A program made the translations under genes and the position numbers. The notes under the pieces are model-generated. The model did no database searches and was not told the DNA's origin. It worked only from the letters and a program-made list of their open reading frames with translations. 64,000 nt of DNA, from assembly GCA_019915135.1 (NCBI GenBank), contig JAHLMK010000023.1, positions 310,001-374,000 on the forward strand, read 5' to 3'. This document shows positions 1 through 64,000 of this stretch, piece by piece. The DNA is from Strobilurus pachycystidiatus. Taxonomy: Eukaryota > Basidiomycota > Agaricomycetes > Agaricales > Physalacriaceae. The stretch's first letter is position 1, and each line of letters opens with the position of its first letter.

Positions 1-10
1 TTGTAGCTGG

Positions 11-763
11 ATGGTGACTCGAGTACAAGACGTCCAAGCGCAAGTCGTTGTCCCTCGCGATGTCACCGCAAACTATGACTTCAATTTTGCTGACCATCTA
101 CCTAGCTGGGAGGAGGTCAGTCCACGTCTGCCAGCTTCTCTTCGCTTCATAATTGTCAATGACAAACTCTTCCAGACTGGATGTCTTTACAGCATGCCCC
201 AAATTCGATTTCGACCCAGTTATCCTGGACTGAAGCATGATTCTTCCGTCGAGCAGGTAAAAAAGCAAGATGAGACATGTAACAAGTTCTACGCCTCATA
301 CGGGGCGCGTCGACTCACCGGAGGTATCATGTGTGCATGGTGCACGCACAGCATCTGCTACGGTTTCCACTGTATTCCAACGGGAGAGGGGCGCAACGAT
401 GTTTTCTCAGCCATTTGGACACGTTGGCCACAGGCTCCCAAGCGTATCATCTATGATTTCGCGTGTGCTCTGGGGCCATACTGTTTGACACGCGAGGGCC
501 AATTTTTCAGTGACACATTCTTCCTCATTGACGGCTTTCATTCGAAGGGCCACACAAAATGTTCACCTGCCTGTTTTGTGCAAACATATGTTCCATTGGA
601 TCCGGAGCTCGGCAAGGTGAACACGAGTGCAGCAGAATGTGGTAACGGAGGGCTGAGCCGAATCAAGAAGTCTGTGAGTTATATGGGCCAACGTCGAGCG
701 GTAATCTACATGCGGACATTTGTATGTATCTGGAACCGTATGAAGATGCGGCGAATGGAGTAG
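11..763 (+). mobile_element. KDZ-type transposase fragment, open to the left window edge
   Basis: The frame stays open from base 2 without a stop, so this is probably the C-terminal part of a larger protein; the first ATG in the window is at 11. The roughly 250 residues contain features I associate with fungal KDZ (Kyakuja-Dileera-Zisupton) transposases: a Gly-Gly-Ile-Met-Cys start of the core, the stretch YGFHCIPTGEGRNDVFSA, then YDFACALGPYCLTRE, FHSKGHTKCS and a conserved Glu in AAECGNGGL that would fit the last acidic residue of the catalytic triad. It stops at 763 after a short basic tail. No terminal inverted repeats could be assigned because the left end is missing. It is likely a dead or partial copy; the family call rests on motif memory only. 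Confidence 0.65.
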
Positions 764-847
764 TAATTGTTACAGGGATGACAAGTCCGAAAGCGATAGA
801 TAAGATCAAAACAACGATTGCATACTCATCGTTGTCACTAGCACATC

Positions 848-2240
848 ATGAACAGTCTTCCAGCGGAGACCTGGGGTGAGATAGCAGAGCAATTGGACCC
901 TACCTGCGACTTTGCTACACTCTGTAATGCTAGAGGTGTCAACCGGATGGCCCACGACGTGTTGAGTCCGATACTCTTCATGTCGATTACGATCTCTGAT
1001 TTCCATGACACAAAGGTGAGGAGAGGATTTACATTGGACCGAAACCAGACTTACATTTCGCAGCTCATCTCGAAGAGCGCCTTCTTTCTTAACAACCCAG
1101 ATACACCTATCAAGACCTGGGCAAGGTCCCTTACCCTATCGCAGGGCGCATCGGGTGTCGACACCAATGTCATGATGATCTTCCTCTCATTCTTCCCGGA
1201 GCTGCGGAACCTAACAGTCAATCAAACCGAATTCTATGACTGGACGCCCCAGGACGACGGATTCATCGGGCTCGTTAGGCATCAAGACCACCAGCCGCCT
1301 GTAGCCCCAAAGCTGCAGGCATTGCAGCTGCAGGACACCAACATGAATCTCCAGTGTCTATTCGGGCTTGTCCTTCCCTTCACCACAGCGCTGCGCACAT
1401 TGATTGTCGATGGACACCATGGCACGATGGGAGCCCGAGGGGGATTACTTGGCCCGCACGAAATTGGTCTCCGTGAGCGTTATCCGACCGAGGAAGACCG
1501 GCTGGAATGGGAACGTCGCTGGAGCGCCTCCCAGAATACGCTGTCATCGTTGAGAGTATTGAAGATGGGCTCGACATGGTGGGCCGGGGAAGCTATGTCT
1601 GTCACGGTCTACCCGACGTGGTGGTCGGGCTTGGTTGGGCTTGAGGAGCTACACTGGGCGGTACATCAGAGGCATAGCAGGAAGTTGTGTGAGCGCGTCG
1701 TCCAGCAAAGCTCGAACACCTTGAAGTGTGCACAGATTCAGATTGGCAGTGAGTAACGTTCAATCATGTGGCGTTCGCTGAGAGATCAATGAAACAGACT
1801 CAAGAACCCTGGATACAAGGATGACGTTGGAAAACGCCAGACAGCTCGAGCACTTGACCGTTCGAGCATCCCAAGCGGACACTGAATATGTCCTGCAGTC
1901 GCTCCAAGGAATGACCGAGTCTAAACGAGTGCAATGGCTTCGAGTTGTCTGGGTTCTTGGTGTGAAACTCACCAAATCAAATCGAACCCGGATGATTCGA
2001 TTCATGCGCGATGACATGACGCCGTGGGTACAGAGTCTGACGAGGCGCCATATTGTTGGCAGGCTGGAGATTGTCTTTGAGGTGGCGCAGGATCCTTGTG
2101 TCCATATCGACCGAGAGAGCGTGCTAACAGCAGTGGCTGAGGAGAGTATGGATTCAATCCGAACCTTTAGGCGAGGCGTTTTGAGGAGAAATGAGATAGA
2201 AGAGAAATTTATTCGGGTAGTGTATTGTGTAGAGTTTTGA
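848..2240 (+). CDS. F-box-like protein, hypothetical
   Basis: Two exons, 848-1748 and 1798-2240, joined across a 49-nt intron with donor GTGAGT and acceptor ACAG; the join keeps the frame (phase 1) and gives about 447 residues. The N-terminus reads LPAETWGEIAEQLDP followed by a Cys-Asn-Ala-Arg-Gly stretch and LSPILFMSI, the pattern of an F-box at residues 4-45. After it come irregular leucine-rich segments, for example LRNLTVNQTEFYDW and LKMGSTWWAG, as in the fast-evolving F-box/LRR families of mushrooms. Such proteins would act as substrate adaptors of SCF ubiquitin ligases; the substrate is unknown. The gene sits only 84 bp after the KDZ fragment, and its 3' end borders the repeat field. 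Confidence 0.6.
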
Positions 2241-2483
2241 GGTCATAAATCAAGTTAGATCTCGGAGGCTGAGGTACCTGCGATGAGGCAAGCAGAGAGT
2301 GGGAAACCTGGGACATAACGGGAGGCGCCAAACCGTGATATTCCGGTGCCAGTATCACAGTGGAATGGACGCGAGAGCAGGATGCTGACAGCACCTACGA
2401 CCAGTGCTCAGAACCTACGAAATCAACGCGGTGAGGATCCCTCGGAATTAGGCGTGGGCCTATGAACCTGTCATATGGTCATA

Positions 2484-3197
2484 CAGGTCAGTGAACCCGC
2501 GACCATCAGGTCAGTAGACACGTCACAAGTCAGAGACAAAAGTACATACTATCTAAGCTAACCGTTCAAGTGCCATTGAAACGCTAGAGGACGCCGTCAA
2601 GACAGAGTCTGATGAGAAATTCGCTCAGGTTGGTGAACCGGTAGACTGGGCATTACAGGTTAGTCAACCTGTCCGACGGATAGGAACGATAACAATGTAC
2701 TCAGTGAAAGCATGCAGGAGCGAACACAGAGGTCAGTGAGCCTGGCGACGTCCTACACACAGGTCGATGAACCACTGGCGAGGGCCGTCACCCCGGCAGG
2801 GTTTGAGATACAGCCAACAACCAGATCATTTAATTGAGACCAGGTAACTGAACCGCCGAGGTCAGTGAACCCGACAGCGTTTGAGATAAACAGGTCGGTG
2901 AACCTGGTGACGTTCAATATACAGGTCAGTGAACCGTTGAACATTCGCCAGGTCACTGAACCTGGCAATGTTCAACACGCATGTTACTCAACCGGCGGGC
3001 AATGTTCAACGCGCCCAGGTTGCGAAAACGATGTGCTAGCAGCAGATTACTGAAGCTGTCTGTATGATCAACAACAAAGTACTCACTACAAGCACGATTG
3101 ACGCGCCGTAACGAACCCACAGGTCATTGAACCGGCCTGCAATGCAACCCACAGGTATGTAAGCCGGCGATGTTTAACACACAGGTCAGTGAACCGG
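2484..3197. repeat. Array of short dyad repeats, consensus CAGGT-N6-ACCTG
   Basis: Around fifteen copies of a 16-bp interrupted palindrome occur at irregular spacing, with six-base centres mostly related to CAGTGA. Clear copies start near 2484, 2626, 2656, 2760, 2841, 2858, 2891, 2922, 2949, 3120, 3152 and 3182. The copies at 2656 and 2949 have perfect five-base arms; in many others the right arm has drifted to ACCGG or ACCC. Copies are often followed by a short AATGTTCAACAC-like linker. More diverged relatives reach to about 4670 (GGCTACTGAACCTG). No reading frame is preserved, so this is a non-coding array. Confidence 0.75.
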
Positions 3198-3645
3198 CGA
3201 GATTTGGCAGTGGGCACAGAGCGCCGTCAGGCGGCGCAAAGGAGAAGATGTACACTGAGAGAGCCCGTATGGAGGTGGAAGTGGTATAAGGAGGCATGCT
3301 GGCAGTAGGAAGGCGAGCGCGGAGCCCGGGGCGGTGGGGGCAGTGGAATCCTGGGGAATACAGGCTGGCAGACCTGCCGAAATAAGCGGTTACTATACCT
3401 GTCGGGCGTCAGAGAATCAGCAAACCTGAACCTTGTTTTTGTTTTGTTGACTGAGGCCACAGTATACGCAGATGATATGAGCGGGAGTCTCTCGGTCTGG
3501 GAGCACAAGAAGCTGAACTGCCCCAAAGTAACAACGAGGAGCGAAGACGGAGGGGTGAGCGCGCAGGCTCGTGAGCCTGAGTGAACCCAAAATGTATGTC
3601 AGTAGGTCTGTAAACCCGTCAATTCAAGAATTGTGCAGGTCAGGT

Positions 3646-4065
3646 AACCTACAGCCGATCCGGTTCCTGGACCTGCTGCCGAATGAGCGCGCCGGTCTAT
3701 AAACCTCGGCGCGGGAATGAGATCGTGCCTGTTGGCAGTGTTCAATTCGCAGGTCAGGTAACCTGCCGGCGCGGGAATGAGATCGTGCATGTTCAATTTG
3801 GAGGTCAGATAACCTGCAGCTGATCCGGTTTCTGGACCTGCTGGCGAATGAGCTCGGAGGTCTATAAACCTCGGCGCGGGAATGAGATCGTGCATGTTCA
3901 ATTCGCAGGTCAGATAACCTGCAGCTGATCCGGTTTCTGGACCTGCTGGCGAATGAGCTCGGAGGTCTATAAACCTCGGCGCGCGAATGAGATCGTGCAT
4001 GTTCAATTCGCAGGTCAGATAACCTGCAGCTGATCCGGTTTCTGGACCTGCCGGCGAATGAGCGC
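3646..4065. repeat. 105-bp tandem repeat array
   Basis: Copies begin at 3646, 3811, 3916 and 4021; the last three are spaced exactly 105 bp apart and nearly identical, and a 51-bp truncated copy starts at 3760. Each unit contains two dyads of the same type as the upstream array (CAGGT-CAGATA-ACCTG and GAGGT-CTATAA-ACCTC), so the longer repeat seems to have grown out of the short one. Because 105 is a multiple of three, two reverse-strand frames stay open through the array and mimic repetitive proteins; I treat these as by-products. The fourth copy is cut by the insertion at 4066. Confidence 0.85.
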
Positions 4066-4545
4066 AGGACCCTGGATAATACCCTTCGATGTCCGAGGCC
4101 AAAAGTCCGGACACGGGGGCGAAAATTTGGTTTGAACCCCGATTCAGAGTCCGGACATGAGCGATTTTTGAAGCTGAAACCCTCATCCATGGTCCGGACA
4201 TGCACCTAAACTGGCTAGGAGCCTTGAGGAGAAGTTCGGACACGGATGACATTAGGATCAAGTCTCGACGTGGTGTTGGTGCCAAACCGTTGCAACACCT
4301 AGAAGACACTTTGGCTGAACCGCTAACAGCTCAGAATTGCGCTGAAAATGCAGAACTGCCTCAGTTCAAGCCCGGGAAGGGTCAAAATTTTCGGGTGGGC
4401 TTGAGGAAAAAGTCCGGACATGAGCGAAAATTTGGGCTGAGGCTCGAGGAAAAGTCCGGACACGAAAAAATTTTGAAGTCCGGACACGGGCCGAAAATTT
4501 TGGTACTTTTGGCCTCGGTCCTCAAAGGGTATTATCCGGGGTCCT
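4066..4545. mobile_element. 480-bp MITE-like element with 8-bp target duplication
   Basis: The ends are inverted repeats beginning AGGACCC and ending GGGTCCT. Similarity continues inward for about 35 bp (GGATAATACCC on the left, GGGTATTATCC on the right). The element is flanked on both sides by ATGAGCGC, at 4058-4065 and 4546-4553, an 8-bp target-site duplication of the size made by hAT transposases. Inside there are about seven copies of the palindrome GTCCGGAC (one degenerate), most followed by ACACG or ATGAGCG and an A/T-rich GAAAATTT stretch, resembling subterminal transposase-binding repeats. There is no credible coding frame, so it is non-autonomous. It sits inside the fourth unit of the 105-bp array. 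Confidence 0.8.
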
Positions 4546-5508
4546 ATGAGCGCAGGTCCCGAATAGCTCAGCTCAGGGATGACCATTACGTGCGCAGGTA
4601 CTAAATGGCAATGTGAATCATATTTGGGTCATATTTGGGCTGTGGGTGTCGCACGGTAGGCTACTGAACCTGTGTCTCGTGTATGGCGCGGCCGGCCGCG
4701 ACACTTTTCGCTGGCCGGCCACGTCACTTTATCTTGTCATGGCTTTCCTCACCTGTCCCCGTCTCAAGCCGACTACGAATTTATCCTGACTTACCCGAGG
4801 TCCCGAGCACTTTCTTAGTCCAGCGATAGCCAACCGGTTGAGTGATAAGCAAAGTAGGGTCCTTACTCTTCACCGGCACCGTCAACCAATTCTCTCTGCT
4901 TACAGCTCTCGCATTCAGCTGCATAATACGAAACCGACGCATCTTCGGGAGTGGACCGGTTTCCAACGCTTCAAGTCAGACGTATGGCATTCAGTTGCAT
5001 CAACACTATCCCGATGACTTGTAGCCTCGCCCGGACCTGTCCTCGAAGTGTCATCGTTATGCCGGAAGAGTCGTGCGAAGCAATGATTCTGAATGGATGT
5101 CCAGATAGTCCATTGGATCTATGTTCTGTCTACACCACGCCGGACACACATCTCGAACCGTCAACCTGTTCAGCGAAAAACTATGCCCCACATATATGTG
5201 CTGGTCAATTCGGAATATTGGCGGCTACCATATGCACTCGGTAGCTTCCGGGCAACAACGTCTCCGCCTCGTTCCGACTGTCAGCCCTTCGTGGTCGCCT
5301 CCATGTTCATACTCATTAATCCGGTTTTTCTTCTGCGCTTGAGAGCGGCCATGACGAGATTACTGCCGCTGTGCATCCATTCACGACATCCATGATTCAG
5401 CCGTCCGCCCTGATCGTCCGGCAGATTCCCGTATGTGACCAAGTGGTACAGACTTAGCACGATGCGCCAAGCTATCCTGAGAGCAAGCACTCGATTTTGT
5501 TGAAGCGA
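4546..5508. other. Intergenic stretch, no gene recognised
   Basis: After the MITE the sequence holds one more diverged dyad near 4660 and two nearby GGCCGGCC sites around 4688-4715. Several frames of 60-100 codons overlap each other on both strands from 4780 to 5650, none with recognisable motifs. The last part is probably the promoter of the zinc-cluster gene at 5549. Confidence 0.5.
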
Positions 5509-5513
5509 CAGAG

Positions 5514-5519
5514 TATAAA
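5514..5519 (+). promoter_or_regulatory. TATA box of the Zn2Cys6 gene
   Basis: TATAAA lies 30 bp before the ATG at 5549. This supports the chosen start and implies a short 5' leader. Confidence 0.5.
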
Positions 5520-5548
5520 GGGTCCCATAATGACTCCACAAAGTATAC

Positions 5549-7522
5549 ATGGCCAGTACAAGTCCTCAACGACAGAACGCTCGTGCTCTTGAGAAGGGCC
5601 TTGCTTGTCTCAACTGCAGGTAAGCTTCTTTCTCTCGTCGTTGACTTACACATCTGACGTCCCCTTCAGGCGTAGAAAAGTGGTACGTCGCGTGTGAGTG
5701 TCTCTATACCTGAGAGCTGACGTTCCACAGCGATGCGACGGTATCAGACCAAAGTGTGGCCCGTGCTCGGCTTCTCGGTCATATCATGATTGCGAGTATG
5801 ATGATGCTGGAATTACTCGAAGCCAACAACTTGAACAGCAGATCGCTCAACTCCAAGAGAGAATAGACATTATTGAAAGATCTAAGGAGCCGGGCGCGCC
5901 TGCTTCCGCAGATACTGCCAGCCGAGCCGGGTATACTGGTGCGTTTGCCGTCGATGTTTATCTTAGGACCCTCAGGACTGATGTCCGCAATACAGAACCT
6001 CTGCCTGTATGGAACGATAATCTGTCCCCTGGATTGCCGCTGAATCATCATCCGCAGGTGCTTTCAGAGGCCTTGCATGCCGAAGCGTAAGATCTACGTT
6101 ATACCATAATCTTCTCTGACCACGACCCAATAGACTGGAAGCGTTTTTGAGACATGCGTCGTCGCTCAGTTTCTTCCTCAATGTCGTTCGTTTCTCCAAC
6201 TCCCTTGGGAGCTCCGACAGTGACGACGCGCAGGAATTACCACCCACGCCAGCATTGTTGAGTGCGGTTATCCTGTGGGGCATATGTCTCTCGGAATCTG
6301 CGGAACTATCGCTGTACGAGGCGTCTTATCTCACTCATACTGTTCAATATGCAGTACAAGGACTTGCTGACCCGCATCCTCGCAAAGTCATTCATCTTTT
6401 GCAAGCCGAGGTTCTTCTTGCTCAGTACTTCTTCAGAAACGCCCGAATGGTCGAGGGGAGGTATCACATCAATGTCGCTCTGTCCATAGCCTTTGGTGCT
6501 AGATTCCATAAAATTCGCTCTGGAGAGGAATTCCAGCAACCTGATGCATCGGTTTATCTTGAGCCTCCGACGGACGCTGTTGACGAAGGAGAGCGAATCA
6601 ATGCGTTCTGGACGGTCCTCATCATGAACAATTGTTGGTTGACAGGCGAATCGAATATGTCGTATGAAGTTATTGATACACCCTGGCCCTTAGACATGCT
6701 TCAGTACTCTCAGGTAAATAATGCTCCCACGTTCTCTCATTCAGTGGGCTTATCAGGCAATAGGTCTATCGTGCACCGGACTTCCGCTCGAATAGAACTG
6801 TCTCTGTCTTCCTTGGAGCCCAGCATCGCATGGAGGGAAGCTCTGAGACGACTTCCTGCCGAGCCGCGATAGCGCAGCATGCTAAAGCGTCGATACTGTA
6901 CGAACGGGCCATCAATAACGCTTCCTTGTTCAAGCAAAGTAAGTATCTCAACTAAAGAGTGTGTTGCCAAACTCGCGGCTAATGTTCGACTCAGATCCTT
7001 CATCTTCCGAAAAGGCTATATTCCTCGCTTCGTTCAACCGCATCTATACCGCCCTGGTGGAACTTTGTCAAACTCTCATTCCCATACATGCAATGGTCCC
7101 TGCTGTCTCTACAGAAAGGGCTGTTTTGATTCACACCCTCGCCTTCTCGGCTATGCTTCAACTCTATCTGCCTGTGCGTGATGTGAATCCCAACGCATCA
7201 GGACACATGATAGCAGCTGTAGACGCAATCTGTCGGGTATTGCGCGCAGGGAACGTCGGGACGACGGCCGCCACGGATCCTCTGCTCAGTGTAAGATATC
7301 GATATTTGTTCACGATGACAGCGCTCATGTTTTTTCTAGACCTTATTGTCAGGTATTTGCCGGTACCTTGTTGCTCATATCGCTGGGGATACTCCGACAC
7401 CCACACATGTCTTGCCACCTTCTGAGATGCTCGCTTTTCTGACGGACATCATGACCCACCTCGCCGCCCACAGTCGGCATGCAGGCAAGCACATGGGTCC
7501 TTGGATACAACCTTGGTACTGA
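5549..7522 (+). CDS. Zn2Cys6 zinc-cluster transcription factor
   Basis: Seven exons join in frame: 5549-5619, 5670-5682 (13 nt), 5731-6086, 6134-6713, 6764-6938, 6995-7290 and 7340-7522, giving about 557 residues. The first three exons together build the binuclear zinc cluster, Cys-X2-Cys-X6-Cys-X6-Cys-X2-Cys-X7-Cys, with the usual basic RRRKVRC segment. A leucine-rich coiled stretch (QLEQQIAQLQERI) follows. The middle carries a fungal-specific transcription factor domain, including FWTVLIMNNCWL and IDTPWPLDM. It ends with TPRs-free helical sequence typical of this domain. It should bind DNA in the nucleus. The 13-nt second exon lies inside the zinc cluster. The neighbour 0.5 kb downstream is a URC1-like gene, so this factor is a candidate regulator of pyrimidine salvage or catabolism; that is inference from position only. 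Confidence 0.85.
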
Positions 7523-7945
7523 CACTTCGTGAAGCATGACAACTTTTGGTTCGAACGGGACCTTTCTTATATCCCTAATCTGATTCACGGATCCGCGGGC
7601 TGCTTTGGAGTATATCGTTTTGACATATGATTCGAACACCAGTATGATAGTACACAATATCCATAATCAGTATCGCAGTCATTCATTCTGAGCCTGATAC
7701 GGGTAGCGGTAGCGGTCGTACGCGTGGACCCTCGTGGACCCGTGTTATACCATGAATTTACTCGAGTGCCTGGTAACTTCGCCGCTGACTTTCTTATCTG
7801 GCCGTGGCGCACTGAGGTCGGTTAATACCAATGTCTGTTATCAACATTTCCTCCTGAAGATCTTCCCCGTTTGCAAAACGTCTTATCGAGATAGAGCTTG
7901 ATAGTTGGCTGGGCTGGCCGGGCCGACACGGCCGATGGCATACAC
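7523..7945. other. Intergenic, promoter region of the URC1-like gene
   Basis: No gene is seen. There is a small GGTAGC/GGTACC-type repetition around 7700-7740. The right part leads into a TATA box and a pyrimidine-rich leader of the next gene. Confidence 0.5.
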
Positions 7946-7952
7946 TATATAA
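7946..7952 (+). promoter_or_regulatory. TATA box of the URC1-like gene
   Basis: TATATAA lies 93 bp before the ATG at 8045 and is followed by a CT-rich tract (about 7975-8000), a common core-promoter arrangement in basidiomycetes. Confidence 0.5.
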
Positions 7953-8044
7953 GGACGGCTTTCGTGTCGCTTAACCTTTTTCTCTTTCTTCTCTCTCCCC
8001 AGGCTATTTACACCGCAATATAACCGCAATTTACTTGAGCAACA

Positions 8045-9780
8045 ATGTCGGTCGCTTCTGATGCAGTGTTGACACAGATTCTCGCGCAACTCCAGACGCT
8101 GCAGGTATCCCAGCAGACATTGCAGGCAAAGGTATCCTTGTCGTATTTCTATCGCCTATTTCCTATGTAACCTTGGCAGTTGGATTTCATCACAGAGAAC
8201 AAAGGGCGACCAATGTCGACCAGCCCTCCTACAACACCTGAACGCCGCGGCATCCCCATCCCCGGGTCATCGCCTCCTGTCAGCGAGTCGTTCAAGGCCT
8301 CGTTGGCATCGTCCAGCCCGGCCACGAGCAGCCTCCTGGCCACGACCCCTTCGGATAAGGAACGCGAGAAATTACTCTACCCTGGAAGGGTGAATCTCAC
8401 CAGTACGCCGTCCACCTCGTGTCCACGACGATCAACACTGATCTGTGACGTTCCACAGCCTACCCCGACCAACATGGCATCAAGCCGTACCAGATGGTCT
8501 GGGGTGCACCCGACGCGACGACGCGTGGACCCGTCATCTGCTCCCGCCTTCCTGGTTCAATCAAGGCCCGAAATGCACTTGGCGCGCACTCGGGATCGTA
8601 TTCCATCTATCGCGCGTTGTCAATCGCGATGGGCTCTTTGTCTCCTACACACAAGCCCGACTACTCCATGACAGAACCCCCTGTCCCCATCCCCCCTCAC
8701 CCCGCTTGGAAGAACATCGTTTCATTCGATCCATGGGGCCATCTCGTTCCAAGCGTCTTCCGCAGCGAGATTGACTCTGGCCTGGATGTCCGTCCCAGTA
8801 TCGCCGTCACCAAAGCTCATCTCAAGATGAGTGAACTGGACGAGAGTTCTCGGAAGGGAGAAATCTCCATTGATGGAAACGTCGTGCTGAAAAGCCGACC
8901 GCTTATCGACGAGCATGGAAACCAGACGGACGCGGATCCTGGTATCGAAGTTGCAGTCAGCAAGGCAGCTGTCGAACCCGTCTGGTTCCTCCCTGGCGTC
9001 GCTGAGAGGTTCGGCATTTCCGAGAACCTTCTCCGCCGTGCCCTCTTTGAAGAAACTGGCGGCATGTATCCCGAACTCATCACTCGTCCTGACATCAAAG
9101 TCTTCCTCCCTCCCATCGGTGGCATGACTGTCTACATATTCGGTCCCCCTGCCTACATGTCCGATGCGAGCAAGACCCTTACCCTTCGCGTTCACGATGA
9201 ATGTAACGGCTCCGACGTCTTTGGTTCCGATATCTGCACATGCAAGCCCTACCTTGTTTACGCCATTGAGGAGTGCATCCGCACCGCACAAAAGGGTGGT
9301 GTTGGTGTTGTTGTCTATTTCCGTAAGGAGGGTCGTGCCCTTGGTGAAGTGACCAAATACCTTGTCTACAATCTGCGCAAACGTGGAGGCGACTCAGCCG
9401 ACAAGTACTTCAAGAGCACGGAGCTTATTGCTGGTGTCAAAGACATGCGCTTCCAGGCACTCATGCCTGATATCCTTCATTGGCTTGGCATCAGCAAGAT
9501 CGATAACATGGTCTCCATGAGTGATATGTGAGTAGACAAGCGTCTTCCCCATATCTCAATAGACGTGCTTACGCTTCGGGCCAGGAAATACGATGCCATC
9601 GTCAACAGCGGCATCCCCATCGACAAGCGATACGATATCCCTGAGCATCTCATTCCCCCCGACTCTCGCGTCGAGATCGATGCGAAGATCGCTGCTGGCT
9701 ATTTCACAAGTGGTAAACAGATTACCGAACAGGATCTTGTGAAGACGGTTGGGAGGACTTGGGAAGAAACGGAACATTAG
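8045..9780 (+). CDS. URC1: URC1-type uracil catabolism protein (GTP cyclohydrolase II-like)
   Basis: Four exons, 8045-8131, 8180-8402, 8459-9527 and 9585-9780, give about 524 residues; all joins keep frame. The core resembles GTP cyclohydrolase II: TLRVHDECNGSDVFGSDIC followed by TCKPYL supplies the cysteines of the zinc site, and VVVYFRKEGRALGEVTKYL matches the arginine/glycine loop of the active site. The wider protein, with KARNALGAHSGSYSIYRAL and FLPGVAERFGISE, matches the long fungal URC1 family rather than the short riboflavin enzyme RIB1. In Lachancea kluyveri URC1 is needed to use uracil as nitrogen source, but its chemical step is not settled. The N-terminal 80 residues are Ser/Thr/Pro-rich and look unstructured. 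The start at 8045 follows the TATA box and gives a Gln-rich N-terminus. Confidence 0.88.
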
Positions 9781-10173
9781 AAGACTTGTCCCGTCGAGAA
9801 TATGAGCTTGTTGTAAATAGAAATACCAAATTTGAACCCAAGCTCCCGTCATGACCCGTGAACGACATTTCCAAGCTCTCAGAGGTCCGTCAACTTGAGC
9901 ATTGACCCATACTTACATAGCACTACAACCTGAAGTTAGTATATGTTATACGCCCTGATCGGTGGGGGGTGATTGCCTGCGAAGTATGCACCATGTATAG
10001 AAACAGAAACCTTAGGAAGTTTTTAGTTTCTCCTCAAGAGATCATAGATGAATTGCCAAAAGATGATAATACAGCCATCGTGTATGCGTTTGCGGGTTAT
10101 TGAGCATCGTTTGAAATGTACAAGCAACAAGAAGCAAGTCCAAAATATATAAGAGTCCAACTGATGGCGGGCA

Positions 10174-11941
10174 TTACATGTAGCGCACTTTCTCCTGCTC
10201 ACCAACCACAGGCGCTAGCGCCGCCTACAGAAACCAATCAGTCACATATCCACGGGCAATCACGAAGCGTAAGGCATCACGTCGGCACCGTCATGCCTTA
10301 CCTGGTACGTGTAGATGGACCCATAGTCACTCACCTCATCGCCGACGAGCCGGAGCCGCCTCTTTTCTGCCTGGCGCTTCCGGAATCGCGACAGCATGAA
10401 CATGGCCAAGAACAAGAACAGAGTGAACACGGCGCCCATGACCCCGGTTTCGGTGGAGCTGCGCTCGGAAATGGTCTCCACGAAGCCCTTGTTACCGCAA
10501 ACATCCTTCCATTGCCTGTTGTTCAGGATTTGAGCTCCCTAACCAAGGGTGAGTATTCACGCAAAGCGCTCGATGCCACCAGAACATGCCTGAGTCTTGT
10601 AGATGAACTCTGTCAACGGAATGTCACTCTTGTGGCCCAAGACATGCACAGTCTCGAAGTCTCCAGTGCCATTGCGGAACTTGAAGCGCAAAAAGTCGCG
10701 CAGGTCAGGTGGAGATCCTCGGCGCAACTCGATGGCTAGAGCTGAAGCGTAGTCCGCTGCAGTTGGCGTAATATGAGTTTGATGTCCTGAGATAAGACTA
10801 AAGAACCGCTCACGAATGCCTGTCAGTTGCCTCCCTTTCTCTGTGATAGCGTCGGCCATGTGGAAGAGACTGATGAATGGCTGATAGGTCGTTTCAACGA
10901 GTTCAAATTGGAGAGGGTCGCCATTGAAGGCAATGCGCTCCAAGCTGGAGAGGATGACACTCAACAAACTGCGACCGGCAACTGTGAATTGTTAGGACGT
11001 TTGGGCACGAAATGGGGTTTAGAATACCATTCCCGATCCCACCGATTTTGGAGTCACTGAAGATCTTGTCCTCGTGCCAGTTGGCAAGGGTCCTTGCTGT
11101 CTCCGCGAGGGTGGGAGGGAGACGATAGGCATAGGTTTGATTGTACGTCAGTTGCGTGTTCACAAAGTCGTAAATCTGTGCGCCTTTGAGAGTGATTACT
11201 GCTTCATCAGTAAATTGCTTACGTTCCACTAAACGAAAATCAGTAAAAGCAAAAGAAGATGCCAACTAGCCTTACGATGTTGTTGATGTCCAACTCCCTG
11301 CCAAACACGAAATCCTTGACCGCGTCAAAGAAAGGCTTCGCATCTTTTTCCTTGTTCTTGAACTCGTCGGATGCCTTGAGCTCCTTGATACGCTTCTGGA
11401 AGTTGGGGCAAGAGGTCCAGCTCTCCAACGAGCGATCGTTCGAGGGCTCTACGGTCTCGACTGCAGCCATTCAATGAGCGAAACTACCCAAAGCCCGAAG
11501 TGAATTCACTTGCCGGGAACATATTGATAACCTCCTAGAGGTGCCGTAATTTCGCTTCCATCTGCAAGCTTGATGCGATTTTTCGGCGTGGGCGGGAACA
11601 ACCCCTGCAAGAGGGCGATGGCGGAATCGAAGACGACAGTGCCTTCGCCACCTGCTTTGACTTTCACCTTAATCTCGCTATTGTCCACAACGTCAGCGGA
11701 CATCCCGGAGATGTAGGAGGCCGACGAGGGAGCCAGATACGTGTCTCGCAGGAAAGAACCGAGTGCATGAGATTGAACCTAACCGATAATAAATTTGACA
11801 TGACGGGGGAAATCAGAGAAGGCGGACCTCGCCTAGAGGCGTCGTCTCCGACGAGGACCCAATGTACGAGTTCGGGTCCTGGTTGTACCCGGTACGGTCG
11901 CCGTTACGAGAGATGACGATAACACCAAGGACAGAGCTCAT
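10174..11941 (-). CDS. Histidine-phosphatase-fold membrane protein lacking catalytic residues
   Basis: Nine exons: 11941-11828, 11778-11514, 11460-11276, 11228-11223 (6 nt), 11175-11028, 10981-10814, 10756-10561, 10515-10302 and 10224-10174, giving about 448 residues. The layout is that of the histidine acid phosphatase / phosphoglycerate mutase superfamily, but the usual RHGxR motif near the N-terminus reads SRNGDR, and the usual His-Asp proton-donor motif near the C-terminus reads VETTYQPFISLF. Both catalytic histidines are therefore replaced. A single membrane segment, GVMGAVFTLFLFLAMFML, sits near residue 390 and is followed by a basic RKRQAEKRR stretch and a short cytosolic tail ending in VRYM. 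I see no clear signal peptide at the chosen start. Intron 2 uses a GC donor (GCAAGT); a GT donor nearby breaks the frame. It could be a pseudo-enzyme or receptor-like protein. Confidence 0.75.
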
Positions 11942-12401
11942 GTTGAGTGATGAAGTCGACAAGTTGTAAGTTCGAGCAGGCAATCTGATGCTTTAAGTAC
12001 AGTGCAACATGCGGCAGCTGGCGCTTTGGGGTCGAGAAGCGAGGTGTCTGCCTTCAGCACGTTTTGGACAGGGGACAGCGGCCCAGTCCTCAATATGAAA
12101 GCAACGAGGCAAAGCAATCGAATGGTCAGGCCATGGCCAGAGAAACAATGCGCTTAACACGCTGTGAAGTTATATGAATGAAGGAGACGACGGGGAGCTT
12201 GATGCCCTCACAAGATTCGGCTGTAGAGAGGAACTTTGTGAGCTACAGGTCAGGCGACGGATAGATGGAGTCTAAAGAGATTCGAGGATTCGCAAAAGCT
12301 TTATCACTTGTAACACGCGATGAATACAGCAAAGCATTGCTGTGAGGTACGTAAGATGTCATGGAACCTGCAATAATGAAGGACACATTACCAGGGAGGT
12401 T
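11942..12401. other. Intergenic, no gene seen
   Basis: Upstream region of the phosphatase-like gene and downstream region of the SRP72-like gene. I see no conserved site, tRNA or repeat in it. Confidence 0.5.
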
Positions 12402-13148
12402 CTACCGTTTCTTCTTTCCACTCTTCACATTCTTCACGTTCTTCTCCTTCTCCTCGACCACGCTGGCACCCTGTGTTGCTCCGTCGCCGCCAGCTTTGCC
12501 CCTCTTGAATTTGGTGCCATACGTACTCCGCTCACTCTTCTTCAGCCATCGCTCGGGATCCCCCTCGTCCTTCCGTTCCTTTCTGCGCTGGCCAGCCGCG
12601 ACTGAGACTTCCGTAACTACACCGACAGTAGGAATGGAAGGCGGAGCACTGTCCCATCGCACATTGGCCGATGGCGGCACCCAGTCCCGCCCGAGTTCCG
12701 CTGCCCGCAAATTGACAGCCACGTCTTCAGCTTCCTCGCCCTCACATTCATCCAGTAGGATACCATATATCTCGCAGGCCTTGTCGTATTCTCCTGAGCG
12801 GTATGCGACCTGTGCTTGAAGATGCATAGCACCGCGTCCTTCTGCGCCGTCTAAGGTTACGGGCTTCCCCAGGCGATAATTCACGTATGCTCGTTCAAAC
12901 GTGGGTAGTTCGTCCAGATTGAGAGAAGCGTAATCTTCCAGCTGTATACTCAGCCATGTGCGTGTGTGTGCTGCATCGGGATCAGTGGGCACTACAGGGA
13001 AGTTAACGTCAAGAAAACGTTGCAATAGGAATGCGGACGGACGTTTGTTGCATGTTCGCCTTGCTGCTTCATAGTGTCCACCATCAATTTGTTTCACGAG
13101 TCGACCGAAAATTCTGACGTCGGATGGTTTTGAGGATGAGCCTGACAT
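12402..13148 (-). CDS. SRP72: Compact SRP72-like protein of the signal recognition particle
   Basis: The start ATG at 13148 gives MSGSSSKPSD. A 51-nt intron, 12992-13042, joins CNK to LPTDPDA in the pattern of the first SRP72 TPR repeats; because 51 is a multiple of three, retention would keep the frame and add 17 residues. The spliced protein has about 231 residues. It has TPR-like helices (FERAYVNYRLGKP; LQAQVAYRSGEYDKACEIY) and a basic C-terminus with GDPERWLKKSERSTY, the signature of the SRP72 RNA-binding domain that contacts 7S RNA. Usual SRP72 proteins have 550-700 residues, so the middle TPR array seems missing here. In the particle SRP72 binds SRP68 and 7S RNA for co-translational targeting to the ER. 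A longer N-terminus from 13214 is open but unlikely. Confidence 0.8.
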   Translation of the reverse strand: MSGSSSKPSDVRIFGRLVKQIDGGHYEAARRTCNKRPSAFLLQRFLDVNFPVVPTDPDAAHTRTWLSIQLEDYASLNLDELPTFERAYVNYRLGKPVTLDGAEGRGAMHLQAQVAYRSGEYDKACEIYGILLDECEGEEAEDVAVNLRAAELGRDWVPPSANVRWDSAPPSIPTVGVVTEVSVAAGQRRKERKDEGDPERWLKKSERSTYGTKFKRGKAGGDGATQGASVVEEKEKNVKNVKSGKKKR

Positions 13149-13434
13149 GGTGGTCGACGGCAGAGTGTACAGTAACACGTGGTTGGGTTCCTTAGACTGC
13201 ATTGCAGTTGGCAATGGCCGGACTTTACAAAATTACATTCAATATTCGCCCGATAGATTACTTTCGTCGTTCGGAGCTGTCAAGAACTCGTCCGTCTGAG
13301 TTACTGAGCGATATCACTCCCAACGATACTCCATCCCATCTGGCTGAGGCATGCAGCTAACCATCTCTCCTATCCTAGCGTCAAACAATTCCCTTCCACC
13401 TCCGTAACTGACCTCGTGGACTGCGACGAAGACC

Positions 13435-16031
13435 TCAGTCGTTATTCAACGTGAAGACGATCATGAACTCACCCCACCATGCTGCGCGGAACCACCTTTC
13501 AGCACACCACGTCTCGCCAAGACTCAAAAACGAAGCTGATTGATGGGTCATGTTCAAAATGCAAAGGTCGACGTCGGCAACATATCCGAGCACCGTGCTG
13601 CCTATAGGGAGAGAAAACCGTTGGCTGCGTTTCGCAGTCATCGCGTTATCAATATTATTGAAGCCAGCAGCTTCAAGCCCTTTCCAGGCGTAGCGGATGG
13701 ATTGGGTGATCAGACCTAGATTGCACAGTTTGTTTCCCCGATGCTCTGTAACCTGCATCAACATAGAGTATGCGTATGAGAGGGGTGGGCGAGGAACAGT
13801 TTGAGGCGAGGAGTATGTGGCTTGCAGACTCTCGACGCAGTCTTTGACAAAGGATGGATCGACATTGGCGAGTCCGCGCGATTTGAGATGCATCTCCATC
13901 CTATCAGAAGCATCTTGACGCTTCGCAGCTTCCGTAGGACTATCGGCGCGTTCTACAACGCAGAGCGAACATTCGCAGTTACACTCCAGTAAGCTTCTCA
14001 ATGACTCCTCCCTTTCGGATAGGAAAGAAGCAGCGCAATACGGCAGAAATATCTCATCTCCCGCTGGAATAGACCGTGTCGCTCTGATGACCATAACGTT
14101 TCCGAAACATCTCCACACAGCGTTGGCGTGGCAGGCATGATTAAATAAGGACGGGAACGTGTACAGCGCGCTGGGCGTATGTCCAAATTGACCGAGCTTC
14201 TCAGGATTGGCGAGGGTCCGTGGTGTCACAACCTTTACTGAACGAGGAGAGAACGAGTTGTAAGTGATGACACCTTCAACTCTCGATACATCGACATTGG
14301 ATTTGGGGTGTAAGAGATCGATGACCGGCGCATTCGTCGAGTTACAGGACGGGGAGTAGTGGCCGGGAGGAGGGGAGTGCCTTGCGCCAGCGTACAAATG
14401 ATAGATCAGATCCTCCTCGCTAGGTGAAGCAAACAGTCTGGTGACCACTCGGTCAACGAGAGAGATCTGGGTCGTGTCCTGAGCTTTACGCGTCACGAAA
14501 TTCAAAGCAGTTATGAACTCGTTCTGCGGCAGTTCTTCAGGAGTCACGATGGCATATGGTTTTGCTACAACCTTAGATGATATTCAAGTTGTCCATCAGC
14601 TGGCATCCGGCTAAGACAGAAAGACTAACCAAAAGTTCGCCAACGCGCAAATCTCGTGCCGCTGTGACACCTCTACCGCCGCCACGTCCAGGGATTTTTG
14701 CCACCCGAATGTAAGGAGATATAAAGTCCGCGACGTCAAGGTCGACAAGCGCCTGTCCGCTCCTGCGGAACATGGATGTCCAAGCATATGTTCCTTTCGT
14801 CTCCTCTTTGATCCTGTCCAAACAGCGAGTCAGATACGCATTTGACTCTGAAGTATTGCGACCGCCATTGACCACAGTCTTGAATCGATGAAAGGCATTT
14901 CGATACTGTCCAAGGCCGTATTCGGCACAGGCGACTCGATATGTCGCCTTTGCAATGTCGGCATGGGCCATGCTGAGAGCACTCGTAGCATCTACTCGAG
15001 CAGCCTCGAACCACTTGAGGATGAGATAGGCCTGGGCACGATTTAGATGAATGACGTGCATAGATGGCTCAAGCTTCAGCGCATGAGTCCAAGCCATCAC
15101 AGCAGCGATGTATAACCCCTGCTTATAATAGATGTTCCCTTTCTGCTTCCAATCCAAAGCTGAGCGCGCCTTCAAGGCACTCGTATCTGGGGAGGGATTT
15201 TTCCACCGAGCCTCGCAGACTAGATGGTCCGAGTACCCGAGGAATACAACGTCGGAAGGAGAGTCTACTCTGATCATGGGATTGAGAGTAGGACCTGCAC
15301 CAGAGTTTTTCATCCATGGTTCGCGAACGGCCAAGACAGTTCCCACCGGAATGTGAGCATCCAGGCGATCCAGTGTAGCTTGGAAGAGGCCTGGAAGATT
15401 ATAGACAGCCAGAAGTATCGCATCTCCGTTGATATCTTCGACAGATAGTTCCACTCCCACAATTCTGACTGCGACGCGTGAGAATAGGAACGAGTTGGAT
15501 GAATTGACTTTACCTGCTCGAAGGAAAGTGCGACAAAGAAGAAAACGTCCCTAGAAACGAGTGATCAATCAGCGCTCTCAAGAGCAACCGCCACGGTACC
15601 TCGTGAATTTTGTGACACATCATTTGGTTCAAGGTGACTGTGTGGATGAACTGTCAGCTCCTTCATCGAAATAATGAGTTCGATCAGTTCATACTTGGCT
15701 GCAACTCGTTCAAGGGTTTGGAGGAGAACCGCTTGTCCTGTCCAATGTGCGTCTTTAACGTTCGAAAGCCTCCTTCAGCCCCGACAAGGCCAGCTACCAC
15801 TTGTTCGTTGCACTGCGCCAGGTAGTGGGGAGATGCCCCCGAGAACCGTGTGGGCTTGCACTGGGATTCCTTTTTCCATCTCTCTTCAGTCTCCTGGATC
15901 TCCCGTACATGATCATGATCCTCCGGGATCATTGTCGGGCTCTGAGTAGGCAGTCCCCCGTTTCGTACGAGCTCTCGCATCTGATCGGGGTCCAGTCCGA
16001 GGTTCGCCATCATATCGGCCAGAGATGGCAT
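13435..16031 (-). CDS. TPR-SET domain protein, putative lysine methyltransferase
   Basis: Five exons, 16031-15695, 15637-15600, 15550-15514, 15468-14630 and 14571-13435, give about 795 residues. Two exons are only 38 and 37 nt; together they read NQMMCHKIHEGRFLLCRTF, which aligns with the conserved N-terminal region of this fungal family. A TPR block (WKQKGNIYYKQGLYIAAVMAW, read as two shorter pieces, then LNRAQAYL and VACAEYGLGQYRNAF) lies around residues 255-350. The SET domain is split: its start (GRGVTAARDL) precedes the last intron and its core has FPSLFNHACHANAVWRCFGN, SIPAGDEIFLPY and a post-SET CNCECSLC. The Asn-His and Tyr residues of an active SET enzyme are present. The class resembles SMYD-like enzymes without a MYND finger. 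Substrate unknown; it could act on histone or other proteins. Confidence 0.82.
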
Positions 16032-16678
16032 TGTCGAGCAGACAGCTCAGCAATGTAAAGGACCTAGGAGGTGGCCAGCAAGCTATCACTTTGGATCTGT
16101 GTCGCGCTTGTTGGAAGAGCAACGTTGCACGTGTGAAGTTCCCATGCCGAATAGAATTAACGTTCAAGGGGAGCTAAGCGCCTTCGAATGTTTATCTCGA
16201 GTACTGTAGTGACCGCTCGTTCTAGGATTCTGTGGTAGAGCGCTAGCTCTCATAGGACGGTGTAGTTGACCAAGGTTTTCAACTTCGAACGTCCGAACTC
16301 AGGCTCTTTCATGACGCGTAATTCTAAGGAACGATAAGCATACATAATGAGACGTAGAATGATTACCTATACGTAACCAGGTAAGGTCCTCGTCCTGGGC
16401 AAGAGTTTGAGTTACGCATGATTGCGGCGGCATGATGGACAGTGATCAAAAAGCGCGATCGAACATTTTGCCGACTTTGCCAATTGGAACAAAACAATTG
16501 AGGCGTCTCTCAACGGCGACAAATCAAGTGCAAAAATCTACAAATTCCTGATAACAGCCCAGTGTAATGTGTATGCTAGTCTTGTCGTGGAGCATCTAAG
16601 AATACATAAACAGTAAGTAAGTTACAATCGTATGTGTGTGGTGTGTGTGTGCATGTCCATGATAATGGAGAAAATATG
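16032..16678. other. Intergenic, no gene seen
   Basis: Between the start of the SET gene and the end of the hydrolase gene. It contains a GT-rich microsatellite-like stretch around 16632-16655 but no recognisable element. Confidence 0.5.
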
Positions 16679-19600
16679 TTACAGCTTACTCGGACTCCTA
16701 CGCCCCTCAATACTACTGAGCCTTTGTATCGGACCCAGCTTTCTCTTCACATCCCGTAATATGGCCGTCTTGGGCTTCCAGTTCCCAAACATCCCTTTCA
16801 GGACCCCAATGTCGGGCCCCACGAGATGTCTCACGCGTTCGTCTGCAATCAGATCCCTCAACGCCCATGGTATCTCGTAATCGTTCTGCTCTTCAGCAGC
16901 ATCGAAGTCCTTCATCTGAAGCGGGGCTCCCAACGGTCCTGGTGTCGTTCGGAAGAGGTAATCCACTGCCAGCGAGTACGTGGCCATCTCCTCATAAACG
17001 GTGGAATGACCGACTCCGCTTAGAGATCCAGCAGTTGCTTCACTCAAGAGGTCTATGAGACCGGAGTCCGATAGACCCGAGTTGAGTATCCGAATGAGCA
17101 GGACAAGAAGATTGGAGAGGAAATCCGACGAACTACATAGATTCAGATGGGGATCATAGGTTTGGTGAAAAGACCTACTGATACGCATCCCCGTCGATGT
17201 AGAGGGCACGAAGGATAAGCGGATGGCTTGCGGCCGTGAAGAGACCAGAATAAATCGGAACAACTTGATCATTCAGCGAGGCGATATAAACCATCTTCGT
17301 CTTGATGCACGATAAGTCACAAGCTGGCAATAGGAAGGGCGGCGCAGACTTACTCCATGATGTACGACATTGCGCAATGCCTCTACATAAGCCTTGCTCA
17401 CTTCACTGTTTGTATTCTGGAATTCAAACAATTCGCGAGCAGCCTGCGTTTCAAGGTACTGTTTGATTTTGTCAGCGATAGTTCCTTTCAATCGGGTAAT
17501 GAGTACACTTACTTGGAAGTATGGCTGCAACAGCGAATTCGAGCTCAAATAGCGCAATGGACCAAGATGTATGCCACAGAGAGCAAGACAGCAGGTTCTC
17601 TGAACCTTTCGAACGCCGATGAGTTCGTCTGGCATCGCGCGCGCACCCAACGCAGTGACAATATGTCCCTCCTCGATGAGCTTGTTCAATAGATGCGTGG
17701 ACACAACTGATCCTTGACTGTGTGTCGCCACAAAGATAGCGTCGGCCTCATGTAAGTCCTTGAGCCAGGACTCGTTCCCCACCAGTGCGTCATACAACCT
17801 GAGGAAAATAGTCAGTTCATTTGCGATGATCTGGAGCGACGGGCGCGTACTTCTCGACGCGTCCGCCAATGGTACCCTCCCCTTCCAAAGGCACTCCCGT
17901 CACCTTCTCAAACATGATGCCATGGCGCTTCTGGAACTCTTCCAACGCCTGCTCCATCATAGCTACGAATTTCGGTGACGTCCCGGTAGGCTCTCCGAGC
18001 ATAGTGCGCATGATTGCGCCAGGGAACCAGCCATGAATGCCAAGCACGACGACACGTTTACAAGACCTGGCCCATCCGGCAGCCTCCCCGCCTTCGAGTA
18101 AGCATGGAAGGTCGTCTTCGCGTGACTTGCTCTTCCCGGTGATGAATCTCAGCAGACGTGAGGAGGTTGGCGGTGGCGGAGGCTGGGCTCTCGGAGGAGT
18201 ATGAAAGATGTCCTCCCACGTCGGAAGTACAAGATTCGGAATGATAGGCGGTGGCGGCGGTACGGGCTTCTTTTCCTTCTTCTTCTCCTTGGGAATGGGT
18301 GAAGGAGGTTGTTTAGGCGTAGGGGCCGGCGATACCTTCCTCTTGGATGAAGAAGCGTCTTTCTTCACGTCGTCCGAGATAGTAAGCTGCGGTGGTGGCG
18401 CCTTCTTCGATTCGACTTTGATTGGCTCTGTCTTTGATTCACCAATCGGGGGAGCAGGGAGAGCAAGTTTCTGTGATGCAGAGGGAGCCTTTGACGCGAC
18501 AGAAGCCGTATCGTCCTCCTCGATGTCCATGACCTCGTTTCCGTTCTCATCCCGCTTGATATCGCCAGCCTCGACGGTTTTGCGATTGACAGAGAGGAAA
18601 AAGCTGGTCCAGCCTGACCGGTTCGAGGCGGTTGAATCGACAATTGCTTTCGAAGCTGTGGCTTCAATGTCCTCGAGCACGGTATCAGGTCTAGCCAAAG
18701 CCTCTTCTCGTACTCTCTCACTCGGTGTCATCCCTTCAGCTGTCACCTCATCTGCTACCGTCGCTAAGCCAGTATCTGAGGGCTCTCCATCAGAGGTGGT
18801 TGCTGAATAGCCATACCAAGACCAGGGTGTATACCAGGAAGCTTTGGACGTCGAATCTTTTGACGAGACCGACATGGCACGTTCCCGGGGTGGAGTGATG
18901 GTCTCCGGAACCGTCTGAGGCTGAGGCTCCTCCACGAGCAATGGTGGTGACATTGGCGGCGCATCAGCAGGTTTGTCAGTCGAAGCTTCAGGAGCTGCTG
19001 GAGGTACTTGATTCTGTTCTGCCCATCCCACATAGCTCCACCAAGAGGAGACACTTGTAGTCGACGTATTGCCTGACGCAGCTTGTTCCTCCAGTGTGAC
19101 CTCCTCCTTCCTTTCCAGACGAACAGTGCCATTACTCGCTGGCTCGCGCGAGAAACCTTCTGTCACTTCAGCGACACTCGATGGAGCTGATTTGCTCATC
19201 ACTTCATCCAGGGGAACTTTCGGCCGTCCTAGCAGCGGTATGCTCAAAGTGAAGCGACTGGACGAGGGATTTAAGGAGTTCAGGTTACTGCTTGCAGAAG
19301 ATGTCACTCTGCGGCGCGGCGGTGTTGTCGGTTCCTCCGGAGGTGTCATTGGCAGAGCAGGTACGTGTTCGTCTATACTGGAGGGCATGGACAGCGTTCT
19401 CTGCGACGGAGGCCGACTCGGGATGGTTATGGGCTGCGGTGAGGAGGACATGGGGATGGGGATTGGGGTTGATGGGGTCGATGTCGCCGACGTCGGCGAG
19501 TCTGACAGCGCCTCTGAGGCGATAAGCTCAGCTTTGGGCTCTGGTGCCGGTTCTGGATCGGCGGGTATCGTCGTTGACTCTTTCAAAGTACTTTCGACAT

Positions 19601-20399
19601 AGACCCGGGCCTTATCCCTGCCACGTGCGCGTCCAAGTGAGCCAAACCACGAGCGAGATGGTGGACTGGTCGAAGGAAACGCGATGGACGATGGGTCGGG
19701 GGATGTAGATTCACTGGTTGATGACTCTGAAGGCTGTTCAGCAACCGGTGGCTCGCCAGAGGCATTGGAAGATGCCAGCTCGAGTAAGGCTGGCGTGGGC
19801 GTGGGCTTGGGTGTGGATTCGGGAGTGGGGTCGGTAGACGATTGTGAGGCGGCTTCTGCAGACGGTAGTGTCGGCTCTCTGGCTGGCTCTCGCGATGACT
19901 CCGGGCTTAGCACGGGATCATTTACAGCACTCCTTCGTGTGGCGTGGCTACCTTGAGTTTTACAAAAGTAAATGGTGAATGCAAGACGCACTGAAGTTCC
20001 GGAGTATGCTCTCCATTCTCCGTCGACGAAGACGAGACCTTGCTCTCTTTCTCCTTGCCCCACATCCCCTTCAAGCTCGAAGTAGCGCTGTCTTTCCTCT
20101 TCCCGGGCTCTGATTCTGCAAAGACAAGCGAGAGACTGGGCGCTGCTGATGCCTTTGATATAGACAGAAGAGGTCGACGGCCAGAAATTGAGCGCGAAGA
20201 GCTTGAACGGCGGCTTAAGCTCATGCGTGGTTAGAGTGAGGACGCTCGATGCAGCAAAGACGTCATGAACAAGCCGGGAAACAAGTGGGGACCGGGGCCG
20301 ATCATCCTCTTCCCTGTCGGGGTTTTTGCTGGGGTTTGCTGCATTCCATCTTGTTCTCCACATGCCAAACAGCGAATATCGACCGGCGTTTCTTTCCAA
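16679..20399 (-). CDS. Large protein with C-terminal alpha/beta-hydrolase (lipase-like) domain
   Basis: Five exons are supported: 20399-17851, 17798-17513, 17458-17354, 17300-17179 and 17132-16679, giving about 1171 residues. The first 160 residues hold a globular region (THELKPPFKLFALNF; FVDGEWRAYSG). Then follow about 500 low-complexity residues rich in Ser, Pro, Thr and Glu, with a Pro run (KKPVPPPPPIIPN). The C-terminal third starts VVVLGIHGWFPGAIMRTML and has the nucleophile motif THSQGS (GxSxG-like with Thr first), later GHSTVYEEMATYSLAVDYL, which could supply the catalytic His. Hydrolases of this type in fungi act on lipids or are uncharacterised. An additional intron near 19950-19990 is possible because the frame there (AFTIYFCKTQG) looks intronic although it stays open. 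The exact N-terminus is uncertain. Confidence 0.72.
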
Positions 20400-20886
20400 A
20401 TATCCCAGGACCCTCGATACTCGGGTCGAGTCATTGAGGTACTGTGTAGAGCTTCTCGACGCGTCAACTTCACGCGCAAATGCAATGTGATCTTCTTCCC
20501 ATGGCTCAAGGGTACGAAGTCATCCCCTCTTCCACGACTAGTAATTTCGAATGAGTCCAGAAGCTACAGCCACGTAAAAAGCAAGATGCAATTGTATAGC
20601 GGGTCGGTCCCACCGGGGCAAAAAAGAACTCAAGCTGTGGGTCCATAACAAGGCGTGGAGACATAATATAGAGTTCGTGTACAGTTAGACGCCGACCATT
20701 ACTGCACAGACTGATAAGAGATTCGGAGTAGGATGGAATCTGTCTCATTTCAACAGCTAAAACCGACATTCAAAGATCACACCTGCGAACCCGGTCAGAC
20801 CCAGTCCTACTTATAAGTAACGACGATTGTGCGGAAAAATCACCAACTCACGGTAACTATATAGGCACTGACATACGGCAGCGCAG
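20400..20886. other. Intergenic, no gene seen
   Basis: Between two minus-strand genes. Short overlapping frames only; it should hold the promoter of the large hydrolase gene. Confidence 0.45.
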
Positions 20887-22414
20887 CTAACGATATTCTG
20901 ATCCACAATCACCAATGGACGTTATGATCCTGCGTCCGTTCGAGAGGTCCAACACATTTTCTATGTCGGCCCGGTCTTGGTTTGTCAAAGTCCATCCGAA
21001 GACGTTCAAATTATCATCAATGTGTTCGGAAAGGCCTAGACGTGCACCTGGAAAGAGCAACTTCAGTCAAAGGCGCTATTGGAATGTTATCCAATAGACT
21101 TCACCGATGATGACTGCTCCTACAAACTCGTGGAAGTCGAGAACCCATCGTGTCGCGATGTTCGCGATGCTTTTTGTGTGGCGATCACCTATGATGCGCA
21201 GTATAGCCAAAAGTTCCTGGAACAGGTTCCAGCTGCCCCATGCCTTGATCATGTCAAGGTACTGGATGGCGCGCGCAATCAGCGGGCAGCCACTATCCAG
21301 ATTTTTATGAGTCCTTACCTTTCTCTGCGATGGCGTGAGATTGCCGGTATACGCGTCTGGTTCCGGTTCATGGAACCATCGATCTGACAGAAATCCACCA
21401 CACTAGAAGCGTACCCGTTAACTGAAAGGCTCCGGGCGCTTCTTCAGTCAATTGTACGCACGAGTGTCCCGTAAGTCAGCAACTTCAGGCCATGTTTAGA
21501 GCATACATCAGACATCCCATGCAGCGGCCGGGTATCAATCAACGAGAACTATCATGCCAGGGGCGTCAGGCGCCGGTGAATTCTCTCAACAGTTGCGACA
21601 TACCTGAACTTGGTTCGAGACGACGACACCCGGGCCTAACTGCGTACAAATTTCGTCCGTCCGGATTGTGTCGAAGTTACACAGGCCAATGGCAGTGATC
21701 AGCCCCGCCTCTTTCAGTGTATTGAGCTCTTGCAAGGCATCGAGATATCCTTTATCTTCGTAGTATTGCCAATGGAACTGAGAAAGTCAACAAGACATTC
21801 TGGAATCATAGAAAACCCAATACCTGAAGAAGATCTATCTTGGACGTTTGCATGCGGTACATTCGCTCACGGAGTGCGGTCTCGACCATGTCCCGGCTCG
21901 GTGCAACTTTCTTGAACACACACCATTTCGTGGCGCCAATGACGCGCGATGGGTACGGAAGACTATGTTTTATTTGGCCCTAATGAAGATCCATCAGCTG
22001 GTAATCTCTTTGCCAGTGTGGCTCATGTACACGCACAAAAAGAATTTCAGAGCTTCCATAGTGGTCCGCTGTAAGTGTAGACAATTAGTTACGTGTTTGT
22101 CAGCACCTTAGAGAGTGTGGGGACGTACCCTGTTGAGTGTGGACGCAGTGTTGAACGACAATGAATATCACATAACAGATGAAAGGTCTGCCGTACCATG
22201 TCTACGAAAAATGTCACGACGTGGTACGCAGAGTTACACTGCACCCACCGAAAGCCGTATAACCATGCTCGACATGACTTCCCATCGCCTGGCGTATCTG
22301 GGACACGGATGCGCTGCCCCAGGCGCTACTTGAAAGCTGCCAAAGACCCACCCATATACGCGGGACTTCAAAAGGCCCAAGCTGGAAGGTTTCGATGCGA
22401 CGAGTCGACGCCAT
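20887..22414 (-). CDS. Aldo/keto reductase with 5-nt and 1-nt exons
   Basis: Ten exons give one open frame of about 340 residues: 22414-22249, 22201-22197 (5 nt), 22129 (1 nt), 22068-22037, 21979-21824, 21777-21604, 21548-21462, 21402-21319, 21261-21105 and 21047-20887. All introns are GT-AG and 46-67 nt. The protein follows the AKR fold: FELGPFEVPRI-like start (actually QLGPFEVPRIWVGLW), the catalytic Asp and Tyr in FDMADHYGSSE, the catalytic Lys in GATKW, the His in FHWQYY, a barrel strand ITAIGLCNF, the NADPH-binding VIIGARLGLSEHI and a C-terminal IGDCGSEYR. The residues D-M-A, including the catalytic Asp, come from the end of exon 1 plus the two micro-exons. Without the 1-nt exon the frame fails. 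An upstream in-frame ATG at 22450 is possible. Substrate unknown. Confidence 0.85.
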
Positions 22415-22539
22415 GGAACGAGATACGATGCAACTGATCAGCTGTCGCATGCATCATTATAAACGACGCAAGACGATGAGCCTCTGAATAGCATCACATG
22501 TAAAAAATAGGGTCTGATCCAGGTACAGAGTCTTTCTGG

Positions 22540-22612
22540 TAGACGAAGAAACGGATTCGAACCGTTGCCGAAGAGGCGGGGAATATTGTAGTAGCCGTCT
22601 CCCGTTCATCTA
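22540..22612 (-). ncRNA. tRNA-like folded element (tentative)
   Basis: Read on the minus strand, this 73-nt segment begins TAGATGAA and ends TTCGTCTA, which pair as an 8-bp stem with one G-T wobble, and the next three bases are CCA. Inside is a perfect T-arm (AACGG, loop TTCGAAT, CCGTT), which is also a perfect internal-promoter B box, and a GCC-TCTTC-GGC hairpin in the position of a variable arm. However two extra bases separate T-arm and acceptor stem, there is no convincing D-arm or A box, and no anticodon arm. A decayed tRNA or tRNA-derived element is as likely as a working gene. Confidence 0.25.
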
Positions 22613-22698
22613 GTCCGCGGCATCGTATAGAATACAAACCCTTTTGGCAGCATATTCTCTCAATCTTGGGTCCTGATCCACGAGAACATCTTCAGAGC

Positions 22699-22704
22699 TA
22701 TAAA
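22699..22704 (+). promoter_or_regulatory. TATA box of the orphan gene at 22747
   Basis: TATAAA lies 43 bp before the ATG at 22747, in the sequence context GAGCTATAAAGGGG. Confidence 0.45.
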
Positions 22705-22746
22705 GGGGAGACGCCGCACAGTAGACCCTTCAGTTATCAGAGGACA

Positions 22747-23520
22747 ATGCCTGCCCCGGAAGCTTACACCACTTCACCTGCGAGCAGGCCAGTGCTAGGA
22801 CACGTGTAAGCGCTGTGTGCTCTTCCTGGGTCCCAGTGAAAGCTGACATACCAATTAGAAATCTGATGGTGGACACTTTCGTCGCAAACGTCCATGTTGA
22901 CGAGTGAGTCCCTGACTCCCATTCCTGGCATTCCCTTTAACATATTACCATAGCCTACGTTCCATAGTCCGAGGGATCCTCGCTTCTGGTATGCCAGATA
23001 TTGGCTCCACATTTACTGCCGCTGCGAGAGAACGTATGCGCGCCGTCAACCATTCCGTTCCGTCTGGCATATACGCGGACGACGAAGACGAAGCGAGCCC
23101 TACTGAGCTTTTCCGTAAAACGCTGGCAGAGACGCGTTGCCTTTACGGCGCGGGTATGGGATTCGACGCTCTGCGAATGCTATCCGTCATAGTCGATCAG
23201 AGCATAGGTCTGCGTTGGGTTCAGGATGGGGAAATGGCTCGTGCTCTCACCGAAGTTGACGCCGATATCAGCCAAGCAATTCAGGTGAGTTCAGAGAGGT
23301 TTTGAATGTGATTGCGCAGAGGCTGAGATCCTGTACACAGAGCTCCAAGGAGGAAGTCGAGGCAGGCCATTTGCGGAGCCAGCAACACGCGTCGGAGACC
23401 TTGAACAATCTCAGACGGGTGCTATTAGAGAGCCGAAAAGACGTGGAAGAATGGGGAGGTGTATTCCCATTTGAACGCGCTGCAGCCTGTGTAGAGTTCT
23501 GGAAGATTCAAGAGATATAA
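22747..23520 (+). CDS. Hypothetical protein, unrecognised
   Basis: Four exons, 22747-22805, 22859-22903, 22954-23284 and 23320-23520, give about 211 residues in frame. The last intron would be only 35 nt; an alternative acceptor nine bases later changes the frame and ends in a different tail, so the C-terminus is unsure. I recognise no domain. The protein is mostly helical and charged, with GMPDIGSTFTAAARERMRAV, an acidic DDEDEASPTELF stretch, and a C-terminal coiled-like part ending WGGVFPFERAAACVEFWKI. A TATA box 43 bp upstream and three well-formed introns argue for a real gene. No signal peptide or membrane segment is visible. Confidence 0.5.
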
Positions 23521-24489
23521 ATCTCGCTAGGAAACCGAGTTGTTAGGCTTTAGGACCTTCACGAGGCTTCGTATGTGGCACGCAACTATCATGATTCAAT
23601 CAGCAACCGATGATCTTGCGAGGATATTAGCCGAGTACATACCAGATATATGCCCTTGGAAGAGCCTTCGCGCATCACACGCGCGCTTTGTCCGTCGGCC
23701 ACGGTCCTCGAACTTCGAAGACGGGTTTTGACACCCGAGATCATAGCCATTTTAGGAAGTGTCAGCGGTTCAGGACAGTGCACATCGCGATATCGTCAAT
23801 CTGTGGTACTTCTAATTTGGCAGAACAAGTGGTGGGTCGACAGTGACACGTCATTCAACAAGAAGCTCGACCTGACTGGCCTGGGAGAGACGTGGTAGAT
23901 GTGGAGCCCAAAGTAATCCAGTGGACACTGCGAGTAAGACAGGTAGATTTCTTGAGCATCCAAGCATAAGCGTAACTGGACAGACTGAGAGTCTAGAGAC
24001 GCGGTGAATTCAGGGTGAATTGATGATGCCATTCTGTCAATGTCATTGATAGGATCAATCAATGCTGATTGATGTCGTCCTGACGGTCCTGTGACCTTCA
24101 CAGGTGACAGGACAGTGCACTGTAGCCTGGTTAACCCGGCTCTAGTACGAGCGAAGACAGTCGTTCTCTCGTATAGAAGTGCACTGGACAGTGCTAGCGA
24201 ACAATGGGCTATCAGACTGGTGTATGTGGTCAAAGACGGTGATATAACAATGATGATATGGTGGAAGATTGGTACGAGAAAAATAGTAATCAAGGCTTGT
24301 ACAATTTCAAAATTACAGAGTCTATGCGATTCACGAGCAGGAGGATAACCTTCCACTGTACATATATGTATGCCCTGTAGCAACAATAGGGCTGGCATGT
24401 TGTTGCAGAAGAAGATTCGTAGAACTGACAATGTAACGGTAAGAACAGTGGCCTTCCCGGTCGAGGGGGTGGCGGCACTCAGGGGTTCT
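23521..24489. other. Stretch without a defensible gene
   Basis: A minus-strand frame of about 257 codons overlaps the tiny oxidase gene and this stretch, but its sequence is random-like and hydrophobic. The region around 24050-24120 contains short repeats of GATCAATC and ACAGG types. I assign nothing. Confidence 0.45.
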
Positions 24490-24771
24490 TCATGCCTCCA
24501 GGACGATACCTGCAGCAGACGTTGGAATACATACGATGTGAGGACGTTGGACCCACCATCTCCAGCCAATGGCCACCCACGGAAGACCGAAGCCCAACGT
24601 CATGAAGGGGAGAAGCTTGTATTTCAAGAAGGCGGACTTGTTTCCATATTTAAAGGGCATGTGCTAAGCGAGAGAGCATCAGACGAGGTGTCGAACGAGT
24701 AGTAGCTTCGGCCGTACCGTCGTAACGTGGGACGCTGGGGTGGCACTATGTCTCAAGAATGTCGGCTGCAT
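24490..24771 (-). CDS. COX8: Small cytochrome c oxidase subunit (COX8 / mammalian COX7C family)
   Basis: Two exons, 24771-24718 and 24663-24490, around a 54-nt GT-AG intron give about 75 residues, the normal size for this subunit. The N-terminus MQPTFLRHSATPASHVTT is basic and hydroxylated like a mitochondrial presequence. The second exon begins HMPFKYGNKSAFLKYKL and continues into one membrane helix, PFMTLGFGLPWVAIGWRWW. The PF-x-Y-x-NK-x-AF lead and the GFGLP in the helix are the family hallmarks. It would be an integral nuclear-encoded subunit of complex IV in the inner membrane. The residues after VQRPHI are uncertain: the frame continues 10 residues to a TGA, but a short 3' intron is possible. 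The identification rests on motif similarity only. Confidence 0.6.
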
Positions 24772-26830
24772 GGTAGGTGTTGACTATCAGTGACGATGGA
24801 AGTCGTAGAGCGAGGGAAAGATTCGGTGAGAAGTAGGCCGAGTCCTTATTTAAAAGGTTGTTCACAAGGTCAGTCAGGTGAATGATGGTAGATGGGGCGT
24901 GTCGTAAGGAGGAGGTAAAGTGGTGGATTCGAGGTTCTCTAGTTAGAGACTCGGTCGTGACAGAGAAAAAGCCAGTTTTGTACAGAGCGCCAGAAGCTGC
25001 CAGAAGCAAACCAGAAGGAAAAGTGACCGCCCAGTGACCGCCCCAAGTCAAACCATTGAATTGTGATGGACTGTATCGGCGTCTTCCGTTACCGTGTAGC
25101 CCTCGGCACGTCGGCACGACGACTACTAGTCTACGCGGCGCTTGCCAGCTTGGCATTGCCGTAAAGGTGGCGAAACGGAACCTGAACGGAACAACCTGTT
25201 CTTGTGGACACGAAAGACGATTATTTTCTTCTGACCTCCGTCCAACTTCCTCTCTAACCTCTTCTGATTCCGCCTGGGACGGTCGAATTGGCTAATTATC
25301 TGCATTGGCGCTGCGGTACATACGCATGAATATTGCTAATATGAAAACGCCATTCGAAGCAAGGAAGGAAGTGTAAGCGTCGCTTCAAATGTCAATTGAT
25401 TCTTGGCGCCACAGTATTCTCTTCACTCTTTTCTAGCTGTACTTACTGTCTCTTCCCAACCCCTCCGACTCGAGCGATGACGTGCAGAGCCTTCCTCACA
25501 ACAATCCGTCCTGGAACGTCGGCGACCAACTGCTGATCAGAAGGAGGATACCGTCAGTCTCTGGACCGTGTGCTTAGGTATACTAGGCGCTCCGAAGTCA
25601 TTGGCGAATCTGGCTGGCCTCTTCTCACTGTGCATTTTCTCCGTGCCGTCGCCACATCCCAGAGTTAGTTTCCTCCGTTGACTTTGGCTGCTCATGCCTT
25701 TACATGAAGGGCCACCCTTGGTACCCAATCAATCACACTAGCTTTTTGATTGCGGCTCGAAGTATACTTGAAGCGCTTTCTCTGTGTTGCTGCCAGCTAC
25801 TTGGTATTACCGTGATCGGAGGTTAAGGCTGCTCGTGATTCTCCAGTACGCGCCGAGCATGTTACTTTCAACCTACTTTGCTTCGGACTCTTACGGTGGC
25901 GACGGGGGCAACAACTTTGAACGTGTTAATTGACGCAAGAACTGTCACATTGTCTTTCCAGCGTCGATCCACCACTACACTGAAAGCTTGTCACGCTAGT
26001 TGGACGCTCTTTGCTTTTGTCGACGCGACTTTTCCGTCAATTGGACGCGTCACTGATGGTGTCTGCCGCGTCAAATATCTGGCGCGTTTTCGACACTCCG
26101 CAGTATGTAATACAGAAACTACAGTCCCGAAAACTTTCCGTGATTGTCGAACGAAATGTAAATTACTTTCTGTCCAATTGAGTGTAAGGGCACTGATCTT
26201 CTCCGTCGCGAATACTGAGAGACGGAGAACTCGAAAGAGTAGGTCGAGGTATCGGGGGTCCCACACCAAGTCACACAGGACGCGACGACGCAATGAAGCG
26301 CAGGGGGACCGTCTGAATTTTGCAAGAAAAAGATTGCGGAGTGAGCTCAAGTCCTGAGGATCACATTTCCAGCGGCGACTCTGGTAGGCCGCCGCCAGCG
26401 CTGGAGTGATACTACTACTGTGAGGCATGAACAGCCACATTGATCAGAATTCGTCGTTCATTTGGATATGTGGTGCTCAGAGTCAATTCAAGACGCACAC
26501 CTACCTACACGGTATCCGAGTAAGACGCAGCCGTTCTTGACTTGGCATGGACTTGAGAGCGCCACATTCACAATCTTTGATCATCCTGTGCCCTACTCTG
26601 ATACCCAAGATCCTGGGTTCATTGCCAGGACCTAGATTCCCGGCATGCAGTCCGAGCTGTTAGTCCATGCATTCTCTTTCAGTACTTTGCGTCCAATCAC
26701 AATTGACTCGAACTCTGAAGGCAGGCAATTCTGGAAGGCATCAAACGTTGTTACATATTTCTACTACATTGACATTGGGTACCGAAATCAAGAGATGAAT
26801 GTACTTTGTTCGTCGTCTATGGCGGCCCGT
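24772..26830. other. Gene-poor stretch
   Basis: No frame here has recognisable motifs. A 159-codon plus-strand frame (25878-26357) is Thr/Arg-rich and looks accidental. From about 25930 to 26100 GTCGACGCGAC- and GTCAATTGGACGCG-like strings recur loosely, which may be remains of a repeat. The right end is downstream sequence of the desaturase gene. Confidence 0.45.
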
Positions 26831-28222
26831 TTATTTCTCATCCTCAGCAGCAAGGAGCGCCTGGCCCTTCTTGTCGCGATAGAAGAGGACTTCACCATCA
26901 TCTTCCACAAATTGGCACTTGTTGTAAGAGTTCCAGAGCGCCGCCCAGATGTTCTCATCCGACCACTGGTAGTGATCTCCGATGAAAGCACGAAGGTAAG
27001 CAGTGGCGGCGGGGCCGTGGTAGAAGGGCATTTTGGGGAAGAAATGGTGGACGACGTGATAGTGAGCGACATCGTGGAGGAAGAAGCGTCCCTGCCAACC
27101 AAGGAAAGGTCGGTCAACTAGAAAAGAACGGGTTAGAAAGCTGGGAAGGGAGGACGGGAAATTCTCACCGGTGGCAGCAGCTCCTCGAGTGAAAGACCAA
27201 GATGAGCCACGATAGTGGGGGAGCTTGGGGTCGGTGTGGTGCAAGTAAGTGATCATGATGACTAAATCGAAATCAGTGGGATCTGTATAGTGGACGGAGA
27301 GATATTCGTACACCAGTGGGAGACACACAACCAGGGAATGCCGTATAGAGAGACAACATTCCACCAGCCATAGAGACGGGCCGAAGCACTGACCAAGAAC
27401 ACCATGGTGGCAATTCCGATGTTGCTCAGAATAACGGCGTTGCGCTGGGCCGGAGTGAAGAGGATAGACTTAGTCGAGAAGTGATTGGTGTTCGCCGGGT
27501 AGTTGGGGTTGCCAGAGACGTTGAACACTATCAGAACCATCAGCGATGAAAACTTTGTCAGAAAATGGAAACGGCATACACAAGTAGGCAGGGAAGGCCA
27601 AGACTTGTTGACGGACGAGCATGTAGAGGGTGTAGAGGGGAGTGTCGCCGAAGTACTCCTCCCAGTCAACGCCGTGTTCCTTCTCAACTTCTTTAGACGG
27701 AAGGCCTAGACGGGTACGCGTCTTTGGCACGTAGACCTCGTCGCGTTCCATGCTGGCGTGGTTCATGTGGTGGCGATGATGAGAGATCTTCCAGCTGAGG
27801 TAGGGCGTCCACAAGGCGGTATGGGTAATGAAGCCGACGACATCGTTCACCAATCCGTACGGGCTGAACGCACCGTGGCCACACTCATGACCGATGACCC
27901 AGATACCGGTGAAGCACAAGCCTTGGAACCACCAGTAGGTGCACCAGGCGGCGGCGCGGTAAAGTGGGTTAGGAAGAGACGGAATGTGAGTGGCCAAAGT
28001 CCAAAAAAGAGTAGCTATCACGGCATCCCGGGCAAGGTATGCAAGACCCAAAGCCGTGTTACGGACGAAGAACTCTGGGGGGATGGCAGCGCGAATCTGC
28101 GCCAGAGAGTAAGGCAGGGGAGTGAAGGCGGCAGGCGTCGACTTGTCCTGCACTGGGGAGAGAGGCTTTCCGGAAAGCTTGGAGCTCTCGAGAGCAGTCG
28201 AGGTAACAGTAGCGGTGGCCAT
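26831..28222 (-). CDS. FAD2: Delta12 fatty acid desaturase
   Basis: Four exons, 28222-27580, 27527-27312, 27261-27169 and 27117-26831, give about 412 residues. It has the three histidine boxes of membrane desaturases: HECGHGAF, HHRHHMNH and HVVHHFFP, with paired hydrophobic segments around them, and the family stretches WWFQGLCFTGIWVIGHECGH and ITYLHHTDPKLPHY. It would turn oleoyl lipid into linoleoyl lipid in the ER membrane, using cytochrome b5 and a di-iron centre. The start at 28222 lies 32 bp downstream of a TATATAA box on the minus strand. The divergent neighbour is a paralogue, so the two genes may share regulation. Exon joins all agree with the conserved sequence. Confidence 0.93.
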
Positions 28223-28610
28223 TGTTGGGGTAGATTCGAAAGTTCATTGAGCATTATATACACCTAGAGAGAGTACCACGATTAAACGGGGATATACTTG
28301 GTCCAAGTCCCTGTGGTGTGATTAGACGTTTCGATAAACGCGTACCCGTTTCGAGATATCCAGTTTCTCAGAAATCTCGATTGATCTAAGATGAAGAGTG
28401 TGCCGAATGAGGAATCCGAACGGTCCGGGAGGAGGACCTCTGGCACCGCGCGTGACAATGCGCATATCCTCAACCGGGGCTAACGAACCTTTTGATTGCA
28501 AGTTCGCCTTGATCTTTGACTCTGGACCTGCTGTTTCTGTTTCCCATCTCCTGGTTTAAATAATACGCGAGGATCTTACAAAATGCGACCCCGCTTGCTT
28601 TGCAATCCTG
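28223..28610. promoter_or_regulatory. Shared divergent promoter of two desaturase genes
   Basis: The 388 bp between the two ATGs holds TATATAA at 28254-28260 for the minus gene and TTTAAATA near 28554 for the plus gene. There is no other gene in it, so control elements for both must lie here or inside the genes. Confidence 0.6.
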
Positions 28611-30055
28611 ATGGCGCCCCCAAAGACTGACTCCCTCGCTCCCATGTTTGATCTTGGAATCGACAAGCATTGGTACTCGCTCAGTGACTCGCCCGAGTAC
28701 ATCGAGCGCAAGAAGACACCCTTCGTCGTCCCCAATGTCACCGTCGCCGAACTCCACGCTGCTGTTCCTCCCGAGCTTTTCAAAAAGAGCACATTCTGGG
28801 GGCTCTTCTACGTTTCTCGTGCGGTGCTCTCAGCCTACGTGCTGTACTTGGTCACCCCCTACATTCCCCTTGCCGCTCCTTACGTCGGTTCCACGGGTGT
28901 ATGGGCTCTTTGGGCCACTTATTGGTGGACTCAAGGTCTTGTCCTTGGTGGTTGGTGGTGTCTTGCCCACGAGGCTGGCCATGGTGGTTTGACGAACTCC
29001 AAGTCAGTCCTCATTATCTTTTTGATAATGTCGAATCTAATGAATGTTCCAGGACACTTAATCACGTCCTCGGTTTTGCCCTACATACTGCTATCCTTGC
29101 TCCCTACCACGCCTGGCGCGAATCGCATCGCAAACATCACAAGGCCACGATGAGCGTTGAGCGGGATGAGAACTTCTGTCCCCGCACACGCTCAGAGTAC
29201 AATCTTCATCCTCTTACCTCCTCCCAGGACAATGACGAGGAGCTTGAGGATGGTGAACAAGTTGGATTCCTGCCTGACGGCGGCAAGGTTGGCACCATCG
29301 ATCCCCATGACCTATTTTCAGACGCCCCACTCTACAACATGATTCGTATGTTCATCATGCAGACCGTCGGATGGCAATGCTATCTGTTCAGAAACTCGAT
29401 GGGTAATCTCAAGTATCCTGCCGGCACAAACGTAACTATAATCTCTTTCGCGCGTTGAAATTATGCTCAATACACGACTTAGCATTTTTCGCCGAGTTCT
29501 CCTCTATTCCAACCGCGTCACCGCGCTGGTATCATTGCGTCTGACATCGGCATCATTGTCATGCTCTTTGTTCTCGGGCACTGGGCACGACAAGTCGGCT
29601 TCGCGACCTTCATGAAGGTCTACTTTGTCCCCTACATCCTTTCCAACCATCACATCGTGCTGCTCACGTATTTGCACCACTCCGATCCTACTCTTCCACA
29701 CTACCGAAAGTCGGAGTGGACCTTCGTACGCGGTGCATTGTCTACTTGCGATCGGCCGTTGTACGGTTGGATTGGTCGGGAAGTTATGTGCAACGTCAGC
29801 CACGACCACGTCGCCCATCACTTGTTCTCCCAAATTCCCTTCTGGAACCAACCTTACACTACTGAGTGTATCAAGAAAGTCCTCAAGGAGAAAGGCGAAT
29901 TCGGGGTGTACAACTACGATCGTACAAACACTTTCCGCGCGTTGTATAGAACCTTCACGCAGTGCTGCTTCATAGAGGACGAAGGAGACGTCGTCTTCTT
30001 CAAGAACCGAAACGGGTTGGCCCAAAGAGAGTTGGTCTCGTCTGCGGCGACGTAA
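28611..30055 (+). CDS. Second Delta12-type fatty acid desaturase (divergent paralogue)
   Basis: Three exons, 28611-29002, 29053-29431 and 29483-30055, give about 447 residues. Histidine boxes are HEAGHGG, HRKHHK and HVAHHLF, and LLTYLHHSDPTLPHY matches the other desaturase closely. Differences from the neighbour are an Ala in the first box, an acidic insertion after the second box (DNDEELEDGEQVGF and onward) and a longer N-terminus. It is probably a membrane-bound acyl-lipid desaturase of the ER; whether it inserts the same double bond or a different one (for example Delta15 or an unusual fatty acid) cannot be read from the sequence. The stop is followed directly by a run of TATATATG, probably in the 3' untranslated region. 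Confidence 0.9.
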
Positions 30056-33036
30056 ATATATATGTGTTGAACAGTAGAACTTACAATCGATATAGTAGAC
30101 AACCTGTATATACTTTGTACAGAAATTGAAGTTTTTGATCTGCAACAGCAACTTCTTGTCGAATGTAAGTGACCTCACGATCGCACTTTGCCTTTCCAGT
30201 AAAACACCATGAGAAGGCTCACCTTGGTTGACGGTGTCGTGCTGCAGATCATACGCCTGAGCGTTCAGCTAGGTCCTTGCCGGCATCGCCCACACTACCG
30301 GACGTTGCAGTTGACTCGGGACAGCGCTAAGTATGCTTTCCCGAACAGCCGCCTTCAATGTGTATTTGTCTGTTTATGGGATAGTCGTGGCCACAGTGCC
30401 CGTGAACTAAACATAGAAATGTATACCAGCGCGCTTGTTGTCGTTGAGCGCGACGATATGTATCGTACTCGAGTCATTAGGATTGGTTGAATTCCGATTC
30501 GCCCTCATAGCATTCCGATGAGCATGCTTGGGTCCGTCTTTCCTACCCGAACCCTCATTCAACGGGCATGCTAGGGGTTTAGGCTCTTCCTGCGCGGTAA
30601 GAAAGGGTACCACTAAGCTACAGGTCGGTTTCTTAGAAAACAGCCTAAGTAAAGTTGGCCTTCATTGCAATGTGTTTTCTGATCTTCGACTGAGGATAGT
30701 GGTCTATTTCCATTTAGCCGCCTGGATGGCATAAGTAGTATGGGCACTACCATTGGTGGTCGAGGAAGAGAGAGGTAAAAGCAAGGGCCAGCGAAGGAGC
30801 CTATGTACTGTGCCAGTGTTCGGTGAGTGGTCAACGGATAAATTACGCCATACATGTGAATATACTCGCACATTGCACGGTGCCATCGACCTGTGCTTCT
30901 CCACGCCTTGTTCTCGAACTGTGCAGGGCTTTGCTTTATTGTCGAATAGGATTGATAGAAACACAATTCCCTATCCCGAACACTTGCCGCAACGAGGCTT
31001 GGCATTGCTTGCTCATCTGACAGAAAGGTCGTAATGATTTTTGGCTGTACCTGTTCATGTTGAAACGTGCCATAACAGCCTATGTATTGGTACGAAGGCT
31101 GCTTACCGCCGGACTTTTCGGGGCGGCACGCCATTCGGGGAAGGTACACTCGGAGTTGAGAAGCGGCACACCGTGGGGTATACACAACCAGTGCACCTAT
31201 CAGAGGATTTACCAGGTTGACACTTGATGCTGAGTTGATGATTCCATCGCGCAAGGCTATCTTGACATCTCCGGCACGAAGGCTGTCTGCGATAACTGAC
31301 AGAAAAACGCCACAGGAGAGATACGTGCTAAACGGTATTTTCGTTACAACGTTCGTTGTAGTACTACTGGTAACGGGAAGCGCGTCCGCAATACCATTTA
31401 GATTGTTGGGATGTTCCTTGACCATCTGAATGGATCCAGAGTAAAATCAAGGATAAGGGGTCTATCTTCGAATCTATTGTCGATCCCGTGTGCCAGAGTC
31501 CTATTGGATGTATGGCGAAAGCGCGTCGTACCGGCGAATTATCTCACTACCACCCTTGAAGGCCAAAGAATGAGCCGCCTCAAAGTGTGGGAAATCAGAC
31601 GGGTAAGTACTTACTACTAACCTTGACGATGCAGCCAACCCGAGACTGTGAGTCATCGATGAGAAGGCATCTTCTCCACGGGCGAGACATATCAATCATT
31701 AGAATCTGTTCCACTGATTATTGTTAGCGTTGATCTTGGAATCAGAGAAGTCGATTTCGACATGTCTGGCTCACGTAAATTGGTATCTCACCACGTTCGT
31801 GTTGCACCGCGGAAGACCAGGAATAGAAGGAGAGTCACAGCAAAGCTGTCGATTACCCAACCACAGAAACTCGTCGTAGGAAGGGTGACGACCACTCCCT
31901 GACGAGGGGTGAAGCTAACCTTCCACCGGCCTTGGTGGACTCGTATGTTTACGAAGCGGGTAACTGCACAAACACATCCCTCGTTCCACGATAGGGTAAA
32001 AGGCCGTGTCAAGTCACAGCGCGTCCCAATGGCACCCCGACAGAACAAAGAACAACGCGTTAATCTGTCAACAGTCACCAAAATGATGTATGTTGCCCAA
32101 GGATGCGTGCAGGGGTTACAACTTCTGACGCTACTCACGAGAGATACCAAGACATGCCTACCAATGAATCTATCATACAGATCATTGATCATATCGCGAC
32201 TTGGGCTCGTTGCTAGCGCTTTTTCAGTATTGAACGCGTGTTCACTGCTTGATATCAATACTACACTGATTTGACCACAAATACTGGACGCTCACTATAG
32301 ACCATAACAGCTCCAATTCACCCTGTAACAGATGCTGGCACAATGCGCGTATCAAGCGGAGCAGATGAATCACCGCGCCGATGATCTATCAGCGCAAACT
32401 GAATCATGTTCAAGTGGATTAATCCATTGAATGAGCCCGAGTATCGCCGGACTCGCATCGCCGCCTTGTTCAGTTTGCACCATTCGAACATGAAGAGTAC
32501 GGGTAGAGTCCGGCACATTTGCTGCATTGACTCGCAGTTCGTGGTGGGGCGACGCCGAATAAGTGAGCACGAGATTAGAAAAGGAGGTGTCGGCGGAAGA
32601 GCAGCCCAAGGTTGACAGGATGGTGTCCATACAGACGATGAACGACTGGTTGAACCCTGAAAACCACTTACTACCGTCACATCACTTCTGATGAGGTCCT
32701 TATCAGTACGCAGTGTTCCCAGTGTTGATCATCATCGACTCACAATTGTACACGAAGAAAGGACTCGCTATGGACCCGACGTGAAGCACCAGCATGGCCA
32801 CGTCAAGTTTCTCCCAAACCCTGATAACTTGTGTATCACTCGGGTCACGCTTCCTTCTCACAGCCCCAAGCCAAGAATATTAGGTTCGTCGAGGCAGTTG
32901 CATCTTGGTTGACTACTTCGCTTCACGAAAAGAACAAAGCCCCATTAGATTATATTTGGATGGACTCGTAGAATATTCCGATAAACTGGAGGAAATGAAC
33001 CATTGCGTACGAAGGCAGAAAACAGAGAAAGCACCC
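30056..33036. other. 3-kb stretch without a defensible gene
   Basis: A minus-strand frame of 270 codons (30613-31425) is open but has no motif; its segment LRAGDVKIALRDGII recalls the late part of the DUF6533 7TM family found elsewhere in this window. On the same strand, short pieces with splice-like borders occur up to about 32800. It may be a decayed gene of several exons, but I could not build a continuous chain. No RNA gene or transposon end was found. Confidence 0.4.
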
Positions 33037-34987
33037 TTATAATTCTTCGGTAAACTTGCTCTCAACCGGAGGTTTGCTCGTCTCTTCATCGTCAAGCGGA
33101 GTCTGATGTGGCGCCTGACCCTCAGGTGCTTTCTCCATTTGCCTCTTGCTCGGACGCCTGCCGATGTCGGCACCGTCTTTCTTCTCGGCCTAGAGTGAAC
33201 AGGATATCAACAAACAGCCTTGAGGGCGCAAGAGATTGCTTACAGCATAGCCCCCTTTCTCCGCGGCGAGCTCATGTGTAGGTGAATGAACATAACTGGG
33301 GAGTTCCTCAGATGCTCTGTGGCCACCATCGTCGTAGTCGTCGTCTTCCTCCTCAATGCTGCTACCCTCTTCCTCGCTCTCTTCTTCGCTGACATAGCCA
33401 GCAGCGCGTACAGCCGCCTCTACGGGGCCGCTTCTCTCCATCTGTTCGCTCGCCACCAGGTATCGAGCGCACAGCATCCGAATGTCGTTCCACCACTCCA
33501 TCATGTCTTCGCGACTCCTTGCTCGGAAGCTCCACGCGTGATCACTTCCACCAAGCCGAGCTCGGATACTGCCAGACTTCGTAGTACCTTGGCCGTCCGT
33601 CTTGCCTTCGATGTGGAACTTGTGGCTCCTGCTCTTGTTGGAGCTAGGCGGCCCAAGAGTGCATGCGGGTAAGAACAGGGAGAACATCGGTGTATGAGCC
33701 TCCCTGTCGTCCGAGCTGGCGTACTCGTGCAAAAAGCTACAAAAAGGGAATTAGAGCTTGGGACAGCTAGAATGGAATTGCACACTAACCCAGCTGGAGT
33801 AAGGACGAAGAAGCTCTCGCGGTATGTTCGCGTGAACCGTTTCTTCCGTTCCAGTAGACCGGTATGGACAGGTAGAACGCTAGAGTCGTCCTTGCTAGGA
33901 TACATGATGGTGCCGGGGTTCCGGAGAGGCGTCTCCGGATCCAGTAAGTGATCACTGCGCGCACTGAAGGTCAACCATTCGCGGTCAGGTGCCAACTCGG
34001 CCATTTCCCCGCCAAGTAAACGCCAGGTGTCTTGGACGCTGACGCTCATGCGAGACTGCCATTCATCAAATGTCTGCCAGGCACTCTGGATGGCGCGAAC
34101 AATGCCCTCCTCAAAGTGGGCACTGTTCTGTTGCATGATGATGATGCTCTTCTGCAGCAGATTCTCTTCGTGTACCTGCTTCGTCAGTTGACGCATGACC
34201 GCCGCGTTCGTCACATATCTAAATGGAAGATGAGGTACAAGATTAGCGCTAATTCGCGAGGAACTAACGGGTCGGTCTTTGACGTCACACTCATGGGAGT
34301 ATTCTTGAACGTAGAGATGCTGCCTGACAGTTCCGAGATCAACTTTGTTGAGAGCTCGCGCTCTTTAGCAACAGAAGTCGCCAGCTTTCCCGTATCATTC
34401 TGCACATTCTATTTCGGAGGTCTCAGTTCAGATGCGAGGGCAGCGCTTTCTGGACCGTGACGCACCTTGATGTGGGCCTTGATTTCTGTTCGCAACTTCT
34501 GGAGATGTTGCACAATTGAACTATCGATTGTTCGACCTAGATTGGCATGCTGATCCGCGATGACGCGTGTCTTGTCTCGGATAGCATAGAAAATGTCCTG
34601 ATAGGAAATATAGTCGATGATAGAGCAACATTGTTGCAGTGCGCACCTGTAGACCACCTTCGCCCAGAAACTGGTTCCCCGCTCTGAAGGGAACCTGAAT
34701 CACCGCCCCGAGCTTTGTCATTTCCTTCGCAGTGTTGTTCTCGATGTCTGCTACGCCCTATATTGGAGTCAGCGCCGCGTCGAGCTGAACCATGCCGGGC
34801 TTACCTCAAAGTAGGCAATGAGCTGCTTGACAATGGCCTTCCATGCCACGAAGCGCTCTATGAGAATATCACTGGGCCGCAGATCATGGGGTGCTACATT
34901 CTTCTTGATGAGACTTTGGTTTCGCGAGATAGTCGACGCGCGTGAAATGCTGGTCGCCCGCGAGACGGACTTGAATTCGCTGTTCAT
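33037..34987 (-). CDS. SLM1: SLM1/SLM2-like PH-domain protein of TORC2 signalling
   Basis: Seven exons, 34987-34805, 34757-34647, 34597-34466, 34408-34269, 34218-33790, 33736-33244 and 33189-33037, give about 546 residues, all in frame. The N-terminal third (DILIERFVAWKAIVKQLIAYFE to AWQTFDEWQSRMS) is a helical BAR-like domain with long coiled segments. It is followed by a PH domain beginning VHTGLLERKKRFTRTYRESF and including SLFLPACTLGPPS, HKFHIEGK and a closing Trp helix, DMMEWWNDIRML. The tail is acidic, then rich in Lys and Pro. SLM proteins bind PtdIns(4,5)P2 at eisosome-type membrane domains and link TORC2 to Ypk kinases. A long acidic run (EEEDDDYDD) is a possible regulatory linker. 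The MAP kinase gene lies 294 bp upstream on the same strand. Confidence 0.9.
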
Positions 34988-35280
34988 TTATTGTGCGTCG
35001 CTAGGCAAAAGATTTGAGTGTCGTGGCAAACTGTCGTGGTGGCAGGAAGGTAAGAATGATGGAGCCGAGTGCCCGATCTTCGACTGAGTACTTAGGCAGC
35101 GGCGCAGAGTGCGTCATCATCATGGGTCTCGCACTGATGTCACTGCTAGCCACTGACGCCAAGCCTCCTGAGTTTTGAACCGCGTTTGCAACAAGGCTAC
35201 TACATCTAGAGTCCTTCCATTTCCTCATAATATTATATGGTATCATACAGCCAACATGTTACAAGCAGTGCAAGGAGTTA

Positions 35281-36611
<1,331 letters not shown>

Positions 36612-36731
36612 GACGGGGAGCTGTGGAATGGATCTGGACGGGCGCGCAGTATATAAAGGGAGACGAGGTACGCCGTACGGAGCTATTGTTCAAATGGAAC
36701 GGCTTCTGCCGATCGCGGCATCAGCTCTGGA

Positions 36732-37466
36732 TAGTGCTGCCGCGAGGCGAGTCGAGCTCGAGGCAAGCCAGCGGACCGGGGTTGCCTCGCCTCGCTTTGA
36801 TCGAGTCGAGCTCGAGCCCGCAGCAAGGCTGCCTCGAGCTCCATACCACAATTTGATATCGGCACGTCGGTGTCCGTCCTCCCGACTCAGCGAGTGAATG
36901 ACTACAGTATATGCGAACATCCAAAGTACGGACTGTGTATATGACATTAATCATAAGTACTGAATATCAAGCATGGTGCCGCGTGCACAACTCGTCCTCT
37001 GTGCGTACCAAGTCCCCAAAGAAGGTCATGCAGTCATGTCGAAAATTGATATACTCAGTCCATGGGCCTCGGATGTATTGAGGTACAGCAGAGCGTGTCC
37101 GTCTCCTTGCTTGATGGCACAGCGGATGCCTGAGCTGGTGAAACATCCGTAACAGCAAAGGGAACTCTGCATAGCGCTCCTGGTCCCCACAGCCAAGGTA
37201 TAGATATCGCCATGTCATTAGCCGTTGCGCTCCAGAGTCCCCCACAGTGCTGAGAAGTGAAAAGAACTCGTATTTGCGTATTATAGTCAAAATGTCTTCA
37301 ACGAGTCCACTCGTTAGCCCAGCGTCAGCCGATAGACCCGAACAGTGAACGAGGCAAGGCGAGTCAGCGAGCCATCAAAAACTCGGTGCCTCACCTTCCT
37401 ATTTTGTCACCGAGCGAGTCGAGGCAAGTTCAGGGTCCGAGCTCAGCTCGACTTGCGGCAGCACTA
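36732..37466. mobile_element. 735-bp hAT-like MITE upstream of the MAP kinase gene
   Basis: Perfect 12-bp terminal inverted repeats TAGTGCTGCCGC (left) and GCGGCAGCACTA (right) are flanked by the same 8 bp, GCTCTGGA, at 36724-36731 and 37467-37474. TAG-type termini with an 8-bp target duplication are typical of hAT elements. Subterminal stretches are rich in GAGTCGAGCTCGAG- and GAGGCAAG-like motifs in both orientations. The middle holds only a meaningless minus-strand frame of about 107 codons, so the element is non-autonomous. Confidence 0.82.
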
Positions 37467-38146
37467 GCTCTGGATCCGCTCCCTCACTTGGGCACAAAAG
37501 CGTTCTCCATCCCTGCCTGCAATTACATCCCGTATTGTCCCAGTCTTGTCCTGGTATTGTCTCTGTACAGAACTGTTTTGCTCTAGAGGTCTCCTTGTCC
37601 TCAGAATTTCTTTGTTCTTCGCCAATTGGTTCTCCCTCAGCCGCAGCGCAGGGACTTATCATACATGGTCTCCATGGTATTCTATAGTGTGCCATCGTTA
37701 TGTTGCCCGTGAAGTAGATTGCAACAGGCCCGATCGTCGTTCATGAGCCCTTTCATATTGCTTCCATTCAGCACGTCTCCTGAACACGGAACGCGTTGGA
37801 GGCGCGTTGGGGATGAACCCCGCCATCTTTGGCAGGCCACAGGCACGGGCACGGGCACGGGCAACTTGTCCGTGTACCTATGCTCTTTTCTGAGCCGTCA
37901 TCGCGTCCGCTTGGCCTCGAGTACGCGTGATGATTATGTTTGATGTCGAACAATAACCCGTTTGCTTTGTTCTGCCAGGCTTGGCATCTGGCGCAAGTCT
38001 AGTCAATGCCTGATGAGCTTGAGTGTACAAGACCGGTGCCGTTGAACTGTGAAGACCACTCAGTAATGCTCACAGACGGTCACTGACCGGAATTGTGGAC
38101 CTTCGGCGCTCAAGCGCTGCGTCGGTGACAATAATTAAGCCCGTCC
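37467..38146. other. Intergenic with a short GGGCAC microsatellite
   Basis: No gene is seen. About 3.5 copies of the hexamer GGGCAC lie at 37842-37863. The right part is the presumed promoter and leader of the next gene. Confidence 0.5.
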
Positions 38147-38241
38147 ATGTCACAGCACAACAAGGCCAAGCAACGCGGTAAAACCTGCAAGGTACCTGTC
38201 GCCACTGCGCACAACGACCACGACGACGAACCTTCGGGATC

Positions 38242-40922
38242 ATGAACGACTCACAGGAGCCTGAAAGCTGGGATGACGAATTCGAACTGGACGAACCCAG
38301 TCCATCTACTTCCCGACCACGAGCTGATGTGCACGACGACGACGACAACGACTTTGGTGGATGGGGCGACGAGGACGAGGACAGGACGCTAACGGCGCGT
38401 TTGCGGCCCGCCAGAGCCCCGACTCCACCGCCTCCAGTTCCTCCAGTGCCCGCAGGGCTCCAAAGCCCCGTTCCTTCCGTTTTTTCGAACGGAAGTAACA
38501 ATTCCACGACACATTTACGACCGACAATATCACGCACCTCGGCGGGCCGGACCTCTGTTGGATTCGCCAACCTGCCGCCGAGCCCGCCAATGCACCAGGA
38601 GAGACGACGCCTGAAGAAGAAGAGCAGACCGCCGCAGGAGGGCGTCTATGAAATGCAGGAGTATAGCGAGGAGGACCTCTTAACAACGACCACGCCTGTT
38701 GGATCTCCGCCGAATGGATCACCACTTCTGCAACGCATCGGGAGTGTGAAGAACAGATTCGCAAGCAAGAAGAAGCGAGCGAGCTCGACTCCCAGTGAAG
38801 TGGTCCTCCATGAGGGTGCGTTTCGTATGCAAGATATATCGAACTATATTCACTTGTCTATTTGCTACTGCAGACTCCACCCCGCGACCCTCAACACCTC
38901 CACAACAGTCAAAATCCTGGTTTTTTCGCCCCCAGGATGCCGATCCGCATCAATCGCCAAAACTCAACAAACGCAAGAGTTTTGGCCTTATACGCAAGAG
39001 CGACCTACCCGCGGACTTGGAGGCAGAGCTCTCCAATGGGCACGACCGATATGGTGGCCTAGGGCTGGGGAGGGCGGGAGATGACCGTGAACGATCACGA
39101 GAAAGGGAGCACGAGGGCAGCCGTTCTTGGATGGGCAACATGCGCCGCATTAGCATGACCACGAAGCACAAACGCGGTCTATCTATCAATTCTGGAGAAC
39201 AGCCGCCGCCCCTTCTGCCGCCCATTGAACTACGACCACCTTCGCCATTGATGGATATCAACCACCATCTCTCCTCGAGCGAAGACACCATGACCACCGC
39301 CAACACCAATGGAAGCACGAGCCCCACGAGAAAGAACTCGGGTATACACGCTTCAACAACCGCTTCTCTTGGTCGAACAACCACCGCCACAATTTCGAAT
39401 AGCAGCGCCGTTCCTCGGAGAAACTCTCTTGGTGACTTGAAAATCCCCACCCGTATATCTCAAGCCCAGGTGGGTCTACGCCGAGATTTGACTATGGTCC
39501 GCGAATTTGCCAAGAGCGTCGACGGTTAGTTGTCCGAGCTCTTGTTCCAAATTGGGTCTGACATATTTGAGTTTAGAGTTGAAAGACCTGCAGTCAATCC
39601 ACGTCGATCTTGTCGCTCAGATGCAAGCCATAGCTGCTTCTCAGCCTCCACCTCCCGCACCACGCGCCGTATCACCCTCCGTCTTTCGTCCACGTAGCCG
39701 CTCTAATACCGCAACACGTCCCCCCACTATACAAGCACTGACTGCCGACTTTTATGCGATTGATTCCAAGTACCGCATGGCATGGGACTGTGCAGAACTT
39801 CTCATCGAGCTGGGCGGCGGTGCAACCTCCCCTCCTTCGACTAGTGTGTCCGCGCCAGCTGTGACCACATCCACAAGCGAACCCGGCTCAAGCAAGAGGA
39901 GTCGCGAGCGTGCCATTACTTTAAACGGCGATGACCGTGAACGGGATAATGCCACACCAACACCTCCTCCCGGTACACACCTACCGACTGCGACGCCTGC
40001 ATCATGGCGGGCATCAACAGGGAGAAACGATCTCAGCCAGCGCCAGCTCTCGCTCCTTCGCGATATGCTCAACCCTCCTTCAGCCGTCCCGGAACGGAGC
40101 GAAAGCAGACTGAGCGTTAACCGGGACTGGCGGTGGGGTGATGCGATGAATAGTACTGTGACCTTACCCAGTGAGGAGAGTGGTGCTCCCCCGCCGGAGA
40201 CGACGCCTACGACCAAGAAACGGCGGAGCTCACGGATGGGTATGAGCGGGATCCGGGACATGTTGCGGAGTCTGAAGAAGCAGGGCACTGCTTCGAGCTC
40301 GACGAGTGTGAGTACGACCGCGAGCGGGGAGAGTAGCCGGAAGGACGGCCAGTCGTACGCTGCGAAAGTGCCTACGTATGGGCGACGACGGGCAAAGACG
40401 TCCAGTGGCCCCGAACTCATGGATCCGTCGCGTTCTACATCGCCCTATGCGAATAACAGTCTGGCTTCCCTCAACCGGCCGAGTCCGCGGCGGCCCAGCT
40501 TGGCGAGCATCTTCAGGCTGGGGAAGTCAGGGAGCAGCAAGAACTCGATGGCGGATGCGAGTCGAAGCAATCTGGATCTCCATCCGACTTCGAGTGGGAG
40601 TAGTGTCGGGAGGGATGATTGGGACCATCTGGAGGATGAGTTAGGGCCTAATGGGCTTGGGGCGGGAGACACCATCCGCGTGCGGCGTGGCCCTTTGTTT
40701 GTGGATGAGGTGAATCGGTTGTCCAACGTCGAGGAGGAGGGCGCGCGGCTGCCGTCGTCGCTGGCGATGTTGAAGAGCGGCTCGGTGCGGTCTATGCCCG
40801 AGCCGCGGCTTGCCATGACCCCGGAGAATATCAAGCCTCTGCTTGAAAACGCGCGGGAGGTCAAGCGGCGACTGACGGATTGTATAGAGGAGATGCGCGC
40901 ATTGTTGGACCTTCATCGGTAG
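38242..40922 (+). CDS. Large low-complexity protein, unrecognised family
   Basis: Three exons, 38242-38815, 38874-39524 and 39577-40922, give about 856 residues. An alternative first exon (ATG 38147 to 38191, intron 38192-38256) keeps the same frame and adds a basic N-terminus; I cannot choose. The N-terminus has an acidic EPESWDDEFELDEPSP and a DDDDNDFGGWGDEDED stretch, a W/D/E pattern seen in regulators such as Byr4/Bfa1, but that link is speculative. Most of the rest is Ser/Pro/Arg-rich. Conserved-looking helices are LRRDLTMVREFAKSVDELKD, then ALTADFYAIDSKYRMAWDCAELL, and at the C-terminus NIKPLLENAREVKRRLTD. These probably form the functional part, a helical scaffold. No membrane segment or signal peptide. 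Confidence 0.7.
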
Positions 40923-43060
40923 ATATCCACTGCATTCTTTCATTCATATCTCATGCATCATCTATTTATCTCCTCCTGCATCCATACTTTTTGTTTATCG
41001 TTGCACATTCGTGTCTGCAATGTTGTCTTGCATTATTGTCGTGCTTTGATGTTTTACTGTGTAATATACATATTGCATACTTGATTACAGTACTGTCAGA
41101 TTGGAGGGAAGAACGTCTCTTTGACGACATATTGAAAACGCGGCCGGTTCAAAGATATCCACAGAGTTACAACGCGAAGTGAAGGCTGCAGATGAACTGA
41201 CAGATGAATCATCCTTCAATGATCATCACGGGAAGTACTGATACATTTTTTGAGTGAACAATCACAATTCAGACAGCAACAGTTACACCACAACGGCCCA
41301 GCAATTCAGTGGCGATGTCACAAAGACTAGATACATCGATACAAATTGGATGCAGAGTTGTACTAGGCGCCGGCCTAACTGATGCGCTCACCATCACGTA
41401 CGATATAGATGAAACGTTACTATAGGTCTCAGCACAAGGACCCCGGACTTCTTGGGAATGATTATTGCGTCTACGACTGCATGTAGTATTCCGGTGCTTG
41501 AGACCATCAGTGGCTAGTCACAGACGATACATCTTACTGCACAGTCGGATCAAATTAATTACGCCACGACTCCGTGGACATCGTCGGGCAGGCGGATTCA
41601 AGTACACTGTACGGCAGCCGAACTCCGCGACTGAAGCGTAGACATGTCGTCGATCAATACAATAGGAAAAAAACCTTGTTGAATTCTTGATCGACGTAAT
41701 GTTCGCCGCCGTCGAGCTTACATTCAGTGGCGGGAGTGTTGCAAGCTTTCCAAGTACGCTAGGCATCCACCGATCAAGATTCGTTCTCTTCGTGTCGCAT
41801 CGTAAAACTCGAGTATAGCTTCATTCTGGTATACTTGGCGGAGGATCGCATCTCGATATTCAGTGCGAAAACAAGACTCATGGAATTAGACGGAAACGGG
41901 AATAGATCCTTACACTGACACCGACAGCGTTTTTTCATCTTGCTCCTTGTTTCGCTCCGGCTGCCGTGAGACGAGGGACTACCGTATCCTGAATCCGTTA
42001 TCCGCGGGAACATCAAACGCCGACTTCGAGCAGATAACTTGAGGCCTCACCCGGGAGCTATGCACATTCCAGTCGTGAAGAAGATTGCAGTAGACGGACT
42101 ACAAAGCGGGCAAACAGAAAACGATGCACCGTGGACACTGATGATGGAGGGCTCTAAGTAAGCGGTTGATGGACGGCTACAGAGAGACAAGCTATCCGAG
42201 TGCCAGAGGATTTCAATGGATGACGAAGGATGTCCCTGTCTTCTCCTCTAACTACAGTACATCGACAAAATTTGGCTGGAGTCAGCAACGGCATTTTGCC
42301 TGTGAGCCTTGAAAACCTTGAAGGTCGCAGATAGACAATCACAATCACCGTGCAATCCTGTGTCTTGATGGCAAGCGCCTTCAGATAAACTGCAGCGCGT
42401 TAAGAAGTAACCCGTAGTAAGGATAGGCAGACTCTGTGTTGAGATTGACCTATGAAAACAATCGTGATAGTCCTTCCCATCCACTGGCATTGGATAAACG
42501 ACATGACCTTCAAGTCAGCAGTGACTCTGGTGCATAGGCTTACATTGATCTAGTTGTAGTACCGCGTGGCGAAAGACTTTGATAGTCTATGGAGCAAGAA
42601 TTCGTGCATTACGCCCTAAGAAACCCTGTGTGCACAAGTGAAGCCTAAGACGACATTAGGCACAGTTGGGTCCCAACGGATCATCTCTGGAAGTTGAACA
42701 ATCACTTGTCACTCGAGAATTGACCAGTCTTGCAAAGGAGTGGAGATTTGCGCCACAGGTGATACACGGGGTTCGGCACATCAGCGGTTACGTCCATCAT
42801 TGAGTCATTGGTGCTGACGAGGACATAAGCAGGAAAAAGAACAGACCCTCAGGCTATGCACATAGAGATATGTGACAAGAGTCGAGCGTCTTGAAGGCGA
42901 GACTGTGGATGACTGGCAGGATAAAACAAAGGATAGTCTGGTGGGGCGATGCAATGACGGGCCGCCTCACAGCCTTGATGACTAATACGTCGGAGTTCGA
43001 TTCCCAGTGGCTTGACACCGCTTGGTGATCCTCCCCGTTCAACCACTACGACTATCACCC
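40923..43060. other. 2.1-kb stretch without a recognised gene
   Basis: Only short overlapping frames are present. An ATATACATATTGCATA-rich part near 41060-41080 is probably the 3' region of the preceding gene. The right end is the RHO1 promoter. I find no tRNA, repeat or transposon end. Confidence 0.5.
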
Positions 43061-43930
43061 ATGTCTGAAATCCGGAGGAAGCTTGTCATTGTCGGAGATG
43101 GTGCTTGCGGAAAGGTAGTGCTCTGCGCCCTCGCTGTCGCCGCCGCTAACTGCCACGTCCAGACCTGTCTCTTAATCGTCTTTTCCAAGGGCACGTTCCC
43201 CGAGGTGTGTAACCTTGCCCCAGTCTTACGAGCGCTCTGCTCAACAGTGCGCAGGTCTACGTCCCCACAGTCTTCGAGAACTACGTCGCCGACGTCGAGG
43301 TTGATGGCAAGCACGTTGAGCTGGCGCTATGGGATACTGCCGGGCAGGAAGACTATGACAGGCTCCGACCCCTGAGCTACCCCGACTCGCATGTTATCCT
43401 CATTTGCTTCGCCGTCGACAGCCCCGACTCTCTCGACAACGTCCAGGAAAAGGTGCGCACTCGCTCGCCCCCGTATCATGCCCGGCGCTAATACCTCGTG
43501 TGTCATGTTACAGTGGATTTCCGAGGTGATGCACTTCTGCGCTGGCCTCCCCATCATCCTCGTCGGCTGCAAGAAGGACTTGCGACGGGACCCCCGCGTC
43601 ATTGAGGAGCTGAGGAAGACCAGCCAACGACCTGTTACACCCGAGGAGGTAAGTCGTACGATCCGTGCCGGCCTTCGTATGCTGTCTGTTTCCATTCCTG
43701 TGCTACGCCCACCGCCTTTTGTCTCCCCCGCTGTAATTCCTTGTTTTTCCTGTTGTCTCACATTCATGTCACAGGGTATGGCCGTCGCCCAGAAGATCAA
43801 CGCCAGGCACTACCTCGAGTGCTCAGCTAGGACGGGTGAGGGTGTTCGTGAAGTCTTCCAGTATGCTACCCGTGCTGCCCTCCTCAGCCGGCCAGGGAAG
43901 AAGAAGCACAGCAGCTGTGTTGTGTTGTAA
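43061..43930 (+). CDS. RHO1: Rho1-type small GTPase
   Basis: Five exons, 43061-43114, 43163-43204, 43255-43452, 43514-43648 and 43775-43930, give about 194 residues, the family length. Seen are the P-loop GDGACGK-TCLL across the first intron, switch I with [15 protein letters not shown], switch [21 protein letters not shown], the Rho insert region with LVGCKKDLR, the ECSAR guanine contact, and a C-terminal basic stretch ending in CVVL, a CAAX box of the geranylgeranyl type. In fungi Rho1 activates glucan synthase and Pkc1 and directs actin and cell-wall growth. Introns lie at positions common in fungal Rho1 genes; the last is 126 nt, longer than most here. All joins keep frame. Confidence 0.96.
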
Positions 43931-44744
43931 TTTCGAGTCGTATACGCGGACGGACGGCGAGCTGTAGAGGAGCTTCATCATATCCCCATATTCAATTTCT
44001 TCACGAATATTTTCACGTTTTCCCTCTTTCCAGTTACCGATAATTATATGGTAATCCTCAGTTTGTGCCCACTGCCTTTGCTACTCAGTAAGACTTGGAA
44101 CTGTCGTGTCGAGATTCCTACTCGGATGTTCCGTTCCGCAAAACGTTTCCATGTTCCAATGCTTGCAACTACGCCGACTTGACGACGGAGCATTCTTTTG
44201 ATGACACTGACAGCAGCGCTCTCCGAAGCTCACCTTCACCCACACTGTAGCTAATGTCAACGATAACAGCGGGTGGCTCTCATTCAATTCGCCGAAGTAT
44301 CAACCAAAATGACGCAGGTGGTGAAATGTGGCGTAATGATGATTGACTATAGGTCATCACAGACCCCACTTACATGCTGTCCGTACTCTCAGGTCCAAAT
44401 CCTCGTTGGTGGGAAACCGACGATCAGCCGACTCTAGCTGTTCAAGTATAATAAATACCGTCCAACGCCCTTAGGACTTGGACTAACAATCCTTACAATA
44501 TCTACACAACTGTTTACTTTGCTACACGGTGCTAAAAACAGGGATTAAGGAGTGTGAGTGTTCATGAGGTACTAGGAAAGGTCGACGAGGGGATGAGCGG
44601 AGCATGCATACCGAAAAGTATGTATGTAGTGGTGGGAGTCGTAAGAATGACGACGAGTCCTAGCAAAGAAAGGAAAGAAGACGGGGTACAACAGAATAAG
44701 ATAGACAGAGCATAGACACAGGGTATCGAGGGGAAACATCCACT
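43931..44744. other. Intergenic between RHO1 and the bHLH gene
   Basis: Convergent 3' ends; no gene recognised. The last 250 bp are probably the 3' untranslated region of the bHLH gene. Confidence 0.5.
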
Positions 44745-45599
44745 TTACATCATCATAGCGAAGGTAGCAGCGCCAATGCCTCCACCGCCGCCCATGATCA
44801 TGTTGTTGTAGTCCCTCTGAGGAGGATATCCGTCAAATGCCTGGCCAGCGAATCTGGGCTTGTCTTCGTACTGGTAGCCTGGGGCACCGGCAGCGTAGTA
44901 GCCGGCAGCGCCCATGCCACCGCCAATGCCAGGGCCCATCATCATGGGCTCGTAAGCTTGCATCGCGGGATTTTCAAAGCTCATCCCCGTGGGAGACGCG
45001 ATGACTGGGGAGCGCGAGTAACCCTGGCCGGAGTACTCGTCGGGAGAGTGGCCCTCGCCGTCTTCGTAGTCCTCTTCCTCGCCGGCAACGCCGAGAACTT
45101 CGAGTTCACCGGAGATGACCATGCCGAAGCCCTCGCCGCGGACGGGCTCCTCAATGCGCGGAACACCGGCGCGGTCGCGCCATTCGTTGATTTCACGGCG
45201 CAGGGCATCAGATTCCATCTTGAGTGCGCGAAGCTCCCTGGCAGCCAGAAGGCGGTGGCGGCGGGAAGCGTGCACGTGGGCAATGGACGAGTTTACGATA
45301 CTGGACTTGGAAGGACGGCGGATCTGGGAGAGATTCGGGAGGAGAGCTGCAAGGTCGAGGAAGCGGCCGTTGAGAGTTTCGCGGCGCTGTCGCTCGACGG
45401 CGTTGTGGGTGGCCCGGCGCTCGGCGGTGTTAGCTCGGCGAGAGGGTTTCCTCTTTTGGCCGTTGGCGCCGGCGGGGGCAGAGTGGGGCGGGATGGGTAG
45501 TTCGTCAGACGGCGACCCGAGCGGGAGAGTCGGGGTGGTCGGGGTCAGCGGCTGGTTGGAGTCGTCAGAGGCAGGCGAGTTGGGGAGAGACATGGCCAT
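44745..45599 (-). CDS. bHLH transcription factor
   Basis: A single exon of 284 residues. The basic helix-loop-helix domain lies at about residues 55-115: RRATHNAVERQRRETLNGRF is the basic region plus helix 1 (with the His-Glu-Arg contacts H, E and R as N-A-V-E-R-Q-R-R), then the loop RRPSKSSIVNSSIAHVHA and helix 2 continuing into a leucine-bearing coiled coil (LRALKMESDALRREINEW). The N-terminus is Pro/Ser/Thr-rich and the C-terminus Gly/Met/Tyr-rich with GGGGGIGAA runs, both probably disordered activation regions. It should bind E-box-like sites as a dimer in the nucleus. The class resembles the fungal factors with a Lys in the loop; a target set is unknown. The upstream 300 bp are GC-rich and lack other genes. 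Confidence 0.9.
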   Translation of the reverse strand: MAMSLPNSPASDDSNQPLTPTTPTLPLGSPSDELPIPPHSAPAGANGQKRKPSRRANTAERRATHNAVERQRRETLNGRFLDLAALLPNLSQIRRPSKSSIVNSSIAHVHASRRHRLLAARELRALKMESDALRREINEWRDRAGVPRIEEPVRGEGFGMVISGELEVLGVAGEEEDYEDGEGHSPDEYSGQGYSRSPVIASPTGMSFENPAMQAYEPMMMGPGIGGGMGAAGYYAAGAPGYQYEDKPRFAGQAFDGYPPQRDYNNMIMGGGGGIGAATFAMMM

Positions 45600-48500
45600 T
45601 GGAGCAGATAGTGGATTGATAAGGTGGGCTGCGGCGGCTGGGAGCGAGAGCAGGGAGATGGGTATGCGGGGTAGCGGAGAAAGACTATGCTATCGCGAGC
45701 TGAGCTCAAGCGAACAACAAGTTATGGCTGGGGTATGGGTGGGTGGGTGGTGTGGGCGGATAGTGTGAAGCCGGCAAGGGTCGCGAGGTCTGTTTGCTGT
45801 TAGAACAAAGGCCTTTGAAGCTAGATAAGACGAGGACGCACACCAGGCGGTATCCTTGGGTCGGCGAGGGAAAAGGCGGGAGAGAGGAAGGGGAGGGGCG
45901 GTAAAGAGCGAGGGGATCAACAACGGGTGAAAACTAGATTGGCTACTGGGTGCTCATATTATAAAAGACGCCAGAGCTGGGCTTACCTAATATTTACATA
46001 ATAATCTGGCCATAGAATCGAACCAAACCAACTCGCACCCTGCACGGCCCTAGATTGCGGTCGTCATCAGAGAAGCCTTACTTGCTGGTACACCTGCCCT
46101 TTGCATCTCGCCATCTCATCTGAAAGTCAACGATCTACTGTTCCAGTGACTTTCCGAGCCCGTCGTTGCTTTGCGTAAGTCCTCCTCGACAAGCTCCCTC
46201 CAGCTCGCTCCTGGGATCGCCAGCGACAGTGTCTGGCCGGGCCGCCCCCTTCCAGGCGCATCAATATCCACATACGCAAACACTGGATTCCTGGAACTTC
46301 GAATTTGGCCTGCAGTTGATCATCAAATGTCACTATCACGGATGATTTAACCTAGCCCTCGTCAAATCCAAAGCAACAGCGTTCAACGCTCTAGCTTGGC
46401 AGTAGGTCCCTCACAACCGCAGCGACAGCACTCGAAACGCGCTGAAGGTTGGGCAACGAAAGAATGCTAGAATGGCTTTGAACTTGTCTCGAGGCTGTGA
46501 CGGAGGACAATCCTCCGGTCTGATATCATCATGAGTAACGTTACTTACGATGGTAAGTATATACAGTCTCTCTCTTGGGCGCACTTGCCTCCGACACATC
46601 TCTCGGTCAAAGTCGGGCTTCTTTACACATCCGTATCTTTACTAACAGCGAATTGTCAAACAGACTTGATTTGACCTTCGGCACCTTGAACGAATTTCGT
46701 TACATCTAAAAGCCGCCGCCGCTGAATGATGGCGAGTCGAGTCATGGAGATAAATGCAAAACTTGGGCACTTTTGGTTACGGAAACGAACACTGACAACT
46801 AGACATCTGGTGGGCTCGAACTACCACAGCTCCCCCGCACACCGACGCGGATACAAGCGGTGATGTCCGCATTCGGCTTCTCGCGTCACGTCCAAAGCGG
46901 GCGGATGCGCTCTCGGACCTGGGTACCGGTGGCGAGGGCAAGGGGACATTGCGAATTTCTCGGGTCGCAAATCTTCCCCCAACATCTCACGACTGAGCCG
47001 ACAGGAGAGGAGGATCCAATTGTCTTTCAAGCTGGAGTCATCGGGCCATTTGCTTTTGTCTGCTCATCTGAAGGGGAAAGTCTACATTCTTGCGAACTTC
47101 GAAGCAATCGTTACTGCACCTGCACCCCTGTATCACTAGTCTCTCTGCAGTCTCAAACGTCATGGTCGCCACACCGACGAGTCCCTTAGTCTTGCTGGAA
47201 TGCTCTGGAGCGCGTCCGCCTCTCCAGCTGCGTCGATTCTCAAACTGACCTCGGATAGACCTCGAGCAAACATTCTGGACGTGATGGAACGGGCACACCC
47301 GAGTCGGGGACTAGCGACGAACAAGCGCATCAAGGGTCGGTGAAATTGACTACTGCTCGTGACTATCTTTGCGCGTTTGAGGGAGAGGACTCGGGGTCAT
47401 TCTCAGAAGCTCAAATCACCGTTTCGATGCGGCCCCTCTACAATGATTCTCGAGTATCTAGAACTACTGTAGGTGGAGGCACTGACTACTCTCGGACAAT
47501 GTTCTCCACAGCATTTCTGTTCCCGGAGGCTATTGGCCTGTCTGCGATTGGCCTCGGAGAACGCCGTACGGCAAGCAGCGACAGTCGATCCGGATTTCCA
47601 GCTCGGCCCGTCCCTGAGGGATTGATAAATGATCAACGTGATATCGAACCAGTTCGCACTCGGCTTGTCGTTGCCGGAAAACACATGTTTCTGAATTTGA
47701 CGACACACTACTCCCAGAACGCAAATCTTGTCGGTGCAAAATAGACAATCTCTCTTCGATAAATCATCCTGACTCTCTATCAGTCCTTCGTACTCCTTGA
47801 TACAATTGATCCGGGCTTGGGCTGCGAACTTCTTCCCTGGCGGTAGCAGCTTGTCCGCGTCTTCCAGTTCCAATCTGAGAGATGTCAACCTTCTCCTTGT
47901 ACGTTTCGCTGTGTAGACTTCTCGAGGCTGCACGTCCGGCTTCTGTTTGGACTAAAGGTTGACGTCTCCGACTGACTCGGAATGACTGGCCGGTAGCATC
48001 TTTGCGTAACAGATCGCTGCCTTCTCAGGCAGTAACTACATCTAGAACGAACGATAGCCTTTTCTCCTTCCTAACCTGGGACAGAACCTCCTGGGGGTAA
48101 TCAGCCTGTTCTCTGATCATGTCATTGTATCTATGGCTTTCGCTGGTTACAGCGTATGCATGTGTTCGAACTGCCACCTCGCGAATTGCTCTTCTCCATA
48201 CTGGACAGCGCCGTCAACCCTTCTCATCTGGAAGTCTTCTCGCCAGCATGCCTCGTTCCCTCTTACGCGCCTTGTCTAATTACATTTCCAGTGGGGGCTT
48301 TTCCTTATAGAGAATCTGCGCCTCCTGTATCATCAAGTCGTAGGTATCTCGTTCTGCCTGACCTTCATCTCGTCTTGACCAACGGTGGAGCTTTAAGCTA
48401 GGGGCGGAAGCTAGATAATCGCCTTGCTTCCCATCCAGACCAATCGCAGACTCTTGAAACGCTGGTCCTGCCAAACCACTGATTCGACTGGTTCGAACGA

Positions 48501-50268
48501 GTAAGGCATAATCTCTCCCTCGTGCCCCTGCCCCCATGTGGGTGCAGGCAAAGATAAGGCCTCTTGTACCGCGTCTGATCTTGATCGCCAATCAGAGCGA
48601 ATGGTACATGATCGGAAAGGACATACGAGCATCTTTCTTCCGTGGAAGCGAAAGTCCTGAGTCCTCGACCCGGAGGTTACGGAAATGTCTACGTCTCGCG
48701 GTGGTTTGACAGTTGCTTCGCGCGCGTATTGCCGCCACCATCATGGAAAGCACTTGGTCGTCATGTTTTGAGAGGTCGAGGTAAGAGGTGACCCATGAGG
48801 ATCTTGACTTACCCCACACCATATGATCAGACTTATCATCGAGCAGCACTGGGCGGTCTTACCTTAACTGGTGCCTGCAGTGGGAAAGTATGTTCATCGA
48901 AGGTTCTGATTGAACGCGTCGATTTGTTTGCAAGATGCAGCGGACCGGGTCTTGAGCCGCGCGCCGAAAGACGTATATTCGGGAGTATTTGAGGCTCGGG
49001 AAGTACGCAAGCTGCCTGGTATTCCCCTCGAGTTCTTTATCCCACACCGAAAATCTCAAAATATACATGCCGAGCTATACTCTACTTTGCAGCGATACTG
49101 CGATTTCAGACGTACTGCACAGTTGAATGATAGCATTTCTAGGCGAACCTTAGGTTGTCAAGCTACAAGTAATAGTATCAAGGTCAACCTTCAAAAGCAT
49201 CAAGGCCGACCATCGCATTAGTTAGAGGACATAAGATGTGAAGCTTGTGAAGTGTAAGCGGTGCCGGATTACCCAAGATTCAATCCGGTGAATGCGTGTA
49301 CGTACATATGGGAAGGCCGGGCATCCAAAATATCTCCAATGATTCACGATACATGTTCGTGTGGTTCTGCGAATGAGCCTCAGCCTTTGAGACGAACTCT
49401 GGATAACAACGCGAAGACCAAATGGCATGTGCTGCTGTCATAGATGCGAGGCCACCCATGCATGTACTCTGAGCCACCGTCTGGCCACCTAACCGTAATA
49501 GTAATACAGACCAGATGCAAACCAGGTGTTCTCTCAATGGTGTATTCTCGGTGACTGTACGCGCGTAGCGCTTCACATACTCATACCAACGAAACGTGCC
49601 TCTCCACCTTGCAAACCAGATTCAGCGTGCTTCGTTCAAAAACAGATCTGTTTGCCTGGTTCAGAGAAATGTTCCACAATAAATGCCCCGCATGCTTCTT
49701 GGAGCGACTCTGGGGCGGACCGCCCCAGGGACAACGCAAGTCAGATGTTTGTGCAAACATCCGAAGCTCTACCCAAAGGAATGGAGTTGATGCTAACATC
49801 AAGTCGTCTCCTGCCGTGCAAGGTGGAATTTGGGTAAAGCGCTCGCCAACAGGGATTACGCAACCACGTCTGGTCAATTCAGGACGTGGCTTCCTTGCTC
49901 GAGCAACAAAGCCGGTTATATCACCGCATTGATGAATTGATGCAAAATGATGATGTCGGGAGGTTGTGGGTCAGAGCCAGCGGGAAGAATCAGAGCTCGA
50001 CATCTTGAGGTTACTGGCCCGACATATGCACAGGTTGGTCGCATAGTCTGGGTTTATTAGCGGTCTGATGGACTCGAACGCAATCAGGCGCGAAACGCGT
50101 ACCATTTTCATTGACCAAGACGCAATCTGATCCAACGGCGAAACCTACATCAGCGGGTACCAGCGGTGCCCAAGGAAAAATACATCCATTTTGTCGGCTC
50201 CTACGTATGACCGCACACCTGCGCGTCTGTGTATACTGTATACAGATAAATAGAGTTATCCAAGACGC
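45600..50268. other. 4.7-kb gene-poor stretch
   Basis: The left 400 bp are the bHLH promoter. At 46531-46552 a short ATG-led sequence, MSNVTYD, is followed by GTAAGT and matches the first exon of the ammonium transporter at 55055 in 19 of 22 bases, without any following transporter sequence. Two minus-strand pieces (about 47740-47933 and 48300-48590) read as charged helical protein, but I could not link them into a gene. Two perfect palindromes lie at 49710-49728 and 49744-49761. No transposon ends found. Confidence 0.45.
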
Positions 50269-51527
50269 TCAACAGCGAATAAAGTTGCCGACAATCATAC
50301 TGGGGATGCCCCACTTGTCGCGTCGGATAGTGAAAGAGAAACAGCAATTGACGAGGGAGTCCTGTGTAGGTGGCTCATTCGTCTCTGCGCCATTCTCGGC
50401 AGGCGCTGTATTCGAGCCGTTGGTCGTGAGGTTTGTCGTCGTTAGTGCGGTCGAGGTGGATGCAGTGGATGAGAGAACGGGCTTATAGCGCAATACACAG
50501 GAGGTCAGCACGGCCTTCTGTGAAGAGTCGAAGGCGACATGGCCGTATTTCTTGACGGATTCTTAGTCGGTGTAGCTGAAGAATAACAAGACACACCTCC
50601 CAGTAATTTACCGCACTCTCTTCAGCCATAAGTTCGTAAATGCACACGCGGCCTTCGCGCAACATCCAGCCATCCACACCGACAAGCTCAGCAAACTCCC
50701 GGTTTCCCTTGTATATTTCACCCGTGCGACGCCATAGGCAAGCGGGAACGCCCATCGCGCTGAACACGCGATCGTAGTCCAACAACAGTCGTTCAAAAGC
50801 CTCCTCTATGAATACCAGGTCGATATCACGCAGACTCTGGGCGACTGCACGAAACTTTGGGCGGAGAACAGACAAAGGCTGCAAGATTTGCTGCTTGCTC
50901 TCCTGACTTACGCTGGGGTGGGGTCAGTAAGGAGAGATGAGGTTGGGAAAGGGCGTACTTGCGATCCATCCATCTGCTGAGACGGGCGTAGCCTTTGACG
51001 TAGTTGTAGGGCTTCAAGAGACCAGCCTCGTACTTGCTCCTGATGACCCGATTCAATCTCTCGTCGCGCGACCCGGGGCTCTGGTCCGCTGCTGTCAGAA
51101 GAAAGCGTTCCGTTTTGGTCGCACTGGGAAGAATTTCCTCTGAGGGAGTGGTGGCTGGGACGGGGAAGGCGGCAGGTAGAGGGGTGGTACTGGCGGGCGG
51201 AGCAGTGAAGAACGAGCCATCATCCAGTGTTTCGAGGAAATCGGTCAAGACTGAGAACTCGTTCCCAAGAGTGACGCCGGCCGCGGCCTCGTTGTAGAGG
51301 TACGGCTGCTGCGGTGAGGGCTGCACTGGCGGCTGCTGCTGCTGCGGGGTCCGGCGGCGCTCCTCGTCGTGGCACAAATGGCCGATCTCCCGCTTGATGC
51401 ATCGCTGACACGGGCGTCCTTCGTCGCATGTCATGTGGCTCCGCCTGCAGTAAAGACAGGCATGGTTCACTTTCCGGCGCTTGGGTGTCTTTTTCTTTCC
51501 CGAAGGAGACCCAGGCGGGGTGGACAT
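50269..51527 (-). CDS. ERT1: ERT1/AcuK-type gluconeogenesis regulator (Zn2Cys6 plus PAS-like domain)
   Basis: Three exons, 51527-50959, 50912-50597 and 50550-50269, give about 388 residues. The N-terminal zinc cluster reads HACLYCRRSHMTCDEGRPCQ with RCIKREIGHLCHDE, the spacing and the Tyr between the first two cysteines being a family mark. A Gln/Pro-rich linker follows. The next block has KYEAGLLKPYNYVKGYARL and LSRWMD, then LRPKFRAVAQSL and a PAS-like region (GNREFAELVGVDGWML, IYELMAEESAVNYWEKYGHV, FDSSQKAVLTSCVLRY). This order is that of ERT1/AcuK factors, which activate gluconeogenic and ethanol or acetate metabolism genes in fungi. The C-terminus ends shortly after the RRDKWGIPSMIVGNFI segment, as in relatives. 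Function inferred from family. Confidence 0.88.
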
Positions 51528-54500
51528 CGCGAGTGGTTGCGTTTTATGAAGGGCTTGCGCTTAGGGTGATGGTGGACATTGAATGAAGAGAAAATCCCAG
51601 GAAGGAAAATCCACGTGTGTCCCACCGATCGCACTTGGATCTCCGCCACACTCGGCCCGTGGACCCAGTCCCGCTTCATCTGTCGCTTTCTCTCTTTGCC
51701 ATTGGCCCTTCCAAAAGGCGCGTCTTTCTTGCAAGCGACACGGTCGAAGAACTCCCCGTTGCTTGGCCGCGCCTCGGTGTTCACAGGCCCAATCAAATCC
51801 GCGGCTTCACCAGGTAAGGGAAAATAAAACTCAAGACAGGTCACAGGTGCAGAATATATTCTTACGTTGTGGTCGCGGTAGATACGGGCAGGAATGGACT
51901 CCTTCAAGGCACGCCAGGACTCCTTTCGCCTGTTAGCTTCAAGTCTCTCTGCCTAATGCTCCTGCATTGCATCGTAACAACTTGAATGTTGTATCACGAG
52001 TCATCTGTCGGTCTTCAAACCACTATGGTGTACGTTGACGTGAAACCTGGCTGTGTGGCCCACAGAACTGAATGCTGGCCTGTTTCATCATCTTCTAGCA
52101 CCGAATGTCAGACCGCGTTTATTCAACCCCTTGGATAGCCATATGGGCCCGGTTGCCACTTCAATCATCGCGGATACCTTCTAAGTAAAAAGAGACCTAT
52201 TATAGCTTCTCTCGTTGGATAGGCGCGTTACCGTCTGGCTACTATTCAGAGATAGCTGCTTGGCCATTTCACTTCCTCCTGTCCCATGAGCGACCTCGTC
52301 CGGAGATAGCAAGCCTCTGTTGGGTTCCTGCATTTCAGGCAAGTATCTGTCATGTCTCATTTCCCTTGGCACTCAACCTACTTCCTTGAAGGTCTGCCGT
52401 CCCACGACCTATCGCTACTGAAGGTCATTTCGTTAAATTGGTCAAGCTTGACGTCCTTCTCACGAAGTATCGAGACTATACTTCTTCGTCTCAATTCAGT
52501 CTATGATACCTTCAGCAAGCGATTTCGCTCGTTTTCGCTGCTGGTGTCAACAATTGTCTGACTGAGTTCCTGGGGCATTGTGCTTAGGCTTCTATGGCTT
52601 TGCCTCAGCAAAGGTAACATAGATCACGATCTCTTCGACATCTGTATGTCTCGCAGACGTGATCGCCTTGCCGATCTACTTGTGGATCCTGCACTGTGGT
52701 TCTGCTCTGGACTCATGCTTCAGCCTTGCCTTACCTCCCTCGTCTCCTTCGAGATGACAGCCTTCAAATCGATGCTTTGTCTCTGGACTGACAAAGCTCT
52801 TAATACCCCTTATATCAGGGCTTAGAGATAGTATCTCTTATGTTACCGTAAGTACGTGCGTTCCTCGAACCTCGCAGCTCACTGAATGTTTGCTCGTTCC
52901 AGGAACGTCTTCTCTGTTATAGTGTAAAACAGTCACCTTAATTTGAGCTCTATTCTCTCTCGGAGTCTTTGTCAAAAGGGCGGGCAGTAAATGGCCATTG
53001 AGTGAGGGCATCTTGGCACTAGGACCATTCTTCTCACCATTGCAAGGGGCAACCGGAAATTGGGATCGCGATGACACTCTGCTCACTATACTGACTTGGC
53101 CTTATATCTACCGTCTTAGCCTCCCAGGTGCTGCAGGTATGCAAGTTTCTGAATCGATGAAGTCGACGCTGAAACGGCACGATCCCAAGGTACATCATCT
53201 GTGGCGTTCAATCCTGCATGGCTTCATTGCATAGTTTGCTGGGCTAAGTACCGGTCGACTGTATAAGTCAAGGTTCACTGAAGGACGGTGTTCGCTGTAC
53301 GGGTATGCCCGAATTCAAACAATATCGGTATGCCCGAATTCGAACCATATCTATGCATATTCTCATGAATGCCTTGGAGGGGCCGAGCGCCTCCGCAATC
53401 ACTGTTTCATGTTGTCGAACTCGCAGCGGCTACGATAATCGCAACAGCTTCCGAATCTCGTCCATGTCATGCGCACACAGGTCTCTCTGTGCCAGTCAGA
53501 CTTTGTATGCACAAGGCTGAGCGTACGTACCCATTCACTTCGAAACACAGTTGAGGTCTCTCTTCCCGTTTCACAGGACCTTCCAAAGCTTGGTCAAAGT
53601 CCTCCCAAGAGTCCCATGGTGCAAGTGTAGCCAAAAACTACAGCCTCGTCGGTCCCGACCGCCTTTCACATTTCGGACTGCGCTTTATCTACCTCCGGTC
53701 CCACCCGGTATGGTGGCGCATCACTCACCTCCTCATCTGAGCATATCTGGGCTCTGCGGGCTCAGGGTATTGAGCACATTTTCCCCATACAATACAGTCA
53801 CTGGCATTCGGCCGCCCTTCGGTGTGAAAGCGTCGACAGGTCCACGCAGTGCACATCGTCACTGTCAGACTAGCACCCCCGCCCTTGAAACAGAACAATA
53901 CGCTTCTCTTCACCCATAATGCTTTGGATTATCGGGTACTGTACGATGACCCTTCCGGGAGACTGGGACTGGGATGCCACACAGGATGCCACGACTCTCT
54001 AGACTCTTATCACAAATTCAATGCCTTTTGTTCTTCTGTCAGGCTTCGTGTCATGGAAGTTGGCATGGCCTTGGCGACGAACTTTAGACTAACACAGGTG
54101 TATCTTGGATGAGGAGCGGCTCTTGAAATAGATTGTGATAGATATGAGTGCGGCACTCCCACCGGCGCCATTTCAGCGAGCTTTTCTGATCTGCGCGCAT
54201 TTGCGGTGAATACTTTATATACTACAGTACATACTGTATTGTTGTCCTTCCCTGTCTCTGCGGTCTTCAGCGCCTGGACGTCGGGTAGAACTGGAACGGG
54301 CGCGTCGAGTGCGCCGTGCGAAATGTCTCGAGTCAGCGCGATCCATGCGGTTTTTCCTTATCTATCACAGGGTTCGGACATACATCAGTCAGAAATTGAC
54401 ATTTGTGTGGCGCTGGACCGCCAGGGGTTTTAGAGTTGGAGTCCTGTGGGTTTTGGTGGATGTTTGGTGAGTTCTGCCGGGCTCTGAATGTCGAGAACAC

Positions 54501-54940
54501 ACCAGACTCGGTGCACCTTGGTGTTCTTCGAAGTTTTGGTGTATCACTGCGGGACGAATGATCGGAACAATCGAAGCTTGACATGTCCAGTGTGGCAGAG
54601 GTGGTGTGGACACCGGTGTGCAAGTACCTTTTTGACCCCGGAAACACGCCGCGGCTATTTGCGATTTGCCCTCGCCCGAATAAAGCCTGTGGACACAGGC
54701 CCACTCTCCCTGCAGCAGCAGTGTAGCTGAATCCACATAAATCTGGTTTGCGCGAACTGTCGTGAAACATGCGTAGACGAAAAGTAATATACTTGAAGTC
54801 TTCCAGGAGAAGTTGAGATACAGTATTATTTTCTTGAGCAGAGCTTTTTCCTCGGGCCTTGATCAATCTTTCCTTGCCAGCGGGGAAGTGTCGCCTCTAG
54901 GCTTAGAACAGGTACGTAACGCCAAGATGGTTAGTCCGAT
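51528..54940. other. 3.4-kb gene-poor stretch
   Basis: The left few hundred bp are the ERT1 promoter. Elsewhere only short overlapping frames are seen; a direct repeat of TATGCCCGAATTC occurs at about 53303-53341. I assign no gene and see no transposon ends. Confidence 0.45.
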
Positions 54941-54955
54941 TGGCTGCTATTGGAC

Positions 54956-54961
54956 GATAAG
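54956..54961 (+). promoter_or_regulatory. GATA motif upstream of the ammonium transporter
   Basis: GATAAG lies about 95 bp before the ATG at 55055; a TATATAT run follows near 55003. GATA factors of the AreA/Nit2 type control nitrogen genes in fungi, so this site is a reasonable nitrogen-response candidate, though a single hexamer is weak evidence. Confidence 0.35.
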
Positions 54962-55054
54962 GATTTACCTCATCAATTCACGTTGGATGCAAATTTATTC
55001 AGGTATATATGGAGGGACAACGCTCCGCGTTGGTTTTCCCTATCATCCGCAACC

Positions 55055-56775
55055 ATGGTTAACGTTACCTACGATGACTGTAAGTGAAATGTCTCGCTGC
55101 CAACGACTGTGCTGAAAGGCGTCTAGCGGGTGACATGATCGCCACTACCTCTGACGGTACGCCGAACGTCTACAACATCGGCGACATCGCATGGACGTTG
55201 GCGGCCACCGCCCTCGTGTGGATTATGATTCCTGGTGTTGGCTTTTTCTACGCCGGCCTTTTGCGGCGCAAGAACGCCCTCTCTCAGATATACATGGGCG
55301 TCATGGTTTTGGCTGTTGTTTCCTTCCAAGTGCGTCTCTATGCTTGATACTCCTATTTCGACTTTTTTGACACGTCTTATAGTGGTTCTTCTGGGGTTAT
55401 TCGCTCGCGTTCAGCGAGACTGGCTCGGCGTACATTGGAGACCTCAGTATGTGACATGTCCTGAGCTTAATGATTCGCGTTTGAACGACCGCAAACAGAA
55501 TACTTTGGTCTCAAGGGCGTTCTCGAGGCGCCAAGTATGGGCAGCTCTAGGATACCAGCGATCGTGTTCTGCGTGTACCAACTCATGTTCGCTGCTATCA
55601 CTCCCATGCTTGCACTTGGTGCTCTCGCCGAGCGCGGACGTCTTGGTCCTGTCCCTGTCTTCGTCTTCATATGGTCAACCCTCGTTTATGATCCCATCGC
55701 CTGCTGGACCTGGTCCGGCAATGGCTGGTCGGCTGTCATGGGTGGTCTCGATTTTGCAGGCGGAACACCCGTCCACATCTCCTCCGGCACCGCTGCTTTG
55801 GCCATCTCCATATATCTCGGAAAGCGCAAGGGATGGGGAACCGAACGCTTGGCCTACAAGCCTCACAACACCAGCTACATTGTTCTCGGAACAGTCCTTC
55901 TCTGGTTTGGATGGTTCGGCTTCAACGGAGGAAGCGCTCTCAGCGCCAACTTGAGGGCCGCCCAGGCTTGCATTGTCACCAACCTTGCGGCCAGTGTCGG
56001 TGGACTCACCTGGATGCTGTGGGATTACCGTCTCGAAAAGAAGTGGTCCGCTGTCGGCTTCTGCAGTGGGGCTATCGCAGGATTAGTCGCCATCACCCCC
56101 GGCTCGGGTTTCGTCGGTTCCCGTAAGTTTAGTTTCTTCGCGTTTGAGTAGCCTAACTCACTGTGTTACATCAGCCGCTGCGGTCCTTTTCGGTTTCATG
56201 GCTGGCACAGTGTGCAATTTTGCCACCCAACTCAAGTTCCTGTTCCACTACGATGATACCCTCGATATCTTCGCGTCGCACGCTATTGGTGGTGTTGTTG
56301 GCAACATTCTGACTGGCCTCTTTGCCCAGGCATCAGTCGCTGGCTTCGATGGCTTTACCGAGATTGACGGCGGTTGGATCGACCACCATTACATTCAACT
56401 CGGATACCAGCTCGCGGACTCGGTATCCGGTATGGCTTACTCTTTTGTCATGACCGTAAGTCCTTTCCATGATCACCTGCATTTGCATGTATTAAGCATT
56501 CCATACAGACCATCATCCTCTGGATCATGCACTTCATTCCTGGCTGCCGCCTTCGCCTTTCTGAGGAAAATTCCGAGGAGGCTCAAATCGTTGGCATGGA
56601 CGAGTACGACATGGGCGAATTCGCATATGACTACGTCGGCCTCGAGCAGGAGATTATTGGCGAGGGGAAGGATGGACTTGGAGTCACCACGGGCGGCCGT
56701 GAGCCCCTCCACCACCCCACATCTAATCACAGCTCAACAACTGACGAGGTCACCGAGAAAACGGGGACTGCATAG
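55055..56775 (+). CDS. Ammonium transporter (AMT/Mep/Rh family)
   Basis: Six exons, 55055-55079 (25 nt), 55127-55329, 55383-55446, 55499-56122, 56175-56455 and 56509-56775, give about 487 residues. After MVNVTYDDSGDMI come the 11 expected membrane helices, with family stretches WIMIPGVGFFYAGLLRRKN, FVFIWSTLVYDPIACWTWS, DFAGGTPVHISSGTAAL, LGTVLLWFGWFGFNGGSAL, GLVAITPGSGFVG and FASHAIGGVVGNILTGLFA. The two pore histidines appear in VHISSG and SHAIGG. The C-terminal tail has the conserved DEYDMGEFAYDYV that couples subunits and regulates gating. It imports ammonium at the plasma membrane; some Mep2-type members also sense ammonium in filamentous growth. The first exon carries only 8 codons. All six joins keep frame. 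Confidence 0.95.
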
Positions 56776-57282
56776 TCGCTCGCCTTTCTGTCGATGTACC
56801 ATCATACCATAATCATAATTGTTTATATTTCGCTCGTTGTCTGCTTTTTACTCAATGGTTGCTTCTCAATAGAGCTATACTTGAACGAGACCATCCGATT
56901 CTGATGACACCATATGCGTGATTTCGTGAGTCTAGGCACCATGCCCGCTGTAGAACACTTGAAGGTCTTGATGTTCTCCATCACGTCTCACGCTGTTTGC
57001 CTTGCTCTCCAGGTGGTGACTACATACTGCCAGCGTCATGCTCGAAGCTCGTGCAGTCGGTGCAGTGTGTTCAGCGCCGTACTGGGTCATATCTTTAGAC
57101 TCTATCTACCGGAACAGAGGAAGGGACGGGTGATACTTGATGAGTACATCGGTCAATGGGTGCCACCATAGTACCTTCCTGATGGCATCGTGCAAGATGA
57201 TGTGGTGATATAGTGGAGTGGGCACTGGGCTACACTATATACTGTCTCTCATCACCCCCTTCTCCCCTCCTCCGACACCAGG
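56776..57282. other. Intergenic, no gene seen
   Basis: 3' region of the transporter and promoter of the next 7TM gene; ACTATATACTG at 57234 may serve as a TATA element 45 bp before the ATG at 57283. Confidence 0.45.
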
Positions 57283-58992
57283 ATGGCAGCTTCGAACATC
57301 GTAGCACAGGCGCTCCAAGATCTTATGGCTACAAGATGCGCGGCTTGTGAGTGCTCTTCGCTCAGAGGATATGTGCACGCGACGATGTATGCAGTGGCAG
57401 TGACCGTAATCGTCATCTACGAGCATCGTGAGTTTATTTGTTACAACATGTTCTCGCGTGCATTCAAACAGTACAATTCACAGTGCTCACGCTGGGCGAG
57501 GAGGTCAGTTCTTGCTCTCTCGTTCAAGGCTGCAAGCTATGTAAGATTGATCGATTTGTCTTTAGGTCACACTCATCTGGGTGAGTTTTATCGCTCATCT
57601 GTGGCTCCCCAGTTCGATTCACGCATTTCCAGAGGAGCCAGTGGACGACGGGGAAAATTCTTTTCATATTTGTGAGCCCTTCATCGGAGGCTAACTGCGC
57701 CTTTACATCTATTGCGATAGAACCGATACTATACGCTCTTTTCCGTCTTGTGTGTCTTCGTTTTCATCTGCGAATACCTGCTATTCGGTGTTTACAATCG
57801 TCTAGACTAAACACCTACGGTGCGCTACCACGCTAGGTTGCTACGCCTCTTAACACGCCGGAACTGCAGGTGTTTTCTCACCGACAGTCAGCGATTCCGT
57901 GAGTTCTTCCTTTGAAAAGTTGCATGGGCATTGATTGGGTCCGTAGTTGTATACCTTCATCCTTCCGACGCTTGCAGTTACCTGAACTTTCTACAGCTGT
58001 CAGTCTTGATGTTCAGTGTCACAGTCAAAAGTCCTCATATATTACAAAGGCAATTGGTTCTTTCAATGGCAAGGCTGGACAGGACTCGTCGGCTGTATGG
58101 TGGCTGAAGGTGCGTCGGATCTATATGGTTCATGATCTAGGGACCGCCAAGTTGACGTCGGTCGTTCATCTCTAGCGATCTTACAAATGCGCCTCTATGC
58201 CTTATACTTCCTGGACAAAAGAGTATTAGCTCTGATGGTGTCAACATTTCTTTTTTCTTCGGCATCTGCGGGTACAATCATGGGCCTAGCGCTCCACCAT
58301 TTAAAGAGTATGTACGCCTGTTCTGTTTCGTGTACTTCGCTGATAGCAGCCTAGTTCAATCGCTTTCACTATCGGGGGTTCAATTTTGCCAGGCTACACC
58401 TGAATCTGTACCCTCGTATTTCTACGCTTTCTGGATCCCTGTCTTAGCGTTCGAGACTCTGCTGTGTGTCTTAGCTTTGTACAGAGCGACCACCTCTGGT
58501 GGCGCAGTCTTTGACTCCGGGAGACGTCTCGTTCATGTTCTAGTGCGAGATTCGGTGTTCTATTTCTTAATGTAGGCGTGTTTCTAGTTCGTAGTGTCCA
58601 TGATCTGAACAACCCATCCTAACAGCATGTTCGCAACGTATTTGACCAACTTACTTGTGTGGACTGCCGGAAGGGTACGTCCAGCCAACGTCTTGTCGTA
58701 TGATGGTGCATTGAACGTTGACACTCCGACGATCCAGGTCACTCTGCTCGAGATTCCTATTGGATTCTCAATCGCGATGTCATGCGTTCTAACCAATCGA
58801 CTTGTTCTGAACGTTCGAAGGACAAGAATAAGAATGGAAACCCAGGGCCCGCACCACGAGTCCGGTGGAGTACATTCCAGCGTGATTGACAATTCGCGCA
58901 ACGTCTCAAGAATTTCCGCTCGAGACATGATAGAATTGAGGTCGATGAGGTCGGAGCCTTACGTCTGCGAAGATGGATTCCATGTTCTCTAG
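57283..58992 (+). CDS. 7TM orphan membrane protein of the DUF6533 type, copy 1
   Basis: Eleven exons give about 359 residues in frame: 57283-57346, 57395-57427, 57472-57503, 57566-57580 (15 nt), 57633-57671, 57721-57787, 57870-57898, 58025-58109, 58176-58307, 58355-58571 and 58626-58992. The first exons build the conserved N-terminus, YEHLQFTVLTLGEEVTLIW then WTTGKILFIFNRYYTLF, as in the mushroom-specific DUF6533 family. Later come WQGWTGLVGCMVAEAILQM with RLYALY, FWIPVLAFETLLCVLALYR and VLVRDSVFYFLMFATYLTN. Function of the family is unknown. The introns of 82 and 126 nt around the seventh exon are longer than the rest and their borders are less sure. The C-terminal 70 residues are hydrophilic. 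Confidence 0.8.
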
Positions 58993-59185
58993 ATAGTGAT
59001 TCCGGTCTTTTTGTATACCTACACAGTTGTCAAATGTAAGTACAATCGTTTGTAGTTTCCAGCTATGGATTCTTGTTTGATAGGCACTGATCTGGAGTAA
59101 CTACGGAATATCCTCCGCAGTTGGCTTCACACCACGATGCGGATCTGACGACGAGACCGGGTAACACCACTTTCTTCAGTGGACC

Positions 59186-60481
59186 ATGTCGAGCGATGTG
59201 AGAGTGCTGCAGGACGTGTAAATTTTCGGGTACCTTCTCAATCTGCGACTGACAATCGTTCCAGATTCATTCACAACTGTTGGCACCTATGCGCGGTCGC
59301 GTTTCTTTATTGGGATCACCTAATAACCATAGGTGGGCCATCTCCCCACCGTTATTTCTCCGGGAGAGGAGCTGATACTATAGGCAAGGCCGGGAATATG
59401 AAAATATTTGGAAGCAGGCCAGGACCACAAGCGCACGACTTTTCTTCCTCAATCGTTACCTGGCATTTGTTGCGAATATCTCTGCCATGGCCACTGAACT
59501 TCTTGACCTGGACAACGCAGTCAGCTTATCCTCCAAAAAGTGCCGTTCAACCCTTCTCATATCATGTCGCCCAGAGCTGTCGAAAATACAATCTTTACCG
59601 TCAAATAATTCTCATTGTCACCCAAGTCATTGTGTGTGGTATGTTACCTACACTTTCTGCGCCATAAGACCTCACCCTTCATTCAGTTCTCCTTACCATT
59701 CGGATATACGCCCTATACGCATGCAGCACTCGAATTTTGACCTACATGTCGGCGAGCGGTCTCATCTTAGCCGGCATATCGTGTGTATGAATCCTTCCCA
59801 CACGTTCCTGGTTTACATTGTTCTTATCCTATCGCCCATAGTGGTCTCTCTTCTCCCAGAAACACGTGGACCATCCACAAGAATTCTGGTCAGGTTGTCA
59901 TATTGGTTTGGACCGAGATACGTGCGTACTTTGTGCAGAGCCCGAGTTCTTTGTGTGTTGATAATCATGAGAACAGCGCAACGCGAATTGCATCGGCGTG
60001 GGAAGCACTCTTTATATACGACACTACCCTTTTCGCGCTCACCATCCTCAAGTCGCGTCAACGTGAGTACTCGGACATCATCGCATTGTTGGTCCGCGAC
60101 GGCGCTGTCTATTTCGCCTTGATGGCTATCGCCAATCTCTTCAACATCTTGACCTTCTACGTCAGTGCTCATCGCTAGGTCATCATGAGCTCTGGTTAAC
60201 ACCGTCCACAGATTGCTCGACCTTACCTTCGAGGAGGACTGTCCTCCTTCGCGAGCTGGTTAGTTATACGATCCATCCACCGCTTTGAGTCTAATGAGGC
60301 GCTTAGTATATCGGTCACCATGATGTCCCGATTAATGCTGAATCTCCATGAAAACACCCGCTCCGAGGCAGTCGTAACAAACACTTGGATCACCTTTGGC
60401 AGAGACTTAGACTTGACTCGGACTGGTGTTCGTTATCAACAGGATTTTGATTTGGACTCAGCCAACGGTAGCGATAATTAA
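59186..60481 (+). CDS. 7TM orphan membrane protein of the DUF6533 type, copy 2
   Basis: Nine exons give about 295 residues in frame: 59186-59217, 59265-59332, 59389-59519, 59575-59638, 59687-59784, 59842-59925, 59972-60160, 60212-60258 and 60307-60481. The protein reads CAVAFLYWDHLITIG, EYENIWKQARTTSARLFFLN, YNLYRQIILIVTQVIVC, RIYALYACSTRIL, IASAWEALFIYDTTLFALTI, LLVRDGAVYFALMAIANLFN and ends with VTMMSRLMLNLHE before a hydrophilic tail. The family is the same as copy 1, 0.2 kb upstream, but the two differ strongly, so this is an old pair rather than a recent duplication. No function is known; a membrane sensor or receptor role is guesswork. Confidence 0.85.
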
Positions 60482-60971
60482 GATAGCGCCTCACGAATAC
60501 GATAGTCTGTATGATGTATTAGTATGTACTTGTATCAGCAGTGAAATCCTACAACATGTCATCCGCCAGCGAGACCGTTGTAAGCAGCAACTGACAAAGC
60601 GATCAGTGTGGCTCGAACCCATACAAGAGCCCGTATCCACCTCAGTTTTCCGAGTGATTATCACGCGCATCTACGCCACGCCGAGCCTCACCATCTTTTC
60701 AGCTGGGTCTGACACCGTAAGGAATACTTGTGAGCGAGGTGCACGACATCAAAATCACCGATTTCGTGGTTCTTGTCCAACGACGAGTTGCTTGCTTGCA
60801 TCTCCTTACACCAGGGGAAGCCCCGTGTAGACATTGTCGTGTACCCCCTTCTTCATTGCACGCCTTGAAGTCTCGGTCACCTTCGACTCAGAATGCCAAC
60901 ACAGTAAGGGCTACATACAGATTAATTTGATGTCCTCCAAAGACGCAAATAGGAAGATATGCTCTGACACG
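60482..60971. other. Intergenic between convergent genes
   Basis: Only short meaningless frames are seen. Probably 3' regions of the 7TM gene and of the hydrolase gene. Confidence 0.45.
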
Positions 60972-62263
60972 TTATAGTCTACTCGTGGGCGCACCGTTGA
61001 GATCGCCAGACAAGATACCGAAGATGACGTCGGCGAGGGCATCTGGAGCCTCTTGGACGATCTGAAAAGACATTAGTTGATGTAGCACGATAGCGAGGTC
61101 ACTCACCAAATGCCCACAATCGGGAACGCGAGTGATAGAGGCGAACTTGCGTCCGTCACGCAGTAACGAGTCTTGCTTCTCTCGAGAGCTACCAGGAGAT
61201 ATCAACGATTATCCTCAAAGCAGATGCGAGCACATACAACATGTCATTGCGCGCGCCGTATATCAGATGCACTGGCATGTAGGTACCGGTTTTATTCAGA
61301 GCATGAACAGCCGCAATTCCATTTCCAGCGTTATGAAATGGCGTAGATTCTTCCTTGGGGGTGCATCTCAAGGCCACACCTCCGCGCTTTGTATCTGACG
61401 CCAGACCATGTTCCTAGTATGGATGTCAGTTGGAGATGACGTGGGGGATGAGTACGACTTACAACATATATATCTAAGACGCGCGGGTCCCACATGCTCC
61501 ACGGGGCTCTCTTTGCTAAGTACTTGTGTGCGGCTTCTTTGCTTGGCCAATGATCACGACGCGCCGGGATGGTCATAAGAGCGATTTCGTAGATGGGTGT
61601 ATCGATGCCTGTCATATCCTCGGTCCAGATCGCGGGCTCGACCATGATGAGTGCGTCGAATGGTGCACGGTCGTAGAAGGACGTTGACAAAGCGCTGCGT
61701 GACATGAGGCGCGGGATGGAAGGATGTTTGGTAGGCTTACGCGGAGGCTGCACCCGCTGAATGGCCGAGGAGCACCACTTTGTCGTGTGGACGCTTCGTT
61801 GGCGATATGATAGTGTTGTAGAGGGTTGCACAGGCGTCGGCGTAGTCTTGAATTGCTACAGAACTAGTCAGTCGGCTGTCAGGCGATGATGCAAGGGGAG
61901 AAGGCTCACTAAATTCCCAGTCATCCTTTGTTATCGTTTCTCTGTTCAGTTCGGCGGATTCGCCGTGTGTCTGGGCGTCGATGGACCAAGCTTCGCGAAT
62001 AGAAAATGCCTTCTCTTTAGCAGTTGTGTCGAATAAGCGTTGAATTGGTATTTGCCAGTGTTCCTTATCTGGAAGAGCACACGATGAGCGCCAGGAAATG
62101 GATGACGAAGAGAGGACTCACGGAAGCCGGTACCGTGAGTGAAAATCAACACATACGCCTCACGGTCTAAAGGGACCTCTCTGTAAGGACGATATCGATT
62201 GACCACCGACTGCAATTCTGTCCCGGAGATGCTGGTGCTGATCGTGAAAGTGTCGACGTCCAT
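60972..62263 (-). CDS. Alpha/beta hydrolase, single domain
   Basis: Seven exons, 62263-62122, 62068-61910, 61855-61741, 61694-61463, 61413-61238, 61188-61107 and 61061-60972, give about 331 residues with all frames kept. The fold is an AB-hydrolase: an oxyanion strand LIFTHGTGFHKEHW, an Asp-rich DAQTHGESAELN loop, the nucleophile elbow LLGHSAGAASALS, the acid likely in HLIYGARNDMF and the catalytic His in VPDCGHLIVQEAPD. The protein has no signal peptide, so it is probably cytosolic or peroxisomal. Similar short hydrolases occur in fungal lipid, toxin-detoxification and secondary metabolism, but no substrate can be assigned. Next to it lie a palindrome and an aldo/keto reductase gene. Confidence 0.85.
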
Positions 62264-63080
62264 GGTAGGGCAACAGTAGCACCGTCGGCAGCAGCTGGAA
62301 CCCTTTTGGATCACCACGGGGATCAGACGGGGAGAAGAAGTTTTCGTCCAATTCTACAGCGGCACGGAAACAAGCAACGGGAAGTCTGTCCCACCTGACC
62401 GCTGTCGTCCAGATTGGCTCATTGGGGAGCGCGCGCGACAACAACGGAGAAGAGCAATTCGGGATGAGGGTAAGAGCCTAAGACTCAGAGTCTTAGTAAG
62501 AGTTGAGTCGTGACTGCATTCGGCCGAAATGGCCGCTGTACATGTAATTCCCACTTGCTCTCATCTACGATCTGACATACGCTGCAAATGTTCAATCGAA
62601 TGTTCAGCTTGCAGAACCTCTAATGGAGTCTTTTGGCGCGGCAAACGCAATTGTCACTATGTTCTGCTAGCGAAACAAGTCGAAAAAGGAGTAGTTTCTC
62701 TCTCCGAACGAGTTCTAGTCTGCCAATTTGGAAGCTCCCCTTCAGTTGACTTTCACCAACCAATTTGACCTGTAAAGGTCTGCAGTTTGATGCTTCGATA
62801 CAAGCTAACATATCCAACGTAGCTCATACACTTTCTCAAGATGACTTCCCCAGATGTTATCGTAGATGGAACTACCGTGACCTCCCAACATGACCCAAAC
62901 AAGGCCTCCCTCGTACTCCTCAAGACAGGACACTTTGGCGGTTCACGCTGTCGAACATACGTCCATCTTTTCATCCGCCTCAGACGTCCCAGACGTACAT
63001 CGAGCCCACAATATCTGTTGCTTCACGCTACGCGGCTTCAATTCTCTACTCTACATCTAATCTATATCCGGGACTCTTTC
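62264..63080. other. Intergenic with a 19-bp palindrome
   Basis: Contains the palindrome CTAAGACTC-A-GAGTCTTAG at 62478-62496, upstream of the hydrolase start. A plus-strand ATG at 62841 in good context opens a 183-codon frame that runs antisense over the reductase gene; only its first 40 residues lie outside that gene, and I do not call it. Confidence 0.45.
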
Positions 63081-64000
63081 TTATTCTATACATTCTTGGC
63101 ACTTAGAACCTGTCGGGAAGGTCCAAGGCCGGGCGGCCGAAAGTTGGCTGAAAGACGCGTCAAAGGTGATCATTCCGACAGAAGGGAAGGGATTTCGTAC
63201 AAGAGCCTCAGGCTTGTTATCCAGGATAGCGTCGATCTTCTCCATAATTTCTGGTGTGAGTTTAGGGATGACGTCCAATGCGCGCAGGTTCTCTTCGAGC
63301 TGCGCTGGCTTCGTAGCACCGAGGATGACGGTTCCGGTGTTGGGACTCTTAGCCACCCATGCCAATGCGAGAGCGGACATCGAGGTGCCTAGGTCTGTAG
63401 GTGGAACACATGAGTATGAATACTCGTCAGCGTAAAAAAAACGTCGTACTGGTCGCGAGCGTAGTAAGCTCCTTGACCTTGCGAATTTTCTCGAGACCTT
63501 CAGCTTCGCTCAGAGTCTTCAGCTGATCCTTGAAAAAGTCTTTGCCGGTATCGAAGCGAGAGCCTTCGGGGATACCGTCGTTGTACTTTCCAGTCAACAG
63601 GCCACTGGCAAGAGAAGACCAAGTCGTAGTGCTGATTCCGTAGTGCTTGTAGAGAGGTGCGTATTCCTTCTCGGGACGCTCTCGGTGCAGCATGCTGTGG
63701 AAGAATCATTCATATTTAGCTAGAGGATGAAGTGAATGAACAAACTGGTGTTGGCATTGCTCAGCAATGGGTCCAATCAGACCAAGCTTGTCGGCGACGT
63801 CTAGTCTCAGCATGAGTTGCTATACAAGTTCCAAGCAGAGACGCCACTTACGCCACGCCTCTTCTATTTCGACTGCAGCCCATTCCGACGTACCCCAATA
63901 ATGAGCCTAAAACATACGCATAATTGGTCACAAAGCATGGCAGATCGATACTAGATAAGACTTACCCAGCCTTGGTCGATCACGTAGTTGAACGCGCGTA
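63081..64000 (-). CDS. Aldo/keto reductase of the Kv-beta type, C-terminal part
   Basis: The gene runs off the right edge; its start lies beyond 64000. Exons in the window are 63394-63081, 63694-63450 and further pieces above 63760. The visible protein reads FNYVIDQGW at the edge, [22 protein letters not shown] then [41 protein letters not shown] and [39 protein letters not shown]. This is the order of the voltage-gated potassium channel beta-subunit-like reductases (AKR6-type), which are soluble NADPH-dependent enzymes in fungi. The catalytic Asp, Tyr, Lys and His are in the part outside or at the edge. The last residues before the stop at 63081 (after SVGMITFDA) look unusual for the family and may belong to an unseen intron. 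Confidence 0.85.

Follow-up and report, generated by a model that had tools for sequence, protein, structure and literature searches.

Single-nucleotide microexons are known in plants from at least two gene families, APC11 (PMC4674806) and VPS55 (PMC8831610), where they are backed by constructs, RT-PCR and conservation among land plants; here and below, comparisons with published systems draw on excerpts of the cited papers. For Arabidopsis APC11, Guo and Liu proposed that the flanking introns are removed via successive intron-defined splicing (PMC4674806), and VPS55 transcripts of some plants are spliced with or without the base (PMC8831610). In fungi, a one-nucleotide exon in the context AG-G-GT was described in February 2026 by Nelson and Syed in the Fusarium gene CYP621A, with 20 orthologues and 18 listed reads; by their account, no earlier case was known from a fungal gene (PMC12940212). 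In their proposal, the edge of an exon lost a base within a conserved motif, after which a cryptic AGGGT in the adjoining intron came into use (PMC12940212). A one-nucleotide exon has also been reported between group II introns of fungal mitochondrial rnl genes (PMC12308204). Very small exons of basidiomycetes have been reported from P450 genes of Phanerochaete (shortest 6 bp; PMC1184071) and from bglA of Sirobasidium magnum (shortest 5 bp; PMC9142197), and a 20-nt micro-exon takes part in a fungal switch, Trichoderma Xlr2 (PMC11121469). It should be added that, according to a 2011 survey, some annotated genomes, including those of three plants, list 1-bp exons without experimental support (PMC3064661).

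In this work we analyzed a gene of the basidiomycete Strobilurus pachycystidiatus that appears to contain an exon of this kind. It lies on the reverse strand of the window, by which we mean the whole 64,000-nt stretch of DNA that was studied (contig JAHLMK010000023.1, positions 310,001–374,000). The genome, of 51.8 Mb in 61 contigs, gave 11 hydrophobin matches and the 14 prokaryote controls gave none, in agreement with a filamentous fungus. The transcript of this gene very probably uses two adjacent micro-exons, of 5 nt and 1 nt, and encodes an intact aldo/keto reductase in which the sequence for Asp56-Met57-Ala58 is cut into G / ACATG / G / CG (Table 1). From the genomic sequence we infer that splicing proceeds in this way in the cell, as well as its order and the activity of the enzyme.

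The gene resembles Fusarium CYP621A in several respects: (i) both are nuclear fungal genes with one G between AG and GT inside a conserved motif; (ii) the base sits in an interval of 139 nt in F. graminearum and of 128 nt here, roughly double the length of an ordinary intron; and (iii) in both, an uninterrupted homologue serves as length marker (PMC12940212). They differ in that the Fusarium exon is documented by its orthologues and reads, whereas ours is found in one gene and is known from genomic sequence and paralogues alone; in addition, a 5-nt exon adjoins it here and the cut segment bears a catalytic residue. As in plant APC11 (where the exon is constitutive in Arabidopsis) and VPS55, a single base lies between canonical introns and was missed by annotation; no 5-nt neighbour of the plant 1-nt microexons is seen in the excerpts, in which a rice gene has adjacent exons of 5 and 12 nt (PMC4674806, PMC8831610). 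The Phanerochaete and S. magnum genes, from basidiomycetes as well, likewise combine short introns with tiny exons, but the available parts of those papers mention no exon of 1 nt. The rnl case shares the one base between two introns, but it concerns a mitochondrial rRNA gene and self-splicing group II introns. Fungal stwintrons also place two introns in one interval and are spliced consecutively (PMC9024468, PMC12403724); there, however, a splice element of the outer intron is interrupted by the inner one, whereas all three introns of the present interval are complete, with separate donors and acceptors.

An earlier reading of this DNA from its letters only (the sequence-only reading) had referred to one plant gene as the source of one-base exons, which was right as to plants but not as to the number of families, and had stated that none was described in a fungus, which the Fusarium gene with its RNA reads now contradicts. 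Among the matches listed in a search of open PubMed Central papers, none reported a 1-nt exon from a basidiomycete, and the present one is perhaps the first in that group. The known one-base exons make a very short list, on which this would be the second from a nuclear gene of a fungus and a more extreme case than before, with six coding bases spread over two exons (5 nt and 1 nt) between three introns.

Table 1. Exons and introns of the aldo/keto reductase gene (window positions; scores are those of the branch-site match)
Feature	Position	Strand	Length (nt)	Sequence or borders	Remarks
Exon 1	22249..22414	-	166	ATG at 22414 to TTC-G	Ends with base 1 of the codon for the catalytic Asp
Intron 1	22202..22248	-	47	GTGGGT..GTAG	Weak branch-site match, score 9
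Exon 2	22197..22201	-	5	ACATG	Bases 2-3 of the codon for Asp56; whole codon for Met57
Intron 2	22130..22196	-	67	GTACGG..ACAG	Weak branch-site match, score 9
Exon 3	22129	-	1	G	Base 1 of the Ala58 codon
Intron 3	22069..22128	-	60	GTACGT..ACAG	Strong branch-site match TGCTGAC, score 13
Exon 4	22037..22068	-	32	CGGACCACTATGG..	Remainder of the ADHYG motif, including catalytic Tyr61
Exons 5-10	20887..21979	-	156, 174, 87, 84, 157, 161		Introns between them 46, 55, 59, 57 and 57 nt

As the sequence-only reading had maintained, all ten exons stay open when the single G is included: the model comprises 1023 nt and encodes 340 aa without internal stops, and its stop codon ends at 20887. The boundaries proposed in that reading (TTC-G ending at 22249, then 22197–22201, 22129 and 22068 onward, with GT-AG introns of 47, 67 and 60 nt) proved exact to the base. 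All nine introns of the model are GT-AG and measure 46–67 nt. Of the Asp56 codon (G|AC), exon 1 supplies the G and the 5-nt exon the AC; of the Ala58 codon (G|CG), the G comes from the 1-nt exon and the CG from exon 4. The single base stands in ACAG-G-GTACGT (22133–22123), flanked by the AG and the GT of two canonical introns. The predicted mRNA from which all three introns have been removed reads TTCGACATGGCGGACCAC, corresponding to FDMADH. Exons 5–10 were recovered by splice alignment, except for the stop codon, and the protein part encoded by exon 1 could be aligned with three paralogues. The donor hexamer of intron 2 also serves as donor in one intron of the paralogue L026.

The identification of the product as an aldo/keto reductase, also made in the sequence-only reading, was confirmed by a match to Pfam Aldo_ket_red (PF00248) of 157.3 bits against a cut-off of 24. 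Its nearest solved relative by sequence is 1pz1, General stress protein 69 (E = 2.4e-18). Asp56, Tyr61, Lys86 and His122 are aligned with Asp, Tyr, Lys and His of 1pz1, and we take these four residues to be the catalytic tetrad of the family. D56, Y61 and K86 are invariant in the gene and its three paralogues, and H122 is found in three of the four sequences, with Tyr in L026. Six NCBIfam families match the protein, none of them near its cut-off (best 71.4 bits versus 425), and therefore no substrate is suggested.

Relatives of the protein with 35–44% identity, most of them over nearly the full length, are encoded by 78 bacterial loci (L049–L126); the subfamily is therefore common to the fungus and bacteria. 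A count of the motif among these relatives was discarded as circular, the motif itself having been the scan pattern, and none of the 78 loci held the second pattern. Of four stretches in viral contigs that fitted a pattern, none encoded a relative.

Three more members of the subfamily are present in the same genome, on contigs C19 (L026), C6 (L027) and C35 (L028), and were aligned to the window protein by a purpose-written splice-aware program. In all three the motif DMAD[HR]Y is uninterrupted and lies in one exon, and Asp56, Met57, Ala58, Asp59 and Tyr61 are invariant across the four sequences. With the micro-exons included, the window protein is 48–49% identical to the paralogues. The agreement extends to the nucleotide level: the C19 gene L026 reads GACATGGCGGACCACTA, identical by eye to the spliced product at 17 of 17 nt spanning all three junctions, while the bases immediately flanking this match differ. 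Judged by these uninterrupted homologues, the single base is required both for the frame and for the conserved motif. Four intron positions further downstream are common to the window gene and the paralogues; none of the positions of introns 1–3 was found in the three paralogues. Consequently, there is no conservation to vouch for these introns, which were either gained in this lineage or lost in others.

It should be mentioned that L027 (C6:948000-951200) and L028 (C35:138500-141800) are near-duplicate aldo/keto reductase genes, the latter on a small contig of 155 kb. Both contain a 205-nt intron directly after DMAD[HR]Y, at a place where the C19 paralogue has an intron of 47 nt. The models of all three paralogues include a 15-nt exon just past the LLQ intron, which the window gene does not have as a separate exon; it may be another micro-exon of this family. 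Its border is uncertain in L027 and L028, as the models give the intron after it a CAAG acceptor.

To estimate how often such an arrangement arises by chance, the 180-nt interval between exons 1 and 4 was shuffled with dinucleotides preserved, and micro-exons of 1–6 nt that restored exactly Asp-Met-Ala were counted. Such solutions were obtained in 29 of 300,000 shuffles with any GT-AG borders, in 2 of 300,000 with GTRNG donors and YAG acceptors, in 2 of 300,000 when intron length was limited to 44–70 nt and the sites were left free, and in 0 of 300,000 when both restrictions applied. A looser count that accepted any residue after Asp-Met gave 12 and 1 per 20,000 shuffles. Similarly, a usable one-base G exon at workable distances appeared in 810 of 50,000 shuffles of the 128 nt around it with any AG-G-GT, and in 43 of 50,000 with the consensus YAG-G-GTRNG. 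The micro-exon arrangement is more than chance. It is also unique: when up to three GT-AG excisions of at least 40 nt were allowed, nested ones included, the motif was obtained only from these three introns, and all six solutions were orderings of them. Splicing of the stwintron type was rejected on this ground, as no nested solution yields the motif.

The sequence-only reading had claimed that the frame is lost without the G. This is true if the 5-nt exon is kept (stop at codon 71), and dropping the 5-nt exon alone also leads to a stop, at codon 63; but the frame survives if both micro-exons are dropped. Such a double skip is equivalent to a single 180-nt intron (22248–22069) that joins ...GYTAF|ADHYG... 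and loses exactly Asp-Met, including the catalytic Asp. Therefore, the main contest is between a protein of 338 aa without the catalytic Asp and one of 340 aa with it. If the 180-nt intron were the true one, the tiny "exons" would be unused remnants in a gene whose product has lost its catalytic Asp. We regard this as improbable, even though the intron has canonical ends (GTGGGT..ACAG), has near its 3′ end the only strong branch site in these 180 nt and was preferred by our own splice aligner, which charges a fixed cost per intron; ordinary gene predictors may prefer it too. The skipped stretch holds precisely the missing codons between consensus splice sites, as only the above 2 in 300,000 shuffles did; without both micro-exons the Pfam score falls by 15.4 bits, to 141.9; all three paralogues have the Asp, Met and Ala; and a length of 180 nt is outside the range in which pairs of splice signals are in excess.

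This range was determined in 264 kb of the genome (the window and 20 stretches of contig C1), in which GTRNGT donors were paired with a branch site plus YAG and compared with a Markov null. Donor-branch-acceptor pairs at 45–69 nt numbered 98 against 38.9 expected. Most of the excess fell at 45–59 nt (78 versus 23.6 expected); it was small at 60–69 nt (20 versus 15.3), the bins to which introns 2 and 3 (67 and 60 nt) belong. At 70–399 nt there was no net excess (478 versus 510.1 expected), the 250–299 bin being somewhat high (90 versus 73.6). This length range is better matched by the three short introns than by a single intron of 128 or 180 nt. Long introns do occur in this genome, however: of the 27 that were modelled in the window gene and its three paralogues, 6 measure 90–205 nt, all of them in the near-duplicates L027 and L028.

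The branch sites give another picture. Introns 1 and 2, which are needed only by the micro-exon reading, have the lowest branch-site scores among the 27 modelled introns (9, the rest 10–13), and scores of 9 or less were reached in 2285 of 5000 shuffles of intron 1 and in 1264 of 5000 of intron 2. Being no better than in shuffled sequences, the branch sites do not support these two introns. In the same 264 kb we also looked for tandem strict introns separated by 0–30 nt: no two were 1 nt apart, where chance would give about 2.9, and small gaps were not enriched. The survey counted only introns with a branch site, which leaves out introns 1 and 2; it therefore misses the present gene and is uninformative on others.

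Inclusion of both micro-exons, by which the transcript would encode the intact enzyme, is the best explanation of the locus. In this respect the sequence-only reading holds, the paralogues agreeing with it at both the protein and the nucleotide level; it overlooked the in-frame double skip, and its view of novelty is outdated. The two forms might also coexist as an all-or-none cassette, with an active enzyme when both micro-exons are included and a full-length protein minus Asp-Met when both are skipped, which we consider unlikely. In that case splicing would switch the enzyme between an active and a catalytically dead state, and partial inclusion would lead to an early stop. The in-frame all-or-none arrangement is the most distinctive feature of the gene; regulation through it is only a possibility. 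The locus also illustrates the risk of mis-modelling, since the splice aligner took the in-frame skip and the catalytic residue was silently lost. More exons of this kind may hide in fungi with short introns, and paralogues with an uninterrupted motif offer a cheap way to find them.

As regards the mechanism, the three short introns would be recognised singly, across the intron (intron definition), and excised one after another, since simultaneous assembly of two spliceosomes on a one-base exon is improbable. Removal of either intron 2 or intron 3 would make the G part of a larger exon.

A likely origin of the one-base exon, after the proposal of Nelson and Syed for Fusarium, is the loss of a base at an exon edge beside a longer intron, followed by the adoption of a cryptic AG-G-GT within that intron, which would have restored the frame and the motif. 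This scenario predicts a junction at which one added base would suffice: the sequence reads ACATG|GTACGG, and ACATGG|GTACGG would serve a single intron of 128 nt. Since base loss fits the junction, the natural rival is that the assembly lacks one base or that the gene has recently become a pseudogene. According to this rival, exon 2 was ACATGG, followed by the 128-nt intron, and a G was dropped from the run either in the assembly or by a recent mutation, so that the gene is an artefact or a young pseudogene. The pseudogene alternative had already been raised in the sequence-only reading, and we consider it less likely than functional micro-exons. The junction ATGG|TACGG is indeed one G short of ATGG|GTACGG in a short homopolymer, introns of 90–205 nt exist in this genome, and base loss is what the Fusarium authors proposed as the source of such exons (PMC12940212). 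However, a deletion does not account for the YAG-G-GTRNG that lies in phase midway along the 128 nt (the above 43 in 50,000 shuffles), and no second lesion was found in the 340 codons or at the borders of the nine introns. Nor are the two halves of the interval detectable duplicates, which would otherwise provide another source of AG-G-GT: the global similarity of introns 2 and 3 was not above that of 2000 shuffles (p = 0.28). Taken as a whole, the deletion reading appears very doubtful.

The same mRNA would result, with no one-base exon, if ACATG(G) were followed by one intron of 128 nt whose borders are non-canonical (GT-CA or TA-AG). By inspection its spliced sequence is identical; two canonical introns of ordinary length fit instead, and all 27 modelled introns are GT-AG, which is weak evidence as the models allowed only such borders. 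We find this variant hardly credible.

Other sources of the interval were considered and rejected. With regard to duplicated halves, only a 10-nt repeat of 90% identity at both donors was found, and no tandem repeat. A repeated intron of the introner type was dismissed, as the 180-nt interval matches only itself in 51.8 Mb at E up to 10 (very common words skipped). No contiguous copy of the spliced sequence is present in the window; four matches with 2–3 mismatches are attributable to chance (at least four in 10 of 100 shuffles). As a separate observation, the surroundings of the 1-nt exon at 22124–22133 (ACAGGGTACG) and the 5-nt exon with its donor at 22192–22201 (ACATGGTACG) agree at 9 of 10 bases, possibly by chance because both contain a donor site.

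Several other probable genes were noticed in the window. Adjacent open frames at 13435–15550 on the reverse strand gave a SET-domain match and TPR matches below the cut-off, and are possibly one SET/TPR gene split by an intron. Divergent open frames at 26831–28243 (reverse strand) and 28560–30055 (forward strand) match fatty acid desaturases and probably represent two neighbouring desaturase genes; PF00487 was matched in three of the four frames tested, one of these three being just under the cut-off. A further aldo/keto reductase match is located at 63222–64000 on the reverse strand and extends past the edge of the window to C23:374275.
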